Assembly: GCF_000332275.1 (NCBI RefSeq)
Contig: NZ_CM001776.1
Coordinates: 496,001 to 560,000 of the forward strand
DNA length: 64,000 nucleotides
Reading direction: 5' to 3'
Source of the DNA: Synechococcus sp. PCC 7336
GTDB lineage: Bacteria > Cyanobacteriota > Cyanobacteriia > Thermostichales > PCC-7336
The notes under the pieces: model-generated
What the model was told of the DNA's origin: nothing
The model's database searches: none
Seen by the model: the letters and a program-made list of their open reading frames with translations, nothing else
Shown: in pieces, positions 1 to 64,000 of the stretch
How positions within the stretch are numbered: position 1 is the stretch's first letter
Layout: each line of letters opens with the position of its first letter
Program-made: the position numbers and the translations under genes

Positions 1-1
1 T

Positions 2-58
2 GCATGGGCTTTCAGTGATTATTTATTGAGAATATTGCCAACTGTTACCTTTGACTAA
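2..58 (+). other. possible C-terminal end of a gene entering the window
   Basis: An open frame runs from the left edge to a TAA at 56-58 and encodes 18 residues ending in LPTVTFD. It lies 125 bases before an AT-rich small gene, the spacing and composition expected for the last codons of a toxin tip followed by its immunity gene. The piece is too short to identify, and a chance open frame is quite possible. Confidence 0.2.
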
Positions 59-183
59 GAGGCTATGAGTTTTGCCAGATAATCATTTGATCGATCTCAT
101 AGTAAGATGCATTTTTTCTGCTGGTTGAATGAAATAAATTCCTCAAAGTTTCTGATGTTTTATTACTCCATGGAGATATATAA

Positions 184-798
184 ATGGATACTTTTGAAAA
201 TGGAGATTTTGCCTATCAAAATAATGAATTTGATAAAGCATTTAGGATTTTCCAAAAACTTGCTGAGAGTGGAGATGTCAAAGCTCAAATCTCTCTTGCT
301 GGAATGTATTTTTCAGGTCAAGGCACGGATTCCAATTTAGTTGAAGCTTCTAAATGGTATCGATTTGCAGCTGAGCAGGGTTATGCGATTGCCCAAATAA
401 ATCTTGCTACTATTCTTTTTGAAAGCAATCCTAAAGAGTCAATTAAGCTATTAAAATTAGCTTCATCTCAAGATATGCCTCTAGCACAATCAATGTTAGG
501 AGATATATATTCGGGAATATATGGATTGTCTAGTGATTTTGAAAAAGATTATAGACTATCAAAAAAATACTATGAAAAAGCTGGGGAAAAAGGTTTTTCT
601 TATGCTTACCATAGACTAGGGGAAATCTATCTTGATCTTAAAAAATACAAGCAAGCTTTTAAATATTTCGAGAAAGCAAGTAAAGAAGGATATGCTCCTT
701 CACAATTAATCCTAAGTCAAGCCTATCAAAAAGGATTACTTGGTTTAGAAATTGATCCTAAAAAATCTGAATATTGGCTAAATAAATCCCGGTTTTAG
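184..798 (+). CDS. Sel1-like (TPR-type) repeat protein
   Basis: This 204-residue soluble protein is built almost entirely of degenerate Sel1/TPR helical pairs. Examples are the alternating blocks around residues 34-75 (AGMYFSGQG, WYRFAAEQGYA), 85-120 and 135-190 (RLGEIYLDLKKY, YFEKASKEGYA). No signal peptide or catalytic domain is visible. ATG at 184 follows GGAGA at 172-176, a good ribosome site. The gene is far more AT-rich than the HIP1-rich chromosome and carries no HIP1 octamer, so it was probably acquired. Sel1 proteins usually act as protein-binding scaffolds, and some are immunity proteins of secreted toxins. Its place at the edge of a polymorphic-toxin island makes an immunity role reasonable, but that is inference. 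Confidence 0.8.
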   Translation: MDTFENGDFAYQNNEFDKAFRIFQKLAESGDVKAQISLAGMYFSGQGTDSNLVEASKWYRFAAEQGYAIAQINLATILFESNPKESIKLLKLASSQDMPLAQSMLGDIYSGIYGLSSDFEKDYRLSKKYYEKAGEKGFSYAYHRLGEIYLDLKKYKQAFKYFEKASKEGYAPSQLILSQAYQKGLLGLEIDPKKSEYWLNKSRF

Positions 799-1129
799 AG
801 CGCGAGGCTTGAATTCGGGTGGGGCGGGCACCCGCCTACCGCATTAGATTGACTACTGCTCATCCCCGAGGCTGATACGTAAATGAAGTCGCTTTGCTCC
901 GCTTGTTCCGCATCGCCGGTGATCAAGCGCACGGTCGTGCAACGGCAATGCTAGTCCCCCCACCCGCGCTAATCGCGCCTCCCAATTCGCGCCAAGCCGC
1001 CCCCGCGCAACCCCGCTAATGCCCAACAGTGCCATCAACGAAGCAGGGGCAACGCACCCACCCACCCGCCGTAGCTGCTTGGCGCGGGAAAAAACACGGG
1101 CACGACCCTCAAGATTGTTTTGCTCCTCA

Positions 1130-1161
1130 AAGGTAAGAGCAGGTAAACCTGCCCTCACCTT
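1130..1161. repeat. tight hairpin, 15-bp arms
   Basis: Arms 1130-1144 and 1147-1161 are inverted copies (AAGGTAAGAGCAGGT against ACCTGCCCTCACCTT) with two G-T pairs and a loop of two bases. There is no T-run after it, so it is not an obvious intrinsic terminator. It looks like one unit of a small dispersed palindromic repeat. Confidence 0.6.
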
Positions 1162-1182
1162 CGAGGTCGATTTCCATTGTCT

Positions 1183-1224
1183 AGAAATAAGGTGCATTTT
1201 CGAAGCGGGATGCACCTTATTTCT
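1183..1224. repeat. perfect 14-bp inverted repeat with 14-nt loop
   Basis: AGAAATAAGGTGCA at 1183-1196 is repeated in inverse at 1211-1224 without a mismatch. It sits just past the stop of the minus-strand DUF6887-like gene and could act as its terminator: on the minus strand the second arm ends in TTTCT. A hairpin with the same arm and loop size occurs at 5170-5215. Confidence 0.65.
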
Positions 1225-1228
1225 TCAT

Positions 1229-1444
1229 CTATGAATGCTGGCCAGAATCCTGCTGAAATCTCTCAATCACCTCGGGGTAATTCTCCATATCCTCCATCGA
1301 TTTCAGAGGCGGATAAGAAGTCCAAGTTGCCTCAGCTTGAAGTCTATCCATGTAGGTATGGAATGCCTGGTCATCCTCACGGTGGGATAACACGTAAGCC
1401 TTCAGCTCTTTAAGGGACATCATCTGCAAATCTACTTCACTCAT
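1229..1444 (-). CDS. DUF6887-like small protein
   Basis: This 71-residue acidic protein begins MSEVDLQMMSLKELKAYV and contains the SHREDDQAF and YMDRLQ motifs typical, from memory, of the cyanobacterial DUF6887 family. The ATG at 1444 overlaps the stop of the upstream DUF6888-like gene by eight bases, so the two are almost certainly translated together. The pair is common in cyanobacteria and has no established function. Its size, tandem arrangement and placement among mobile elements resemble toxin-antitoxin modules, but nothing in the sequence shows activity. An in-frame ATG ten codons upstream exists but would lengthen the overlap. Confidence 0.75.
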   Translation of the reverse strand: MSEVDLQMMSLKELKAYVLSHREDDQAFHTYMDRLQAEATWTSYPPLKSMEDMENYPEVIERFQQDSGQHS

Positions 1445-1616
1445 GAGTTTTATCCCATCTCCCTTGAGCATCAATGGTAATCACTGTTTCTTCACCCGCA
1501 ATGAAAGCGATGTTACCAGTACGTTCATCAATGCGAATTAAGTCAATGGGCAGGTAAAACTTGGTCGCCCAAACCGAAAGAACAAAACACTGGTACAACT
1601 GTGCAGTCGTTGGCAA
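1437..1616 (-). CDS. DUF6888-like small protein (TTG start)
   Basis: This 59-residue protein is read from a TTG at 1616 as MPTTAQLYQCFVLSVWATK, followed by PIDLIRIDERTGNI and AGEE, the core signature I associate with DUF6888. The open frame continues upstream into the left end of the ISL3 element, but those residues do not belong to the family, so the TTG start is preferred. The start codon lies only about 20 bases from the insertion sequence, so the native promoter has probably been lost or replaced. It forms a two-gene unit with the DUF6887-like gene downstream. Confidence 0.7.
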   Translation of the reverse strand: MPTTAQLYQCFVLSVWATKFYLPIDLIRIDERTGNIAFIAGEETVITIDAQGRWDKTHE

Positions 1617-1636
1617 CGCCCTGCAAAATAACGCCA

Positions 1637-3453
1637 ACTTCGGGGTCTTGTCCGCTTTTGGTGATGCAGAGAAGGTATAGGAGAATACCAGGTGCAAACC
1701 CTCACTCTGCCAAGCCCGTGGAACTTTTACAGCATCTCCTGCCCAGCCAAACGGATGTGAGCTTGAACAGTTGGAGTATCGATCCGGCCAACCAACAGCT
1801 CGTTGTTAACCTCTGCTCGACTCAAACGGTGGCCTGTTGCCCGCTGTGTCATCGCTCCACCGATCGCATCCATAGCCACTATGAGAGAACGTTGAGGGAT
1901 CTGCCATTAGTTCAATTCACGCTGACGATATTGCTCCAAGTCTGTAAGTTCTTCTGCCTCAACGAGCGTTGCCCTCGGCGTATCTTTACGGAGCGTCTGC
2001 CCGAGGTTGTCGCGCCTTGGGCCAGACGCACGACTCGCTACACGGCTCAACTGGAAGCGATGGGCTTAGCCCTCGGTGGTTCGGCAGCAGCCCGCTTGAG
2101 CCATCAGCTCGGATACGGATACAGCCGCAACACCATCTTGCGAGCCATCTCCAAATTGCCCCTACCAGTCATGGCCACGCCAAAGATATTGGGGGTGGAT
2201 GATTTCGCGTTTCGCACGGGTCATCATTACGGAACGATCTTGGTCGACTTGGAGACCAACCAACCGATCGCACTACTCCCCGACCGGGCGGCTGGGACCT
2301 TAGCAGCCTGGTTGAAAGAGCATCCTGGCGTGAAGATTCTCTCGAGAGATCGCTCCAAAGCCTACAGGCGAGGCATGAGCGATGGAGCACCCGATGCCAT
2401 CCAGGTAGCCGATCGCTTTCATCTGTTGCAGAATCTCGAAGAGGCTTTAGAGAAAGTCTTTAAGGGACAAACCCAGTCGCTCGAACAGGTTGAGCAGCAA
2501 CAGATTCAAGCCCAACAGCCAACCGAAGCACCGACCCCCGAAGCTGCTCCGGATAGATATCGAACCCAAAGGGAAGTCAATCGGGCCATACGACTGGAGA
2601 AGTGGGAACAAACCCATGCTCTACGCAAGCAAGGCTATGCCATTAAAGACATTGCCCATCACCTCGGCATTGGCGAGCGAACGGTGTATACCTACCTGGC
2701 CGCGTCAACGTTTCCGGAATGGCAATATCCTGTGGGGCGGCGGAGAAACCCCAGTTGTTTGGATCCATACAAGGCTTACCTGTCAGAGCAATGGCAGCAA
2801 GGGCGCCAACAAACTAAACAGTTGTTTGGCGAGATCCAACAGCAAGGGTACCCGGGCAGCTATATGACCGTCGCCCGTTACACTCGGCAGTTGCGTTGCT
2901 CTCTGCCCTCCATCAAGCCCAGCCGAGAATCCCTCAATGACTTACCGGGTCGGGGACCAGCGCCATCACCCGCCACACCAGTGTCAGAGCCTTTGAGTGC
3001 CAAGCGGGCGGCTTGGCTGCTGTTGACACGGCCTGAAAACCTTACGCCTGAGGAGAAAACCCTGCTGGAAAAACTGGGCCAGCAGCCAAAGTTATCGGGG
3101 GCGATCGCTCTGGCTCAGGGGTTCATCAAACTGGTGCGCGAGCGACTGCCTGGGGAATTCGACGATTGGCTGGAGACAGCTGTGAGCAGCTCAATCAAGG
3201 CATTACGGAGTTTTGCCAAGGGTCTTCAAGAAGATTACGATGCGGTGAAAGCAGCTCTCACACTCGAGGTGAGCAATGGGCCAGTGGAGGGTCAAAACAA
3301 CCGACTAAAAATGCTGAAACGGCAGATGTTTGGAAGGGCTGGGCTCGAGCTATTGGCCAAGCGCCTCATCCTAATCAGTTGATTCTTATACGAAATAAGC
3401 GCCTCATTTAGGACAGATTTAACGATCACCAAAAGCGGACAAGACCCCGAAGT
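1637..3453 (+). mobile_element. ISL3-family insertion sequence, complete
   Basis: The element is bounded by perfect 29-bp inverted repeats: 1637-1665 begins ACTTCGGGGTCTTG, and 3425-3453 is its inverse. It carries one intact transposase. The flanks do not form an 8-bp target duplication (TAACGCCA on the left, CGGATGAA on the right). The left neighbour is the DUF6888-like gene and the right neighbour is a beheaded recombinase, so sequence was lost beside the element after insertion or the element took part in a rearrangement. Confidence 0.9.
1664..3382 (+). CDS. ISL3-family DDE transposase
   Basis: This transposase of about 570 residues catalyses movement of the surrounding element. Visible features are an N-terminal zinc-finger region (CCPLCHRSTDRIHSHYERTL and a later CLNERCPRR), then the DDE catalytic domain. 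Candidate acidic residues lie in GVDDFAFR, SRDRSKAYRRG and the late glutamate of NGPVEGQNNRLKMLKRQMFG. A helix-turn-helix-like insertion (KDIAHHLGIGERTVYTYL) sits mid-protein. ATG at 1664 falls at the inner edge of the left inverted repeat; a GTG at 1718 (VELLQHLLP) matches the usual family start better. The frame is intact to the TGA at 3382, so the element may still be active. Confidence 0.9.
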   Translation: MQRRYRRIPGANPHSAKPVELLQHLLPSQTDVSLNSWSIDPANQQLVVNLCSTQTVACCPLCHRSTDRIHSHYERTLRDLPLVQFTLTILLQVCKFFCLNERCPRRIFTERLPEVVAPWARRTTRYTAQLEAMGLALGGSAAARLSHQLGYGYSRNTILRAISKLPLPVMATPKILGVDDFAFRTGHHYGTILVDLETNQPIALLPDRAAGTLAAWLKEHPGVKILSRDRSKAYRRGMSDGAPDAIQVADRFHLLQNLEEALEKVFKGQTQSLEQVEQQQIQAQQPTEAPTPEAAPDRYRTQREVNRAIRLEKWEQTHALRKQGYAIKDIAHHLGIGERTVYTYLAASTFPEWQYPVGRRRNPSCLDPYKAYLSEQWQQGRQQTKQLFGEIQQQGYPGSYMTVARYTRQLRCSLPSIKPSRESLNDLPGRGPAPSPATPVSEPLSAKRAAWLLLTRPENLTPEEKTLLEKLGQQPKLSGAIALAQGFIKLVRERLPGEFDDWLETAVSSSIKALRSFAKGLQEDYDAVKAALTLEVSNGPVEGQNNRLKMLKRQMFGRAGLELLAKRLILIS

Positions 3454-3980
3454 CGGATGAATATGCACGGGGTACTTTGATGGTGCGTCAGGGGAAAGGA
3501 CGCAAGGACCGCATGATTCCCATTGGCGCTCGGGCCGTGGCTTGGATAGAGAAATATCTGGCTGATGTGCGGCCCCATCTCTGTTGCGGTCATGAGGATG
3601 GCCGTTTGTTTCTCTCTCATCTGGGGGAGCCGCTGACTCCCAACCGCTTGACTCAGTTGGTTCGCTCCTATGTCGATAAGGCTGAGCTGGGCAAGACGGG
3701 TAGTTGTCATTTGTTCCGTCACACGATGGCGACGCTCATGCACGAGAATGGAGCTGATATCCGTCACATTCAGGCGATGCTGGGTCACGTCAGTCTCGAT
3801 ACCACTCAGATTTACACCCAGGTCTCGATTAAGAAGCTCAAGCAGGTTCATACCCTCACTCACCCGGCTCGTTCCGAGCGATCGCTCTCCGTCGATTGGG
3901 ATGGACAGACTGAAGAGACACCCGCCACAGCCGATGAGTTATTCGCCACCTTAGCCGCCGAACAGTTGGACGAGCAGTAG
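3454..3980 (+). pseudogene. tyrosine recombinase, N-terminally truncated
   Basis: Only the C-terminal part of the catalytic domain of an integrase/XerC-like recombinase remains. The lysine beta-hairpin (RQGKGRKDR), HLFRH, LGHVSLDTTQIYTQV with the nucleophilic tyrosine, and an acidic tail are present. The DNA-binding domain and the first catalytic arginine are missing. The frame runs straight out of the right end of the ISL3 element, so a TTG or ATG start at 3477-3482 would make a headless protein. It is probably the residue of an older mobile element whose front was deleted with the arrival of the insertion sequence. Confidence 0.85.
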
Positions 3981-4092
3981 AATTGATTCAACTCTTGCCT
4001 CGGGGGGCTTGCTCAAATAACAACCATCACCGTCTTTTTCCTTAGCCGCTCAAACCCAGTATTTATCGGAGAAAATTACATCTAAAAAGTGA

Positions 4093-4614
4093 ATTGCCTC
4101 TGACTCAATTATTGGCCCAAATAGTGGTCTCTTTACAGCTGACAATGCTGGCAGTCTATTTTCTGGGCAAGGTAATACCACACTTGACTTATTCGGTGGT
4201 CGCAACTCCCAAGTTCCCGGAGCAATCAATGTTGATATCATTGCCGAGCAGGGTGTCAGAGCTAATATATTGTCCGATGGACTTTCATTTATTCCGAGCA
4301 ATAGTGTTGATAGAGTTACTACCTTCAATCCATTCATTCCAGAAGGTAGTAATAGAAACATGCTAGATTTCCTGCCGGAAGCTGCACGTGTCACCAGACC
4401 AGGAGGCCGAATTATAGTTAGTGGTACGCCCAACAATAGATTTGCACAAGTTGATCGAGTCAGCCCCGAAGTGCTAAGCAATTTGAACTTAAGGATAGTC
4501 CAGGAAAATATTCCACTTCCACAGGAGTTTGCTAACTTCCAATTTTTTAGAACAGATGGTGCACCAATTGATAATGATAGCATAGTGACTACTATACTTG
4601 AGCGAATACAGTAA
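4093..4614 (+). pseudogene. orphan toxin tip, methyltransferase-like
   Basis: An open frame of about 173 codons starts right after a TGA at 4090 and has no plausible start of its own; the first ATG-type codon (TTG, 4270) lies inside the domain. The translation carries class I methyltransferase-like motifs: LDLFGGRNSQVPGAINVDI, reminiscent of motifs I-II, then VDRVTTFNPF, then EAARVTRPGGRIIVSG, a classic post-core strand. It ends TTILERIQ. The pattern fits a displaced C-terminal toxin domain of an Rhs or hemagglutinin-type protein. The probable immunity gene begins one base after the stop. The upstream body of the protein is missing, so it is likely silent unless recombined onto a core. Confidence 0.65.
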
Positions 4615-4615
4615 A

Positions 4616-5002
4616 ATGATCACCGAAAACTATTTTGAAGATTTACATTTTACAGAATGTAACATCGGAGAATTTAGCTTCTCTGATAAAGATTTATACG
4701 TGAATATCGACTCTGGCTTGTATATATTTGGAGAGCATCCGTTAAAGGGAATTATCCAACCATCTGACTCATGTATTGCTATCTTCAAAAATGTAATTTA
4801 TTCTCACAGAATACTAGCTCTATATTCAGAAGATCGCAAAGGTTTTACAGGAGAAAAAATAGTAGACAAAAATATAGCTCAACCCTCGGAAGGCCAAAAC
4901 TACAAACGGTTTTCTATCGAAGGAGTATCAAAGAACCCGCCAGCTTGGCTAACTTGGGATATCGATGCCGCTTCTTTCATGCTGGAGACAATCAGCTCCT
5001 AG
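4616..5002 (+). CDS. putative immunity protein for the methyltransferase-like tip
   Basis: This 128-residue soluble, AT-rich gene has its ATG one base after the stop of the toxin tip. I do not recognise the family. Visible features are a beta-rich middle (LYVNIDSGLYIFG, SCIAIFKNVIYSHRILALYS), conserved-looking aromatic residues (PPAWLTWDID) and no signal peptide or membrane segment. The case for immunity rests on the one-base spacing, low GC relative to the surroundings and lack of HIP1 sites, as for the other immunity candidates in this island. A TTG six codons upstream would overlap the toxin tip and is less likely. Confidence 0.6.
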   Translation: MITENYFEDLHFTECNIGEFSFSDKDLYVNIDSGLYIFGEHPLKGIIQPSDSCIAIFKNVIYSHRILALYSEDRKGFTGEKIVDKNIAQPSEGQNYKRFSIEGVSKNPPAWLTWDIDAASFMLETISS

Positions 5003-5351
5003 TAGAGGAGAGCGAGTTAGGGTGGGCACTGCCCACGGAACAAAATCTATCAGGCATCCAACCCTACTCCTAGGGTGTCGATTCTATCCACAAGGCTTCC
5101 TGCACATTTTCTATGCTTAAATTCCAGAAAAAGAGCTTAATCTATAAGGCTTTCATAGCTTTAAAAGTAGACACAGAAGTTGCATGGACTATAAAGATAA
5201 TGCAACTTTTGTGTCATCCAGGATCTAGCTAAAATACTGTATCACCTAAATTAAATAGGTTTTATCAGGCACTCAAAAGGGTGATGAACTTAGAGCACAG
5301 GCTGATTGCCCTACCCTACTCTCCCGAGGCTGATACGGTTTTACCGATGAA
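5003..5351. other. 349-bp gap with one strong hairpin
   Basis: No gene is visible between the first immunity candidate and the Rhs fragment. The gap holds a 16-bp inverted repeat (5170-5185 with 5200-5215) and, at its right edge, the 15-bp sequence shared with 864-878. The Rhs reading frame is closed by a TGA at 5331-5333 inside that shared sequence, so the Rhs core was cut here. Confidence 0.6.
5170..5215. repeat. 16-bp inverted repeat with 14-nt loop
   Basis: Arms GACACAGAAGTTGCAT (5170-5185) and ATGCAACTTTTGTGTC (5200-5215) pair with one G-T wobble around a 14-nt loop. The geometry matches the unrelated-sequence hairpin at 1183-1224. It could end transcription of the first toxin-immunity unit, but there is no clean T-run. 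Confidence 0.65.
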
Positions 5352-8300
5352 TTGGGGCGCACCACTCGCTTTGGCTACGATGCGCTCGATCGCCAAACAC
5401 GCATCACTGATGCTTTAGGTAACTCGACGCTGTTCGGCTACGATGCGGTCGGCAACTTGACCTCGCAAGCCGATGCTTTGGGCAATACCACCCGCTTTGT
5501 TTACGACGAGCTCAATCGAGAGATCGCCACGATTGACCCACTCGGGTTTACTACTACCTCCACTTACACTGCCGTCGGCACTCTCGCATCCATCACCGAC
5601 GCATCTGGCAATACCACTACCTATGAGTATGACGTCCGCGATCTGCTGGTGCGCGAAACCAACCAGTTGGGTGACAGCCGCAGCTACAACTATGACGAAG
5701 TCGGTAATTTGACCAGTCTGGTGGATCGCAACGGTCGCCAAACCGCTTACAGCTACGACAGCCTCGATCGCCTCACGCAAGAACGCTTCTTAGACGATGC
5801 AGGCACAGCTGTCGAGCAAATCGACTACACCTACGATGCCGCCAGCCAACTGATAGGCATCAGCGACTTTGATTCCAGCTATACCTACCGCTACGACGCC
5901 GCTGGGCGCCTCACCCGCAGCGACAATACCGGTACTGCCGGAATCCCCACCTTTACCCTCGACTACACCTACGACGCCGTCGGCAATCGCCTCAGTGTCA
6001 CCGACAGTATTGACGCAGTCGAAACTGGTGTCGAACGCTTTACCTACGACTCACTCGATCGCGTCATTGATATTACGCAAACAGGGGCAGCGGTCAGCGA
6101 CAAGCGTGTCAGTTATACCTACGATGCCGCCAGCCAACTGATTGGCGTTGAAACTTTCAACGACTTAGCGGGGACGCAAGTGGCGATCGCCACCACCCAC
6201 AGCTTCGATGCTGCCGGTCGTCTGGCCAATATCACTCATACTGACGCAGGCGGCACAGTCCTGGCCGACTACACCTACAGCTTCGACGCAGCCAATCGCA
6301 TCACCGCCATCCAATCGCTCGATGGTCTCAGCAGCTTCAGCTACGATGCCAGCGGCCAACAACTCGAAGGCAACTTCGACTTCCAAACTGACGAATCTTT
6401 CAGCTTCGATGCCACCGGTAACCGCACCAATACCGGTAATATCGTTGGTCCCAACAATCAGCTTTTAGAAGACGAGAACTTCACCTACGCTTACGACGCG
6501 GAGGGCAATCGCACCCAACGCACCGATAAGGCCACGGGCGAAGTCACCCAGTACGAATACGACCATCGCAACCGCCTCACCTCTGCCATCACCCTCGACA
6601 GTAGCGGCAACGAGACTGGGCGAGCGGAATATACCTACGATGCCCTAGATCGCCGCATTGGGCGCACTGTGGAGGGACAAACCGAGCGGTATCTGTATGA
6701 CGGTAGCGATATTGCCTTAGTGACGTACGAGAGCGGTGAAGTTACCCAAAGGTTCCTCCACAGCACATCAATCGATCGCGTCGTGGCGCAAGAGGATGGG
6801 GCGGGCAATGTTCTGTATGCCCTGAGCGACCATCAAAACACGGTGCGGGATATAGCCGACTCTACTGGCACGGTAGTCAACCACCTCACATTTGACAGCT
6901 TCGGCAACATCACCAGCCAGAGCGATGCCAGCGTTGAATTCCGCTTCAGCTTTACGGGACGAGAGTTTGATGAGGAAACGGGACTGTATTACTTCCGCGC
7001 CCGCTACCTCGACCCATCCACCGGTCAATTTATCAGCCAAGACCCGATTGGCTTTGCTGCTGGAGATGTCAACTTATATCGCTATGTGGGGAACAGTCCG
7101 CTCAACTTTATCGACCCCAGTGGCAATCAGGCAGAGTCGCCACTTCAATTTAATTTGAGCGTGGAGAGCGGCTCTACTATTCCCCAAGCAACTATTAACG
7201 AGCTACGCGATCGCTCCAACGAGATCGCTGAAGGTAGTAAGACATCCCTTCCCGAAACAACCATTAACCAGACACTTGCGAGAGCTCGAGAGATCGCCGA
7301 GCTGAGAGCAACGGAATTCAGCCCAGTCAACCCCGAGCCTGTGTCTTTTGATGAGAGGACTTCTGTATCACCAAGCGCTGAAGCCCCCGAACCGCCGATT
7401 GCCGAAGCTCCCGAACAGCCCACTCTAACTCCCGAGCCAATCATTGACGAAGGGGCCGATATCATCATCACGCAGGACGATCTACCCCCGCGCGCTCCCT
7501 CTCCCAATCAAGGCACCGAGCTGTCCAATAGCGAGCACAACCCCGTGCCCGAGCCTGCGGTCGACGAGCCGGAAGCAGAAATCAACGAGCCAGAAGAGCC
7601 CCTACCACCTCGGGATCCCCGCCCCAATCGTCCCCGCGATCCTCGTCGCCGAGTCGGCCCCTTTGTGGTGTCTCCCGATGCTGTGAATGGCACCGATGGA
7701 CCAGATGTTGCTGGAATCCAATCCACAACCTCCTCTACTCCTGGAAATACTGACAGCCTTGCTTCCTCTCCACTGTTTGACTCCACTCCCAACCCGATCG
7801 CTCCTCTCACGGCTATTGATGCATTCAACAACAGTTCCCAAGCACTCGTTACAGGCGCGATCGTTGGTGGTTTAGCCTTAGCTGCAGCACCCGTTACTGC
7901 TGCGGTTGTGGGAGTCACATTGGCTGTGGCAGTGTTTGGGTTTAGCCTCAGACGGCGCTCTCAACAGGCCGCCAGTCTAGGCAGAAGCCAGAGTGTTGTC
8001 GATGGCTCGACTCTGGTCGGCCCCTTGGGTCGTTCTGAAGTCGAAACTCAGCTTAGAGTTTTCACGGGTGCCGTGGGTGATATCACTGGTGTCACTCAAC
8101 TGATTCAAGGCGTGACGGGTCGAGATTTCGTCACGGGTGCAACGCTGTCCACTCAGCAGCGTAGCGAAGACTTGGGGACTGGTGTTTTGAGTACCGCCAC
8201 TGAGGTGGTTGGTCTCATCACTACGGCTGATGAAGTGGTTCGGACATTCACTGCTAACAGTCGCAATTCTGGACCCATACGCTTGAGTAATTCACGAGAG

Positions 8301-8903
8301 GTGGCATCCGAGTCAGCTCTTGGCGATGCTGCTGAAGGGATTTTTCCGCTAGTCCCAGGGCGCCGAGCAGATAACGGAGCACTTAGCGATCTTGACTTGA
8401 GCGAATTGACTGCACTGAGAGGGGCTGGTTTAAGTGACGGTGAGATCGCTCGTCAACTTCAGCTACTGGGAGGTACTCCTCTATTTCGTGGCACCACAAG
8501 GGACTTTCCTGGGAATCCCATATTACAGCGGTTAGGAATTTCGCCTGCATCTACAGATCCTCTGGTAGCAACAGTTTTTGCTCTTGAAGGCAAAGCAAGA
8601 GGTGGAGATCCCATAGTTTTGTTCGGAAATGCACAAGATTTTGGCAGCCCTGACATAAACTTAGGGAATGTGAGGAGAACCTTGGAAAGAGAGGTGGCTG
8701 TTGGTATGTCTCCATCAGACTTTGCTCGTAACGCACCAAATTCTATATCGGCTGATAGGGCCAGACAAATCCTAAGTGAGTTAGGTGTAGCAGACCTACC
8801 GCCTTCAATTGGATCTGTTCAGGAGGCAACACAAATCTTAGAAAATACTCCTCGTTTAACACCTGAGCAAATTCTCGAGTTCACGAGGCGTGCAGCAAAT
8901 TAA
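5352..8903 (+). CDS. Rhs/YD-repeat polymorphic toxin, 5'-truncated, ART-like tip
   Basis: The surviving 1,183 codons begin in the middle of an YD-repeat array (GRTTRFGYDALDRQT), so the usual long N-terminal part with its secretion signal is gone; the TTG start at 5352 is nominal. Residues 1-545 are YD repeats, which form the shell that encapsulates the toxin. Residues about 550-592 are the Rhs hyperconserved box (RYLDPSTGQFISQDPIG to NFIDPSG). A Pro/Glu/Arg-rich linker follows (about 670-790), then a hydrophobic stretch (about 833-865). The last 140 residues resemble an R-S-E ADP-ribosyltransferase: LFRGTT near 1044, STDPLVATVFA near 1067 and LEREVAVGM near 1111. The ART call is by motif only. 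An immunity candidate starts eight bases after the stop. Confidence 0.85.
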   Translation: MGRTTRFGYDALDRQTRITDALGNSTLFGYDAVGNLTSQADALGNTTRFVYDELNREIATIDPLGFTTTSTYTAVGTLASITDASGNTTTYEYDVRDLLVRETNQLGDSRSYNYDEVGNLTSLVDRNGRQTAYSYDSLDRLTQERFLDDAGTAVEQIDYTYDAASQLIGISDFDSSYTYRYDAAGRLTRSDNTGTAGIPTFTLDYTYDAVGNRLSVTDSIDAVETGVERFTYDSLDRVIDITQTGAAVSDKRVSYTYDAASQLIGVETFNDLAGTQVAIATTHSFDAAGRLANITHTDAGGTVLADYTYSFDAANRITAIQSLDGLSSFSYDASGQQLEGNFDFQTDESFSFDATGNRTNTGNIVGPNNQLLEDENFTYAYDAEGNRTQRTDKATGEVTQYEYDHRNRLTSAITLDSSGNETGRAEYTYDALDRRIGRTVEGQTERYLYDGSDIALVTYESGEVTQRFLHSTSIDRVVAQEDGAGNVLYALSDHQNTVRDIADSTGTVVNHLTFDSFGNITSQSDASVEFRFSFTGREFDEETGLYYFRARYLDPSTGQFISQDPIGFAAGDVNLYRYVGNSPLNFIDPSGNQAESPLQFNLSVESGSTIPQATINELRDRSNEIAEGSKTSLPETTINQTLARAREIAELRATEFSPVNPEPVSFDERTSVSPSAEAPEPPIAEAPEQPTLTPEPIIDEGADIIITQDDLPPRAPSPNQGTELSNSEHNPVPEPAVDEPEAEINEPEEPLPPRDPRPNRPRDPRRRVGPFVVSPDAVNGTDGPDVAGIQSTTSSTPGNTDSLASSPLFDSTPNPIAPLTAIDAFNNSSQALVTGAIVGGLALAAAPVTAAVVGVTLAVAVFGFSLRRRSQQAASLGRSQSVVDGSTLVGPLGRSEVETQLRVFTGAVGDITGVTQLIQGVTGRDFVTGATLSTQQRSEDLGTGVLSTATEVVGLITTADEVVRTFTANSRNSGPIRLSNSREVASESALGDAAEGIFPLVPGRRADNGALSDLDLSELTALRGAGLSDGEIARQLQLLGGTPLFRGTTRDFPGNPILQRLGISPASTDPLVATVFALEGKARGGDPIVLFGNAQDFGSPDINLGNVRRTLEREVAVGMSPSDFARNAPNSISADRARQILSELGVADLPPSIGSVQEATQILENTPRLTPEQILEFTRRAAN
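7389..7721 (+). repeat. linker duplication, copy 1
   Basis: This 333-bp segment codes for the Pro/Glu linker between the Rhs core and its toxin tip. It recurs at 9731-10063 with about two base differences (for example T/C at 7408). Such near identity in a fast-changing region points to recent duplication or gene conversion, and it provides homology for swapping one toxin tip for the other. Confidence 0.9.
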
Positions 8904-8911
8904 GGTGAGTC

Positions 8912-9220
8912 ATGGAATTTTTGATTGATTCTGTAAAAGAAATAGAAGATTTGCTCTATGTTGAAGGTGCTTGCAATAAGGGTACAATAAAAATAGGTGA
9001 TACTTTTCAGAAAGTGTATAGAAATATTCTAGCCAGAACGCCCGAAGGGAACTATGAAGTAACTGACATAGAAAATCTTAGATATGTCAACCTGAAGATC
9101 GTAATGATTAAAGCTTATGGTCACGCCATTGATGAGTTATATTCAGGCATGTCAGGAGGACTGTTTCTTGAGGGATCTAAAGATGTAAGCATCTCTAAGC
9201 AAGATATATTAGGAGGTTAA
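8912..9220 (+). CDS. putative immunity protein, EF-Tu domain II-like
   Basis: This 102-residue AT-rich gene starts eight bases after the toxin stop, with AAGGTGAG just before the ATG. The translation follows the beta-barrel pattern of translation-GTPase domain II: DLLYVEGACNKGTIKIGD resembles the GRVERGTIKVGD strand pair of EF-Tu, and IKAYGHAIDELYSGMSGGLF resembles the EmFrK-LDEAEAGDNVGLLL segment. There is no GTPase domain. Position and composition say immunity protein for the ART-like toxin. The resemblance to EF-Tu is by eye and may reflect a generic barrel fold. Confidence 0.65.
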   Translation: MEFLIDSVKEIEDLLYVEGACNKGTIKIGDTFQKVYRNILARTPEGNYEVTDIENLRYVNLKIVMIKAYGHAIDELYSGMSGGLFLEGSKDVSISKQDILGG

Positions 9221-9223
9221 CTC

Positions 9224-9700
9224 AAGGGCACCTCGATTAATTCAGGCTTATTGAGAATATGGCTGAATTATTGAGAATCTTCAACGAGTTTTCAAGGGTT
9301 CCAGGCTCTGCTTTTTGGACAAAAGCAATTTTTCGAGTTCCCCTCAATAGAGTGCATCCCAGTTTTGCAGATTTCAAGCAGAGAGAAATCCATTGAGGTA
9401 GAAACAGCGCTGTTTGAGGACTTGTGGAACATTATCCTCCTTCCATTGGGCTCCTGAAATTTTGATGCGCCGACCAATTTGCTTGACGGTAGACTCAATG
9501 GCTCCCGAGCCGATGGAAATCCCTTCTGTCTGGAAATAGCTGTAATTGACAATTCGATGTAGATGCTTCGTCAGATAGGCTATGAAGCGCTCCACCCGCT
9601 CGTGCTGCCAAGCCGCAAACTGCTCGATCGCACCATCAACATCCCCTTGCCACAGCCGAGCTTCCACCCGGTCAAGCCGTTTTTGTCTCTGGATGTGAGA
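9224..9700 (-). mobile_element. ISKra4-family remnant (3' part only)
   Basis: The segment contains the C-terminal third of an ISKra4-type transposase on the minus strand and its downstream end. The outer end is AAGGGCACCTCGATTAATT at 9224-9242, a 19-bp sequence that recurs at 11694-11712. The transposase N-terminus and the other end are missing: at about 9700 the sequence changes directly to the duplicated Rhs linker. Confidence 0.7.
9374..9700 (-). pseudogene. ISKra4-family transposase, C-terminal fragment
   Basis: About 108 residues remain (QRQKRLDRVEARLWQGDVDG onward), including IGSGAIESTVKQIGRRIK and a C-terminus reading QRCFYLNGFLSA, both typical of ISKra4 transposases. The protein lacks roughly two thirds of its length, including the first catalytic residues, and cannot be active. 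Its 5' end is fused to the second copy of the Rhs linker, which marks the breakpoint of the duplication. Confidence 0.8.
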
Positions 9701-11248
9701 GCTTCTGCTTCACCGGGTGCTGAGACACCCGAACCGCCGATTGCCGAAGCCCCCGAACAGCCCACTCTAACTCCCGAGCCAATCATCGACGAAGGGGCCG
9801 ATATCATCATCACGCAGGACGATCTACCCCCGCGCGCTCCCTCTCCCAATCAAGGCACCGAGCTGTCCAATAGCGAGCACAACCCCGTGCCCGAGCCTGC
9901 GGTCGACGAGCCGGAAGCAGAAATCAACGAGCCAGAAGAGCCCCTACCACCTCGGGATCCCCGCCCCAATCGTCCCCGCGATCCTCGTCGCCGAGTCGGC
10001 CCCTTTGTGGTGTCTCCCGATGCTGTGAATGGCACCGATGGACCAGATGTTGCTGGAATCCAACCTTCGACTACTCCTGAAACAGCTCCTTTAACTGAGC
10101 CCCAGCCAATTAACCCAGACCAGTTTGTACGAGAAGTGGTTACCGGTGGCGTTGTCACTGGAGCTGCTGTGGGGATAGCGATCGCAGGGTTTACAGCACT
10201 AGCCCCAGCAGCACTACCAGTAGCAGCCACCATTCTCGGTGTGGTAGCCCTCGGGACGACTTTGAATAATATCGGTCGTCGCTTGGATGAGGTGGATGAG
10301 GCGATCGCCCGAGAGGAGCAGAGAGCCCAACAAAATCTTTCGACTCCAGTCAATGGTTTAACGCCCCGCCAACTCCGCCGCAGAGCGGCTATTGGAGGTG
10401 CTCTCCAGTTGGGAACTAATCTGTCAGAATTTATCTTTGGCACCGATTTCGCCACCGGTAGAGTCTTAACCACGGAAGAGCGAACCAGTGCAGGTGCTTC
10501 AGCCGCTGTCGAGGGACTGGCTGAGATTATTACTGCCGGGGCAGCGCCAGACAATATTTTTCGCTCCTTTCCCGATGGCCCTCGAACGAGCACTCTCGGG
10601 GATCTTTCTGATGCTGCTGAAGTTTTCCCAATCGTTCCAGGTCGGAGAAATAACTTCTCAGATAATGTCCCAGACCCCGCTGAAGTCCGCGCTCGTCTCA
10701 ATGCCAGTCGCGCCAGCAGAGCTGAAGATCCCTCTGGATTCGCAGATTTCTCTCGTAGGGCTGACGGGATTACAAATTCAGCAGCCCGCTTCCAGCAAGA
10801 CTTTGATTTTGTGAATAGAGTCAACTCTGGGCTACAAAATTCACCAAACGATCCATTTGTACAGCGCATCCAGGCTTTGACTAATAACCTCGAGCAAGGT
10901 AGACCTGACTTTGTAGAGGGCTTAGGTGGAGCTCGCCTTGAGGCTGCACTTGGACGAGAGATTAGGAATCCTGCAACAATAGGCTTTGATTTTGTGGATG
11001 CTCCAGGCAGAGATAACATTGAGCTGAAAGGACCATTCTTGGAGATCAACGATAGGATCCAAACATTTGAATTGATTCCTGAGCTCAATTTACCACGTGT
11101 GGCAAGGAGCATTAATAGTGAGGTAGATTCATTGCCTACATCTAATATTGACCTAATTGTTGTAGACTTACTGGGACTCACAGATCAACAATCTTTAGAT
11201 CTATTAAGTCGAATTAAAGACACAATTAGAGTTCGCTTCTTAAGATAG
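9563..11248 (+). CDS. orphan Rhs toxin tip, PD-(D/E)XK nuclease-like
   Basis: The open frame has 561 codons, but its first 45 read antisense through the ISKra4 remnant; the meaningful part begins near 9703. It repeats the Rhs linker, then diverges after GTDGPDVAGIQ into a new tip. A hydrophobic segment (VTGAAVGIAIAGFTALAPAA) is followed by helical sequence. The last 110 residues carry an E...D...ExK pattern: GARLEAALGRE, GFDFVDAPG, IELKGP. This fits a restriction-nuclease-fold toxin. There is no YD-repeat core or hyperconserved box, so this is a displaced tip that would need recombination through the shared linker to be displayed. An immunity candidate follows at once. Confidence 0.7.
   Translation: MLRQIGYEALHPLVLPSRKLLDRTINIPLPQPSFHPVKPFLSLDVRASASPGAETPEPPIAEAPEQPTLTPEPIIDEGADIIITQDDLPPRAPSPNQGTELSNSEHNPVPEPAVDEPEAEINEPEEPLPPRDPRPNRPRDPRRRVGPFVVSPDAVNGTDGPDVAGIQPSTTPETAPLTEPQPINPDQFVREVVTGGVVTGAAVGIAIAGFTALAPAALPVAATILGVVALGTTLNNIGRRLDEVDEAIAREEQRAQQNLSTPVNGLTPRQLRRRAAIGGALQLGTNLSEFIFGTDFATGRVLTTEERTSAGASAAVEGLAEIITAGAAPDNIFRSFPDGPRTSTLGDLSDAAEVFPIVPGRRNNFSDNVPDPAEVRARLNASRASRAEDPSGFADFSRRADGITNSAARFQQDFDFVNRVNSGLQNSPNDPFVQRIQALTNNLEQGRPDFVEGLGGARLEAALGREIRNPATIGFDFVDAPGRDNIELKGPFLEINDRIQTFELIPELNLPRVARSINSEVDSLPTSNIDLIVVDLLGLTDQQSLDLLSRIKDTIRVRFLR
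9731..10063 (+). repeat. linker duplication, copy 2
   Basis: This is the second copy of the 333-bp linker described at 7389-7721, in the same orientation and reading frame, offset by 2,342 bases. Identity stops sharply at 10063, where the two toxin tips diverge. Confidence 0.9.
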
Positions 11249-11250
11249 AA

Positions 11251-11666
11251 ATGCAAAAAAAATTTTCTACAAAAAAGGCTTTGTAAGCGTAAAAGACTAT
11301 GACTTGAGATTTATTATCGATGAATCTCTTGAGGTTATTGATGCAAAGATAGCCGCCGATCCAGACAATGAATGGCTTCTTAATGTTCGAGAAGAGTGGG
11401 AGGGAGAACTCCTCAATCAAGGGCATAATCTAAGGGATTTACAACTTGATACCCTCATCAAGGATGAAAAATCTCAAAACAAAATAATTCAGATCCTTAG
11501 CGAAACCCGGAACAATATCCTTTCTCTAGGAGATATTGTTCCTCCTTTAAGCAATCGTAAAAAATTAAGAGCTTCTAATTACTATAATGTAGATAGAGCT
11601 CCAACCACGATATATTCAGATATTATAAATAGTATCGTCAATCTAATTAGAAATAGTCATAATTAA
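11251..11666 (+). CDS. putative immunity protein for the nuclease-like tip, frameshifted start
   Basis: The main open frame encodes YDLRFIIDESLEVIDAK and continues for about 120 residues. It is acidic, AT-rich and without recognisable domains or membrane segments. The only clean ATG (11251, two bases after the toxin stop) opens the wrong frame: ATGC plus eight A residues leads to a TAA at 11284. With nine A residues, the ATG would read MQKKIFYKKGFVSVKDYDLR directly into the long frame. Either a base was lost in the A-run, or slippage on it restores the frame, or a TTG at 11304 is used. The immunity role is inferred from position. Confidence 0.55.
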
Positions 11667-11693
11667 TACTGATTTTCCATGAAGCTGCGCTTT

Positions 11694-11712
11694 AAGGGCA
11701 CCTCGATTAATT
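11694..11712. repeat. 19-bp copy of the ISKra4 remnant end
   Basis: AAGGGCACCTCGATTAATT is identical to the outer end of the ISKra4 remnant at 9224-9242 and in the same orientation. It lies just beyond the immunity candidate of the second toxin tip. The two copies therefore bracket the second tip and its immunity gene, as if that block was once bounded by copies of the same element. Confidence 0.6.
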
Positions 11713-11749
11713 GACTATCCAGGCCAAGTTGCAAAATCACGTCAACTTC

Positions 11750-11913
11750 GGGCTCTTGCCAACTTTTGGTGCTCATCACTGTTGGACGAGAATGTTTGTC
11801 TTCAATTTTATAGAGAAGAGGGCTGTCAACCCCGATTTCTGGTTTCTATCCGCTCGAAATCGTCAGTATATTGACGGGTTATTTTCCAGATCCCCAAAAG
11901 TTGGCAAGAGCCC
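11750..11913. mobile_element. ISL3-related MITE, 164 bp
   Basis: Perfect 20-bp inverted repeats GGGCTCTTGCCAACTTTTGG (11750-11769) and its inverse (11894-11913) enclose about 120 bases with no transposase. The ends resemble those of the full ISL3 element at 1637, and about 20 bases outside the left end (TGCAAAATCACGTCAACTTC) also resemble the sequence outside that element. It is most simply a non-autonomous ISL3 derivative. No 8-bp target duplication is seen. Confidence 0.7.
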
Positions 11914-12094
11914 TAATCCCAACTCGCAATGGCTGGCGACGAGCGGCAAAGATGCTCCCCGTCAGATCGTCAACCTGTCTGCCGCAGCCTTGACAGATGT
12001 AGCGTTGACGATACGCTTGAGTATCATCCATACCCCGCTTGTTGACCTGCTCGCTCCCGCATCTAGGACACTTCACACCCTCCGGCCAGCGCAA
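11914..12094 (-). pseudogene. IS1595-like transposase, zinc-ribbon fragment
   Basis: About 58 residues on the minus strand match the N-terminal zinc-ribbon of IS1595-type transposases: RWPEGVKCPRCGSEQV, then YICQGCGRQ and LTGSIFAARRQPLRV. The frame is cut by the right end of the 164-bp MITE, and the DDE domain is absent. The N-terminal 20 or so residues usual for the family are also missing, so this is a dead fragment. Confidence 0.75.
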
Positions 12095-12260
12095 CAGCAG
12101 AATGCCGCTTCTATCTCACCTCCCTGCTATCCCTATAGAGCCATAAATATTTACGCTTTCTTTTCCCATTGCGATCGCAGAGCGCAGAATGCACGAGTTC
12201 GACAGAAAACATTAGAATGGTCTTTGCTTCGCACTGCTACCCCATCCGGCCCCCCATCCC

Positions 12261-13595
12261 ATGTCTCAGCAGACCTACCACATCACCACCTTCGGCTGTC
12301 AGATGAACAAGGCCGATTCCGAACGTATGGCTGGGGTTCTGGAAACCCTCGGCTATGCCGCTGCCGAGGATGAATTTGTCGCCGATTTAGTGCTGTACAA
12401 CACCTGCACCATTCGCGATAATGCCGAGCAGAAGGTGTATTCCTATTTGGGCCGTCAAGCTAAACGCAAGCACGACAACCCTGCCCTCAAAATTGTGGTG
12501 GCGGGCTGTGTGGCCCAGCAGCAGGGGGAACAATTATTGCGGCGGGTGCCCGAAGTCGATCTCGTCATGGGGCCGCAGTATGTCAACCGTTTGGCGGACC
12601 TGTTAGCCCAAGTGGAAGCGGGCAATCAGGTGGCGATGACAGAACCCACCCACATTCTTGAAGACATTACTAAGCCCCGCCGCGACAGCGACATTACTGC
12701 TTGGGTGAATGTGATTTATGGGTGTAACGAGCGCTGCACCTATTGCATCGTGCCGTCGGTGAGAGGGCTGGAGCAGTCCCGCACTCCCGAGGCAATTCGA
12801 CAAGAAATTGAGACCTTGGGTCGCGCGGGGTTTAAAGAAATTACCCTCTTGGGACAAAACATCGATGCCTACGGTCGCGATCTGAAAACCAACTTGGCCG
12901 CCCTACTGCGCTACATCCACGATGTGGACGGGATCGAGCGCATTCGGTTTGCCACCAGCCATCCCCGCTATTTTACGGAAGAGTTAATCGCCACCTGTGC
13001 CGAACTGCCCAAGCTGTGCGAGCACTTTCACATTCCCTTTCAGGCGGGCAATAACGAAGTGCTCAAGCGGATGCGGCGAGGCTATACCCACGAACGCTAT
13101 CGCGACATCATTGCTCTGGTGCGCTCGTATATGCCAGATGCCTCCATTACCGCCGACGCGATCGTGGCCTTTCCGGGGGAAACTGAGGCGCAGTTTGAAG
13201 AGACGCTGCAGTTGATTCGGGATATCGAGTTCGATGCTGTCAATACCGCAGCTTACTCCCCCCGCCCGGGCACTCCCGCAGCTACGTGGGAGGAACAGTT
13301 GAGTGAAGCTGTGAAAAGCGATCGCCTGCAGCGCATCAACCGGGCTGTAGCCCAGTCAGCCGCCGCCCGCAGCCAGCGCTATTTGGGTCGCATTGAAGAG
13401 GTATTGGTGGAAGCGGCCAATCCCAAACGACCGGACCAGGTGAGCGGTCGCACCCGCTCGAACCGGATGGTGTTTTTCGAGGGGGATCTGCAGCGCTGGC
13501 GCGGTCAGTTAGTGCCAGTGGAAATTCGCGAAGCGCGAGCCTTTAGTTTGTCCGGTCAGTTGATGGCTTCACCAACATTGCAAGCGGTTGGATAG
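12261..13595 (+). CDS. miaB: tRNA 2-methylthio-N6-isopentenyladenosine synthase
   Basis: MiaB adds the methylthio group to i6A37 of tRNAs that read codons starting with U. The protein has 444 residues, normal length. The N-terminal UPF0004 domain has its three cluster cysteines (FGCQMN, YNTCT, VAGCVAQ). The radical SAM motif GCNERCTYC lies near residues 154-162, and a C-terminal TRAM domain follows (about 370-435). ATG at 12261 gives the standard [14 protein letters not shown] start. It stands alone, directly after the accessory island, and marks the return to core chromosome. Confidence 0.97.
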
Positions 13596-13769
13596 GCAAC
13601 CTTCGGGTATCCTCCTTCTATAGTCAGAATTACTGTTGTCAGAATCCCCAATCTCGGTAACGTTGCCGAACTGTTCCCTCAGCAGCAAGAGGTTTGCGCT
13701 CGAATGGGGGACTGCCTTAATTGCCGTTGCTATAGTGGGTTTTAGCTTGGGGGGTCGTGGGGCTATTTA

Positions 13770-15695
13770 GTGGACAAGCGGACAAAATTGAAGCATTGGG
13801 CGCTACCTTTAGTGTGCTGCAGCACTTGCTTGTGGGGTGGCGGGATGGCTGTCGTTACCACTGCGCTGGAAGCTGCGATCGCGCCAGCGGCCGTCGTCCG
13901 CGCTGCGGAACTTGCAGAGAGTACTGAAACCACTCAACTGCGCGACTGGTCCTACAATCCCGCCTCGGGCCGCTTAGAAGTGAATGCTGGGGGGGCAATC
14001 CGGCCTGAACTATTTACCCTCGACAATCCCTCCCGCGTGGTGGTGGACTTTCCTAAAGTGATTTGGGGGCAGCCGGAGCGGATCGAGCGCTATCGCGGCG
14101 ATCGCGTACAGGCATTGCGCATCAGTCAATTCAACCCCGACACCACCCGCATTGTGTTGGATATCGATCCCGATCGCCCGATCTCACCCGCAGAATTGCA
14201 GCTTCTCACCGCCAGCCCGGAACGGTGGGCAGTTCAGCTTGCCCGATCGCCTCAGCAGAATGTCTCCCCAGTGGCGGCGGCCGCACCCCCCCAGACAGAG
14301 CTACTCCCGCCGCTACCGACAAGCGGTACAGCCTCCCCGGCGATCGCCTCTTCCTCCGAACCTCAGCTAGTGGCTCAAACTGGCGATCGCGAAGTCGATA
14401 TCCACATCTCAGCCATTGAATCCACACCCGAAGGCTTCTTGATTCGCACCAACGGACCTGTTGAGGTGACAACTCGCCGCTTGTTCGATCCCGATCGCAT
14501 TGCTGTCGATTTTTTTGGCGCAGATGTTTCCCAGATGGAGGGTCCGAAAGAGTTATCGGTCAATCGGCTGGGCGTCAGTACCCTCAGGGCCGGACAATTT
14601 TTGCCGACTGTCGCTCGCATTGCCTTAGACGTCGATGTCACCAGCGGTGATTGGGAAAGTGTCTACGATGCTGCTCGCGGCGGGGTGATACTCTACCCGG
14701 CCGGGGGGGCACAAGGGGCAACCCTAGTGGCCAATACCCCCGCCAACTTTGACGGGCCTCGGGCCACGCTGCGATCGGTGCAGTTGCAGGGCAATCGCCT
14801 CGTCATCGATGCCGATGGTTTTATGTTCTATCGCAGCGGTTGGGATCCCAGCTCGCGGGCCTATCGCATCTCGGTCAGTCCGGCGGTACTGCCTGAAGCT
14901 TTACCCGATCCGGGCTTGTCTGCGAACAGTCCGGTGGAGCGGATTCGGTTCGTGCAAGAAAATGCGACGACCGTCAGCATCTTGGTGCAGCCCTCGCGGG
15001 ACTTTAACGTGTTCGAGCCGTTTCCCGGCCAAGGTTCCCGCCGCATTACCCTCGACCTCCTCGGTATCGGTCAAACCGCGCCGCCCCCCGTCGCCCAGTC
15101 GGTGCCGTTGCCGGCACCGACGGCAGCTCCCACCCCCCAACTTCCCAGCCGTCGACCCCGAGCCACAATCGCCCTCGATGCCGGTCATGGGGGGGCCGAT
15201 CCCGGCGCGATCGGGGTGGGAGGCATTCGCGAAAAAGAGGTGAATTTAGATATTACCCAGCGAGTGCAGCGGTTGTTATTGGAGCGGGGCTTCAATGTGG
15301 TGATGACGCGGACGGACGATCGCAAAATTTTATTGCAACCCCGCATCGACAGGGCTGTGGCAGGGGGAGCCGCGATTTTAGTCAGCATTCACACCAATGC
15401 CCTCAACCGCTCCAACATTAGTGGAGCCGAAACCTACTACCTGCGTCCCGACAGCGCCCGATTGGCCCAAGTCATGCATCGCAATGTCGTGCAGGGAACG
15501 GGGGCAGTCAATCGCAATGTGCGGCGGGCGCGCTTCTTTATGGTGCGGGAGACCCCCATCACCATGCCGTCAGTCCTGTTGGAGTTGGGCTATTTAACCA
15601 ACCCAACCGAAGCGAGCCGATTGCGCACGGCGGAATATCGCGAGCGCGTAGCGCAGGCGATCGCCCGAGGAATTGCTGAATATTTTGGCAATTGA
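13770..15695 (+). CDS. N-acetylmuramoyl-L-alanine amidase with AMIN domains
   Basis: This 641-residue periplasmic enzyme cleaves the amide bond between MurNAc and the peptide stem and probably works in cell separation. A GTG start at 13770 gives a basic, hydrophobic export signal (about 1-45). Two AMIN domains follow (about 55-150 and 205-305), with a third AMIN-like segment at 325-430. After a Pro-rich linker comes the zinc-dependent Amidase_3 domain, with DAGHGG, REKEVNLD, SIHTNAL and LLELGYLTN supplying metal ligands and the catalytic glutamate. The layout matches AmiC-type amidases of cyanobacteria. Confidence 0.93.
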   Translation: MDKRTKLKHWALPLVCCSTCLWGGGMAVVTTALEAAIAPAAVVRAAELAESTETTQLRDWSYNPASGRLEVNAGGAIRPELFTLDNPSRVVVDFPKVIWGQPERIERYRGDRVQALRISQFNPDTTRIVLDIDPDRPISPAELQLLTASPERWAVQLARSPQQNVSPVAAAAPPQTELLPPLPTSGTASPAIASSSEPQLVAQTGDREVDIHISAIESTPEGFLIRTNGPVEVTTRRLFDPDRIAVDFFGADVSQMEGPKELSVNRLGVSTLRAGQFLPTVARIALDVDVTSGDWESVYDAARGGVILYPAGGAQGATLVANTPANFDGPRATLRSVQLQGNRLVIDADGFMFYRSGWDPSSRAYRISVSPAVLPEALPDPGLSANSPVERIRFVQENATTVSILVQPSRDFNVFEPFPGQGSRRITLDLLGIGQTAPPPVAQSVPLPAPTAAPTPQLPSRRPRATIALDAGHGGADPGAIGVGGIREKEVNLDITQRVQRLLLERGFNVVMTRTDDRKILLQPRIDRAVAGGAAILVSIHTNALNRSNISGAETYYLRPDSARLAQVMHRNVVQGTGAVNRNVRRARFFMVRETPITMPSVLLELGYLTNPTEASRLRTAEYRERVAQAIARGIAEYFGN

Positions 15696-15700
15696 ATCGG

Positions 15701-16849
15701 TCACAGATCCCCATCTGTCTTAGCTGCTGACTCCCTCTGCGATCGCGCTAACGGCTCTAGCGTGACGGGAATGTTGCGGTTGTGCATGGCTGCCTCGAAT
15801 AGAGGAGTGGACAGGATCTGCTCCACAGGCCACACCCCCGGCTTCGACAGTTCCCCCGAAAGCATAGATTCAGCGATGCTGCCCGTGCCTGCACCAGCGG
15901 CAGCAGCCGTATCCTCGCAATACAGTGTGGATGTCGATCGCCATTGTCGATCGCCCTTTGTCTCTGTCACGTCGGCCCGAATGGCCACGCCGATGCCAGT
16001 AAAGCGATCGCTCACTTGGGTCATGGCATAGCTGACTTGGGAGAGAAACTCGATCGTGACTGGGCGTTTGAGCAATGTGGGGGGAATGGCGCGAGCCATT
16101 AGCCAGGTGAGATGGTTGTAGAGATCGGGCAGCGAGCCGAATTTGGTGGCGATCGCTTGCGCGGAGGGGAAAGATTCGGCGAGGGTCAGGGTCTCGGGCA
16201 CGTCGAACCAATAGACTGGGGCATCGCCGTAATGGGGGAAATGAACGGATTGGCGATCGCTGTAGGGCAAGACCGATTGCCATTGGCGATCGATCCAGGC
16301 ATCGAACGGATGCAGCAAGCCTAAGAATGTAGTTCGCATGACGGTCAGTCCCGCGCCGCCGGAGCCCGCCACGACGTAACTGAGTTGAATGGTTTCGGGG
16401 CGATCGCATTGCTCGGCAGCCTGACGCACCATGCTATTAGAAATGCCGGGAAAGATGCCGGAGTTAATCGTAGCGGTGATGCCTGCCGCTTCTGCTCGGC
16501 TGCGCAGGGAGAGGGCGAGCTCGGTGAATTCTCGGCTGTCGCTGACATCGAGATAATTCGTTTGGGTTTCGATGCAGAGTTCGAGCACTCTGGCATCGCG
16601 GTAGAGGAAGGGTCCGGCACAGTGAATGACGAGATCGGCCTCGACAATCGCCTCTCGCAGCCTGACCCGATCGGCGAGATCGCATTGGAGAAATTGTGCT
16701 TGGGGACCCAGTTGCTGGCAAAGGCGATCGCCCAGTTTGGAGTTGCGTCCGGCGATCGCAACGGTATGAGGCGTATGAGTGCAGAGATCGCGGGCAACAC
16801 TACTCCCAATTCGCCCCGTCCCGCCGAGAATAAGTAACTTAGATGTCAC
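15701..16849 (-). CDS. saccharopine dehydrogenase-like oxidoreductase
   Basis: This 382-residue protein has an N-terminal Rossmann fold. The nucleotide-binding loop LILGGTGRIGSSVA is near residue 6, and the NADP-type pattern AGRNSKLGD and VIHCAGPFLYRD follow. The remainder resembles the saccharopine dehydrogenase C-terminal domain common in cyanobacterial proteins of this family. The substrate is unknown; members of the group are often wrongly named. It converges with the amidase gene, with five bases between the stops. Confidence 0.8.
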   Translation of the reverse strand: MTSKLLILGGTGRIGSSVARDLCTHTPHTVAIAGRNSKLGDRLCQQLGPQAQFLQCDLADRVRLREAIVEADLVIHCAGPFLYRDARVLELCIETQTNYLDVSDSREFTELALSLRSRAEAAGITATINSGIFPGISNSMVRQAAEQCDRPETIQLSYVVAGSGGAGLTVMRTTFLGLLHPFDAWIDRQWQSVLPYSDRQSVHFPHYGDAPVYWFDVPETLTLAESFPSAQAIATKFGSLPDLYNHLTWLMARAIPPTLLKRPVTIEFLSQVSYAMTQVSDRFTGIGVAIRADVTETKGDRQWRSTSTLYCEDTAAAAGAGTGSIAESMLSGELSKPGVWPVEQILSTPLFEAAMHNRNIPVTLEPLARSQRESAAKTDGDL

Positions 16850-16858
16850 GACAAACTC

Positions 16859-17056
16859 TCAATCATCGGAGTTGCGACCACTGGCTGAGCCAAAGTAGTA
16901 ACCGGTTATAGCTGTAGCAAGTGGCGTCAAAACCGCAAATAAGGTCTTTGCACTGCTGTCGGTCGACGCCATGACAGCTTCTAAAAAGGGGTCAGCAAAG
17001 GACTTAATTATCTCCATCCTGAGCCCATTCAAGACTACTCTCCCTCCCATCGGCAA
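16859..17056 (-). CDS. small hypothetical protein with one possible membrane segment
   Basis: This 65-residue frame ends in a hydrophobic stretch (LFAVLTPLATAITGYYFGSASGR), a tail seen in several small cyanobacterial membrane proteins of unknown role. The start is uncertain; the ATG at residue 14 or 29 is equally possible. It lies ten bases from the start of the dehydrogenase gene on the same strand. No function can be given. Confidence 0.45.
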   Translation of the reverse strand: MPMGGRVVLNGLRMEIIKSFADPFLEAVMASTDSSAKTLFAVLTPLATAITGYYFGSASGRNSDD

Positions 17057-17080
17057 GCCCTTGACTGAAAAGGGCTCGAT

Positions 17081-18136
17081 CTATCTCGAGATCTCGCGCA
17101 GTAGATTGCGAATTATCTCTGAATTGCCTTCGGGGCCGCCCTCTGAGGCGCTTATCTTTAACGGCTGAAGATCTTCGCCGTCCCCCTCAGTTAGAGTTGC
17201 CGCTAGGTGCGGATCGCCCTCCAATGGCTGTGCAGCCAGTTGAACGTCATTCGCTGCAGGAGTATCTCCTAAAAAGGCTGCTGGATTCATCGCTAAGCCA
17301 TTGCGACGAATTTCAAAATGCAAGTGCGGCCCCGTACTGCGGCCCGTGCTGCCAGCGGTCATGATAACCTCGCCCTGGCTGACGCTGTCCCCTTTAGACA
17401 CCATTACGCGAGAACCGTGGGCATATCGAGTGACCCAACCATTGGGATGGCGAATATCCACCCGGTTGCCATACCCGCCGCGATCCCATCCAGCATAAGT
17501 CACGATCCCTTCCATCGCCGCCACAATCGGTGTCCCCACCGGCCCCGCAACATCGATCCCCCGATGCATTCGGCCCCATCGCCAGCCATACCTCGAACTC
17601 ACCTGACCCGCCATTGGCCAAATAAAATCTGTCGAGCCCAGTGGAAACAGACTTGAAGCCGATCTGCGCAGCCTGCCGCCAGCACCCGTTGAAAAATCGG
17701 CATGGGCGATCACATTGGGCACCCACGGCAGCGCCACCTCTTCACCTTGTTTGAGGGTTTCTAACGCTTTGTCCTCGTTTGCCGAGCGGATGGAGGAAGC
17801 CGAAATGCTATAGCGACGGGCGATCGCGTCTACTGTGTCCCCAGCATCGGCAATATAGATGGGGCGATTGGCGATCGCGATTCTGTCAGGGTCTTGACTG
17901 GCTGACTCCGCGACAGCCTCGCGACAGTCTGTTGCACAGTCCAGTTCGGTCGCTTGGGCTCTGCGCCAATGCAAGTCTCCTAAAAGGCCGACAGAGAGGG
18001 CCAGAGTGGCGATCGTCAGTAGAGATGCGTGATGCCACATTCGCGATCGGCGATTGTGGAGGCATAGATTTGAGGCAGAGGGCTGGTGGGTTGAGTCACT
18101 AGAGGCTGGTTGCAGGACTAAAGATATCGGCACCAA
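17081..18136 (-). CDS. LysM/M23 peptidoglycan endopeptidase
   Basis: This 351-residue exported metallopeptidase is predicted to cut peptide cross-links in peptidoglycan. A TTG start at 18136 is preceded by AGGAG at a spacing of seven; a later ATG (18040) would start directly at the signal segment. Order of parts: N-terminal hydrophobic segment (about 35-55), LysM module (about 92-140; IADAGDTVDAIARRYSIS), then the M23 domain (about 170-290) with RMHRGIDVAGPVGTPI and GPHLHFEIR carrying the zinc ligands. A polar tail rich in Glu/Gly ends the protein. It is transcribed away from the GNAT gene. Confidence 0.92.
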   Translation of the reverse strand: MVPISLVLQPASSDSTHQPSASNLCLHNRRSRMWHHASLLTIATLALSVGLLGDLHWRRAQATELDCATDCREAVAESASQDPDRIAIANRPIYIADAGDTVDAIARRYSISASSIRSANEDKALETLKQGEEVALPWVPNVIAHADFSTGAGGRLRRSASSLFPLGSTDFIWPMAGQVSSRYGWRWGRMHRGIDVAGPVGTPIVAAMEGIVTYAGWDRGGYGNRVDIRHPNGWVTRYAHGSRVMVSKGDSVSQGEVIMTAGSTGRSTGPHLHFEIRRNGLAMNPAAFLGDTPAANDVQLAAQPLEGDPHLAATLTEGDGEDLQPLKISASEGGPEGNSEIIRNLLREISR

Positions 18137-18491
18137 GTCATGTCTCCTGTCGGTGAGTCACACAGACCTTTGGGGCAAGGTAGGCTGCCTCAAAGTGGCC
18201 ATCGAGTCGGTCGAGAGACTCTTCTCGCCAACCTTCAGCAAGTCCTCAGAGAGGACGTCAAACAGAATGAGTATATATACTCTTTGCCTGTTTGGCATTC
18301 ATCTAAAAGACAAATATGAAGTCCGAATTGATGAAGTCTTGCTTACGATGCCCCGAGCCCATGGCGAAGTTTCAGGCCCTCAGTTTTCCCAACATCGATG
18401 CCGGGAGAATACGGATAGCGGCTTGGGGGGCAATCGTCCCCCAAGCCGCTCAAATGCGATCGAATTAAAGCAGCCCCCTCAAAATAATCCA
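18137..18491. other. 355-bp intergenic region between divergent genes
   Basis: The gap separates the M23 peptidase and GNAT genes and must hold both promoters. A run GAGTATATATACTC (about 18268-18281) is a short palindrome that contains TATAT elements. A 13-bp hairpin lies at 18417-18450. No gene is visible. Confidence 0.5.
18417..18450. terminator. 13-bp GC-rich hairpin upstream of the GNAT gene
   Basis: AGCGGCTTGGGGG at 18417-18429 pairs perfectly with 18438-18450 across an eight-base loop. No T-run follows, and it lies 42 bases before the GNAT start codon. It may be an attenuator-like structure or the end of an unannotated transcript. Confidence 0.45.
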
Positions 18492-19187
18492 ATGAACAAA
18501 CACGAGAAAGATTCCCTCCCGACGATCGTTGAAACCGATCGCCTCATCTTGAGAGAAATTGTTCCCGAAGATCTGCCAGACCTAGCCGCCCTCTACGCCG
18601 ACCCTATCGCCATGCAATACATGGGCGGCCCCCGCGACACCAACAGCACCCGCACATATCTACAACAAATCTTTCAAAGCTATACCCAACAAGGCTTCGG
18701 CCTCTGGGCCACCATTCAGAAAAGCGATCGCAACTTCATCGGACGCTGCGGACTCCTGCAGCAAGAAGTAGACGGACAGCAGGAATTGGAAATTGGCTAC
18801 GCGATCGCCCCCCAATATTGGAACAGGGGCTTAGCCACAGAAGCTGCTCGCGCCATTCGAGATTGGGCTCGGGCTAAACTTCCAGACCGCGATCGCCTCA
18901 TTTCCATTACCCACATCGACAACCTGGCCTCGCAGCGAGTGGCCCAAAAGGTCGGTATGCAGCGGGAGAAACGCACCACATTTAGAGGCTTTCCCGTCTG
19001 GGTGTTTGCGCTGCAGCAGCACGACACAGGAAATAACGGGTTTAGAAGCGATCGCGATCGCCATTGCGATCGAAAAACGAGAAGCTGGCCAACCCCAATC
19101 GCTGACCTACCCCCACCTCGCGCTCGGGATAAGCTGTCACCGTGTAGAGATACGATCCTCCCCGGCGAGGATTGCGCAAAGACTTGA
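18492..19187 (+). CDS. GNAT-family N-acetyltransferase (RimJ/RimL type)
   Basis: The acetyltransferase starts at ATG 18492 (MNKHEKDSLPTIVETDRLIL). The family signs are ETDRLILREI, the acetyl-CoA site IGYAIAPQYWNRGLATEA and a late SQRVAQKVGMQREKR segment. The usual protein of this class would stop near residue 178. Here the frame runs on for about 50 codons of low-complexity Arg/Asp/Pro-rich sequence that reads antisense through the 3' end of the DUF2808 gene, so the native stop has probably been lost. The substrate is unknown. Confidence 0.85.
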   Translation: MNKHEKDSLPTIVETDRLILREIVPEDLPDLAALYADPIAMQYMGGPRDTNSTRTYLQQIFQSYTQQGFGLWATIQKSDRNFIGRCGLLQQEVDGQQELEIGYAIAPQYWNRGLATEAARAIRDWARAKLPDRDRLISITHIDNLASQRVAQKVGMQREKRTTFRGFPVWVFALQQHDTGNNGFRSDRDRHCDRKTRSWPTPIADLPPPRARDKLSPCRDTILPGEDCAKT

Positions 19188-19653
19188 GGGCGATCGTCAC
19201 CGTGCGCCCCGGCTCGACGGGCGGATCGAACAACACCCCAATCGCCTCGGCTTTATCCTCCGAGTCGAACTCGCCCCCCAAAGGCAGACCCACCACCGGC
19301 ACCGGCTCGCCCCTGCGCAAACCCGCCCCTTCGTAAGCCGTAATATTATTCAAGCGAAAATAAATCGTTTCCACCCCAGAGTAGGGAATAATCTCGACAT
19401 ATGACAGCGGCTCGCCCGCATTGGCAGGCAGAGACAGAGCAAAGCGGAACGTTGCATTGCGGGCACTGGCAAACTTGGGCGTTAAGGATGTATCGACCAT
19501 GCGCGGCGGCGAATTAAAGGCAATCCGACCATCCGAGAACACCACTCCCCAACTCACGCCTGCGGCAAGCCCAATGGAGGCGATCGCCCCCGCCGCCAGC
19601 TTGGCGAGCGGCACGAGCAACCGTTTGGCTGGCGACCTATTGGTATTCGACAT
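19042..19653 (-). CDS. DUF2808 domain protein
   Basis: This 203-residue exported protein has an N-terminal hydrophobic signal (about 12-35), then the DUF2808 pattern: PPRMVDTSLTPKFASARNAT, FALSLPANAGEPLSYVEI and VEPGRTVTIALKSLRNPRRGG. The family is widespread in cyanobacteria and its role is unknown; a cell-envelope location is likely. Its 3' end overlaps the extended tail of the GNAT gene by 146 bases on the other strand. Confidence 0.85.
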   Translation of the reverse strand: MSNTNRSPAKRLLVPLAKLAAGAIASIGLAAGVSWGVVFSDGRIAFNSPPRMVDTSLTPKFASARNATFRFALSLPANAGEPLSYVEIIPYSGVETIYFRLNNITAYEGAGLRRGEPVPVVGLPLGGEFDSEDKAEAIGVLFDPPVEPGRTVTIALKSLRNPRRGGSYLYTVTAYPEREVGVGQRLGLASFSFFDRNGDRDRF

Positions 19654-19698
19654 AAATGCCTCCTACAGTATCTAGAGACTCTCCTTCAACTATGACCG

Positions 19699-20511
19699 AT
19701 GCAAATTGCAACGTGGAATGTTAATTCCATCCGTACCCGTCTCGCCCACATCCAGACCTGGCTCGACTCCGATGCCGGTGCGGCGGTGGACGTACTCTGC
19801 CTGCAAGAGACCAAAGTAATAGACAAACAGTTTCCGCTCGAACCTTTGCAAGCTATGGGTCTATACCCCTACATTTACGGGCAAAAGGCTTATAACGGTG
19901 TTGCCTTCATCAGCCGCCATCCGCTTGCAGAGGTCACCTGTGGGTTTGAACCTGTCGTGGGGAAAGCTGTCACGGGTGCGTTTGACGAGCAAAAACGGGT
20001 GATTTCTGCCGTCTTGCGAGGGGTGCGGATTGTGAATCTTTACGTTCCCAATGGTTCGGAAGTGGGGAGTGAAAAATACCAGTACAAGCTGGGCTGGTTC
20101 GAGGTCTTGCAGGAATATCTCAAAACCTATTTAGCGCCGGAGGGGGATAAGACTCAAATGGTGGTGTGCGGCGATTTCAACATTGCCCTAGAGGATCGCG
20201 ACATCTACAACCCCGATAAGAAAGAAACCCATATCATGTCCTCCCGCCGCGAGCGCGAGGTCTTGCGGCAGGTGCTCGCCTTGGGCTTGCAGGATACGTT
20301 TCGCAAGTTTACAGAAGATGGCGGTCACTTCAGTTGGTGGGATTATCGCTCGGGTGGATTTGCCCGCAATCGCGGCTGGCGCATCGACCATCTCTACGCC
20401 ACCCCCAGGCTCTACGAACGAGCCGTTTCCTGCACGATCGATCGCGACCCTCGCAGTTGGAAAAAACCGAGCGACCACGCCCCAGTGGTGCTCGAATTGG
20501 CTGAGGAATAG
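19699..20511 (+). CDS. xth: exodeoxyribonuclease III
   Basis: This is the apurinic/apyrimidinic endonuclease and 3'-exonuclease of base-excision repair, 270 residues, normal length. The endonuclease/exonuclease/phosphatase fold shows WNVNSIRTRL at the N-terminus, CLQETKV with the metal-binding glutamate, GDFNIA, WRIDHLYA and the terminal SDHAPV with the catalytic histidine. ATG at 19699 is the standard start. It faces the DUF2808 gene head to head across 45 bases. Confidence 0.96.
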   Translation: MQIATWNVNSIRTRLAHIQTWLDSDAGAAVDVLCLQETKVIDKQFPLEPLQAMGLYPYIYGQKAYNGVAFISRHPLAEVTCGFEPVVGKAVTGAFDEQKRVISAVLRGVRIVNLYVPNGSEVGSEKYQYKLGWFEVLQEYLKTYLAPEGDKTQMVVCGDFNIALEDRDIYNPDKKETHIMSSRREREVLRQVLALGLQDTFRKFTEDGGHFSWWDYRSGGFARNRGWRIDHLYATPRLYERAVSCTIDRDPRSWKKPSDHAPVVLELAEE

Positions 20512-20518
20512 CGACCTG

Positions 20519-21133
20519 CTATCGCGCGCTGTCCAATGCCTCTAAGATGGTCTGTTGCACGAGCGGGTGATTCATCATAAACGTATGGAAGACGGGCACT
20601 TGAATCAGGCGATCGCGATCGCCAATCGAGGTTTCGCCCACCGCCACTATGCCGTCGTTGGGTTCATCCCCAAACGGACTCCACAAGCCATTAAAACCGA
20701 GCGTTCCCGCCACAATGGTGTAATCAAACGTCGGCATGGAGAGGCTGGAACGCCAATCTATTCGAGCTAGCTTCCAGCCGCAGTCGCGGGCAAACCAGCG
20801 AAAGGGCCACCACTGCCAAGCCATTGCGGCCATGCGCGACGATTGATGGGGGGTGCCTAAAAAAACTGCATGGGCTGGGCTGGGCAATGCTTCTGCTGTC
20901 AACGCCGAGCGTGTCAGCAAGCCCCCCAGCGAATGGGCCACGATCGCGTAAGCTCCCTGTCGGGCCATGCTGCGGATTCGCTCTCGCAATCGCAGGGCAA
21001 TGCGATCGTAGGATTCGGTTGCGGCAAAGTAGCCAAACAGTTCGGTGGAGTAGCCGCTGCGCTGCAGGTGCCGCGCCAAGCCCAACATTGACAGCGGCGA
21101 TCGCCCGAGACCGTGAATGAGCAAAACCTCCAT
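20519..21133 (-). CDS. alpha/beta hydrolase (lipase-like)
   Basis: This 204-residue hydrolase begins MEVLLIHGLGRSP, the oxyanion-hole HG motif. The nucleophile elbow AHSLGG is near residue 67, and candidate acid and histidine residues lie at DGIV and VFHTFM. It is close to the PGAP1/DUF676-type lipase-esterases. No signal peptide is visible. The gene converges with xth, with seven bases between the stops. Confidence 0.85.
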   Translation of the reverse strand: MEVLLIHGLGRSPLSMLGLARHLQRSGYSTELFGYFAATESYDRIALRLRERIRSMARQGAYAIVAHSLGGLLTRSALTAEALPSPAHAVFLGTPHQSSRMAAMAWQWWPFRWFARDCGWKLARIDWRSSLSMPTFDYTIVAGTLGFNGLWSPFGDEPNDGIVAVGETSIGDRDRLIQVPVFHTFMMNHPLVQQTILEALDSAR

Positions 21134-21245
21134 CAGTCTTCCAATCGGATTCGGAATATTTGACAGCCTAGCATTGGGGTAAAGGGCGATCGCCCTCTCA
21201 ACCTTCCCCTACACTGAGAACAAGCCATCTAAACCCCACCCTGCA

Positions 21246-21812
21246 ATGGTTCGCGCTATCCCATCGCCCCTTACCCTCGAAGCGTTTTTCAACTCTCCTT
21301 TGAGTGGCGATCGCTACGAACTGGTCAATGGAGAAGCAATCCTCAAAGTGGCTCCCCAACGATTTCACTCTAGAACCCAGAAAGCCCTGCTCTGGATGTT
21401 AGACGAATGGGGTAGAGAGCGGGGCGAAGTGGGAGTTGAGTGGTCGGTCGTTCTCAAGCGCCGGGGTCGAGACTGGGTACCAATTCCCGACCTGACCTAT
21501 GTCTCCTTCGATCGCCTCTCCTCAGACCGGCAAGACGATGGCCCCTGTCCCATCCCTCCCGATCTGGCAATCGAGATTATTGCCCCCGGCCAAGCCTTTG
21601 GCAATCTGGCAGAAAAGGCCAGTGATTACCTGGCTGCGGGCGTATTGAGAGTGTGGATTGTCGATCCGCAAGCCCAAAGCATTACGGTATTTGCACCGCA
21701 ATCGGTTCCGGAAACTTATCGAGGCGATCGCCCCATCGCCGATCCGCTCTTGCCGGAGCTGAACTTGACAGCGCTGCAGGTGTTCCAGCGGGCAGGGCTG
21801 TGCCGCCTTTGA
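21246..21812 (+). CDS. Uma2-family protein
   Basis: This 188-residue protein of the Uma2 (DUF820) family has a PD-(D/E)XK-like nuclease fold abundant in cyanobacteria. Visible motifs are YELVNGEAILK, PIPDLTYVSFDRL with the catalytic aspartate, and DLAIEIIAPGQ with the second acid. A YLAAGVLRVWIVDPQAQSIT segment is typical of the C-terminal half. Function is unproven. A second Uma2 gene follows within 130 bases on the same strand. Confidence 0.9.
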   Translation: MVRAIPSPLTLEAFFNSPLSGDRYELVNGEAILKVAPQRFHSRTQKALLWMLDEWGRERGEVGVEWSVVLKRRGRDWVPIPDLTYVSFDRLSSDRQDDGPCPIPPDLAIEIIAPGQAFGNLAEKASDYLAAGVLRVWIVDPQAQSITVFAPQSVPETYRGDRPIADPLLPELNLTALQVFQRAGLCRL

Positions 21813-21943
21813 TGCTGAGAGTCGTCGAGCGGCCTTTCATCAAATCGCATCGGCTACAGGCCAACCAAGAGCACTAAATCTACTTCCCTACAATGACTCC
21901 GTTAAACTGTGGAAGAGCAGCTAGTCATCCGTGTAGCCCAGCT

Positions 21944-22534
21944 ATGGTTGCCACCCTTCCCATTTCGATTCCTCGCGACTTCAATGTCAATGACGAACAA
22001 TTTCTTCAATTTGCGCGCGCAAATCCCGAATTACGGATAGAGCGGGCCGCAGATGGGACATTGATTGTAATGGCACCAACGGGCAGTGAAGGCGGGAACC
22101 TGAACTTCGAATTGGGGCTCGATCTGGGACTTTGGAATCGGCAAACCCAATTGGGTAAGGTGTTTGATTCTTCGACTGGGTTTCGTTTGCCTAATGGTGC
22201 TATCCGTGCGCCAGATTTAGCTTGGATTGCGGGCGATCGCTGGCAGTCTCTCACCTCCGAGCAGCGGCGCGGCTTCGCCCCCATTTGCCCTGACTTTGTG
22301 ATGCAACTCGCCTCTGAATCTGACGACATCGCAATGCTCCGACTGAAAATGCAGGAGTATATAGATAATGGCTGCCGTCTGGGGTGGTTAATTTCCCCCA
22401 AAACTGAATGTGTGGAGGTTTATCGACCCAGACAAAGTGTCGAAAGCCTGTCCTTCCCCACGAGTTTGTCGGGAGAAGACATTTTGCCAAATTTTGTCCT
22501 CGATCTCCAAGCAATCTTCAAGTCTGTCGAGTGA
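21944..22534 (+). CDS. Uma2-family protein
   Basis: This 196-residue Uma2 (DUF820) protein is read from ATG 21944 (MVATLPISIPRDFNV); an earlier start 17 codons upstream adds no family sequence. The signs are LRIERAADGTLIVMAPTG, AIRAPDLAWIAGDRW, CPDFVMQLASESD and YIDNGCRLGWLISPK. It differs in subtype from the preceding Uma2 gene and is closer to the copy at 34126-34710. Confidence 0.9.
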   Translation: MVATLPISIPRDFNVNDEQFLQFARANPELRIERAADGTLIVMAPTGSEGGNLNFELGLDLGLWNRQTQLGKVFDSSTGFRLPNGAIRAPDLAWIAGDRWQSLTSEQRRGFAPICPDFVMQLASESDDIAMLRLKMQEYIDNGCRLGWLISPKTECVEVYRPRQSVESLSFPTSLSGEDILPNFVLDLQAIFKSVE

Positions 22535-22633
22535 TGGAGATATGTGGCCCGTACATTATTTCTGGAGCGGCGATTGCCGATCGTCCGCGCTAAGCTGACA
22601 TCAGCTCAGATTGATTGAATTCAACACTCTCGC

Positions 22634-23035
22634 ATGTCAGCAGAAGAAATTCTGGACCTGCTTCGGCAGCAATATAACTGGAACTTCAAGCCCCTCGAAT
22701 TTTTTGGCAACCCAGCCCTGCGCACCTTCGCCAATGGCAAGCGGCTAACCGCGTTCCCCGTCACTACTCCCCAATTGCTGAACATGGCAGAAACCTGCAC
22801 CACCCCGATCGCCTGGGACTTCGTGCGCGGCCAAATTGCCTTGGCGATCGCCGGACAACTCACAGGCACTCAATTCGATCGCTGTTGGCATTGGCTGCGC
22901 AGCACCAACCTGCTCGACATCTGGCTCGACCCCGATATGCAAAGCCTCGCCTTTGACAGAGCCAGCTCCACCCTCCAGCAAGTCGGCATCTCCCCCCACC
23001 AACTCCTGCAGGACTATTTCGACAGCGCCGATTGA
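22634..23035 (+). CDS. conserved hypothetical protein
   Basis: This 133-residue soluble protein has no domain I recognise. It is rich in Trp, Leu and Gln (QQYNWNFKPLEFFG, FDRCWHWLRSTN) and probably all-helical. HIP1 sites and codon use match the chromosome, so it is not an obvious recent arrival. It is followed by a copy of a dispersed repeat. Confidence 0.6.
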   Translation: MSAEEILDLLRQQYNWNFKPLEFFGNPALRTFANGKRLTAFPVTTPQLLNMAETCTTPIAWDFVRGQIALAIAGQLTGTQFDRCWHWLRSTNLLDIWLDPDMQSLAFDRASSTLQQVGISPHQLLQDYFDSAD

Positions 23036-23092
23036 ATTCCAACGCCCTCAACGGGTGTCGAAGCAACGTAAATTGATATAGCGATCTAGATC

Positions 23093-23230
23093 GCCTTCCC
23101 AGCCTCCCAACTCCAACGAGCACTGTACTCAAGTCCCCCAGAATGGGGGATTTAGGGGGCGAATGTAGCGATTGACCGCACCCGTCGGAGGCACTCAAAA
23201 CTACGGGTTTCAAACTAAATTCGGTTTATA
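23093..23230. repeat. dispersed repeat, family 1, copy 1
   Basis: This stretch of about 140 bp resembles 46181-46331 over its whole length. The core AAGTCCCCCAGAATGGGGG and the next 16 bases are identical in both (23131-23165 and 46219-46253). The flanks share CTTCCCAGCCTCC and a diverged GG-TTTAAT end. There is no coding potential, so it is a MITE-like or palindromic repeat. Confidence 0.75.
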
Positions 23231-23444
23231 AGAATTGCTTGAATTCTTGAATGGTCAATCCAGAATCTTTAACAATTCCAGCCATTGTAAAAGCATTGAC
23301 TGGATTTGCTCTAGGAATAACAATGATACGCTCACCATTAGCCATGGTAATATGTTTGCCCTGTCTAATGACTTGAAAACCGAGCTTTTCAAAAGCCTTA
23401 ATTGCTCTTAAATGATTAACTCCTGGAAGCTTTGGCACAGTCAA
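23226..23444 (-). CDS. hicA: HicA-family mRNA interferase toxin
   Basis: This 72-residue protein has the small double-stranded RNA-binding-like HicA fold: LRAIKAFEKLGFQVIRQGKHITMANG, with the catalytic histidine in GKHITM, then a strand and the helix TMAGIVKDSGLTIQEFKQFL. HicA toxins cleave mRNA. It follows the HicB antitoxin gene with a four-base ATGA overlap, the reverse of the usual hicA-hicB order but common in cyanobacteria. Confidence 0.9.
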   Translation of the reverse strand: MTVPKLPGVNHLRAIKAFEKLGFQVIRQGKHITMANGERIIVIPRANPVNAFTMAGIVKDSGLTIQEFKQFL

Positions 23445-23653
23445 CTTACTTCCACATAAAGAGATTCGGCATCTCGATCGACTTCTTCAAGAGTCTCAAA
23501 ATAGATTTGAATTGCATCCTTGATGTTTTCTAGAGCCTCTTCTTTAGTCTCACCTTGAGACCAGCATCCTGGCAAACTAGGACACCATACCGCATATCCT
23601 TCCTCGCTCTCTTTCAGTCTCACTGGATAGCGCATATCAAATTCTACCTTCAA
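23441..23653 (-). CDS. hicB: HicB-family antitoxin
   Basis: This 70-residue antitoxin has the HicB core (GYAVWCPSLPGCWSQGETKEEALENIKDAI), the partial RNase H-like fold that binds HicA. There is no C-terminal DNA-binding domain, so autoregulation would need another factor. It is translationally coupled to hicA. Confidence 0.9.
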   Translation of the reverse strand: MKVEFDMRYPVRLKESEEGYAVWCPSLPGCWSQGETKEEALENIKDAIQIYFETLEEVDRDAESLYVEVS

Positions 23654-23692
23654 GCGATGCTCATCCTGAATTATATCTCAGCCTATCTGACC

Positions 23693-25993
23693 TCAACGAT
23701 CTCCGAACACTGGCACCAAACCCCCCTGCTGCAAGAGTGTTTGTCCTTCGGCAGTCAGCAACATTTCTGCCATCTTTGGCCCCACAGGCGGCAAACTGTT
23801 ATCGAAGGAATACACCACCACCACCGGATAGGCCAGCGGATAAATCCTCTGCCGAAACAACTCCGGTTGCAACGCATACCCCCCCTTCGTCGTGCATAAA
23901 TCGCTGCTGGGGCGCAGCGGGCTGCCATCCGGAAATGCGATCGCCTGCACCGCCGCCTCCCCCGCCCGCCGCAACGCCAGCGGATACACCGCGCACTGGC
24001 CGAACACCTCGCTAAAGGGCGCAAACCCTACCCCCCCCACTGGCCTGGCCGGTGACTCGAAATCCCGAAAAATCTGCCGCAACATCGCTGGAGTGCGCAA
24101 TCCCACAATCCCGTTCTCCAGCGACTCTCCCTGCAACACCACCTGCTCGAAAATCTCCCTCGCTTCCGCAGAACTGGGGGCGTAGAGTTGCACCGCTAAA
24201 GACACTGAATTCGACGCTACATTGGCCCATTGCATCACCTGCTGCCCGTAAAGTTGCTGCACCTGCTGCAAGGATAATTGGCCCCGCAAGTGCTGTGGCA
24301 AGCCATTTCGCCGCTGAGCGTAACTAAAAGCCACAACCACGGCCAACCCATCGTAGGCAATCGTCTGGGTCTCAAACTGCTGGACCGAGAAGGGGGCGAT
24401 CGCTGGCAAAATTGCAAAATCGACCTGTCCCGTGCGAACCTGCTCCAAGGCCGAAGCGACCGACTCTGCCGGACGGTAGATCAACGAGATCTGGGGTTGG
24501 GCAGCCATCACCCGCGCCTCAAACCGCGCCTCCTGAGCTAACAACTCCCATCGCTGGTTGACTGTCTGCCACACCCCATTCCCGACCGCCGTATAGCGAA
24601 ACTCGCCCGCAGGCACCCCCGCCACCTCCTGCAAATGCGCTACACCGGCAACCAAACCCTCCTCCTGGCGGCGAACCAGACTCCAAACGAACAGCGCTGC
24701 CCCCAACAGCAGCAACAGCAGCGGCAGAGTCACCCATTGCCAAACATTGTCTTCGGCAGGAGCGCTACGTTGGCCTGCGGTCACCGCCGGCACAAGTAAC
24801 GGCAACGGTTCGAACACCAGTTGCTCCAATGCGATGCGAGCCTCAGCGGCACTGGCAAATTCCCCATTGAGGAGCTGTTTGATAAAAAATTCGAGCGATC
24901 GCGGCACCCCGGCAGGCCAATCTAGAGAACTGCGGGGGTCGAGAATGCCGTCCTCGCCAACGGTATTGCCGCAGAGTAAATAAAATCCCACGTAGGCCAA
25001 ATCTTGCAAGTCTCGCGCTACCTGTTTGGGATGGATCTCGGGGGCGATCGTCGGTTGCTTGACGGGATCGAACAAATCCTCCCACAAGGCCAGATCCCGC
25101 AAATACACAAATGTTTCTTCGCCGTACTGCAGTTGACACAGACTATCTAAACTGAGATTGCCGCAGGCGATCCCCCGCACGGTTTGACTGGAGGGCAACC
25201 GAAAGGTCTGGGTGTGCAGACATTCCAGAGATTGCAAAATTTGCTGGAGGTGACGGACGACAGTGGCGGGGGGCAAACCTCCCTGACGTTCGATGGTGCG
25301 GTTGAGGGAGGGGGCGATCGCGCGCTCGTCCGTCACCAAGAAACACAGCGGCTCTAGCGGATCGGCGATCGCGTCTGAGGGCTCTACCCAGCGCAAATCT
25401 TGCGATCGCCCGTCGGCCAATTCCAGTCCCGCCACCCGCGCAAACGCCTGCTGCCGCAATTGAATCTCGACCGGCGAAAGCCGCTGGCTATCCAATCGAT
25501 ATTCCTGCAGCATCACTGCTTGCTTCGTGTCCACCTCCACGCCGCTATAGAGGGGGTGCCCCCCCCGCTGCCCCTGTCGTTCGAGCAAGCGGTAGCGCCC
25601 TCGCCGTCCCAAAAACGATCGCTCGGGCAGAGGCGATGCTGAGGTGGATACCGCTGCTGCCGCCAAGTCCGGGCTAGGGGCGACCCAATCGAGGACTGTT
25701 GGGGAACTGGGGTGCAGTTGAGGCCGGAAGGGTTTGGCACGAGAGGATAAGGCAGGATCTGGTGCGACGAGGTAGATATCGATCTCGGCGGCGATCGCCT
25801 CCAAGCTGGGTTGCAGCCATGCTTGCTGCGAGAATTGCTCGAAGCGAGGGGGTCTGTCGGCGATCGGGAGCCTGTTGAAATAAGCTCTGAGAATGGGCTT
25901 GAGGACGGGCTCGAACACAACGCCACTCCTAGGGCTCGAACAGATACACGTCCCAAGTATGGCGGCTCCCCAACCCCCCTCGATATTCGACAA
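23693..25993 (-). CDS. pseudokinase fused to a PstS-like periplasmic domain
   Basis: This 766-residue protein has three parts. Residues about 120-400 resemble a Ser/Thr kinase with key residues gone: the glycine loop is LLERQGQRGGHPLY, the VAIK lysine is absent (AVMLQEY), the HRD region reads ACGNLSLDSL and DFG reads RDLALW. A single membrane helix follows (about 418-440; TLPLLLLLLGAALFVW). Residues about 455-766 resemble a phosphate-type periplasmic binding protein (QVDFAILPAIAP, YDGLAVVVAF). ATG at 25993 is tentative. The fusion suggests a cytoplasmic scaffold that responds to an external ligand. Confidence 0.75.
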   Translation of the reverse strand: MSNIEGGWGAAILGTCICSSPRSGVVFEPVLKPILRAYFNRLPIADRPPRFEQFSQQAWLQPSLEAIAAEIDIYLVAPDPALSSRAKPFRPQLHPSSPTVLDWVAPSPDLAAAAVSTSASPLPERSFLGRRGRYRLLERQGQRGGHPLYSGVEVDTKQAVMLQEYRLDSQRLSPVEIQLRQQAFARVAGLELADGRSQDLRWVEPSDAIADPLEPLCFLVTDERAIAPSLNRTIERQGGLPPATVVRHLQQILQSLECLHTQTFRLPSSQTVRGIACGNLSLDSLCQLQYGEETFVYLRDLALWEDLFDPVKQPTIAPEIHPKQVARDLQDLAYVGFYLLCGNTVGEDGILDPRSSLDWPAGVPRSLEFFIKQLLNGEFASAAEARIALEQLVFEPLPLLVPAVTAGQRSAPAEDNVWQWVTLPLLLLLLGAALFVWSLVRRQEEGLVAGVAHLQEVAGVPAGEFRYTAVGNGVWQTVNQRWELLAQEARFEARVMAAQPQISLIYRPAESVASALEQVRTGQVDFAILPAIAPFSVQQFETQTIAYDGLAVVVAFSYAQRRNGLPQHLRGQLSLQQVQQLYGQQVMQWANVASNSVSLAVQLYAPSSAEAREIFEQVVLQGESLENGIVGLRTPAMLRQIFRDFESPARPVGGVGFAPFSEVFGQCAVYPLALRRAGEAAVQAIAFPDGSPLRPSSDLCTTKGGYALQPELFRQRIYPLAYPVVVVYSFDNSLPPVGPKMAEMLLTAEGQTLLQQGGLVPVFGDR

Positions 25994-26076
25994 AAGGTGA
26001 ATACTTTTAGTCCGTTATTTCGGATATAAAACGGTCTAGGCTACCTTAACGGCAACGTACTTGGGAGATAGAGATC

Positions 26077-26286
26077 GTGGCTCGAGAAAATGTGGTCAAG
26101 CTATTTCGTGCCGCCCGCAACGATGCCCAACTGCAAGACAAACTGAGTCGAGCTTCAGACTTGGCAACCTTTGTCCGCATTGCGACATCTAATGGGTACG
26201 AATTTACGGCGGATGAGTACCGTCAAGCCACCGGGTTTTCGGTGGAAGAGCTAGAGTGCGAGCTCAGCGAAATTCCGGGAATTTAA
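26077..26286 (+). CDS. Nif11-domain protein
   Basis: This 69-residue protein is read from a GTG start. It shows the Nif11/N11P leader pattern: an N-terminal helix (ENVVKLFRAARNDAQLQDKL), a middle helix (LATFVRIATSNGYEFTADEY) and a short acidic tail. Nif11 domains occur in nitrogen-fixation loci and as leaders of ribosomal peptides. No core peptide, double-glycine cleavage site or modifying enzyme is seen nearby, so this is probably a stand-alone member. Confidence 0.8.
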   Translation: MARENVVKLFRAARNDAQLQDKLSRASDLATFVRIATSNGYEFTADEYRQATGFSVEELECELSEIPGI

Positions 26287-26610
26287 TTGCAGCAGAGGGC
26301 GATCGCCTCTTCATTCAGGCTTCCTATCCGAGCTCCAACCGAGATCTTGAGGTTTAGCTAGAATTCAACCCTGCCATTGGCGCGATCGCTACTCCAACCA
26401 TCAAAGGCAAGCAGCGATCTTGTTGTCCCAATACGGTCGCACGCCGAAACGATACACTTTTTCGCATGTACTGTATCTTTTTGATTGGCAATCGCGTGGG
26501 ATCGCCGAGCAATTCTCCGTTCGCCTGTAACAATAGGCGATCTCCGGGTAGCACTCAGAGATTTCTCAGCGTTCAATGGAAGAGGCTTCTTTTCTCCAGC
26601 GGACTTCTCA
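26287..26610. other. 324-bp intergenic region
   Basis: No convincing gene lies between the Nif11 gene and the CHASE2 kinase. Open frames on both strands here carry no recognisable sequence. It should hold the kinase promoter, but no clear box stands out. Confidence 0.4.
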
Positions 26611-29600
26611 ATGTACCGATTGAACTGGCGATCGCCCAAGTTCCCAAGACGGCTGTGGCCGGGTTGTTTGGCCTTGGCAGCGATTGGCCTGTCTGCGGGG
26701 CTTGGCGTGTGGCAGCCGCTGGAGTTGATGACCTACAACCTGCGATATCGACTGCGCGGGGCACGCCCTTGGAGCGATCGCATTGCTGTGATCGAAATCG
26801 ACGATCGCAGTTTGCAGCAATTCGGACGTTTTCCGATCTCGCGCCAGTACTACGTTCGGTTGCTAGAGATCTTAGTCGCTGCAGATACCCGCACGATCGC
26901 AATCGATATTGCGTTTCCCGAACCGGATGCCCGAGACGCAGACCTCGCAGACCTGATGCTCCAACACGGTCGAGTTGTGTTAGCTCAAGCGAGTGACCAT
27001 ACTGGGGCGCTATTGTCTTCCAGTCCAGAGATTGAACGAAGTGCTGCCGCATTCGCGCATATTGACAAATACCAGGATGCTGACGGGATTACTCGGCGGG
27101 TGGAGCTATCGACTGCTGTGTTAGATGCCCGCCTGCTGGGTAGTGGCAGCGACCCCGGAGAACCATTGCTCTTACCAGCCTTAGCTTGGGCAGCACTAGA
27201 GATCGAGCATGCTTTCTTGCCGCCAGATCGACAACTTGTGGAATTGCCAGAGCTCGATAGCACCCTCTGGTTGAACTGGCCCAGCCCCGTCACACACCGG
27301 CAAGATCCCAGCTCGCTGGAGGCAGAATTGGCTACAGGAGCGCTGCTCTCCGTCTCCCTGGTGGATGTCTTAGAAGGTCGCATCGATCCCGAAGTATTTG
27401 CCGATCGGTTTGTCTTGGTGGGGGTGACTGCGCGAGGCTTAGACCCCTTACAAACCCCTTTCAATCGAGTGCCGGAAACGAGCGGCGTCTATATGCATGC
27501 AGCGGCGCTGCACAACCTGCTGGAGGGAGATGCTCTAGCTCGATCTCCGCATTGGTGGTTGGTGGCGATTGGAGTGTTGGTGGGGCCGGTTTTGGGTTGG
27601 GCGATCGCGCGCTATTCTGCTCGCCACCTACTGGCGGTGGTTGTTTTGGCCAGCGGGGCATGGTGCAGTCTGAGCTCGATCGCCTTTCAGGCGGGATATT
27701 GGCTGCCAGTGGCTTGGCCGGTGGCCTCGATTGCTCTGACGGGGGTGTTGGTCGAGCTCGGCGAGCGAATGGAGACCAATCGCAAGCTAGAGCGGCAAAT
27801 CAACTTGCTATGGAAGGACTATGGTGAAGATTTGATTCGCGACAATCCCTTGCCCGTCAATTTCCCCGATTTGGACGAACGCTCTCGGGATAATGTGGGG
27901 CGACTGGCTACGCTGGCAGCCGCTTTTGGGCGATCGCAATCGGCCCAGGCGGCGATCGCGGACAGTTTGCCAGTCGGGCTGGCGGCTGCCGATATCAAAG
28001 GAGTGGTGTGGTTTTGCAATCCCCACGCCTCGGCATGGCTGCAACTGGAAGTGGGCGATCGGCTGCAGCCGGTCCTGATTCCCCGATGGACGACATTAGC
28101 CCGCTGGCAGCAACGTCTGCAGGAATTGGCCGCCAATCGAACCCCACCCCCATGGGAGGCGAAGCGACAGGGGCGATGGTACGTACTCAAACTCGATCCG
28201 TTGTTCGCCCAACACAACCAGCAGTTTACGGGGGTATTGCTGACCGTCGAAGACATCACCACTAGGCGGGAAATGCAGGAGCAGTTGGTGGCCCAAAACC
28301 GCGAGCTCGAACGGGCTCGGCAGGTGGCTGAAGCCGCCACCCACATGAAAGGTGCCTTTTTAGCTAACATGAGCCACGAAATCCGCACCCCCATGAATGC
28401 GGTGGTGGGGCTGGCAGGGCTATTGCTAGAGACTCCCCTCAATAGCGAGCAAGAAGATTTTGTTGAAACCATTCGCGCTAGTGGAGACACGCTGCTGGCG
28501 ATCATTAATGAAATCTTGGATTTTTCGAAATTGGAAGCGGGCTCGGTCGAACTAGAGCAGATTCCCTTCCGGTTGACCCACTGTATTGAGGCGGTCGTGG
28601 ATTTATTGGCTCCCCAAGCCCAAGGTAGGGGCCTGGAATTGGTCAGTTGGGCACACGATCGCGTGCCCGATTCGCTCCAGGGAGATCCCACCCGCATCAG
28701 CCAAATTTTGACCAACTTGATCGGCAACGCCCTCAAATTCACCCAAACGGGTGGGGTGACGGTGGAGGTGAGTGCCGTGGAGCGATCGGAGGTAGAGGTC
28801 ACTCTACGCTTCAGCGTCCGAGATACGGGAATTGGAATTGGCCCGCAGGTGCAAGCAAAGCTGTTCGAGTCGTTTTCGCAGGCGGATGTTTCCACCACGC
28901 GACAGTATGGGGGAACGGGGTTGGGGCTGGCTATTTGCAAGCGGCTGGTGACCTTAATGGAGGGAGAGATTGGGGTGGAGAGCGAGCTCGATGTCGGCTC
29001 GACCTTCTGGTTTGAAGTGACCCTGCCCTATCAGCCCGAAACAGTGATAGAAGAGGATCTCAAACTGCTGCAGGGGGTGCGTCTGGTGGTGGCGGACGCA
29101 TTTCCCGACACTCGCGCGGCGATCGCCGAACGGGCACAACAATGGGGTCTGCAGGTGGAGACTCTCGATCTTGCCACAGCCTCTACTTGGCTGCAAAGCA
29201 ATTGTCCTCAGATTGTCTTGGTCGATCTCAACAGCGAGGAGGCAACTGCCCTGTTGGAGGCATTGGACCGGCAACCTCAGGCGAACCGCCCTTATTGCAT
29301 TGGTATGGCCCCCTTAGCCAAACAAGATATGCTCAAGCTCTGGCTAGATGGCGATCGCATTGATGCCGCCATCTCCAAACCGGTTAAGCGAGCCCGTCTA
29401 CTCGATGCCCTCTTGGCCGCAGTGCAAGCGACGCCCCTGCCTCTCCCTGTTGTCAAACCACCGCCCGAGCCTGCTGCCCGCGAGCACAGTGCGCGCATTC
29501 TGCTGGCGGAAGATAACCGCGTCAATCAGAAGGTGGCGTTGCGGCAATTGAACAGCTTGGGCTATTCGGCGGAGGTGGCGGCGAATGGCCAGGAGGTTTT

Positions 29601-29880
29601 GGTGGCGATGGCCCGAGCTGCATTTGATGTCGTGCTGATGGATTGTCAGATGCCGCGCATGGATGGATTTGAGGCAACGCGCGCCATTCGCCAGCAGGAG
29701 GGGGACGATCGCCATACGGTGGTGATTGCCATGACGGCGAGCGCCCTACCCGAAGATCGAGAGCGCTGCTTGGCGGTGGGGATGGATGACTTTATCTCAA
29801 AACCCGTGCATAAAGAAGATTTGCGGGATGTGCTAGAGCGCTGGACGCTCCAGGCGAGCGCGGGGACAGAGGTTCGCTAG
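26611..29880 (+). CDS. CHASE2 hybrid sensor histidine kinase
   Basis: This 1,089-residue membrane sensor is read from ATG 26611 (MYRLNWRSPKFPRRL). An N-terminal helix leads into an extracytoplasmic CHASE2 domain (about 30-310; DRIAVIEIDDRSLQQFG). Membrane helices follow at about 315-390, then a PAS-like region (about 440-560), a HisKA domain with the phosphoacceptor histidine in MSHEIRTPMN near 590, and an ATPase domain (TNLIGNALKFTQ; DTGIGI; GGTGLGLAI). A weak receiver domain (about 820-930) precedes a complete one (AEDNRVNQ, LMDCQMPRMDG near 1010, ISKPV). No cognate regulator is adjacent, so output may be by phosphorelay. Confidence 0.93.
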   Translation: MYRLNWRSPKFPRRLWPGCLALAAIGLSAGLGVWQPLELMTYNLRYRLRGARPWSDRIAVIEIDDRSLQQFGRFPISRQYYVRLLEILVAADTRTIAIDIAFPEPDARDADLADLMLQHGRVVLAQASDHTGALLSSSPEIERSAAAFAHIDKYQDADGITRRVELSTAVLDARLLGSGSDPGEPLLLPALAWAALEIEHAFLPPDRQLVELPELDSTLWLNWPSPVTHRQDPSSLEAELATGALLSVSLVDVLEGRIDPEVFADRFVLVGVTARGLDPLQTPFNRVPETSGVYMHAAALHNLLEGDALARSPHWWLVAIGVLVGPVLGWAIARYSARHLLAVVVLASGAWCSLSSIAFQAGYWLPVAWPVASIALTGVLVELGERMETNRKLERQINLLWKDYGEDLIRDNPLPVNFPDLDERSRDNVGRLATLAAAFGRSQSAQAAIADSLPVGLAAADIKGVVWFCNPHASAWLQLEVGDRLQPVLIPRWTTLARWQQRLQELAANRTPPPWEAKRQGRWYVLKLDPLFAQHNQQFTGVLLTVEDITTRREMQEQLVAQNRELERARQVAEAATHMKGAFLANMSHEIRTPMNAVVGLAGLLLETPLNSEQEDFVETIRASGDTLLAIINEILDFSKLEAGSVELEQIPFRLTHCIEAVVDLLAPQAQGRGLELVSWAHDRVPDSLQGDPTRISQILTNLIGNALKFTQTGGVTVEVSAVERSEVEVTLRFSVRDTGIGIGPQVQAKLFESFSQADVSTTRQYGGTGLGLAICKRLVTLMEGEIGVESELDVGSTFWFEVTLPYQPETVIEEDLKLLQGVRLVVADAFPDTRAAIAERAQQWGLQVETLDLATASTWLQSNCPQIVLVDLNSEEATALLEALDRQPQANRPYCIGMAPLAKQDMLKLWLDGDRIDAAISKPVKRARLLDALLAAVQATPLPLPVVKPPPEPAAREHSARILLAEDNRVNQKVALRQLNSLGYSAEVAANGQEVLVAMARAAFDVVLMDCQMPRMDGFEATRAIRQQEGDDRHTVVIAMTASALPEDRERCLAVGMDDFISKPVHKEDLRDVLERWTLQASAGTEVR

Positions 29881-29901
29881 CGCGTTCTGTTAGATAAGCT
29901 G

Positions 29902-31131
29902 GTGCCAGCGATTGGAAACGAGCCCGTGCTGAATACGATCGAATTGGCAGCTCAGATGGAGCGGGTGGGGGAACACCTGCAGCGGGAGGCGATCGCTGCC
30001 CGAGCCCGCCTGCAAGAAGTGCTATCTGTATTTGGGCGGGCAGTCGCCGACCCTTCCCCTTGGCAGTGCCGCGAATCTTCCGATCGCGAGCAGTTGTGGT
30101 TCCACCCCGCTCTGCCGCAAGCACCCTTAGGCGATTGCCCTGCCGTCGCGCCCCTCGACATCCCCCATGCGATCGTGGCCACCGATGGCTCTCAAATTAC
30201 CCCCAGCCATCACGAAGTCGCCTATTGCTCGCTGGTGAATGTGGGGCGGGTGGCGATCGAGTATGGCGGCAAGCGTTTGCCCTTGCTCGACAGCACGCCG
30301 CAAGTGTATTACCGCTCCGAAGAACTCAATCGGGGTCGCCCTCCAGGCACCAGTATTGACACAATGTTGGCCCTGCGTCGCACCCAGGCAGAACTGCAGG
30401 AGTTAACCCAGTTAGCCTTGGATTGGTCGAGGGAGTCGGTACCCGCGATCGCCTTAGTGGACGGAGCCTTAATCCATTGGGGGCTGGATGCCCTGCCCCG
30501 CGACTGGCAGCCCCAGTGGCTCGTTCCCCTGCTGGCCCAATTCGATCGCCTCCAACAAGCTCGAATTCCCCTAGCCGGATATATCAGTGCCAGCCGCAGC
30601 AGTGAAACGATCGCCTATTTGCGCTTGGGTCTGTGTCCCTTCAAGACCTGCGAATGCAGCATTCACTGTGGCGATCGCCAACTGTACGCGGCCCCCTGCA
30701 CTCCCTACTCCGTCTCGAAGGAAGGACCGCGATCGCTCGGCGATGTCGCCCTTTGGTCCGCCCGCCTCGCGCCCTATCAGCGCAGCCCCATTTGGCGCAG
30801 TCAGGCCGAGCTGCTGGATCTTTACGGAGCCCACCACCACATCCATTTCTGTTACCTACATGTGGGCAGCGAGGTGGCGAGAGTGGAATTTCCCGCTTGG
30901 GTGGCAACCGATGCCGCCTTATTAGACCGGGCGCTGGGGGCGATTTTGACGCAGGTCCAGCGGGGGATGGGGTACCCTGTAGCCCTGGCAGAGGCCCACC
31001 ATTTGGCTGTGGTGCGAGGCAGCGAGCGGCAGTTCTTCTTTGCCACCCTGCAGCGGGAAATGCAGCGGCTGGGGCTACAGGAGCCATCCGTTTCTCTGAA
31101 AGAAGCCAATAAGCGGCAGGGGGTCGCTTAG
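29902..31131 (+). CDS. nurA: NurA-domain nuclease
   Basis: This 409-residue protein is read from GTG 29902. It has the NurA nuclease domain: [12 protein letters not shown] with the first metal-binding aspartate near residue 93, [14 protein letters not shown] with the second, and C-terminal VEFPAWVA and [15 protein letters not shown]. NurA works with the HerA helicase in archaeal end resection; cyanobacterial homologues are widespread and little studied. No herA gene is in this window. The stop overlaps the convergent lipA gene by four bases. Confidence 0.88.
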
Positions 31132-32030
31132 CGAGGATTGTCTGCCATTAAAGCCTGCACCTCTTCGGCGTGGTAAGAACTGCGCGTTAGCGGCGTAGAA
31201 ACCACCTGCAAAAACCCCATTTCCATGCCGACATCGTGCCAGCGTTGGAATTGTGCGGGGGTGACAAATGCTTGCAAGCTCAGGTGCTTGGGAGACGGCT
31301 GTAGGTATTGACCGATGGTGAGAATATCGCAGTCTACCTGACGCAAATCTGCCATGACTTGAATCACTTCTGCGTCAGTTTCCCCCAAGCCCACCATGAT
31401 GCCGGACTTTGTATAGACCTCGGGGCGCAGTTGGCGCGATCGCTTCAAGAGTTCTAAGGAGCGCTGGTAATCCCCCTGTGGACGCACGCGACGATAGAGG
31501 CGCGGCACCGTTTCGGTGTTGTGATTGAGCACTTCGGGGGCGGCAGCCAGGATGGTAGCGAGAGCCGCCCAATTGCCGCACAAATCGGGGATTAAGACTT
31601 CGATGCTAGTGCCGGGAGAGGTCTCGCGCACCGCCTCAATGCAGCGGACGAATTGGCTGGCACCGCCATCGTCGAGATCGTCGCGATTGACCGAGGTAAT
31701 CACCACATGGTTGAGGTTCATGCGGCGAACCGCTTCGGCAAGGCGATCGGGCTCAGTCGGATCGAGGGCTTTGGGCTGCTTCTCGAAATCGATATCGCAA
31801 TAGGGACAAGCCCGCGTGCAGGCAGGCCCCATGATTAAGAACGTAGCAGTGCCCCGCTGGAAACATTCGCCGATATTGGGACAGGAGGCTTCTTCGCAGA
31901 CGGTGTTGAGCCCCAAACCCCGCAACAGATCCTTGACCGCTCCCACCCGCTCCCATTGAGGGGCTTTCACCCGCAGCCAGTCGGGTTTTTTGCGGCGGGC
32001 AGCGGTGGGAGAGGGGGAGTTGGCGTTCAA
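31128..32030 (-). CDS. lipA: lipoyl synthase
   Basis: Lipoyl synthase is a radical SAM enzyme that inserts two sulfurs into octanoyl groups. Both cluster motifs are present: [12 protein letters not shown] (auxiliary cluster) and CTRACPYC (SAM cluster), with the RRVRPQGDY region and a late SSYHAEE. The open frame reaches 32288, but the first 86 codons do not look like LipA and run into the bicA start. A TTG at 32030 preceded by GAGG gives a normal 300-residue protein. The extended form cannot be excluded. Confidence 0.9.
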
Positions 32031-32273
32031 GAGAGTGCCTCGGAGCTTGTCATCAATAGGGGCTGACTTATTTTCGCATGCTGCTCGATGTCCGTCTGCG
32101 ATTGCCCGCTCGCGGGGTGTGGGGGCGATCGCCTGGATCGAACTCGCCGAGTGCAGAGCGATGTCAACCCCTACAATCGATGGAGGATGTCGGGATTCCT
32201 CAAAATCTCTGTATTTCACTTCAATATCAATGTTATTTGAGACAGCCGCTTCTGTGGGTTGCCTGCGCATTAT

Positions 32274-33953
32274 ATGAAACTCTTTCACGGTTTGCGATTC
32301 GATAATCTTCGGGGAGATGCCTTTGGAGGGGTGACAGCGGCGATCGTTGCCTTGCCTCTAGCCCTAGCCTTTGGCGTATCTTCAGGGGCGGGAGCTATTA
32401 CTGGCTTGTACGGTGCCATTCTGATTGGCCTGTTTGCCGCACTGTTTGGAGGCACTCCGTCTCAAATCTCCGGTCCGACTGGCCCCATGACGGTGGTGAT
32501 GGCCACAGTTTTCACAGCGGTGGCTGCAGCAGATAGCTCTGAAAACAGCATCGCCCTTGCCTTCACGATTGTGATGTTGGGGGGGCTCTTTCAAATCCTA
32601 TTTGGTGTCTTGCGACTGGGCAAGTACATCACCTTGATCCCCTACACAGTCGTGTCTGGCTTTATGTCGGGGATCGGGGCCATCATTATCTCGATCGAGA
32701 TCGGCCCCCTGTTGGGATATCCCGGCGCGGGGAGCGCGATTGCTTCCCTGCAACAAGTTCCCAATAATCTTGTCAACCTCGATCCCATTTCGACTGGCTT
32801 GGGACTGCTGACACTGGCGATTGTCTTGTTCTACCCGCGTCGGCTCAACCGCATTTTGCCTGCCCCCCTCACGGCTTTGATTGTTTCCACGCTCGTGTCA
32901 GTGCTGCTGTTTCCCGACAGCGACATCCTCCGCATCGGCGAAATTCCAACTGGATTGCCGCAGTTACACCTACCCAGGCTAGAGCTTTCGCAGCTCAAAC
33001 TCGCGATCTCCTATGGTTTGACGCTGGCAACCTTGGGGGCAATCGACTCTTTGCTGACGTCTTTGGTGGCAGACAACATTACTCGCACGCAGCACGATAG
33101 CGATCGCGAGCTCATCGGTCAGGGGATTGGCAATCTGGTTTCCGGTCTGTTTGGCGGCTTGCCCGGAGCGGGAGCCACGATGCGCACGGTGGTGAACGTG
33201 CAGGCAGGCGGGAAGACGCCTATCTCGGGGGTGATTCACGCGCTAGTGTTGCTGGTGGTTTTGTTGCAGGCGGGGCCTCTCACCGCCACCATTCCTCACG
33301 CCGTCCTCGCAGGTATTTTGCTCAAAGTGGGGATCGATATTATCGATTGGGGCTTTCTCAAGCGGGCTCACAAGATCTCGCTGCGGGCAGCAGGAATTAT
33401 GTACGGCGTTATGCTGCTGACGGTTTTTGTCGACCTGATTACCGCAGTGGCGGTTGGTGTTTTTGTGGCCAATCTGTTCACGATTCAGCGTCAGACTGAG
33501 GTGTTGAGCAAAGACGTCAAGGCAATTAAATCTCCAGAGGATGACGACTCTCTCAGTCACGAAGCCCGAGAACTGCTGCGAAAAGCCGATGGGCGAATTT
33601 TACTGTTTAGCTTGAGTGGCCCCATGAGCTTTGGGGCCGCGAAGACCATTTCTCGACGGCTGGCGATTGTGGGCAGTTACGATGCTTTGATTCTGGATGT
33701 GACGGGCGTGCCGTTGCTAGGGGTGACGGCTTCGCTGGCGATCGAAAATATGGTCAGAGAGTCGGTCGCTCGCCATCGCCGCGTCTATATTGTCGGGGCC
33801 AAAGACGAGGTGGAAAGTCGTCTGAAGCGGTTAGATGTATTTGACCGGCTGCCTGCAGAAAACCGCCTAGACAATCGCTTAGAGGCTTTGCAGCTAGCTT
33901 TCGATGCAGTCATGAGCGATTGCCCCCAACCCCCCGCAGAGGTTGCTCAATAA
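32274..33953 (+). CDS. bicA: SulP-family bicarbonate transporter, BicA-like
   Basis: This 559-residue membrane transporter is close to the sodium-dependent bicarbonate carrier BicA of the carbon-concentrating mechanism. The start [19 protein letters not shown] and the segments [51 protein letters not shown] and [15 protein letters not shown] are characteristic. A C-terminal STAS domain (about 425-545) follows. The family also contains sulfate carriers, so the substrate is inferred from similarity. It is divergent from lipA. Confidence 0.88.
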
Positions 33954-34125
33954 CCCCTTGTCGCGGGTGGCAGAGCTCGGCCTTGTCCTCTCGGGGATAT
34001 GCTGCTGCGGTCCATCAGAAGTCAACTTTGCGATCGCTCCCCACAGCCATCATCGAGGCGGCTCATTTTCGCCTGTTTTGCTACCCTAAATCGACCAGTT
34101 TTAAGCTATGACCGTTCGTGCTCGC

Positions 34126-34710
34126 TTACCAGATACGTTGCAAGCTAAGGGTAAAACCAGGCAGTACATCTTCCCCTGAGAGCTGATTGGGTCGCTCCAA
34201 AACCAGCATTTCTGCGCCACTACGGTAAATTTCTACTCGAAAGTTTTGGGGATCGATCAGCCAGCCGAGGCGTGCGCCGCTAGCAAGATATTCGCGCATC
34301 TTATTCTGCAATACGTCGAGACGATCGCTCTTCGAGCGCAACTCAACGACAAAATCGGGGCACAGGGGGGCAAAGCCTTCCTTCTCCTCTTGAGTTAGGG
34401 CATCCCAGCGCTCGCGGCTTACCCAAGAGGCATCTGGAGCGCGGGTAGCACCATTGGGTAACTCAAAGCCACCGGAAGACTCGAAGGCAACACCCAAAGC
34501 TTCGTTGGCTTCAGCCCAGTTGCCAAGCTGAAGGCAAATGCTGAGATTTCGTTGACTCGATTCACTACCAGTTGGGGGACTCACGCTCAACTTACCATCT
34601 GCAGTCCTCTCCAATCGTAAATCCCGGTTAGCAGCCGCAAGCGCTGCGAACTCTGCCTGCGAGATGTGAAGGGCGAGGTCAGTGGGCAGTTCTAAAGTAA
34701 GAGTCGGCAT
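34126..34710 (-). CDS. Uma2-family protein
   Basis: This 194-residue Uma2 (DUF820) protein has DLRLERTADGKLSVSPPTG, GATRAPDASWVSRERW with the active-site aspartate, CPDFVVELRSKSD, and YLASGARLGWLIDPQ. It is the same subtype as the gene at 21944-22534 and about as diverged from it as homologues in separate loci, so it is not a recent duplicate. Confidence 0.92.
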   Translation of the reverse strand: MPTLTLELPTDLALHISQAEFAALAAANRDLRLERTADGKLSVSPPTGSESSQRNLSICLQLGNWAEANEALGVAFESSGGFELPNGATRAPDASWVSRERWDALTQEEKEGFAPLCPDFVVELRSKSDRLDVLQNKMREYLASGARLGWLIDPQNFRVEIYRSGAEMLVLERPNQLSGEDVLPGFTLSLQRIW

Positions 34711-35053
34711 GGTGATGCTCTTCGTCAGGATGCAATCGCTGGTTTGGTGCTACACCCTAACCCTTATTTTCACCGATTCTTGGCTTTTATGTAGTCGAGC
34801 GCATTCCACCTCCATAGACTCCACGAGGAGAAGGCCGCAATTACCTACTCAATCCGCACCATCCCGAATTTCCACAGGTCGAGAATTTGGCTGTCGTCTC
34901 TTACGAACTCGATCGCCCTCTGTAGCGACGATGATGCAAACCGCCGATCGCCTCTAAGCAGGATTTAACACTGTCTTCCAGCAAACCGCCCGTTAGGCGG
35001 AGATTGCTCCACTAAAATCGAGATGCTAGCGCTGAAGGTAAGGATTGACAAGC
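34711..35053. other. 343-bp intergenic region upstream of gnd
   Basis: No gene is visible. The stretch separates the divergent Uma2 and gnd genes and should contain both promoters. No strong dyad or repeat was seen. Confidence 0.4.
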
Positions 35054-36556
35054 ATGACGCAAGCACAGGCAGATATTGGGCTGATTGGCTTGGCTGTGAT
35101 GGGCCAAAATCTCGTCCTCAACATGGCCGACCACGGATACAAGGTCGCGGTATACAACCGCACCACTTCAGTCATGGAAAAATTTGTTGCCGAAAACCCC
35201 GATACGCCAGGGGGACTCGTCCCCTGCACGTCACTGTCCGAGCTGTTGGCGTCGCTGAAAAAGCCCCGCAAAATTGTCTTGCTGATCAAGGCGGGCAAGG
35301 CGATCGATTACGTCATTTCAGATCTGCTCGAAGCAGGTCTGGAGCCGGATGACATTGTGGTGGATGCGGGAAATTCCCTCTGGACGGACACCATCGATCG
35401 CGAAAAGAACTATGCTGACCAACTCAAGTTTTTCGGTTCCGGCACTTCGGGGGGGGAAGAAGGGGCTCGCTTCGGCCCTTCCCTCATGCCCGGTGGCAGC
35501 CCCGAGGCTTGGAAGTCTCTGGAACCCATCTGGACGGCCATCTCTGCCAAAGTGGACCCCGAGACGGGTAAAGAACTGAAAGGGGCGACCCCCGGTCATC
35601 CAATTGTCGGAGGCGTTCCCTGCTCCGCTTACCTCGGTCCCAATGGTGCGGGCCACTACGTCAAGATGGTCCACAACGGCATCGAATACGGCGACATGCA
35701 AATGATTTGCGAAGCCTATCACCTGATGCGGGATGTGTTGGGTATGAAGCCTGCCGAAATGAGCGAGGTGTTTGCCGAGTGGAACCGGGGCAAGCTGGAT
35801 AGTTTTTTGATTGAGGTCACCGCAGATATTCTGCAGCAGGTGGACCCCGTGACCGGTCAGCCGTTTGTGGATGTGGTTTTAGACACCGCCGGTCAGAAAG
35901 GTACGGGTAAGTGGACGGCGATGAATTCGCTGGAGATGGGGGTTCCCGCTCCCACGATCGCCGAAGCGGTTTACGCTCGGATTGTCAGCTCCCTCAAACA
36001 GGAGCGCGTGGCGGCCAGCCAGATCTTGCACGGTCCGGGGCCGAGTTTTCGGGGGGACAAACAAGCGTTTGTCAATGCAATTCGCGATGCCCTCTATTGC
36101 TCCAAGATTTGCTCTTACGCCCAGGGATTTGCCCTGATGCGCGAGGCCCAAAAGGAATATGACTGGCAGCTCAACTTTGGCGAGATTGCCACGATTTGGC
36201 GCGGTGGCTGCATTATTCGGGCGCGGTTCTTACAGCGGATTAAGGAAGCCTTCGATCGCGATGCCGCGCTCGCCAATCTATTGCTCGATCCCTACTTCAC
36301 GAAAGAGGTAGAAGATTCCCAGACCCACTGGCGCGAGGTGGTGGCTACGGCGGCGATGCAGGGGGTTCCGGCTCCGACATTTTCGTCGTCGTTGGCCTAT
36401 TACGACTCTTATCGCACCGGTTTCTTGCCCGCCAATTTATTGCAGGCGCAGCGAGACTACTTTGGGGCACATACTTACGAGCGTTTGGATCGGCCTCGGG
36501 GTGAATTTTTCCACCTCGATTGGCCCGAGCCCAGCCGCCCGCAGTTGCCGGTGTAG
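35054..36556 (+). CDS. gnd: 6-phosphogluconate dehydrogenase (decarboxylating)
   Basis: This enzyme oxidises 6-phosphogluconate to ribulose 5-phosphate with NADP+ in the oxidative pentose-phosphate pathway. ATG at 35054 gives 500 residues. Landmarks are the nucleotide loop [48 protein letters not shown], the catalytic [14 protein letters not shown] and [12 protein letters not shown], and a late [16 protein letters not shown]-like tail. A TTG three codons upstream is an alternative start. A hairpin terminator follows. Confidence 0.97.
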
Positions 36557-36579
36557 CCCGTCTGCGGATTGATTCTGTC

Positions 36580-36605
36580 AGGCCCTGGTTCTGCAGGGCC
36601 TTGTT
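36580..36605 (+). terminator. candidate terminator after gnd
   Basis: AGGCCCTG (36580-36587) pairs with CAGGGCCT (36594-36601) across six bases and is followed by TTGTT. It lies 24 bases past the gnd stop. It is a short but well-placed intrinsic terminator. Confidence 0.55.
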
Positions 36606-36619
36606 CACGCTCGCCAAAC

Positions 36620-36820
36620 TTATAGCTGGTCATACACTGAATCCTGCTCGTCATAGGCTGCCAAGAATCTCTCTCTAGCAGCGTCTTGCCAAAGACGCTC
36701 TGACTCCTCCCGTTCTGCTATAGAAATCAAAATATCCTCACCCTCGCTAACTGAAATAGGCTGGCTCAGCTCCAGATGAGTTGAATCAATCACTCTAGCC
36801 TTGATGACTTTCATATCCAT
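36620..36820 (-). CDS. small antitoxin-like protein
   Basis: This 66-residue protein is read from ATG 36820 (MDMKVIKARVIDSTHLELSQP). A short beta-rich N-terminus (DSTHLELSQPISVSEGEDILIS) is followed by an acidic helical tail (ERLWQDAARERFLAAYDEQD). This pattern matches cyanobacterial DUF104-like antitoxins that normally sit beside a PIN or RelE toxin. No toxin gene is adjacent, so it is an orphan or has another role. Confidence 0.65.
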   Translation of the reverse strand: MDMKVIKARVIDSTHLELSQPISVSEGEDILISIAEREESERLWQDAARERFLAAYDEQDSVYDQL

Positions 36821-36923
36821 AATTCCTGCGCGAGCCCCAGATGAAGCGAGAACGGCGATCGCCCGAGCTGCTCGCTGAACGGATTGCTGTTGGTGGGCAT
36901 AATTTAGGTGTGGTGTCGTGGCT

Positions 36924-37220
36924 CTAGCGATCGGCAAACTTTTCCAGCAGGTCGATCGCGGTCATAATCCCTTGCATGGGCAATAGGTCGAACAAACTCA
37001 GTTGCGTCCGCCCTCCCCCCAACTGCACGGGAACGCCTTTGAGCACCTCTACCACAGCATCTTCGTCAATCCTGCCCTCATCCACCATTGGCAACAGTTT
37101 TTCAGCCAGCGGCAGGTGCAATTTGGCATCCGCCAGGAACAAATGCCACTTGGCCACATCCAGATAGACTTCCTCTCCCAATGCTGCGGCTAGCTGTTCG
37201 ATTCGCTGACTGTCCGACAT
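36924..37220 (-). CDS. DUF3181 family protein
   Basis: This 98-residue soluble protein is typical of DUF3181: LGEEVYLDVAKWHLFLADAKLH, LAEKLLPMVDEG, VPVQLGGGRTQLSLFDLLP. The family is conserved in cyanobacteria and plastid-bearing lineages and its function is unknown. It probably forms a short operon with the upstream membrane-protein gene, with four bases between them. Confidence 0.88.
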   Translation of the reverse strand: MSDSQRIEQLAAALGEEVYLDVAKWHLFLADAKLHLPLAEKLLPMVDEGRIDEDAVVEVLKGVPVQLGGGRTQLSLFDLLPMQGIMTAIDLLEKFADR

Positions 37221-37224
37221 GGCT

Positions 37225-37527
37225 TTATCCCTCTTCTTGGCTGGAGAGTTCTTCTTTACTGACTAGATCGCTGCCAGTTTTTTCTGTCAAGCCCGGATAG
37301 CGGGCAACAAGCATCACCCAGAGGGCATTCAGGGCCAAAATGGCCGTCCAGGCGATCGCCACCGGCTGCAGCCAAGGCCAATCGGCTCGGTAGAGCAACT
37401 GGAAAAACCACAACCCCGTCACCACCGTGCTATAAAGCATGGCGTTGGCAGCAAGCGTATAACGATCGTCCAAATAGCGATATTCCGATTCGCGGCGAGA
37501 GGGGGTTACTTTCCAGCGGGGTGGCAT
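37225..37527 (-). CDS. conserved two-helix membrane protein
   Basis: This 100-residue protein has a polar N-terminus (MPPRWKVTPSRRESEYRYLDD) and two predicted membrane helices: ANAMLYSTVVTGLWFFQLLY and PVAIAWTAILALNALWVMLV. An acidic tail ends it. I know similar short cyanobacterial proteins of unknown function. It is upstream of the DUF3181 gene in the same direction. Confidence 0.75.
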   Translation of the reverse strand: MPPRWKVTPSRRESEYRYLDDRYTLAANAMLYSTVVTGLWFFQLLYRADWPWLQPVAIAWTAILALNALWVMLVARYPGLTEKTGSDLVSKEELSSQEEG

Positions 37528-37620
37528 GGGCGCATAGCCTAACAGATGTCTATTTCTAGAATAGTGCGCTTCAGATCCCCAGCAACTGCGATCGCTGCTG
37601 GTCGCAGAGCGGGATCTTCA

Positions 37621-37653
37621 GTTATTATCAATAACAACGCTTTATTGACAATA
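37621..37653. promoter_or_regulatory. paired dyads upstream of the Fur-family gene
   Basis: GTTATTATCAATAAC (37621-37635) is a perfect 6-3-6 inverted repeat, and TATTGACAATA (37643-37653) is a perfect 5-1-5 repeat ending two bases before the GTG start. Both are AT-rich like Fur, PerR or Zur boxes. Their position suggests autoregulation by the gene that follows. Confidence 0.6.
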
Positions 37654-37655
37654 CC

Positions 37656-38120
37656 GTGACTTTAACTGACGCTTATTCCCCAGAAGCCTTTAAAGCAGAA
37701 CTCAACGCAGTCGGGTGGCGCATGACCCCACAGCGGGAGCGGATTTTAGATACGTTCCAAAATCTACCGGAGGGGGAGCATCTGAGCGCGGAAGATTTGC
37801 ACGATCGCCTCAAACAAGAAGGGGAAAATATTAGCCTTTCAACCATCTACCGCACCGTGAAGCTGATGGCTCGCATGGGCATTCTGCGGGAGCTGGAGCT
37901 GGCAGAGGGGCACAAGCATTACGAGATCAATCAACCCTATCCCCACCACCACCACCATTTGGTTTGCGTCAAGACCAACCAAGTGATCGAATTTAAGAAC
38001 AATCAAGTATTGGCAATTAGCCAGAAGGTGGCTGAGAAGCACGGCTTTAAAGTATTAGATTGTCAATTGACAATCATTGGCATTAGTCCCGAAGGACAGC
38101 GATATATTTTCAATTCTTAA
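37656..38120 (+). CDS. Fur-family transcriptional regulator
   Basis: This 154-residue regulator has a winged-helix N-terminus (GWRMTPQRERILDTFQNL; LSLSTIYRTVKLM-type recognition helix) and a C-terminal dimer domain. The metal-binding histidine cluster HHHHHLVC is present, but the paired CxxC structural-zinc motifs are absent, so it is not a classical Zur or four-cysteine Fur. It may sense iron or peroxide. The GTG start at 37656 follows two dyads. A perfect 16-bp palindrome (38059-38074) lies inside the coding sequence near its end. Confidence 0.9.
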   Translation: MTLTDAYSPEAFKAELNAVGWRMTPQRERILDTFQNLPEGEHLSAEDLHDRLKQEGENISLSTIYRTVKLMARMGILRELELAEGHKHYEINQPYPHHHHHLVCVKTNQVIEFKNNQVLAISQKVAEKHGFKVLDCQLTIIGISPEGQRYIFNS

Positions 38121-38122
38121 TC

Positions 38123-38722
38123 TTAAACAGTCGCCACTTGACGATGTTGGATAGTAGTACCCAGTACAGCTAGAAATTCTGCCAGCCACTTGGGATGGGC
38201 GGGCCAAGCTGGGGCGGTGACGAGATTGCCATCGGCGATCGCCTCAGTAACGGGAATCTCCACATAGATGCCGCCCGCAGCATTCACCTCGGGGCCGCAG
38301 GCGGGGTAGGCCGAGCAGCGCTTGCCTGCAAGCACTCCAGCAGCGGCTAGGAGTTGTGCTCCGTGACAAATGGCGGCGATCGGTTTATTGGCGTTGGCAA
38401 AATGCTGCACTACTGCGATGACCTCTGGATTGAGCCGCAGGTATTCGGGGGCACGACCGCCAGGAATCGCTAAGGCATCGTAGTCAGCCACCTGAATGTC
38501 GGCAAAGGTGGCATTCAACGTAAAGTTGTGTCCGGGCTTTTCTGAGTAAGTTTGATCCCCTTCAAAATCGTGGACTGCCGTGCGCACCGATTCGCCAGCC
38601 TTTTTGTCGGGACAAACAGCGCAAACGGTATGTCCTACCATTTGGAGGGCTTGGAACGGCACCATGACTTCGTAATCTTCCACAAAATCGCCCACCAGCA
38701 TTAAAATCTTCAGGCCAGTCAT
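38123..38722 (-). CDS. DJ-1/PfpI-family protein
   Basis: This 199-residue protein is read from ATG 38722 ([18 protein letters not shown]). It has the class I glutamine amidotransferase-like fold: a conserved early glutamate (DYEVM), [14 protein letters not shown], and the nucleophile elbow [20 protein letters not shown] with the reactive cysteine. Members are chaperones, deglycase-like proteins or proteases, and the exact role is unclear. It converges with the Fur-family gene, with two bases between the stops. Confidence 0.9.
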
Positions 38723-38836
38723 GACACATCTCCCAAGAGATAGACCGGGTGCAAAGGTTTCTTTCACACTAAGGGGAAATTCTGGTGGAGCGGGCAAATT
38801 CAATAACTTTTTAGCGATCGCCCCCGCAGATTCCCA

Positions 38837-39109
38837 TCATGACCTCCATGATGATGTCCTCAAAATCAGCACTGGCGTAAAAATCTCCCCGCCCTCGCCC
38901 CTCAAATGCCTCAACTTTGCTAGATTGACAGTCTTTTGAGTGAGATCGAATAGACTGCTGCACGCACTGCGCTGAAGAGCCGCATGAACCTCCGAAGCAC
39001 TGATGCCTAACTCCTGGGCCAAAGACGTATAGGTCCAATCATCGGACGGCAATCCGTATAACTTTAACAGGCAAAGAATGTCTTGGGGCTTGAGCACTGG
39101 AGTCAGCAA
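38837..39109 (-). pseudogene. helix-turn-helix protein, truncated
   Basis: The N-terminal 70 residues match a cyanobacterial HTH protein (KPQDILCLLKLYGLPSDDWTY, then SLAQELGISASEVHAALQRS as the helix-turn-helix). Such proteins are normally about 200 residues, but here the frame degenerates after KTVNLAKLRHL and ends near residue 90. It may be a remnant of a TA-type or phage-type regulator. Confidence 0.6.
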
Positions 39110-39223
39110 ACAGATTTCAATTTCATCTTACTCCTATGCCGACAGGAGACTGCATAGCATAAATCTATATACAGCAAGACTTCTAGGTGATTTTCAACGA
39201 TCGATCTTAGAGTGGGAAGGGAG

Positions 39224-39249
39224 TATTCGCTATTTGCAAATAGCGAATA
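39224..39249. repeat. 26-bp perfect palindrome
   Basis: Thirteen bases TATTCGCTATTTG are followed at once by their exact inverse, with no spacer. It lies nine bases from the attC-like site at 39259 and 115 bases upstream of the HTH gene fragment. It could be an operator or an extrudable cruciform. Confidence 0.8.
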
Positions 39250-39258
39250 GATTTGGAG

Positions 39259-39344
39259 GATAACGATTGAGTTCAGCGGACGCAGATAACTTTTGCAACT
39301 CAGCCGACCAACTTTCGGCATTCCGGTGCAGCGACTTGTTATGC
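39259..39344 (-). other. attC-like site A
   Basis: The site has the arrangement of integron attC sites: outer boxes GATAACG and GTTATGC, and inner boxes CAGCGGA and CCGG(T)G, with an imperfectly paired middle. It is about 86 bp long. It closely resembles site B at 40407-40492 (shared TAACGATTGAGTTCAG). Read on the minus strand, it follows the vapC-like stop by 15 bases, as a cassette attC should. No integrase is in the window. Confidence 0.5.
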
Positions 39345-39359
39345 AACGGCATCATCTGC

Positions 39360-39776
39360 TTACTCCAAGGGTATCGCCAAAAACTCGTCTGGCAATAATG
39401 CGGGAATGGCAGAGGCAGTAAAATCAGATTTATTTCGAGTCACAATAACTTCTACTCCTGCGACGTTTGCAGCCTCGCTTGTCACAGCATCTTCAAAATC
39501 TGTCATGGAGCTTTGTAATGCAGCCCTAATTACTACATCTGTTACACTAGCAACCTGAAGATGTTGCAATAACCTTGACAAAAGCTCACGGGCTGTTTCG
39601 CTGCCAACTTGACGATGCAAAATATAGAAAATATTCGTTACAGCATGACCCGAAATATAACCTTGGACTTGCGGTTGAGTTGCTGTACTCAATGCCTGTG
39701 CAGAAGCGATCGCAAATGGCTGTCGTTGGGCCAGAACATCGAGCAAAACATCACTGTCAAATAATACGTGCTTCAA
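39360..39776 (-). CDS. PIN-domain toxin, VapC-like
   Basis: This 138-residue PIN-domain protein is predicted to be a magnesium-dependent RNase. Acidic residues lie in LFDSDVLLDVLAQ at the N-terminus, MTDFEDAVTSEAA in the middle and VTRNKSDF near the end, the usual spacing. The start codon overlaps the antitoxin stop by four bases. It lies between two attC-like sites, consistent with a toxin-antitoxin cassette. Confidence 0.88.
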   Translation of the reverse strand: MKHVLFDSDVLLDVLAQRQPFAIASAQALSTATQPQVQGYISGHAVTNIFYILHRQVGSETARELLSRLLQHLQVASVTDVVIRAALQSSMTDFEDAVTSEAANVAGVEVIVTRNKSDFTASAIPALLPDEFLAIPLE

Positions 39777-40018
39777 CTGTATTTCTCCTCCAAGTAGTCC
39801 ACGTAGGACTCTGTAGGATCTTCTGTTCCTAGCTTAATCACCCCAATCAGGCTTTGAGTCCAAGGATCGAGACCAGTCAAAGAGTTTGTGTTGGGAATCG
39901 GAGGACTAAATAACACTAGCGTTTCTTTTTGAATCGAACTTAACAACAACTGGACTAAACGCCAACGATCGCCAATGGGCAACTGCAACGCCTGTTTTTG
40001 TAACTCCTGCCACGTCAT
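39773..40018 (-). CDS. VapB-like antitoxin
   Basis: This 81-residue acidic protein precedes the PIN toxin with an ATGA overlap. The N-terminal half (WQELQKQALQLPIGDRWRLVQLLLSSIQ) is a helical region common in cyanobacterial antitoxins; the C-terminal half (ESYVDYLEEKYS) probably wraps the toxin. No DNA-binding domain is obvious. Assignment rests mainly on the pairing. Confidence 0.75.
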   Translation of the reverse strand: MTWQELQKQALQLPIGDRWRLVQLLLSSIQKETLVLFSPPIPNTNSLTGLDPWTQSLIGVIKLGTEDPTESYVDYLEEKYS

Positions 40019-40019
40019 T

Positions 40020-40406
40020 CGCTTTCTCCAAACAACTTTTTATCTATTGTAAAGTGCTGCTGAGGCTTCTAACTTTAATTTCTGGGTAATGCCTCAGTGG
40101 TAAGGATCGAGTGTCTGCAGGGCAAGGGTTTCAGCACCTAATATCCTTGGCTCTACCGCTCCTGTTATGCTGTCCGCAGTCTTGAAAAGCCCAACATCCT
40201 ACCCAGTAAGGCTTTCATGAGATCTTGACCATAAAGAGGTATGTTTTACCGTCTAATCCATTGCTAGCAAGGCTTTGGGCAGCTTTGGCATGGAACTAGC
40301 ATACTAAGTCCGATAGAGCCATATCCTTACTGTTGAAGGACTATCCAGACAGGCTATCAGTTATCTCCAAACTATCATCAGTTATCTCCAAACTAGAAGA
40401 CAAGCG
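40020..40406. other. 387-bp gap inside the cassette
   Basis: No gene is visible between the antitoxin start and attC-like site B. It contains a tandem pair of 19-bp direct repeats (40356-40374 and 40377-40395; ATCAGTTATCTCCAAACTA) and otherwise nothing I can name. Cassettes are usually compact, so this may be a decayed gene or inserted sequence plus the promoter of the toxin-antitoxin pair. Confidence 0.45.
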
Positions 40407-40492
40407 GCATAACGATTGAGTTCAGTGGCGACTCGTAACTTTGGCATCTTCGCCAACCATTTTTATTCCGCCGCCGCAACGATTTGTTAGCA
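40407..40492 (-). other. attC-like site B
   Basis: The site is 86 bp with outer boxes GCATAAC and GTTAGCA and inner boxes CAGTGGCG and CGCCGCCG that can pair with each other; 13 of 21 outer positions match between arms. It shares size, box spacing and much sequence with site A. On the minus strand it follows the stop of the unknown gene at 40543 by 50 bases. Confidence 0.5.
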
Positions 40493-40542
40493 CGCGCCGC
40501 AACCCTAGACCTGACTTTGTACGATCGCCGAATTTATGAAAC

Positions 40543-40948
40543 TCATTTAAGAACCAGCAGTTCACTGAACTTATTTTTCAAATCCGGCGATACCGTCAGT
40601 GGCTTATAAACTTCGCCTTCGTAGGGCTGCCAAACGTAACCTGGGCTAAAGGGGCGAAATAAAATCGAGGCTCCGAGCGATCGCCAAACCATCTCAGCTA
40701 GCACCAAACCTGGAAAACTGGGAACGGTCGCCTCTGAGATCGACTCACTATAGGTTCTAAATTCATCAACTTCCAAACCAACCAGGGCATAACGAAAGGG
40801 CGGGGCAGACTGCAACCGCTGATAGAGTAGAATACCTAATTCCGTCATCTGATAAGCAATGTCAGACGCATCAATTCCCACTTCACTGATGTCATCTGGA
40901 CAAGCCTGACACCACCAGTTTCCCTCAATATCTTGAAAAACTACGGAT
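40543..40948 (-). pseudogene. cassette gene of unknown function, 5' end replaced
   Basis: About 130 codons encode a soluble protein I do not recognise (VVFQDIEGNWWCQACPDDIS, FRYALVGLEVDEFRTYSE, FRPFSPGYVWQPYEGEVYK). The frame continues upstream to 41001, but those first codons read antisense through an ISL3 fragment, so the native start is lost or lies very near 40942. It sits upstream of attC-like site B, as expected for an integron cassette gene. Confidence 0.6.
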
Positions 40949-41047
40949 GTGAGCTTGAGCAGTTGGAGTGTCGATCCGGCCAACCAACAGATCGTCTTCA
41001 ACCTCCACTCAACCCAAACGGTGGCCTGTTGCCCGCTGTGCGATCGC
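40943..41047 (+). mobile_element. ISL3 transposase fragment
   Basis: About 105 bases match 1751-1855 inside the ISL3 transposase gene with only scattered differences (ACGGATGTGAGCTTGA, then GATCCGGCCAACCAACAG). No inverted repeats remain. It is a fossil of a second element that landed beside the cassette array and removed the start of the neighbouring gene. Confidence 0.85.
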
Positions 41048-41093
41048 CCTTAGACTGGAAACAATCAACCCTACAGCACTCCCGTTCAATCGC

Positions 41094-41300
41094 ATGTCTG
41101 ACGAAACCGCAATCCCTGAAGAAGCTACCGAGTCCTCCCCCAGCTACGATCCCCGCTATATGGCAAAACCGGAGGATAGCTATACAAAATTAGCCATGCG
41201 CAATATGGTGCGTCGCGGCGGTACGTCTTTGCTCCATTTTGGCTTGACCATCACTGCAGTATTGGGCTTTTTGGTGGGGATGGCGTATCTATTTCATTAA
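41094..41300 (+). CDS. DUF3285 family protein
   Basis: This 68-residue protein has an acidic N-terminus, then SYTKLAMRNMVRRGGTSLLH and one membrane helix (FGLTITAVLGFLVGMAYLF). This is the DUF3285 signature, found across cyanobacteria with unknown function. Its 3' end overlaps the convergent folK gene by 12 bases. Confidence 0.88.
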   Translation: MSDETAIPEEATESSPSYDPRYMAKPEDSYTKLAMRNMVRRGGTSLLHFGLTITAVLGFLVGMAYLFH

Positions 41301-41903
41301 GAGCTGCACGGGGCGTTCCACCGCCACCCCCTGCCAACTCACTCGCTGGACTAGCTCGGCAATGGTGGCTCCCCCTTGGCGATCGCCCTCGGGATAGCGC
41401 CAGTGGGGAATCAGGTGCTTGAGAGGTACGAGCACAAAGGCCCGCTCTGCCATGCGCGGATGCGGCACGATCGCATCTGGCCCCTCAAACCAGCGATCCT
41501 CCCACAGCAAAATATCGAGATCGAGGGTGCGCGAGTCCCACTTGCGGTGGCGGGCTCGCCCCAGTTGGGCTTCGACCTGGAGGAGCACTCGCATGAGCTC
41601 TGGAGGCAATAGGGAGGTCGCCAGGAGTGCGGCACCGTTGAGATACGCTGGGGACTCCTGTTGAGGGCGATCGCCCCAGTAGACCGGCTCCGTCCAAAAG
41701 CAGGGAGACACCTGCAAGAGTTCGATATCTGGATGATTCTGGAGAGCCATTAATCCAGCTTCGAGGTTTTGACGAGGATCGCCCAAATTGCTGCCCAAAG
41801 CGATCGCCACGACCGCTCGGGATGGCGAGTATCCCGTTTGAGGGATCCGATTGGCGTTAGGCTGAATAGTGTTGGACTGCACGGACGATCGTTCGGTTCC
41901 CAT
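41289..41903 (-). CDS. folK: 2-amino-4-hydroxy-6-hydroxymethyldihydropteridine diphosphokinase
   Basis: HPPK transfers pyrophosphate to the pterin in folate synthesis. Conserved parts are AIALGSNLGDPRQNLEAGL, ETEPVYW-type WTEPVYWGDRP, LLPPELMRVLLQVEAQLGR, RKWDSRTLDLDILLW with the metal-binding aspartates, and PHPRMAERAFVLVPL. ATG at 41903, preceded by AAGGG, gives 204 residues; an ATG at 41957 is also open. Confidence 0.95.
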   Translation of the reverse strand: MGTERSSVQSNTIQPNANRIPQTGYSPSRAVVAIALGSNLGDPRQNLEAGLMALQNHPDIELLQVSPCFWTEPVYWGDRPQQESPAYLNGAALLATSLLPPELMRVLLQVEAQLGRARHRKWDSRTLDLDILLWEDRWFEGPDAIVPHPRMAERAFVLVPLKHLIPHWRYPEGDRQGGATIAELVQRVSWQGVAVERPVQLLMK

Positions 41904-42010
41904 TGGCAAACCCTTGGATTTTGCAAGATCGATATTGACAAAGATCGATTTCTGCAAAATACAGGATAATTGTTTTCCACTGTCTATCCCGCCGAGGAGA
42001 CTGGCAAGCT

Positions 42011-42892
42011 GTGGCTGCTCTGGAGCACATTTTCCATACGCAAAACCCGATTATTGGAGTCGTACACCTGTTGCCGCTACCCACTTCCCCCCGTTGGGGC
42101 GGCAATCTAGAAGCGGCGATCGCTCGGGCGGAGCAAGAGGCCACGGCTCTAGCAGCGGGCGGTGTGGACGGAATTATTGTCGAAAACTTAAATGACATGC
42201 CCTACACCAAAGGGCAGGCGGACCCGGCGGTGGTCAGTGCCATGACCGCGATTGTGCAGCGCATCAAGCAAATGGTGCAGTTGCCCCTCGGCCTTAACGT
42301 GTTGCGCAACGACGGTCGCAGTGCCCTCGCGATCGCCGCCTGCACTGGCGCTCAATTTATTCGCGTCAACGTTCTGACAGGGGTGATGGTGACCGATCAG
42401 GGCACGATTGAGGGGGATGCTTATAACCTGTTGCGCTATCGTCGCCAATTGGGGGCAGACATTCAAATCTACGCGGATGTTTTGGTCAAGCACGCTCGCC
42501 CCCTCGCAGCCACCAACCCGATTTCAGTCGTGAAGGATACCGTGGAGCGCGGTTTGGCTGACGGCATTATTTTGTCCGGTTGGGCCACGGGCCATCCCCC
42601 CTCAATTGACGAACTGGAAATGGCGCGGGCAACGGCTCCCGACACGCCGCTCTTGATTGGCTCTGGCGCGAATCTGGATAATATTAGCTCGCTGTTGCAG
42701 GTGGCCGACGGGGCGATTGTGGCCACATCCCTCAAGCGGCACGGCAAGCTGTCTGAAGGGATCGATCCCATTCGCGTCAGCCGGTTTGTGGAAGCTGCCC
42801 ATCGCCACCTTGCCCGAGTTCGCGAGGCCGAAGCCGATGCTGCAGCGGCTAATGTCGATCGGTCTGCCGGTCTTTCTGTCGGTCGCAGCTAG
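42011..42892 (+). CDS. btpA: BtpA-family photosystem I biogenesis protein
   Basis: This 293-residue TIM-barrel protein of the BtpA family stabilises photosystem I reaction-centre proteins in cyanobacteria. Motifs are IIGVVHLLPLPTSP, GGVDGIIVENLNDMPY, GLNVLRNDGRSALAIA, FIRVNVLTGVMVTDQG and GSGANLDNISSLL. GTG start at 42011 follows GAGGAG. It opens a co-oriented run with crr6 and ccb-like genes. Confidence 0.93.
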   Translation: MAALEHIFHTQNPIIGVVHLLPLPTSPRWGGNLEAAIARAEQEATALAAGGVDGIIVENLNDMPYTKGQADPAVVSAMTAIVQRIKQMVQLPLGLNVLRNDGRSALAIAACTGAQFIRVNVLTGVMVTDQGTIEGDAYNLLRYRRQLGADIQIYADVLVKHARPLAATNPISVVKDTVERGLADGIILSGWATGHPPSIDELEMARATAPDTPLLIGSGANLDNISSLLQVADGAIVATSLKRHGKLSEGIDPIRVSRFVEAAHRHLARVREAEADAAAANVDRSAGLSVGRS

Positions 42893-42940
42893 CGGCGTTC
42901 TTTCGTTCTATCCTTCTGTTTATTGGCTGTTCTCGCTGCT

Positions 42941-43420
42941 ATGAGCGTTACCCTCGTTTTAACTGCTGACGCGATCGCCAATCTCGATCTCAGCGCCGGA
43001 CATGCCATTGTCGAGACCCTGCTGACCAATCCCAAAGGGTGTGCTCAGCAATTGCAATGCGCGATCGACTATCCCCGTGCAGAGGACGATCCGCGAGAGC
43101 TGTCCGAGATTTCCGAAGTGCGGCTGTGGTTTGTGCGCTGGGATGTTGCCTACCCTTGGCTGCCCTACTTTCTCGACTGGCGCGGGGGGGAGTTGGCCCG
43201 CTACGCCGCCATGCTGGTGCCCCATCAATTTAGCCAGCGGGAGGGCATCCAGTTCAATCCCGAGGGGCTGGAAATTTTTGTCATGCAAAAGATTTTTGTC
43301 TTGCTCGATTGGTTCAAAGATAAAGACTTTGGCTCGACGGCTGATGTGAGAAATATGGCCAAGGTGTTGGGCTACGATATTGCCCCCGAGTTTTTCCAGT
43401 TGTTGGAGCAATATCGGTGA
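42941..43420 (+). CDS. CRR6-family NdhI maturation factor
   Basis: This 159-residue soluble protein matches CRR6, needed to assemble NdhI into the NDH-1 complex. Landmarks are DLSAGHAIVETLL, SEVRLWFVRWDVAYPWLPYFLDW and GLEIFVMQKIFVLLDW. ATG at 42941 is preferred over a TTG six codons earlier. The next gene overlaps by four bases. Confidence 0.85.
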   Translation: MSVTLVLTADAIANLDLSAGHAIVETLLTNPKGCAQQLQCAIDYPRAEDDPRELSEISEVRLWFVRWDVAYPWLPYFLDWRGGELARYAAMLVPHQFSQREGIQFNPEGLEIFVMQKIFVLLDWFKDKDFGSTADVRNMAKVLGYDIAPEFFQLLEQYR

Positions 43421-43986
43421 AGGGTTTGCTGATGGCCGATACAGTGCCGGGGACGGCAGGAACCGAAGCGATCGCCGCTCCTGTTGCAGTCTCAAAGGCG
43501 ATCGCCGCTTACCTAACCAAGCATCGGCATTCCCAGCTTCAGGGGCTATCGGTGCCGGAGGATTTAGCGATCGCCGACTGGGGCCAGTTGTGGCGAGACT
43601 ATACCGAATTGCTCGAACGGGGAGAGCCGCTGGCGATCGCCTTACCCCACAGTTTTGGCGCTGCGATCGATGCCACATCCACCCTGGCCGAATGGGCGGG
43701 CGATTGGCGTTTATCCGTGCTGCTGACCCTGCCCATCAATGCCCATAGTTTCAGTCTCGCGACTGCCTTTGCTGCCCTGGCCCGCCAGTCACAAGCGCAG
43801 CTGCTCGGATTTGTTGTGTGGGGCAGCGGCTCTGCAGAAGCTGTTAAGGCGCTGTCCGAACCCATTGAGGCAACCCTCCGCGTCCCCGTGTTGGGGCATC
43901 TCGATCTACAGCCGCAGGATCTGGAGAATCCCGACGCCCTGGCAACCGCCGCCGCCCAACTCAACTGGGAACTGCTGCCGTGGTAA
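43417..43986 (+). CDS. BioD-like hypothetical protein without P-loop
   Basis: This 189-residue protein's C-terminal half recalls dethiobiotin synthetase-like P-loop proteins: LLTLPINAHSFSLATAF in place of the G-INH-L motif, QLLGFVVWGSGSAEAV, and LRVPVLGHLDL. The N-terminal Walker A loop is missing, so it cannot be a normal BioD. It is wedged between crr6 and ccb genes with overlaps of four and seven bases. An assembly role is possible by context. Confidence 0.6.
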   Translation: MKGLLMADTVPGTAGTEAIAAPVAVSKAIAAYLTKHRHSQLQGLSVPEDLAIADWGQLWRDYTELLERGEPLAIALPHSFGAAIDATSTLAEWAGDWRLSVLLTLPINAHSFSLATAFAALARQSQAQLLGFVVWGSGSAEAVKALSEPIEATLRVPVLGHLDLQPQDLENPDALATAAAQLNWELLPW

Positions 43987-44636
43987 TTCGCTATCTCCCT
44001 TTGGTGGCAGGCATTCTCGGCGGCAGTCTCTTGGTGCTGAATCATCTGGCCTTCAGTCCCGATCTGCTCAACAGCCAATCGCGATCGGATGCCCTCGGGG
44101 TGTTGCTCAGTGCCCTACTCGTACTGACGGGACTGCTGTGGCAGCAAGTGCAACCCCTTCCCCCCAAAGCGGTGCAGTTGGAGGGCGAGCAGGGGTTCGA
44201 ACTGTGGTCGGAATTATCGCAGGCACAGCGGTTAGAGCTGGGCTGGGCGACGCGATCGCTGCTGCTGGCCAGTCCCGCCCAAAGTGTGGTTCTGATGTAT
44301 GGCGATCGCCTGATTCTGCGGCGGGGAATTCTGTCCGATACGGATTACTCTCCCGGCCAAACAGTGGAACCCGGTACCATCCTGGCTCGCGTTCTCAAGA
44401 CTCAAAAGCCCGTTTACCTGGTGGATCTCAAACTGTATCCGGCCCGAGTTGAATTTGATTACTTGCCTGCTAACACGCAAGCACTGCTGTGCGAACCGGT
44501 GGGCGAGCGCGGTGCTTTAGTTTTGGGCGCAGATGCCCCCCGCAGTTTTATCGATCGCGATCGCGCCTGGATTGGGGCGATCGCCCAAAAGTTAGATAGC
44601 GTTCTAGACCCTCTCTCCGAACCTCCTTCAGCCTAA
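43980..44636 (+). CDS. CCB-type cofactor assembly of complex C subunit B
   Basis: This 218-residue membrane protein belongs to the CCB2/CCB4 group that attaches the extra haem (ci) to cytochrome b6. Two N-terminal membrane helices (PLVAGILGGSLLVLNHLAF and ALGVLLSALLVLTGLLW) are followed by a soluble domain (GWATRSLLLASPAQSVVLMY, PVGERGALVLGADAPRSF). It is the last gene of the btpA cluster. Confidence 0.85.
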   Translation: MVIRYLPLVAGILGGSLLVLNHLAFSPDLLNSQSRSDALGVLLSALLVLTGLLWQQVQPLPPKAVQLEGEQGFELWSELSQAQRLELGWATRSLLLASPAQSVVLMYGDRLILRRGILSDTDYSPGQTVEPGTILARVLKTQKPVYLVDLKLYPARVEFDYLPANTQALLCEPVGERGALVLGADAPRSFIDRDRAWIGAIAQKLDSVLDPLSEPPSA

Positions 44637-44657
44637 AGATCCGAGCACCAATCTCCA

Positions 44658-44674
44658 TGTAACAGAGTGTTACA
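44658..44674. promoter_or_regulatory. 17-bp dyad upstream of hslO
   Basis: TGTAACAGAGTGTTACA is a perfect 7-3-7 inverted repeat, 70 bases before the preferred hslO start. It resembles an operator for a dimeric regulator. The NtcA consensus GTA-N8-TAC is not met (the spacer is nine). Confidence 0.55.
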
Positions 44675-44743
44675 CTAAGGGCTGTTTGGCCTGCACCGCT
44701 TCTGAACCTCCTGCGGGCTGAGTTGAGTTGTGCGGAGAGCATT

Positions 44744-45634
44744 GTGGCAGATTATCTGATTCGAGCAACGGCAGCGGATGGAAATGCCCGAGCAGTGACT
44801 GCCATTTCGACCCAATTGTGCGAAGAAGCGCGGAACCGCCACAGTTTGTCTTATGTCGCCACCGCTGCCTTGGGTCGGGCCATGACTGCAGGCTTGCTGA
44901 TTTCTTCGGGGATGAAGCGGGCGGATGCCCGTGTGAATCTGCAATTTCTCGGGGGCGGTCCGCTCGGTAAGGTGTGGGTCGATGCTGGGGCGGATGGGAG
45001 CGTGCGCGGTTACGTCCAACATCCCCAAATCGAGTTGCCGCCCAATGCCCTCGGCAAGTTGGATGTTGGCGGTGCGGTGGGTCGCGATGGCATGTTGCAC
45101 GTGATTCGCGATTTGGGCTTTGGCTATCCCTACAGCGGCACGGTGCAACTGGTGTCTGGGGAAATTGGGGATGATGTGACGCAGTATTTAGTCACCTCCG
45201 AGCAAACCCCATCGGCTGTCCTGTTGGGGGTGTTTGTGGATAGTGCGGGGGTGCAGGCGGCGGGGGGGATGATGCTGCAATTGTTGCCCGGTGCCCCCGA
45301 GCAGTTGATTGCCGATATGGAGGCAAAGTTATCGGGCTTGACGGGGTTTACGCCGCTCTTGCGATCGGGCATGGGCTTGACCGATATTCTGGAAAATCTA
45401 CTGGGGGATTGGGGGTTACAGATCGCTGCCGACACCCAAATGATTCGGTTCCACTGTCCCTGCAGCGAAGATCGGATGTTGAGGGCGCTGCGGCTGTTGG
45501 GAGAGGTGGAGCTGAAGGACATGATTGAAAAAGATGGCGGAGCAGAAGCCACCTGTCATTTTTGTAATGAGATCTATCGGGTCGGCGAGCCGGAATTGCA
45601 GCAGGTTATCGAGCAGTTGCAGGACCAGGCTTGA
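44744..45634 (+). CDS. hslO: redox-regulated chaperone Hsp33
   Basis: Hsp33 is a holdase activated by oxidation. The GTG at 44744 gives MADYLIRATAADG, the family start, and 296 residues. The central domain includes ALGRAMTAGLLISSGMK and GGMMLQLLPGA. The C-terminal zinc switch is complete: HCPCSEDRM and CHFCNEIY. A TTG at 44723 is also open. The dyad upstream may control it. Confidence 0.96.
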   Translation: MADYLIRATAADGNARAVTAISTQLCEEARNRHSLSYVATAALGRAMTAGLLISSGMKRADARVNLQFLGGGPLGKVWVDAGADGSVRGYVQHPQIELPPNALGKLDVGGAVGRDGMLHVIRDLGFGYPYSGTVQLVSGEIGDDVTQYLVTSEQTPSAVLLGVFVDSAGVQAAGGMMLQLLPGAPEQLIADMEAKLSGLTGFTPLLRSGMGLTDILENLLGDWGLQIAADTQMIRFHCPCSEDRMLRALRLLGEVELKDMIEKDGGAEATCHFCNEIYRVGEPELQQVIEQLQDQA

Positions 45635-45721
45635 ATAGGGTGATTTGCCAGCCAATGGGAATATACTATTGCACAATAGAAGTGACAGCCATCTGACCCC
45701 CCTGACACTTGCCGAAAAGTT

Positions 45722-46051
45722 ATGACGATCGCTGAGCTGATCCCAACCGTTAAAGAGCTGTCCCACACAGACCAACTCTTGCTGCTACAAGTGCTCGTGC
45801 AGGAGCTACTGCAGGCAGAAGGTGTAACAGAAAAGCAGCTTTTAGAGGGTAGCTCATCGCAACCTGCAGTATCTTCTTTTGAAGACGACGACAATGGCGA
45901 CCTCACCTTAGAGGAACGCCGTGATTTTCTCGAGAAACCTCTTGTCGAACGCAGACGCATTTTGGCAGAGCAAGCCGAAGCAATACAGACCCATTACGAA
46001 CAAAATACTGAGTGGAAAGAATGGCTAGCAGGTGACATTGTTGAGTACTAA
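45722..46051 (+). CDS. orphan type II antitoxin-like protein
   Basis: This 109-residue helical, acidic protein follows the pattern of cyanobacterial antitoxins that precede MazF/PemK toxins: LIPTVKELSHTDQLLLLQVLV, then RRILAEQAEAIQTHYEQN and a terminal AGDIVEY. In complete modules the toxin overlaps this end. Here no toxin follows, only a dispersed repeat, so the toxin may have been lost. Confidence 0.65.
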   Translation: MTIAELIPTVKELSHTDQLLLLQVLVQELLQAEGVTEKQLLEGSSSQPAVSSFEDDDNGDLTLEERRDFLEKPLVERRRILAEQAEAIQTHYEQNTEWKEWLAGDIVEY

Positions 46052-46430
46052 ACCTCATCCATGTTGAGACCTGGAGTTTTCAGGCATTGCACTCAGCCCC
46101 CTAAATCCCCCACCAGTGGGGGACTTGTGAGAGTCTGTTGGCTTCGTTCTACAACTTGAATGACCGCGATTGGCCGGTTCGTCTTCCCAGCCTCCAAACC
46201 CCAGCTAGCACTGTCGTCAAGTCCCCCAGAATGGGGGATTTAGGGGGCGAATGCAGTGGTTAACAGCGTTAGTGAGGGGTACTAAAAGGTGCCTCATTAA
46301 AACTACAGGTTTCTGACTAGACTTGGTTTAATTCTGCAATTGGGCTATATCTCTGACAAAACCCTCACCAAGATTGCCTTCACCATAGCAGCGGTCATCG
46401 AAGCCGATATTTAACCTCCCGAGACGAGCC
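46052..46430. other. 379-bp gap filled by a dispersed repeat
   Basis: No gene is visible. The stretch contains inverted copies of the family 1 repeat core: one at about 46092-46127 and one at 46219-46253. It separates the orphan antitoxin gene from the Uma2 gene. Confidence 0.6.
46088..46331. repeat. dispersed repeat, family 1, copy 2 with inverted core
   Basis: The right part (46181-46331) matches 23093-23230. The left part carries the core in reverse: GCCCCCTAAATCCCCCA is the inverse of the right-hand TGGGGGATTTAGGGGGC. The inverted cores about 120 bases apart give the look of a MITE with GC-rich ends. No coding potential is seen. Confidence 0.75.
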
Positions 46431-46979
46431 GTGAAGACATTAGCCCAATGGACAGTCGATGACTATCACCGCATGATTGAGGCCGGCCTGTTTGCCGATC
46501 GCCGCGTTGAATTACTGCAGGGCGAGATTGTCGAAATGCCTCCAGAAAACCCCACTCACAACTACACCAACCATCAGGCGCTTGGATACTTGCAATCTTT
46601 GTTGGGCGATCGCGCTGACGTCTTATCCCCCGGTCCCATCGACCTGAATGCTTGGGGCTCGGAGCCAGAGCCGGATATAGCAATTGTTCGTCCCCCACTA
46701 TCCTGCTACAAACACCGCCATCCCAACCCCGAAGATATCCACTGGCTGATTGAAATTTCCAACAGCACCTTAGCCTACGACCTCAACGATAAGCAGCGCC
46801 TGTATGCCCTGGCCGGTATTTCAGAATATTGGGCGATCGACGTTCAAGCATCGCAGGCGTGGGTGCATCGCCAGCCCGAGGGGGAGCAGTATCGGGTCAA
46901 AACGGCGATCGCCGCAGGATCGATTTCGCCCTTAGCTTTTCCGGCGATCGCCGTCGATCTCGTCCAATTGCTGGGGTAA
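46431..46979 (+). CDS. Uma2-family protein
   Basis: This 182-residue Uma2 (DUF820) protein is read from GTG 46431. It has WTVDDYHRMIEAGLFADRRV, ELLQGEIVEMPPENPTHN, EPEPDIAIVRPP with the active-site aspartate, DIHWLIEISNSTLAYDL, and YALAGISEYWAIDVQ. This is a third subtype among the four Uma2 genes of this window. Confidence 0.93.
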   Translation: MKTLAQWTVDDYHRMIEAGLFADRRVELLQGEIVEMPPENPTHNYTNHQALGYLQSLLGDRADVLSPGPIDLNAWGSEPEPDIAIVRPPLSCYKHRHPNPEDIHWLIEISNSTLAYDLNDKQRLYALAGISEYWAIDVQASQAWVHRQPEGEQYRVKTAIAAGSISPLAFPAIAVDLVQLLG

Positions 46980-47042
46980 GCCAAACTCGCCACAAACCGC
47001 GCGAGAATACCGTCAAACTGAACTCGTCCTATTACCTTGCGG

Positions 47043-47258
47043 CTAATTGCTTTCGCGATCGCTCAATGCCTGAATCGCCCGAGCATTACTGCCGATGAGC
47101 TGCTTGAGCTCTGCAATTTCGGCGCCAAATTGCTCGAACAACCGCTCAAATCGCTCGAACGCCCGCTGATTGGCCTGCTCGTGTTCGATTTGCATTTGGG
47201 CCAACTGCTGAATTAAGTTCCCTGCAGTTGCAAACGCTTGACGAGTTTCTTCATCCAC
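47043..47258 (-). CDS. small coiled-coil protein
   Basis: This 71-residue protein is rich in Gln and Glu with heptad-like spacing (LIQQLAQMQIEHEQANQRAF, FERLFEQFGAEIAELKQLI). It is probably a single coiled coil. Short proteins like this often sit beside cyanobacterial Uma2 genes, as here. No function is known. Confidence 0.55.
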   Translation of the reverse strand: MDEETRQAFATAGNLIQQLAQMQIEHEQANQRAFERFERLFEQFGAEIAELKQLIGSNARAIQALSDRESN

Positions 47259-47443
47259 TTTAAGACGCCCCGATACACCTATTCATCATGGCAGATGGAT
47301 TGTGCTGCAATCTGCTGGCCCAAGGGAGAGATTGGTGGCACCGACAGGGACAACATGATAAACCTAAGGTCGATGCAATACGTTTGGTCTTGCCCGACGG
47401 ATGCGATCGCCCTCCAAAATTTGTCTCGATTGAGCCCACACCG

Positions 47444-49132
47444 ATGCCTGAAAACCGCAAAAGTCGTGCCATCACCGAAGGAGTTCAGCGCTCCCCCAAC
47501 CGCGCCATGCTGCGTGCTGTGGGATTTGGCGACAAGGATTTCGTCAAGCCAATTGTGGGCTTGGCTAACGGTCACAGCACCATTACCCCTTGCAATATGG
47601 GTATTGGCAAGCTGGCGGAGCGGGCAGAAAGCGGCTTCAAACAGGCGGGGGCCATGCCCCAAATGTTCGGCACCATCACCATTAGTGACGGCATCTCGAT
47701 GGGCACTGAAGGGATGAAATACTCCTTGGTGTCTCGCGAAGTGATTGCCGATTCGATCGAAACGGTCTGTGGCGGTCAGAGTTTAGATGGGGTGTTGGCG
47801 ATCGGCGGTTGCGACAAGAATATGCCGGGGGCCACGATCGCGATCGCCCGCCTCAATATTCCGGCCATTTTTGTCTACGGCGGCACCATTAAACCCGGTC
47901 ATTTAGACGGTCGCGACCTCACGGTGGTCAGCTCCTTCGAAGCGGTGGGCGAGTTCAGCGCAGGCAAAATTAGCGAAGAAGAATTGATGAATGTGGAGCG
48001 CAACGCCTGCCCTGGCGCTGGCTCCTGTGGCGGCATGTATACCGCCAATACCATGTCTTCGGCGATCGAAGCAATGGGACTGAGCTTGCCCTACTCTTCC
48101 ACAATGGCGGCGGAAGACGAGGAGAAAGCAGAGAGTGCCGAGAAGTCCGCCTTCGTGCTAGTGGAAGCGATTCGCAAGCAAATTTTACCCAGCCATATTT
48201 TGACCCGCAAGGGGTTTGAAAATGCGATCGCCGCGATTATGGCGGTGGGGGGTTCCACAAATTCTGTCTTGCACCTGTTGGCGATCGCCCATGCGATCGG
48301 GGTCGAACTCAGCCTGGACGATTTCGAAACGATTCGCGAACGGGTTCCGGTACTCTGCGATCTCAAACCCTCGGGTCGCTATGTAGCCACCGACTTGCAC
48401 AAAGCAGGCGGCATCCCGCAGGTGATGAAGATGTTGTTGGATCGGGGTTTGCTCCACGGCGATGCCCTCACCGTTTCGGGACAAACCATTGCTGAAGTGC
48501 TGGCTGACGTGCCTGCCGCACCGTCCCCCGACCAAGATGTGATTCGTCAGTGGGATAACCCTATGTACCGTCAGGGTCACCTGGCCATTTTGAAAGGGAA
48601 CCTTGCGGTTGAAGGGGCCGTTGCCAAGATCTCGGGTGTGAAGAATCCCAAGATTACCGGTCCGGCACGGGTGTTCGAGTCTGAAGAGGACTGCCTCAGC
48701 GCCATTCTGGATGGCAAGGTTGTGGCTGGCGATGTCGTCGTGGTGCGCTACGAAGGACCGGTGGGCGGTCCCGGTATGCGGGAGATGCTGGCTCCTACGT
48801 CTGCAATTATTGGGGCTGGGCTGGGGGATTCGGTTGGCTTGATTACGGACGGTCGGTTCTCGGGCGGTACCTATGGAATGGTGGTGGGTCACGTTGCGCC
48901 GGAAGCAGCAGTGGGGGGCACGATCGCCTTGGTGAAAGAAGGAGACAGCATTACGATCGATGCCGAACAGCGGTTGTTACAACTGAATGTGCCGGAGGAG
49001 GAATTAGCCCAACGTCGCGCTGCTTGGCAGCCTCCTCAGCCCCGCTATCAGAAGGGAACTCTAGCCAAGTATGCCAAGCTGGTGTCGTCGAGCAGCCTCG
49101 GTGCTGTGACGGATCTCGATTTGTTCTCGTGA
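47444..49132 (+). CDS. ilvD: dihydroxy-acid dehydratase
   Basis: This enzyme makes 2-keto acids in valine, isoleucine and coenzyme A synthesis, using an iron-sulfur cluster. ATG at 47444 ([13 protein letters not shown]) gives 562 residues, normal length. Landmarks are [44 protein letters not shown] (cluster cysteines) and [15 protein letters not shown]. An open extension upstream to 47288 has no family sequence. Confidence 0.97.
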
Positions 49133-49260
49133 AGGTTTTCAGCCCTAATAAGTAGTGCAGGGTATCGGAAACTGTCCAACTTTTTTTACAGATGTTCGCT
49201 ACGGACTCTTCATATTTGTAACTTCTTAGATAGTGATTCAAAATTACAGCCCCAAACACT

Positions 49261-49440
49261 ATGGCTCACTATCGATTTGAAATTGAAGTGAAAGACGACG
49301 ATCTTCTGGGTACCGAGAGCAATCACGCGATCGCGTTAGAGGCCGATTCGGATGCGGAGGCATTTGAAAAGCTAGGCTGGATTGCCAGAGAGCGCGGCTG
49401 GAGTATGCACCAAGTGGAAGAACTGCTGGATGGGGAGTAG
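49261..49440 (+). CDS. small hypothetical protein, 59 aa
   Basis: ATG at 49261 opens a 59-codon frame ending in TAG: MAHYRFEIEVKDDDLLGTES, then ADSDAEAFEKLGWIARERGW and a terminal VEELLDGE. The acidic composition, HIP1 site within codons and clean start suggest a real small gene. It resembles short cyanobacterial proteins of unknown function with an alternating beta-alpha pattern. Confidence 0.65.
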   Translation: MAHYRFEIEVKDDDLLGTESNHAIALEADSDAEAFEKLGWIARERGWSMHQVEELLDGE

Positions 49441-49577
49441 GTGCCCGCAGCCTAGAGGTCGGCAGGACAACTTTGCGATCGCCCTACGGCGGGATTGAGC
49501 CTGCCTGAACCGTTCGAGTCGGCTGAATTCCGCTGCAGAATAGGATAACTTGGTGACAATGTGTCGCTGAAACCACT

Positions 49578-51848
49578 GTGGCTGCTCCAGTTCCAGCCCC
49601 TACCCTCGATATTTCTCCCGATCGCCTCAGCGCGCTAGAGTCGATTCGATTGCGGTTGCGGCAAAAGCAACGGGTTTTAGCTGATTGGCGCGGCGGGCCA
49701 CTGGCAGTGTCGGCGGTACCGGGGGCGGGCAAGTCTACGGGTATGGCTGGAGGGGCGGCGATCGCTGTGGCCGCGCACCGGCTCCATCGCGGCAAACAGC
49801 TTGTGGTGGTGACCTTTACGCGCTCGGCAGCCGCCCAAATCCGAGACAAAATTCGCCAGCACCTGCAGTCCCTCAAGCTCCCAATGGGGGGCTTTTCCGT
49901 CTATACCATTCACGGCTTGAGTTTGGCGATCGCCCACCAGCATCCCGATTTGTCAGGCATTGACGAAGACTTGGCGGTGCTATCGGAAGCGGAGAAAAAA
50001 CGCTATCTGCGCCAAGCTGTCGATCGCTGGGTGGAACATTCCCCACAGCAATTTCAGGAACTGTTGGAGGGGGGAGGGTTTGATGGGGAAGAAAGCGAGC
50101 GCCAGCGCCGCATTACCGTCTTGCGATCGGAAGTGTTGCCAGATCTAGCCCGCACGCTGATCCCCGAAGCCAAAAGTTCGGATTCATCCCCCGACAAGCT
50201 GCTGGCGATCGCCCGAGAGCAGATACCGCCCCCCGCAGTGCCGGAAGGAGAGGAATGGGTTTTACCCCAATACCCAGTCTTGGAGATTGCGGCGGAACTC
50301 TATCGCGAATACGAACGGATTCGCAAGCAGAATAACCGGATTGACTATGACGATATGACGCGGGCGGCTCTGCGGGTGTTGGAGAATCAGACGGTGCTAG
50401 AACAGTGGCAGCGGCAGGTGTTTGCAGTCTTTGAAGACGAAGCCCAAGACTCCAGCGTGCAGCAGCAGCGACTGCTGGAACTGCTGGCTCGCGATCCTGC
50501 TACGGGCCAATTGAATTTTGTGCGGGTGGGGGATTCCAATCAGGCGATCAACTCCACTTTTACCCCCGCCGATCCCTATTTTTTCCGCCAGTTTTGCGAT
50601 CGCTGTCGTTCCGAAAACAATTTCTCCAAAATGACCGAAGCCGGTCGCAGCAATATCGCCATTATTGAGGCAGCCAATCAACTGCACCGCCGAGCGAATG
50701 AATTCAGGCAATGGGGCAGCAGTATTCCGTTTCGCATTCAAGACATTCACCCCGCCCCCATCGGCGATCCGCAGCCGGATGCCAATCCCGACGGACCGGG
50801 GGTAGAGCTGTGCTTTCCCGAGACGATTCAAGCAACAGCCCAACAGATTGGCGATCGCGTCGCGCAACTGCTGGCAGCTAACCCCAAGCGCAACGCTGCC
50901 GTTTTAGTGCGCTACAAATCCCAGGTGCAATTTCTCTACAAACAGCTCAAAGACAGGGCCAAAGAGGCCGGATTTCAACTGTACGATGCCGGACAGTCGG
51001 GCAGGCGATCGCAGGTTCCTGTGGAGTTACTGGCGATCGTCCAATTCCTCAGCCGCCCCCATTCCCCCCAATACCTGCGCAGTGCCCTCGATACTTTACG
51101 CGGCCGCAACATTATCCCCAAACTCAACTACAGCCGCCTTGCCAGCATCCCCGAACAATTTTTGTATCCCGGTCCTCTCGCCCCCGAGCTAGAGCCTGCC
51201 GAACAATCTGTCCAAAAACTTTGCACCAGCTTGCTCAAAGCCAGTTTGGAATTAACCCCTCCTGCGCTACTCACTTTCCTGGCGCTGACTCTGCGTTACG
51301 ATGCCAATGAATTGGCTACTGCCGATAAGTTAAGCGATCGCGTTGCCCGTCAAGTCGGTGCTGCCGCCTCCCTCCGCAGTGCCGTCGAAGCTCTGACCGA
51401 AATCGTCGCCGACGCCGACTTTTCCCCCCTCGAAGCCGATGCCGATTCCATCTTCACTCGCCCCAACCAACTCACCCTCATGACCCTGCACAAGGCTAAA
51501 GGTCTAGATTGGGACTACGTCTTTTTGCCCTTCCTGCACGAGCGCACCTTTCCCGGCGATGCCAAACCGTTTGTGCCCCAAGGCCACCGGTTTATCGGCG
51601 AATTCAATCTGACGGATGTCACCCGAGCCCAACTGCGGGCTCACTTGCACAAACAACCGATTCCCGATTTGTTGTCTGCTCAGCAACAGGCCCATCAACT
51701 CAAAGGGGCAGAAGAGTTGCGACTGCTTTACGTCGGTATGACTCGCGCCAAACGGTTGCTGTGGATGAGCGCTGCTCTAGAAGCTCCGTTTACCTGGTCG
51801 AACCTCAGCAATGTATCGCCACTGCCGCCCTCGCCACTATTGCAATAA
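49578..51848 (+). CDS. UvrD/Rep-like ATP-dependent DNA helicase
   Basis: This 756-residue superfamily 1 helicase is read from GTG 49578. Motifs are AVSAVPGAGKSTGMA (Walker A, near residue 45-59), VVVTFTRSAAAQIRDK (Ia), FAVFEDEAQDSSVQQQRL (II, DEAQ), VGDSNQAI (III), TLMTLHKAKGLDWDYVF (V) and LRLLYVGMTRAKRLLW (VI). It is close to the PcrA/UvrD branch found in cyanobacteria. No nuclease domain is seen. Confidence 0.92.
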   Translation: MAAPVPAPTLDISPDRLSALESIRLRLRQKQRVLADWRGGPLAVSAVPGAGKSTGMAGGAAIAVAAHRLHRGKQLVVVTFTRSAAAQIRDKIRQHLQSLKLPMGGFSVYTIHGLSLAIAHQHPDLSGIDEDLAVLSEAEKKRYLRQAVDRWVEHSPQQFQELLEGGGFDGEESERQRRITVLRSEVLPDLARTLIPEAKSSDSSPDKLLAIAREQIPPPAVPEGEEWVLPQYPVLEIAAELYREYERIRKQNNRIDYDDMTRAALRVLENQTVLEQWQRQVFAVFEDEAQDSSVQQQRLLELLARDPATGQLNFVRVGDSNQAINSTFTPADPYFFRQFCDRCRSENNFSKMTEAGRSNIAIIEAANQLHRRANEFRQWGSSIPFRIQDIHPAPIGDPQPDANPDGPGVELCFPETIQATAQQIGDRVAQLLAANPKRNAAVLVRYKSQVQFLYKQLKDRAKEAGFQLYDAGQSGRRSQVPVELLAIVQFLSRPHSPQYLRSALDTLRGRNIIPKLNYSRLASIPEQFLYPGPLAPELEPAEQSVQKLCTSLLKASLELTPPALLTFLALTLRYDANELATADKLSDRVARQVGAAASLRSAVEALTEIVADADFSPLEADADSIFTRPNQLTLMTLHKAKGLDWDYVFLPFLHERTFPGDAKPFVPQGHRFIGEFNLTDVTRAQLRAHLHKQPIPDLLSAQQQAHQLKGAEELRLLYVGMTRAKRLLWMSAALEAPFTWSNLSNVSPLPPSPLLQ

Positions 51849-51889
51849 CGGTCTTCATGTATGTTGAATGGATGGTTGAGCGATCGCAC

Positions 51890-52207
51890 ATGAAAATCCT
51901 GCCGATCCAGTTGCCAAGAGAAAAAATTCACGAATTTTGCCAGCGTTGGCAGGTGCAAGAGCTGGATTTGTTTGGCTCGGTTCTGCGAGAGGATTTTCGG
52001 CCCGATAGCGATGTCGATGTACTCGTAGAGTTTCAGCCAGAGGCCCGCCGCAATCTCCTAGACCTAGTGCAAATGGAACAGGAACTAGCTGAGATGTTCG
52101 GTCGAGAGGTGGACCTCCTCTCGAAGTCCGCAATTGAAAAGAGCCCTAACTGGCTTCGCCGGCAAGCGATTTTGAGCACAGCAGAACCGGTGTATGTTGC
52201 GGGATAG
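51890..52207 (+). CDS. MNT-type nucleotidyltransferase (antitoxin-like)
   Basis: This 105-residue minimal nucleotidyltransferase starts at ATG 51890 (MKILPIQLPREKIHEF). The fold is marked by LDLFGSVLREDFRPDSDVDVLVEF, with the GSxxR and DxD metal-binding residues. MNT proteins usually neutralise HEPN toxins by AMPylation. No HEPN gene follows; a MITE lies downstream instead, so the pair is broken or the gene acts alone. Confidence 0.88.
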   Translation: MKILPIQLPREKIHEFCQRWQVQELDLFGSVLREDFRPDSDVDVLVEFQPEARRNLLDLVQMEQELAEMFGREVDLLSKSAIEKSPNWLRRQAILSTAEPVYVAG

Positions 52208-52326
52208 TTCAGCTCTTCTCGACATTGCCAGGGCGGCACGATTGATTGTCGAAACTTTTTGAAATCTATCGAGTCTCTGTTACCTCAGCTCTAGAGTGGG
52301 TCGCGTCTATCGGTATGTTTCAACAC

Positions 52327-52497
52327 GCCAGTTCGATAAGTATCTGCCCCCTATCTTCTAACCCCCCTCGCAAAGCGTGGCGTCAGCCGTAACTTTGGAG
52401 ACAGAGAAACAAAGTCCAGCAAGGAATCGCGGCTGTTTCTCCCCTCTCCCTAGGGAGAGGGGTCGGGGGTGAGGGACAGACGTTTGTCGAACTGACA
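52327..52497. mobile_element. MITE, dispersed repeat family 2, copy 1
   Basis: The ends are imperfect inverted repeats of about 20 bp: CCAGTTCGATAAGTATCTG (52328-52346) and CAGACGTTTGTCGAACTGA (52477-52495). Inside is the hairpin CCCCTCTCCC-TA-GGGAGAGGGG. A related element lies at 60122-60372. There is no coding capacity. Confidence 0.7.
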
Positions 52498-52498
52498 T

Positions 52499-53737
52499 TC
52501 ACGAGTTTCGGGCAACTGGATACGCTCCCGTTTGGATGTTGATTTGCTGAGTTCGACCGTTGCGATCGAGTTCCAGCCTCAAAGTACTCCCTACAGATGT
52601 GTTGAAAACTTTCTGCTGAACTTGCTCGGCATTCGTCACGGTCTCGCCATCGATTTGGACGATAATATCGCCAGCCCTCAGCCCCGCCCGCTCGGCAGGA
52701 GAGTCAGGCACCACACGCCGCACTAAAATACCCTCTTCTCGCTCGACAAAGAACCCGCTGTTGGGATCGGAGTTGAGCTGTTCGCGCACTGTGGCGGTGA
52801 GGGCAATCATTTCAATTCCGAGATAGGGATGCTCGACAGTTCCCGATGCTTCCAGTTGGCGAGCGATCGCCGCCGCCGTATTAATAGGTATGGCAAAGCC
52901 AACCCCCGACGCCCCGCGAATAATCGCCGTATTGACCCCGATAACGTTGCCGCTGGCATCGAGCAGCGGCCCGCCCGAGTTACCGGGATTGATCGCGGTA
53001 TCGGTTTGGATAAAGTTCACCCGCTTATCGGGAATACCCACTTCTCTGGGGGAACGGCTCACGGCACTGACGATCCCCGCTGTGACGGTGCTGTCTAATC
53101 CCAGCGGGTTGCCAATGGCGATTGCCCATTCGCCCACCTGCACGCGATCGGAATCCCCTAGCGCAACAGTGGGAAGATCCTCTGCCTCAATTTGTACCAA
53201 GGCAATATCGGTCACGGGGTCGCTGCCGATCACTCGACCCGTAAAGGTGCGACCGTCCTGCAGGCGGACCTCCACTTCAGCGGCACGATCGACCACGTGA
53301 GCGTTAGTCACAATCTTGCCGTCACTGCTAATGATAAATCCAGACCCCGTGCCCTGTTGGCGGTATTCCCGACGCAGCTCGGGCAAATTGCCAAAGAATC
53401 GACGCAAATAGGGATCGCTGAAGAGGGGGTTGCCAAATGGAGATGCTACTGAAGTCTCAATCACCTTCGTGGCATCAATTCGCACGACAGCAGGCCCGAC
53501 AGCCCGAACGACATCGGAGATGAAACTGAGGCTGCGATCGCTAGAGAGCGGCGCAGCAGCAATTGCTGGTTCGCTATCGGCAACTGCTGGCGAGGCGGCT
53601 ACTCCTGACAGCCCATCGCTCCCCTCAGAGCTATCCGAAATCTGACCTGAGGCCAAGATACCGCTTCCCAGCCCCATGCCAAACAGCAAGAGTGCCAGAG
53701 TTAACTGTCGAACTCGAGGATTGACGTTCATTTTCAT
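52499..53737 (-). CDS. HtrA/Deg-family serine protease with PDZ domain
   Basis: This 412-residue protease is exported or anchored by an N-terminal hydrophobic segment (LALLLFGMGLGSGILASG). The trypsin-like domain has the catalytic triad: VTNAHVVDR (His), DPVTDIALVQIE (Asp) and NPGNSGGPLLDASG (Ser). A PDZ domain (about 305-400) follows, with AERAGLRAGDIIVQIDGE. It is one of the Deg/Hho group that guards protein quality in the envelope or thylakoid. Which of HhoA, HhoB or HtrA it equals cannot be decided here. Confidence 0.95.
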   Translation of the reverse strand: MKMNVNPRVRQLTLALLLFGMGLGSGILASGQISDSSEGSDGLSGVAASPAVADSEPAIAAAPLSSDRSLSFISDVVRAVGPAVVRIDATKVIETSVASPFGNPLFSDPYLRRFFGNLPELRREYRQQGTGSGFIISSDGKIVTNAHVVDRAAEVEVRLQDGRTFTGRVIGSDPVTDIALVQIEAEDLPTVALGDSDRVQVGEWAIAIGNPLGLDSTVTAGIVSAVSRSPREVGIPDKRVNFIQTDTAINPGNSGGPLLDASGNVIGVNTAIIRGASGVGFAIPINTAAAIARQLEASGTVEHPYLGIEMIALTATVREQLNSDPNSGFFVEREEGILVRRVVPDSPAERAGLRAGDIIVQIDGETVTNAEQVQQKVFNTSVGSTLRLELDRNGRTQQINIQTGAYPVARNS

Positions 53738-53955
53738 ACATCAGGAATCACGAGTGGTCAAAATTGAAGTGCAACCCCACAGACAACAACGTGGTTGACT
53801 TCATTTAACCCGCTACACTCCTGCATTTTAAAATGGCCCAAATTCTTGGAATCTATTCGCAGAGATAGTGCAGTTCGGGAAGTTAGAAATAGATTTGAAA
53901 CTCGACAGTTTTCTTCAAGCGATCGCGAGATCGGCGATCCCGCGATCGCCGAGCG

Positions 53956-54447
53956 TTAGGCAGAGAGCTCTGCAGTTGTTTCAGAATCTGCTCCCATCTG
54001 ACTCGCATTGCCTTGACCATTCTCGATCGCAACCTTAATCGTGCGAGCGACATCTTCCTTCGGTAAAGTCACACTCAACAAGCCATCCAGATGACGAGCC
54101 GAGACTGCCTCAGTTTTAATCGAGCGCGCGAATTTCCAACTGCGCTTGAATTGACCGTTACTAAATTCACTGTGAAGTAATGTGGCATTCTCGAGACTTT
54201 CAAAATCAGCATGACCGCTAATGGTTAAACCTCGGGCATGTGCTTCAATATCGAGATTTTCAGCCTTTACTCCCGGCAGCATAACTCGAACAATGTAGCT
54301 TTCATTGGTTTCCCAAACTTGAGCGGGGGTCGAAAGAGTCTCTCCAGCTCGCGTTACAGAAGCGCCAGCATTGGGTTCGAACAGTCTGTCTAACTGTCGA
54401 CGGATTCTGTCAGCTTCATCCATTGCATACCAAGTCAACATAGTCAT
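53956..54447 (-). CDS. hspA: small heat-shock protein (Hsp20/alpha-crystallin)
   Basis: This 163-residue chaperone has a short N-terminal arm (MDEADRIRRQLDRLF), then an alpha-crystallin domain (about 45-140): ESYIVRVMLPGVKAENLDIE, LTISGHADF and the late DGLLSVTLPKEDVART. Such proteins bind unfolding proteins under heat stress. A hairpin with 8-bp arms lies in the upstream region (54519-54550), but no CIRCE element was seen. Confidence 0.93.
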   Translation of the reverse strand: MTMLTWYAMDEADRIRRQLDRLFEPNAGASVTRAGETLSTPAQVWETNESYIVRVMLPGVKAENLDIEAHARGLTISGHADFESLENATLLHSEFSNGQFKRSWKFARSIKTEAVSARHLDGLLSVTLPKEDVARTIKVAIENGQGNASQMGADSETTAELSA

Positions 54448-54869
54448 CTGAACCCTCCAAAATTTGCAAGATATTGAAACTCAATAGAAGAGATAACTGA
54501 ACTGAAACTAGTTGGCGCAGAAAAGCTAAACACTAGCGTTCTGCTTTTCTTTACAGTTCCCAACATAAAAGCTCGGTTCAATGGGCAAGATTGGGGAAAC
54601 CGAACCCAGTCCATCTCAATTACCGATCTCGGCTAAAGCTGCGCTCAGAAATGATTTGAGCCGCAGCCTTCGTAAGGATTGTCCGAGCAAATTTCAGTTG
54701 GCTGCTCCTCGGAGTATTCCTTCCCGATCGCCTCGACATCGGCCCGTTTGGCCGCAGGCCGCCTCGTTCGTCTGGCATAGTGCTTGAAGGCTCTCCCACC
54801 GATGCCGCGACAGATACGGAATGAGAAAGTTGGTGTAGCCTGTATTTAGGAACTTATGCAAGTTGGAAC
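54448..54869. other. 422-bp intergenic region
   Basis: The region lies between the divergent small heat-shock gene and the iscA-like gene. It contains a hairpin with 8-bp arms (AGAAAAGC at 54519-54526 with GCTTTTCT at 54543-54550) that could lie in the leader of the heat-shock transcript. Short open frames here show no recognisable sequence. Confidence 0.45.
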
Positions 54870-55235
54870 ATGCTCAGCATTAACCTGACAGAATCGGCCA
54901 TCCGCGAAGTCAAACGAATTCGCTCCAAGTACGACGATCCGAACATGTGCTTGCGCTTGGGGGTTAAGCCCAGCGGCTGCTCGGGAATGTCTTACACGAT
55001 GGGCTTTGAGTCCGATCCGAAAGAGGCTGACGAGATCTTTGATTTCGATGGCTGCAAAGTGGTTGTAGACCCCCTCAGTCTCTCCATCATTGACGGCATG
55101 ACAGTTGACTTTAGCGAAGACCTGTTGGGGGGTGGCTTCCGGTTTGACAATCCAAACGCCGCCAACACTTGCGGTTGCGGCACCTCCTTCGCTGTTGGCT
55201 CGAATGCGACTGCAGCCGCTGCGACTGCGTCTTAA
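54870..55235 (+). CDS. A-type iron-sulfur carrier (IscA/SufA)
   Basis: This 121-residue HesB/IscA-family carrier for iron-sulfur cluster assembly has all three cysteines: one in KPSGCSGMSY and two in NTCGCGTSF. The body, LRLGVKPSGCSG to VDPLSLSIIDGMTVDF, is typical. An Ala/Thr-rich tail (ATAAAATAS) is extra. ATG at 54870 gives MLSINLTESAIREVK. Confidence 0.94.
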   Translation: MLSINLTESAIREVKRIRSKYDDPNMCLRLGVKPSGCSGMSYTMGFESDPKEADEIFDFDGCKVVVDPLSLSIIDGMTVDFSEDLLGGGFRFDNPNAANTCGCGTSFAVGSNATAAAATAS

Positions 55236-55269
55236 TTCCCACTGCCCTAACTGCCATCGGCCTCAAGTT

Positions 55270-55316
55270 AAACTCCGTCCGGGCTTTTAGCGATCGCCGC
55301 CGGACGGAGTTTTGTC
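55270..55316. terminator. strong bidirectional terminator
   Basis: AAACTCCGTCCGG (55270-55282) pairs perfectly with CCGGACGGAGTTT (55300-55312), followed by TTG. A-run and T-run ends flank the stem, so it can serve both the iscA-like gene and the convergent TPM gene. Confidence 0.85.
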
Positions 55317-55335
55317 TGCGATGAATCGCTGAAGG

Positions 55336-56184
55336 TTAACTTTCCTCGACTTCAGCGTCGCGACCAAACGGAGTGATGGGTAAGACATAAATCGCCAATA
55401 CACTGGCTAAAAAAGCCAGCACGTTCCGAGTGATGGGCAGCCAATCCGCTGTGCGGCTGACTACGGGACCAATGCCAAAGGCTCCGAAGAGGGTCAGCCA
55501 GAGGGGGGCGAACAGCAATGCCCATTGCCAGCGAAAGATCTCGTTCTCTTTGCGGGGTTTACCGGCAAAACCACAGATCAGGCCGCCCGCAACCGACATG
55601 GCCAGCGTGAGCACCCAATGCTCGTCGGGCAGCCCCGGCACTACTCTGCAACCGCCCTCTCGAAAGCAGCCATCTAGGGCACTGACAGTGGTTTGAATGG
55701 CATCGGCATTGCCATTATCGCGCACGAAAAATTGGTTGCCGTAGCGCGATTGCAGTTCGATCCAAAAGGTGCGGGGCAACACTTCGCGGACGCGATCGCC
55801 CACATTAAAAGCCAACAAATTGCCGCCGCGCGGATTGGCCACCATCAGTACGCTCTTTTCATTCAGTCCCCAATAGTCTTTCACTTGGCGACCGGGGGAT
55901 TTGTCCGCTTGAGTCAGCACCCGCAGTTTCCAGCCGGTGTCTGCTTCCAGTTGCTTGAGTTGGCGATCGAGTTTCGCTTCTTGGTTTGGAGTCAGTTGAT
56001 TGGCGAGATCCAACACAGTCACTTCCGGCTGGGGAAACTCCATTTCCACCACGGGCAGCACCCTTTGAGCCCCAGCGCTGGTATTGCCCAACCAGACAGA
56101 GCCGCAGAGGAGGCAGGTCACCCCCAGCACGAGCGCACGCTCGAGAGTAGCGCGCAGGCGAGGAAGCAATGACCGGATGTACAT
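55336..56184 (-). CDS. TPM-domain protein, Psb32-like
   Basis: This 282-residue protein has a signal segment (ALVLGVTCLLCGSVWLGNTS), a TPM domain (about 55-185; LTPNQEAKLDRQLKQLEADTG, NEKSVLMVANPRGGNLLAF) and two or three C-terminal membrane helices (WVLTLAMSVAGGLICGFAG, WALLFAPLWLTLFGAFGIG). It matches the Psb32/TLP18.3 family linked to photosystem II repair. ATG at 56184. Confidence 0.85.
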   Translation of the reverse strand: MYIRSLLPRLRATLERALVLGVTCLLCGSVWLGNTSAGAQRVLPVVEMEFPQPEVTVLDLANQLTPNQEAKLDRQLKQLEADTGWKLRVLTQADKSPGRQVKDYWGLNEKSVLMVANPRGGNLLAFNVGDRVREVLPRTFWIELQSRYGNQFFVRDNGNADAIQTTVSALDGCFREGGCRVVPGLPDEHWVLTLAMSVAGGLICGFAGKPRKENEIFRWQWALLFAPLWLTLFGAFGIGPVVSRTADWLPITRNVLAFLASVLAIYVLPITPFGRDAEVEES

Positions 56185-56332
56185 TCTGAGCCTCAGAAGA
56201 AAATATTGCGAACTGTGTATTTAACTATAGCGATTTTTCGATCGATTCAAGTTTCGCTGGCGATCGCCCGACGGAACCCTTTCGCTGAATGTGGACTTAT
56301 GGGCCACCATGAATGTGCAGTCTGCTGTTCGT

Positions 56333-56362
56333 CTTTCGCCTGTCAATCTTTCGCCTGTCAAT
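56333..56362. repeat. 15-bp perfect tandem duplication
   Basis: CTTTCGCCTGTCAAT occurs twice in direct succession (56333-56347, 56348-56362), 23 bases before the glyoxalase-family start. It may affect the leader of that gene or be a replication slip. Confidence 0.7.
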
Positions 56363-56385
56363 GGGTCACCTATCCTCGATTTGTT

Positions 56386-56844
56386 ATGCCAGATTCTGTC
56401 GTCTCTAGCGCGATCGCCCCCGGACACTTGCAGGGGGTTCACCACATTGCCCTGAATGTGCGCGATATCCATCTGTCCCGAGCCTTCTACGGCCAGATCT
56501 TGGGGTTAAAAGAACTGACTGGCGAAGAGATTCCCGCCACACTCCAGCAGATGGTGGAGGATGGCAAGGTCGCCAACTTCGTTACTCCCGACGGTACCGT
56601 CCTCGACCTGTTTGCGGCGCCGGATCTATCGCCCCCCGCTGCCGATCCGGCAATAGAGTTTACCCGTGCCAACCACATGGCTTTCGATATTGCCCCCGCG
56701 CAGTTCGATACCGCCGTAGCAGCGCTGCGCGATCGCGGTGTGGCGATCGCCAATGGCCCAGTCACTCGTCCCACCGGTCGAGGCATCTACTTTTACGACC
56801 CCGATGGCTTTCTGCTCGAAATTCGCTGCGATCCGGCCAATTGA
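56386..56844 (+). CDS. glyoxalase/VOC-family protein
   Basis: This 152-residue vicinal-oxygen-chelate protein is read from ATG 56386 (MPDSVVSSAIAPGHL). The two beta-alpha-beta-beta units carry metal-ligand positions GVHHIALNV, VLDLF, NHMAFDI and FLLEIR. An upstream open extension to 56206 has no family sequence. The substrate is unknown. Confidence 0.88.
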   Translation: MPDSVVSSAIAPGHLQGVHHIALNVRDIHLSRAFYGQILGLKELTGEEIPATLQQMVEDGKVANFVTPDGTVLDLFAAPDLSPPAADPAIEFTRANHMAFDIAPAQFDTAVAALRDRGVAIANGPVTRPTGRGIYFYDPDGFLLEIRCDPAN

Positions 56845-57156
56845 ATATTGTCCTATCCTCCGTTCCCGCAAACGGACTGCTCAATCCTACAAACGCCAAC
56901 CCGATCCCAAACTTCCTATCCCCACCGCTGAATCTGCCGATCGCGTGCAGTACACTAGAGCGAGCTCTTTTGCATGGTGCGATCGACGTCTTGTATCGCT
57001 TTCAGTGCGACAATCCTAGTGTTTGTCATGAATGCACGCCGATCGCGATGGCGAAAACATCCAAGCACCATCCAGCGGAGTTAGGGTTCTTGACGAGATT
57101 GACCAACCGTCAACATCCGTCTAACTTGAGTGGCTGTGATGTGGGAGTGAAATACT

Positions 57157-58185
57157 GTGGGCCTGCTTGACCGTTTTTCCCGAGATATGGGAATCGACCT
57201 GGGAACTGCCAATACATTGGTCTTCGTGCCGGGACGGGGCATCGTTCTCCAAGAACCCTCTGTTGTAGCGATCGACCAAGACAGCAAAGTTCCCCTAACC
57301 GTAGGAGAAGACGCGAAGAAAATGTTGGGTCGCACCCCCGGCAATATCGCTGCCGTGCGTCCCCTCCGCGACGGCGTCATCGCCGACTTCGATGTCGCCG
57401 AGATGATGCTCAAACACTTTATTCATCGGGTTCACGAAGGGCGATCGCTAATTGCCCCCCGTATTGTCATCGGTATCCCCAGCGGCGTCACGGGCGTAGA
57501 ACGCCGAGCCGTGATGGAAGCGGCGATTCAAGCGGGCGCGCGCGAGGTGCATTTGGTGGACGAGCCCGTAGCGGCGGCGATCGGAGCCGGACTGCCCGTC
57601 GCCGAACCCACCGGCAACATGATCGTCGATATTGGCGGCGGTACCACTGAAGTGGCCGTTCTCAGTTTGCAGGGGACCGTTCTGAGTGAATCCGTCCGCA
57701 TTGCCGGTGACGAACTGACGGAATCGATTGCCCAATATCTCAAAAAAGTCCACAACCTCGTGATTGGGGAACGCACTGCCGAAGAAATTAAAATCCAAAT
57801 TGGCTCTGCTTATCCGACAGAAGAAGAACTCTCCCTCGACGTACGCGGCTTACACCTGCTCTCCGGCTTGCCCCGTACCGTCACCGTCAAAAGTCCCGAA
57901 ATTCGCGAAAGCATGGCCGAACCCCTGTCCGTCATCGTCGAAGCGATTAAGCGGACCTTAGAACGCACCCCCCCCGAACTGGCTGCCGATATTATCGATC
58001 GCGGCATCATGCTGGCGGGTGGCGGAGCCCTCTTGCGGGGACTCGATGCATTGATCAGCCACGAAACGGGCATCTTAGTCCATATCGCTGCCGACCCACT
58101 GAGTTGTGTGGTGTTGGGGACCGGCCAAGTGCTAGAGAACTTCAAAGGCTTGGGTCGGGTGGTCAGCAGCAGTTTCAAAGGCTAA
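57157..58185 (+). CDS. mreB: rod-shape protein MreB
   Basis: This bacterial actin homologue guides cell-wall growth. It has 342 residues and a GTG start. The actin-fold phosphate loops are [17 protein letters not shown] and [15 protein letters not shown], with the adenosine motif [14 protein letters not shown]. It heads the mreBCD operon. Confidence 0.97.
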
Positions 58186-58386
58186 GCTCAATTCTTTCTC
58201 AATCCCGCGCGCGCGGCGTTGGCGATCGCCAGTTGGCAAGATAGATTCCTCAGAATCTAGCTGTTAATTGCAGCTTCGCGAGGGACACCCGCAATACAGC
58301 AGTATGGCAATACAGCAGTATCAAATGTGTGGGTTGTGTGAAATTGACACCGATTGTTGGTACGCTATCCACCGATAGGGGAAGCC

Positions 58387-59157
58387 ATGGCAATAGCGCT
58401 CGATACAATTCGCAGGTGGTGGAGCCGATTTGGCGTTCCATCAGTGCTGGCAGCGACATCGCTGGCGGCAGTGCTGGCACTGCGACAAACCCAGGGCGAA
58501 GTGTTGACAGAAACGTTTTACTGGGTGTCGGCCCCCTTTCGTCCCAAGGTCAATCTGGATGTGGCTCTGAGTACGGCTGCCAATCGAGAATTGCTGGCTC
58601 GGGTCACCGAGCTGCAGCGACAAAATCGACAATTGCGGCAATTGTTAGATATCCGAGAAGAATTGGTTGGCGAGGCAGTGCCGGCAGCCGTGGTGAGTCG
58701 CTCTGCCGACGGTTGGTGGCAGGAGATCTCCTTGGGACGCGGGGCCAATCACAATGTCAGTCCGGGGGATGTGGTCATGGCTCCCGGCGGACTGGTGGGG
58801 CGAGTGGAGCGAGTGACCCCCAACACCAGCCGCATTTTGCTGGTGAGCGACCCCACCAGTCGAGTGGGGGTAACCCTCAGCCGCACGCGGGCCATGGGGG
58901 TCTTGCGCGGACGCGGGTCGCAGTTGGCGGTGCTGGAGTTTTTCGAGCGATCGCCCGATGTTCAAATCGGCGATACTGTGGTCACGTCGGGGTTCAGCAG
59001 CCTGTATCCCGCTAGTTTAATTGTCGGTCGCATCCAGTCGGTCGATCTCGACGCGAGTCCCGCTCCCGCAGCAGTGGTAGAGCTATCTGCCCCGATTAGC
59101 CTGCTAGAGTGGGGCATCATCTATAGCTATGACCCAGCCATCGAACCCACTCTTTAA
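58387..59157 (+). CDS. mreC: rod-shape protein MreC
   Basis: This 256-residue bitopic protein has an N-terminal membrane segment (about 15-30), a coiled coil (about 70-98; ELLARVTELQRQNRQLRQL) and two beta barrels (WQEISLGRGANHNVSPGDVV; GDTVVTSGFSSLYPASLIVG). ATG at 58387 is preferred over a GTG-type start 11 codons earlier. It overlaps mreD by 29 bases. Confidence 0.95.
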   Translation: MAIALDTIRRWWSRFGVPSVLAATSLAAVLALRQTQGEVLTETFYWVSAPFRPKVNLDVALSTAANRELLARVTELQRQNRQLRQLLDIREELVGEAVPAAVVSRSADGWWQEISLGRGANHNVSPGDVVMAPGGLVGRVERVTPNTSRILLVSDPTSRVGVTLSRTRAMGVLRGRGSQLAVLEFFERSPDVQIGDTVVTSGFSSLYPASLIVGRIQSVDLDASPAPAAVVELSAPISLLEWGIIYSYDPAIEPTL

Positions 59158-59725
59158 TCTGCTGCTGAGTTCCCGATACAGCAATTGGGCGATTACTGCG
59201 CTATCTGCCCTGGCTTGCGCCTTGGGAGGCTGGGTGCGCTTGCCGGGGATGGTGCTGGCGGGGCTGACTCCCAACTGGACACTGATTTGGGTGGTGTGCT
59301 GGAGTGTGAACCGCCCGACGGGACAGGCGGCTCTTGCTGGGTTGATGCTGGGCTTTCTGCAAGACGCGATCTCTCAACCGCGTCCCACCCACGCGCTGGG
59401 GTTGGCGATCGTGGGCATCTTGACCGCCCGCCTGCAAAAACAAAGGGTGCTCAAAGAGGACTTTATTTCAGCAGCTCTGATTGTGTTCGGCATGGTTGCG
59501 ATCGCCGAAACCCTGATGGCCCTGCAGTGGACTTTGCTTTTAGGCTGGAACGAAGACAGCGGCCAATGGGCGGCGAGAACGATCGATAGTATCTGGCTCA
59601 ATCACCAAACCATTGCTTTGCGGTCTGCCATCATCAGCAGTCTGTGGGCACCCGCAGTGTATTTGCCCCTGAGTTCCTGGTGGAAACGCTTTGAGGGCGA
59701 TCGACAGGAGAATCGCTCGGAGTAG
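59129..59725 (+). CDS. mreD: rod-shape protein MreD
   Basis: This 198-residue membrane protein has about five helices (WAITALSALACALGGWV, MVLAGLTPNWTLIWVVCW, and others). Assignment rests on membrane pattern and its position directly after mreC with an overlapping start. It completes the elongasome operon. Confidence 0.9.
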   Translation: MTQPSNPLFNLLLSSRYSNWAITALSALACALGGWVRLPGMVLAGLTPNWTLIWVVCWSVNRPTGQAALAGLMLGFLQDAISQPRPTHALGLAIVGILTARLQKQRVLKEDFISAALIVFGMVAIAETLMALQWTLLLGWNEDSGQWAARTIDSIWLNHQTIALRSAIISSLWAPAVYLPLSSWWKRFEGDRQENRSE

Positions 59726-59779
59726 GCGCGCGGGTCTACACACTAATCAATTGCCCCCAGTGCCTTCAGCGCCGACCTT

Positions 59780-60440
59780 TGTGCTGCACTCAAGCTCGTC
59801 ACCTGCGCAATCTCCATCCCCTCGTAGGGTCGCTCGGTAGGGGATCTCGGGCGATCGCCAGCCAGTACATCACTCTTTTTTCCAGAGGCGAGAGGCGATG
59901 GAAGCATTGGTCTAGCAGTTGGCGAATGCTGTTGACCAGGGTAATATCTCGGGCGAGAAATGCGCCGATGTCGCCCTCGAACAGATCTCGGATAGTGGTG
60001 GCGACAATCTTGAGGGCGAGAGGGTTGTCGCCGTAGCGATCGCAGAGCTCGTGCAACTGCAGCGATCGATGGGCCTATCAGACTCGCAGCAGTTGCTGGG
60101 AGGCTTTGCTGCAGCGACCCACGTCAGTTCGACAAGTGTCTGGCCCCCATCCCCTAGCCCCTTCCCCCAATTCTGATGCTGCTGGCGAAATTCATATTCC
60201 GAAACATTGGCCATTTGTCTAGATGCCTGTGGCCCCCTTCCCCTAACCCCTAACCCCAACTTTGGGGGCAGGGGAACAAGGCCCCGTAAGGATTTTCGGC
60301 TGTTTCTCCCCTCTCCCAAACTTGGGAGAGGGGCCGGGGGTGAGGGCCATGCAGAGTCATCGAACTCAGGTCGACCCACCTGAAGGGATTGCACCGCCCG
60401 TGCGACCCCTTCGCAAGCGGGCAATTTGAGCGGGTTTTTC
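59780..60440 (-). pseudogene. NB-ARC/STAND ATPase remnant interrupted by a MITE
   Basis: On the minus strand, 59799-60056 encodes LHELCDRYGDNPLALKIVAT and LLDQCFHRLSPLEKRVMYWL, the typical end of an NB-ARC domain in cyanobacterial WD40 proteins. The preceding part survives only as a scrap near 60424 (SREKPAQIA) in another frame, with a family 2 MITE between. Walker motifs and the repeat domain are missing, so it is dead. Confidence 0.7.
60122..60372. mobile_element. MITE, dispersed repeat family 2, copy 2
   Basis: The left end GTCAGTTCGACAAGTGTCTG (60123-60142) matches the end of copy 1 at 52328, and the right end (60352-60372) is a diverged inverse. The interior contains the shared GGCTGTTTCTCCCCTCTCCC hairpin and an extra GC-rich segment. 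It sits inside the NB-ARC pseudogene. Confidence 0.65.
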
Positions 60441-60471
60441 GCGACTGGTGACGATCGGAACTGCCTCGACC

Positions 60472-61017
60472 CTATGGCTCCAGATCGGTGCCAGCCTCAG
60501 CATTGCCGGTATTGGCGTCACTCACAATTTCTACTAATTCAACGGCAAAGGTTAAATCTTGACCGGCGAGAGGGTGATTGGCATCCAGCGTAATAGACTC
60601 GTCGGCAATCTCCAGTACCTTAGCGGGAATGGGAATGCCGCCCGGACCGTTCAGATAGACGGTCGAATCCACCTCGGGAACTTCGACCTCATCCTCATTG
60701 AGAGGGAGAGTGAGGATCAATTCGGATTGACGGTCTCCGTATCCCTCTGCGGCAGGCACCGTAAATTCTGCGGATTCTCCCACGTGCAATCCGCTGACGC
60801 CACTATCAAATCCCGGCACCACTTCGCCAGCCCCCAAGGTGAATTCCAACGGATCGCGGCCCTCAGATGAGTCTGCAATAGTCCCGTCGGCAAGAGTGAG
60901 GGTATATTCCACCCGCACCAGATCTCCCGATTGGGCCACCGTTTTAGGCAGAATAGACTGGCAGCCTGCCAGTAAGACAAACAAGAGAGCTGAAAGAAAC
61001 AGGCCAAAACGACGCAT
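60472..61017 (-). CDS. lipoprotein FKBP-type peptidyl-prolyl isomerase (SlyD-like)
   Basis: This 181-residue protein has a lipoprotein signal with the lipobox LLAGC near residue 15-19. The FKBP domain follows: LVRVEYTLTLADGTIADSSE, LEFTLGAGEVVPGFDSGVSG and HVGESAEFTVPAAEGYGDR, then the insert-in-flap segment of SlyD-type isomerases and LDANHPLAGQDLTFAVELVE. It would catalyse proline isomerisation at the outer face of the membrane. Confidence 0.93.
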   Translation of the reverse strand: MRRFGLFLSALLFVLLAGCQSILPKTVAQSGDLVRVEYTLTLADGTIADSSEGRDPLEFTLGAGEVVPGFDSGVSGLHVGESAEFTVPAAEGYGDRQSELILTLPLNEDEVEVPEVDSTVYLNGPGGIPIPAKVLEIADESITLDANHPLAGQDLTFAVELVEIVSDANTGNAEAGTDLEP

Positions 61018-61116
61018 TGCAATCCTCGCTAGGTGCAGAGATACTGTCTTATCCTAGGCTCTCTACGAACTTCGCGCAGGGTTGGAAGTAAACCCAACCC
61101 TTCGAGCAACTTCCCC

Positions 61117-61407
61117 TTAAGCCAAATGCATCGCCAACACCGCAGGCGTCGCTTTGCGAATGCGGCACGCAATCGTCTCGTGCCCTAACTTCGTGCAGGC
61201 TTCGTAGCGGTGGCAGCCCGAAAAGCCATAATATTGGCCCTCCACTTCCAGAATGTCGATGGGCTCTTGCAGGCCAATCTCGCGTATGGACTCCATCAGA
61301 GCCCGCACTTTTGATTGGTCGTTTTCGCGATGAAAAGGCCGCCGGATTTGGGCGATGGGAATGTCTTGAATGCGGGCCACAATCGATGCCTCCTGATGGA
61401 ATGCCAA
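61117..61407 (-). CDS. srx: sulfiredoxin
   Basis: Sulfiredoxin reduces over-oxidised (sulfinic) 2-Cys peroxiredoxins with ATP. The 96-residue protein has the ParB-like fold, IPIAQIRRPFHRENDQSKVR, and the active-site cysteine in FSGCHRYEA. A dyad overlaps its likely promoter. Confidence 0.95.
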   Translation of the reverse strand: MAFHQEASIVARIQDIPIAQIRRPFHRENDQSKVRALMESIREIGLQEPIDILEVEGQYYGFSGCHRYEACTKLGHETIACRIRKATPAVLAMHLA

Positions 61408-61432
61408 ATAATGGAAATCAACAATTGCCCGC

Positions 61433-61460
61433 AGTATAACTCATACTCGTTATGAGTATG
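61433..61460 (-). promoter_or_regulatory. srx promoter with overlapping operator-like dyad
   Basis: On the minus strand TATACT (61433-61438) is a good -10 box 26 bases upstream of the srx start codon. The dyad CATACTC-GTTAT-GAGTATG (61442-61460), a perfect 7-5-7 repeat, fills the -35 side. A repressor bound there would block the promoter. No TTGACA-like -35 box is seen. Confidence 0.6.
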
Positions 61461-61472
61461 GAAAATATCCCA

Positions 61473-62072
61473 TCAATCCATTTTTTCGCCGCTGAGGAGA
61501 AACATCGGCTCGAGGGGCACGAGTTTTTGGCTCAGCCCCTTGGTTTCCAATCGGTTAATCGCCGATTGAATGACTTCAATCTGGCGTGCCCGAACTTGTG
61601 CAAATCCTTCTGAAACTGCGTAGAGGGTTTCTAGCGAGGAGGCCACCGCTACCAATCGCCCGCCCCGATTGAGATCCCCCCAACAGTCTGCCAAGAGCTG
61701 ACCGATCGCCTTTCCCCCTTCCAAACAAATGCGATCGGGGGGAGTGGAAATCTCAGCCAAGCATTCAGGGGCGTTGCCCTGCACGATCTCCACGTTGGTG
61801 ACGCCAAACTTGCCGCAATTGCGCCGAATTAAGTCCACCACATCTTCGTCCCGCTCGATCGCCACAATCTGCAAGTCCGGGCACAATAGCCCCGCCTCCA
61901 CCGCGATCGTTCCTGTGCCCGCGCCGATATCCCACAAACAGCCTCTGGGAGGCAGCCGCAGTTGACTGAGAAATAATACGCGCACTTCTCGCGGCGTGAG
62001 GGGGATGCCGGGGATGCGCTCGAATTCGCGATCGGGAATTCCGGGGGTGCGATAGGGCCAAGAGATCGGCAT
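61473..62072 (-). CDS. cbiT: cobalt-precorrin methyltransferase subunit CbiT
   Basis: CbiT is the C15-methylating, decarboxylating enzyme of cobalamin synthesis. The 199-residue class I methyltransferase has GIPDREFERIPGIPLTPREV at the N-terminus, the SAM loop LWDIGAGTGTIAVE and IVAIERDEDVVDLIRRN. It is the stand-alone CbiT form, not fused to CbiE. Confidence 0.93.
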   Translation of the reverse strand: MPISWPYRTPGIPDREFERIPGIPLTPREVRVLFLSQLRLPPRGCLWDIGAGTGTIAVEAGLLCPDLQIVAIERDEDVVDLIRRNCGKFGVTNVEIVQGNAPECLAEISTPPDRICLEGGKAIGQLLADCWGDLNRGGRLVAVASSLETLYAVSEGFAQVRARQIEVIQSAINRLETKGLSQKLVPLEPMFLLSGEKMD

Positions 62073-62124
62073 AGCAATGGGGTTAGCGCAGAACTGTATA
62101 CCGAATTCTGACTTGAATTCGGTT

Positions 62125-62880
62125 CTAAAGCTCCCACAGGTCGGTAATTTCCCTCAAGCTGACAAACTTGCCCCCTCCCAAAATCAGGTGATCGTGCAGG
62201 GGAATGTCTAGGAACTGACTAGCTTGCAATAGCTGCTGCGTGAGTTGCCGATCTTCAGGGCTGGGCTCGAGCATACCCGAAGGATGGTTGTGGGCCACTA
62301 AAATGCTGCTGGCTCCCTGGCGGATCGCGGCTTTGAAGGTTTCGCGCGGGTGGGATAGAGTTTCAGTCGCAGTCCCTTTCGTCGCAATGTATTGGCCGAG
62401 TGGGCGGTTTTTGACATCCAGTAACAGAACGCCAAAATGTTCTTGCTCCGCCCACATCAGCTCGGCACTAAAGATTGAAGCAGCGATCGCCGGAGAATCG
62501 ATCGTGGTGCGATCGCTCGGTCGCGATAAAAACACCCGCCGCCCCAACTCAATTGCCGCCAGAATCGTCGCAGCTTTGGCAGGGCCGATGCCATCCACCT
62601 GAGTCAGCTCCCCCGCTTCCACCTCCCGCAGGCGGCTGAGGGGATCGGCATCGTGATGGCTGAGGTGGGCCAGCAGCAGTTGTCCCAAACCGACTGCTGA
62701 CAACTTGCCTGCCCCCTGACCGGTATTGAGCAATAGGGCCAGCAATTCGGCACTGGAAAGATGGCGGGGGCCGTGGGCCAGCAAGCGCTCGCGCGGGCGA
62801 TCGCCTGCGGGAATGTCGGCCATTCTGAGGGAATAGAGGGAGGGAGAGGTATCGGAGGGTGTGAGGGGGGATTGGGTCAC
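62125..62880 (-). CDS. radC: RadC-family JAB-domain protein
   Basis: This 251-residue UPF0758 protein has an N-terminal helix-hairpin-helix region ([19 protein letters not shown]) and a C-terminal JAB/MPN metalloprotease-like domain. The JAMM residues are in [13 protein letters not shown] and [16 protein letters not shown]. Its assignment to DNA repair is historical and unproven. It is co-directional with cbiT. Confidence 0.95.
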
Positions 62881-62883
62881 GCG

Positions 62884-63429
62884 CTAGTTTACGACCAGAG
62901 ACTTACCTACCTCGTAGAATGCCCTGTTCAGGGTTTGCCAGCGACTTTCGGACGTGGAGGCGGTTAAGGTGTAGAGCTTGTTGTGGGCGATCGCAACTGT
63001 CACGACATCGTGGCGGGGCTGGCCGTTGGCATTCACCGCATATTCGAGAATGTAATAGACCCTGCCATCCCGTTCGAGGCTGCCGCCGTTGAGCAGGGTG
63101 GCTTCTCGATCGGAGCCTGCGGGGGCTAGGAGATTGGTGGCAACCCGTCGACCCACTGCTTCAATCGAGCCCAAATCTTCGATGCGCTCGGCTTTGTCAT
63201 AATCGGCAACGGTCAAGCTCACCAGCTCGTCATCGTAGACCAAATCCCGAAATAGCAACGTCCTGCCCGCATCGTTACGAAGTCCCTGCACCTGCATCAT
63301 GCCGTTGGGATATCCAAACGAAAATAAACCCGAGCGATCTGAAAACGTTTGCAAGGCCACGGCATTCGAACAACCCGTCAGCAGGATAACCACAGTTGCT
63401 AAAAATCCGGCGATCGCCCGTCGAAACAT
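62884..63429 (-). CDS. PsbP-family lipoprotein (CyanoP-like)
   Basis: This 181-residue lipoprotein has a lipobox LLTGC near residue 16-20, followed by the PsbP fold (FSDRSGLFSFGYPNGMMQVQ, LVYDDELVSLTVADYDKAE, YYILEYAVNANGQPRHDVV). CyanoP assists early photosystem II assembly. Its stop lies just upstream of radC, with three bases between, so the two may be co-transcribed. Confidence 0.92.
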   Translation of the reverse strand: MFRRAIAGFLATVVILLTGCSNAVALQTFSDRSGLFSFGYPNGMMQVQGLRNDAGRTLLFRDLVYDDELVSLTVADYDKAERIEDLGSIEAVGRRVATNLLAPAGSDREATLLNGGSLERDGRVYYILEYAVNANGQPRHDVVTVAIAHNKLYTLTASTSESRWQTLNRAFYEVGKSLVVN

Positions 63430-63623
63430 ATTTCCACCCAGCCCCGAGGGCTTGAAATGAACGTTGAAGTTAACTGTTTGAACTTAACTTATTGTTGCAT
63501 TCTGCGGTTCTATCTGACAGACACGGAGCCAGACAGGAAAAATTGGGCGGGCTTGCCGACTCAATTCCGAACCATTGCAGTGGGGCGCGCGGAGAAGGAG
63601 TGCCGATTGAGAGGGGCTTCGGA

Positions 63624-64000
63624 CTAGCGAGAGCTGCGGATGTGGCGATCGCACTTGAGATCGATCACGTCGGAAAGTTGGCGCAAGCGAGCGATCGTGT
63701 GCTTGAGTTGGTCTTTGTGGGCCACATCGATCGAGAGGCGAATGATAGCCGGTTTGCCAGGGGTGGTTTTGACTTTGGCATTGCTGACGTTGATCTGACT
63801 GTCGGACAGGCGGGCCAGGATATCTTTGAGCACGCCCACCCGATCGATCGCTTCCACTTGCAGCTCTACGGGATAAGTGGGGGCGCGGTTGGGAAAATTG
63901 GATTCGTTCCAACTGACGGGCAAGAGGCGATCGCTATTGGTTTCAGCCACTGCAATCAGGTTGGAACAGTCCTGTCGATGAATGGCAATCCCGCGCCCAG
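63624..64000 (-). CDS. RelA/SpoT (p)ppGpp synthetase/hydrolase, C-terminal part
   Basis: The frame is open to the right window edge, so this is the 3' end only. It encodes the RIS motif GRGIAIHRQDCSNLI and a C-terminal ACT domain (YPVELQVEAIDRVGVLKDIL, INVSNAKVKTTPGKPAIIRL, LRQLSDVIDLKCDR). This is the regulatory tail of long Rel proteins. The catalytic domains lie outside the window. A GTG at 63950 could be mistaken for the start of a small ACT protein. Confidence 0.9.
   Translation of the reverse strand, partial: GRGIAIHRQDCSNLIAVAETNSDRLLPVSWNESNFPNRAPTYPVELQVEAIDRVGVLKDILARLSDSQINVSNAKVKTTPGKPAIIRLSIDVAHKDQLKHTIARLRQLSDVIDLKCDRHIRSSR

Follow-up and report, generated by a model that had tools for sequence, protein, structure and literature searches.

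Two attC sites enclosing a VapBC gene pair in Synechococcus sp. PCC 7336: a very probable cluster of integron cassettes without an adjacent integrase

Two short sequences with TAAC/GTTA ends enclose a small toxin-antitoxin gene pair in the genome of Synechococcus sp. PCC 7336. A sequence-only reading of the 64,000-nucleotide stretch of DNA analysed here (the window) had taken them for attC sites on the minus strand, each following the 3' end of a minus-strand gene, and had proposed a cluster of attC sites around a VapBC-type cassette with no integrase in view. The locus thus raises the question of whether these are integron attC sites and, if so, how their cassettes came to lie where there is no integron. 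The genome is a single contig of 5,066,637 bases, its sequence is rich in GCGATCGC and its relatives are cyanobacterial.

The sites were scored using covariance models built in this analysis, not IntegronFinder's own. Model R1 is based on 13 aligned attC sites of other genomes and contains nothing from the Synechococcus sp. PCC 7336 genome; its sites were chosen among attC candidates from 80 intI-bearing loci of other genomes, mostly of Cyanobacteria and Chloroflexi. The structure written on the alignment consists of an R stem, an L stem and two extrahelical bases. Within the alignment, 91% of the cells pair over 21 pairs, compared with 26-42% when the partners are slid, and 15 of the 21 pairs have changes on both sides. 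The covariation score is 0.523, compared with 0.156 for shuffles and at most 0.10 for slid partners. Because the aligned sites were selected by hand using a filter on pairing, the alignment's own pair counts are biased towards the structure, and the search of independent sequence is the test that matters.

When the window was searched with R1 without filtering, site 1 and site 2 were the two best matches (Table 1), and the next best reached 10.9 bits. A model search of the region and of the whole genome had been suggested by the sequence-only reading. In the 5.07-Mb genome both sites are again significant (E=1.1e-9 for site 1 and 1.1e-5 for site 2), among at least 32 matches at E<=1, and a second model, R2, retrieves at least 36 matches at E<=0.1; these counts are lower bounds, as scoring covered the best 150 of the 1168-1760 candidates from the first look. 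The expectation of further sites elsewhere is borne out by more than 20 other matches in the genome, many of them beside integron integrase genes. Applied to the 80 intI loci, R1 gives 67 matches at E<=0.001 (seed sites included, although most matches are not seeds). All distinct matches and intI occupy opposite strands, the arrangement seen in integrons, and the five same-strand matches are each the palindromic twin of a site also found on the opposite strand.

Table 1. Features of the locus (window positions) and integron-integrase loci of the genome (contig positions)
Feature	Position	Strand	Evidence and remarks
attC site 1	39258..39344	-	Ends cassette B (VapBC); R1 cmsearch 53.1 bits, E=1.5e-11; homology to attC of G038
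vapC-like toxin gene	39360..39776	-	Intact, overlaps vapB stop; PIN_3, PF13470, E=1.9e-24
vapB-like antitoxin gene	39773..40018	-	81 aa; co-conserved with vapC
Cassette B (inferred)	39264..40412	-	1149 bp, from G/TT of site 2 to G/TT of site 1
attC site 2	40407..40491	-	Ends cassette A; R1 cmsearch 38.3 bits, E=1.4e-7; homology to attC of G031, 49 bits
Gene A	40543..41001	-	No family match; relatives ~175-183 aa at full length
intI locus	927338-928277		Two frames overlapping at one frameshift
intI locus	2574022-2575093		Broken into several pieces
intI locus	4251138-4251437		N-terminal fragment

The two sites are 87 bp (site 1) and 85 bp (site 2) long, and on the minus strand both have the four boxes R'', L'', L' and R'. 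R'' reads GCATAAC in site 1 and GCTAAC in site 2, and R' reads GTTATCC and GTTATGC, respectively; the TAAC and GTTA cores present in both agree with the complementary RYYYAAC/GTTRRRY core boxes. In site 1, R'' occupies 39344-39338 and R' 39264-39258, which places the predicted G/TT cleavage point between 39264 and 39263, and R' of site 2 occupies 40413-40407. Six of the seven outer pairs are kept in site 1, and site 2 has an R'' one base shorter than that of the model. Both sites align to R1 over the full length, including the L''/L' stem, the extrahelical bases and an unpaired central spacer, with imperfect stems in which several model pairs are broken. At the R' end the two sites have an identical 17-base stretch, CTGAACTCAATCGTTAT. 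Site 1 begins 15 bp past the stop of the PIN toxin gene and site 2 about 51 bp past the stop of gene A, in keeping with the proposed position behind minus-strand genes.

Site 1 has a chimeric look. On the L'' side and in the centre it is similar to the site of genome G038, described below, and to an array site at 2581339-2581424 of the genome, but it has the L'-R' arm of site 2. Cutting by IntI at R' alone would not be expected to swap L' arms between attC sites. The L stem of site 1 also has a central mismatch; judged from this mismatch and from an L' arm like that of site 2, not that of its closest relative, the recombination activity of site 1 may be reduced.

Some other cyanobacterial palindromic repeats also have TAAC/GTTA ends, and the two sites could be copies of an interspersed repeat of this kind that merely resembles attC. 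Their ordinary folding energies would fit such an origin: in single-sequence folding neither site does better than its shuffles (z -0.55 to +0.78), and a minimum-free-energy structure with paired R boxes is obtained only for the bottom strand of site 1. Since folding energy is uninformative here, the evidence for the sites comes from the profile, the covariation and the context. The covariance scores, the orientation of attC opposite to intI in the 80 loci, the association of gene and attC in other genomes and the annotated plasmid integron considered below all speak against a palindromic repeat, which we regard as very improbable. A blastn search of site 1 against the genome finds three other places, of which two are inside integron arrays and the third is site 2, so that the sites do not belong to an unrelated repeat family. 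A search of Rfam at gathering thresholds gave no matches for the attC sites; we know of no attC family in Rfam, and this null result says little.

A cluster of attC sites lacking an integron-integrase (CALIN) is a defined class used by IntegronFinder (PMC9024848). Here, two attC sites lie on one strand after same-strand genes with no integron integrase adjacent. Thus, we conclude that the pair is very probably a CALIN, that is, two minus-strand gene cassettes forming a stranded piece of a known integron system, as the sequence-only reading had correctly proposed. A search with profile TIGR02249 found no intI in the 64-kb window, and the array accordingly does not have the intI, attI and Pc of a complete integron beside it. 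A tyrosine-recombinase C-terminal match at window positions 3636-3836 reaches 57.9 bits to TIGR02249, far below the cut-off; it is not an integron integrase.

The same profile search of the whole genome identified three integron-integrase loci (Table 1), the nearest of them about 390 kb from the window. All three intI genes, this one included, are frameshifted or truncated, and attC arrays adjoin them on the expected side. Sequencing errors are, in principle, a possible source of the frameshifts. Eight clusters or single attC sites have no intI, near 218, 535 (the window), 726, 1138, 3156, 3509, 4527 and 4809 kb, and weak single matches occur near 2167 and 4781 kb. Within each dispersed cluster that has several sites, all sites are on one strand.

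Cassette B contains a PIN-domain toxin gene and a small antitoxin gene upstream that overlaps it, consistent with the proposed VapBC type. For the antitoxin, no toxin-antitoxin family scores above the cut-off, and DUF6364 gives a weak match below it. The dN/dS values are 0.09-0.13 for vapC (against three homologues) and 0.09-0.12 for vapB; the pair is intact and under purifying selection. Genome G038 encodes a toxin that is 81% identical, with an attC directly downstream (36.8 bits). Its DNA homology runs from window position 40053 to 39273; it thus starts 35 bp ahead of vapB and ends inside the attC, where the L' arm is mostly different from that of site 1 and is followed by a common CGTTATC. 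In genome G111 the homology extends 39 bp into the attC, as far as 39306, and the covariance search detected no attC at this vapC-homologue locus. Among 29 other vapC-homologue loci scanned, a significant attC was found only in L136, and part of an attC is kept in L137. Given this rarity of attC, the VapBC pair also travels or persists without it.

About 390 bp of cassette B lie upstream of VapBC and have no assigned origin. The stretch of approximately 350 bp that separates vapB from site 2 (40053-40406) has no homology to the G038 cassette and contains short direct repeats (AGTTATCTCCAAACTA). Downstream of site 1, a short minus-strand open reading frame (38837-39109) has a helix-turn-helix-like start and is possibly a 3'-truncated gene.

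Cassette A carries gene A. Homology to its full-length relatives starts inside the gene, near 40942, so that gene A, and hence cassette A, is probably truncated on the 5' side. In genome G031 a homologue of gene A (82%) is directly followed by an attC, and the homology reaches the GTTA of R'. In the conserved part of gene A, dN/dS is 0.05-0.12. The view of gene A as purely a cassette gene is weakened by genomes G299, G306 and others, in which a conserved gene precedes it and attC is absent. Gene A frequently takes second place in a conserved gene pair (L225 6147-7152, L226, L227), where the upstream product has no assigned function. Such a pair might encode an effector with its immunity protein or a toxin with its antitoxin.

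We surveyed 59 related genomes for intI (E<=1e-20) and attC (E<=1e-4), and found intI in 29 and attC matches in 46. Nineteen of the 30 genomes without detected intI have attC matches (many of these 19 are drafts, but five are single contigs), and the highest count among them is 63, in draft genome G027. In the literature searched we found no equivalent count of attC-bearing genomes without intI. These proportions make the Cyanobacteria a useful phylum for studying how cassettes leave integrons.

Two histories could account for the cassettes in the window. A complete integron may once have stood here, of which a deletion removed intI and most cassettes and left two; we consider the chances of this about even. 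The truncation of the upstream cassette favours it, the short open reading frame downstream of site 1 is probably incomplete as well, and integrase decay is visible at three other loci. However, the window retains no trace of intI, and neither do the other dispersed clusters, although elsewhere in the genome the three broken intI genes can still be made out. This missing trace favours instead the insertion of the cassettes by IntI into a non-classical chromosomal target (attG), with no integron ever present at the locus, which would also explain the scattered attC sites. Insertion at attG is an established activity of IntI (Loot et al. 2024, as cited in PMC11023631 and PMC12901181), the eight clusters or single sites are far from any intI trace, and attC matches occur in 19 of the 30 related genomes in which intI was not detected. 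On the other hand, the upstream edge of the pair is not a clean attG junction, as the gene A homology stops inside the gene. No empty site was found; two DNA searches for one around the G031 and G038 homologues were uninformative (a multicopy element follows the G031 locus and the flanks in G038 are too little conserved). We hold direct insertion at attG as a possible but tentative account.

The behaviour of the cassettes can be projected from known integron biology. With IntI present, the attC bottom strand (the plus strand of the window) would form a bulged hairpin in which the R and L boxes make up the stems and two bases are extrahelical; IntI would cut this hairpin at G/TT in R'. Both sites would be IntI substrates, given the established recombination of the attC bottom strand by IntI (PMC11023631). 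VapBC together with site 1 would be excisable as a circle and could be reinserted at attI. As all three intI genes are broken, the cassettes probably stay where they are, and are most likely immobile unless IntI is supplied in trans; an integrase arriving in this way, for example from a plasmid integron, could remobilise them. The VapBC pair probably survives by stabilising itself as a toxin-antitoxin module, with a predicted toxin activity.

A broader generalisation would be that Cyanobacteria commonly carry scattered chromosomal cassettes without an integrase, inserted singly at non-classical sites by transient, probably plasmid-borne integrases, and that the VapBC pair is one of these. We regard this generalisation as unlikely; if true, many integron cassettes of Cyanobacteria live outside integrons.

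Repeated palindromes of the form GTATAACNCCC-n-GGGNGTTATRC, spaced about 42 bp apart, were observed upstream of cyanobacterial intI genes, approximately 320-490 bp before the start of the intI match (L019, L035, L038, L075, L078 and others). In L014, where intI is truncated, comparable palindromes lie ahead of the gene. The unit is present in 18 of 35 intI upstream regions compared with 1.5 expected (from shuffles and from random windows of the same loci), a count that is partly circular because the motif was drawn from some of the sequences counted. The palindromes may be integrase-binding units of attI.

Integrons have already been reported in Cyanobacteria (PMC2426708, PMC8618304), a Cyanobacteria-specific attC model exists (PMC8352920), and integrase inactivation is common (PMC3108266). 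The present case resembles the reported cyanobacterial integrons in phylum, in its attC sites of the 85-90 bp type beside intI and in the TIGR02249-family intI genes of the genome. It differs in that all three intI genes look broken and the cassettes of the window are detached from them. Beyond the Proteobacteria, it extends the record of integrons by a cyanobacterial genome in which three integrons look dead and many cassettes are stranded, and it provides genes in both cassette and non-cassette form that can be compared between genomes.

In a plasmid collection, an attC among those most like site 1 (80.8% over 73 bp) belongs to Kovacikia minuta plasmid pB (NZ_CP083584.1), where an annotated full-length integron integrase adjoins the array, with five attC matches on the opposite strand; the pair in the window has no such integrase. 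The toxin-antitoxin cassettes of the Vibrio cholerae chromosomal integron (PMC11023631) likewise combine both genes of a toxin-antitoxin pair in a single cassette with attC behind them, but they belong to a large array, whereas the pair described here is of the PIN_3/VapBC type and sits in a two-cassette remnant. With the CALINs of IntegronFinder the locus shares at least two same-strand attC sites downstream of genes, the absence of intI nearby and the small size usual for CALINs; there is no essential difference, except that the sites were scored with our own models. Cyanobacterial integrons and their attC sites, and the CALIN class itself, were thus known already, and the pair in the window adds one well-documented case.
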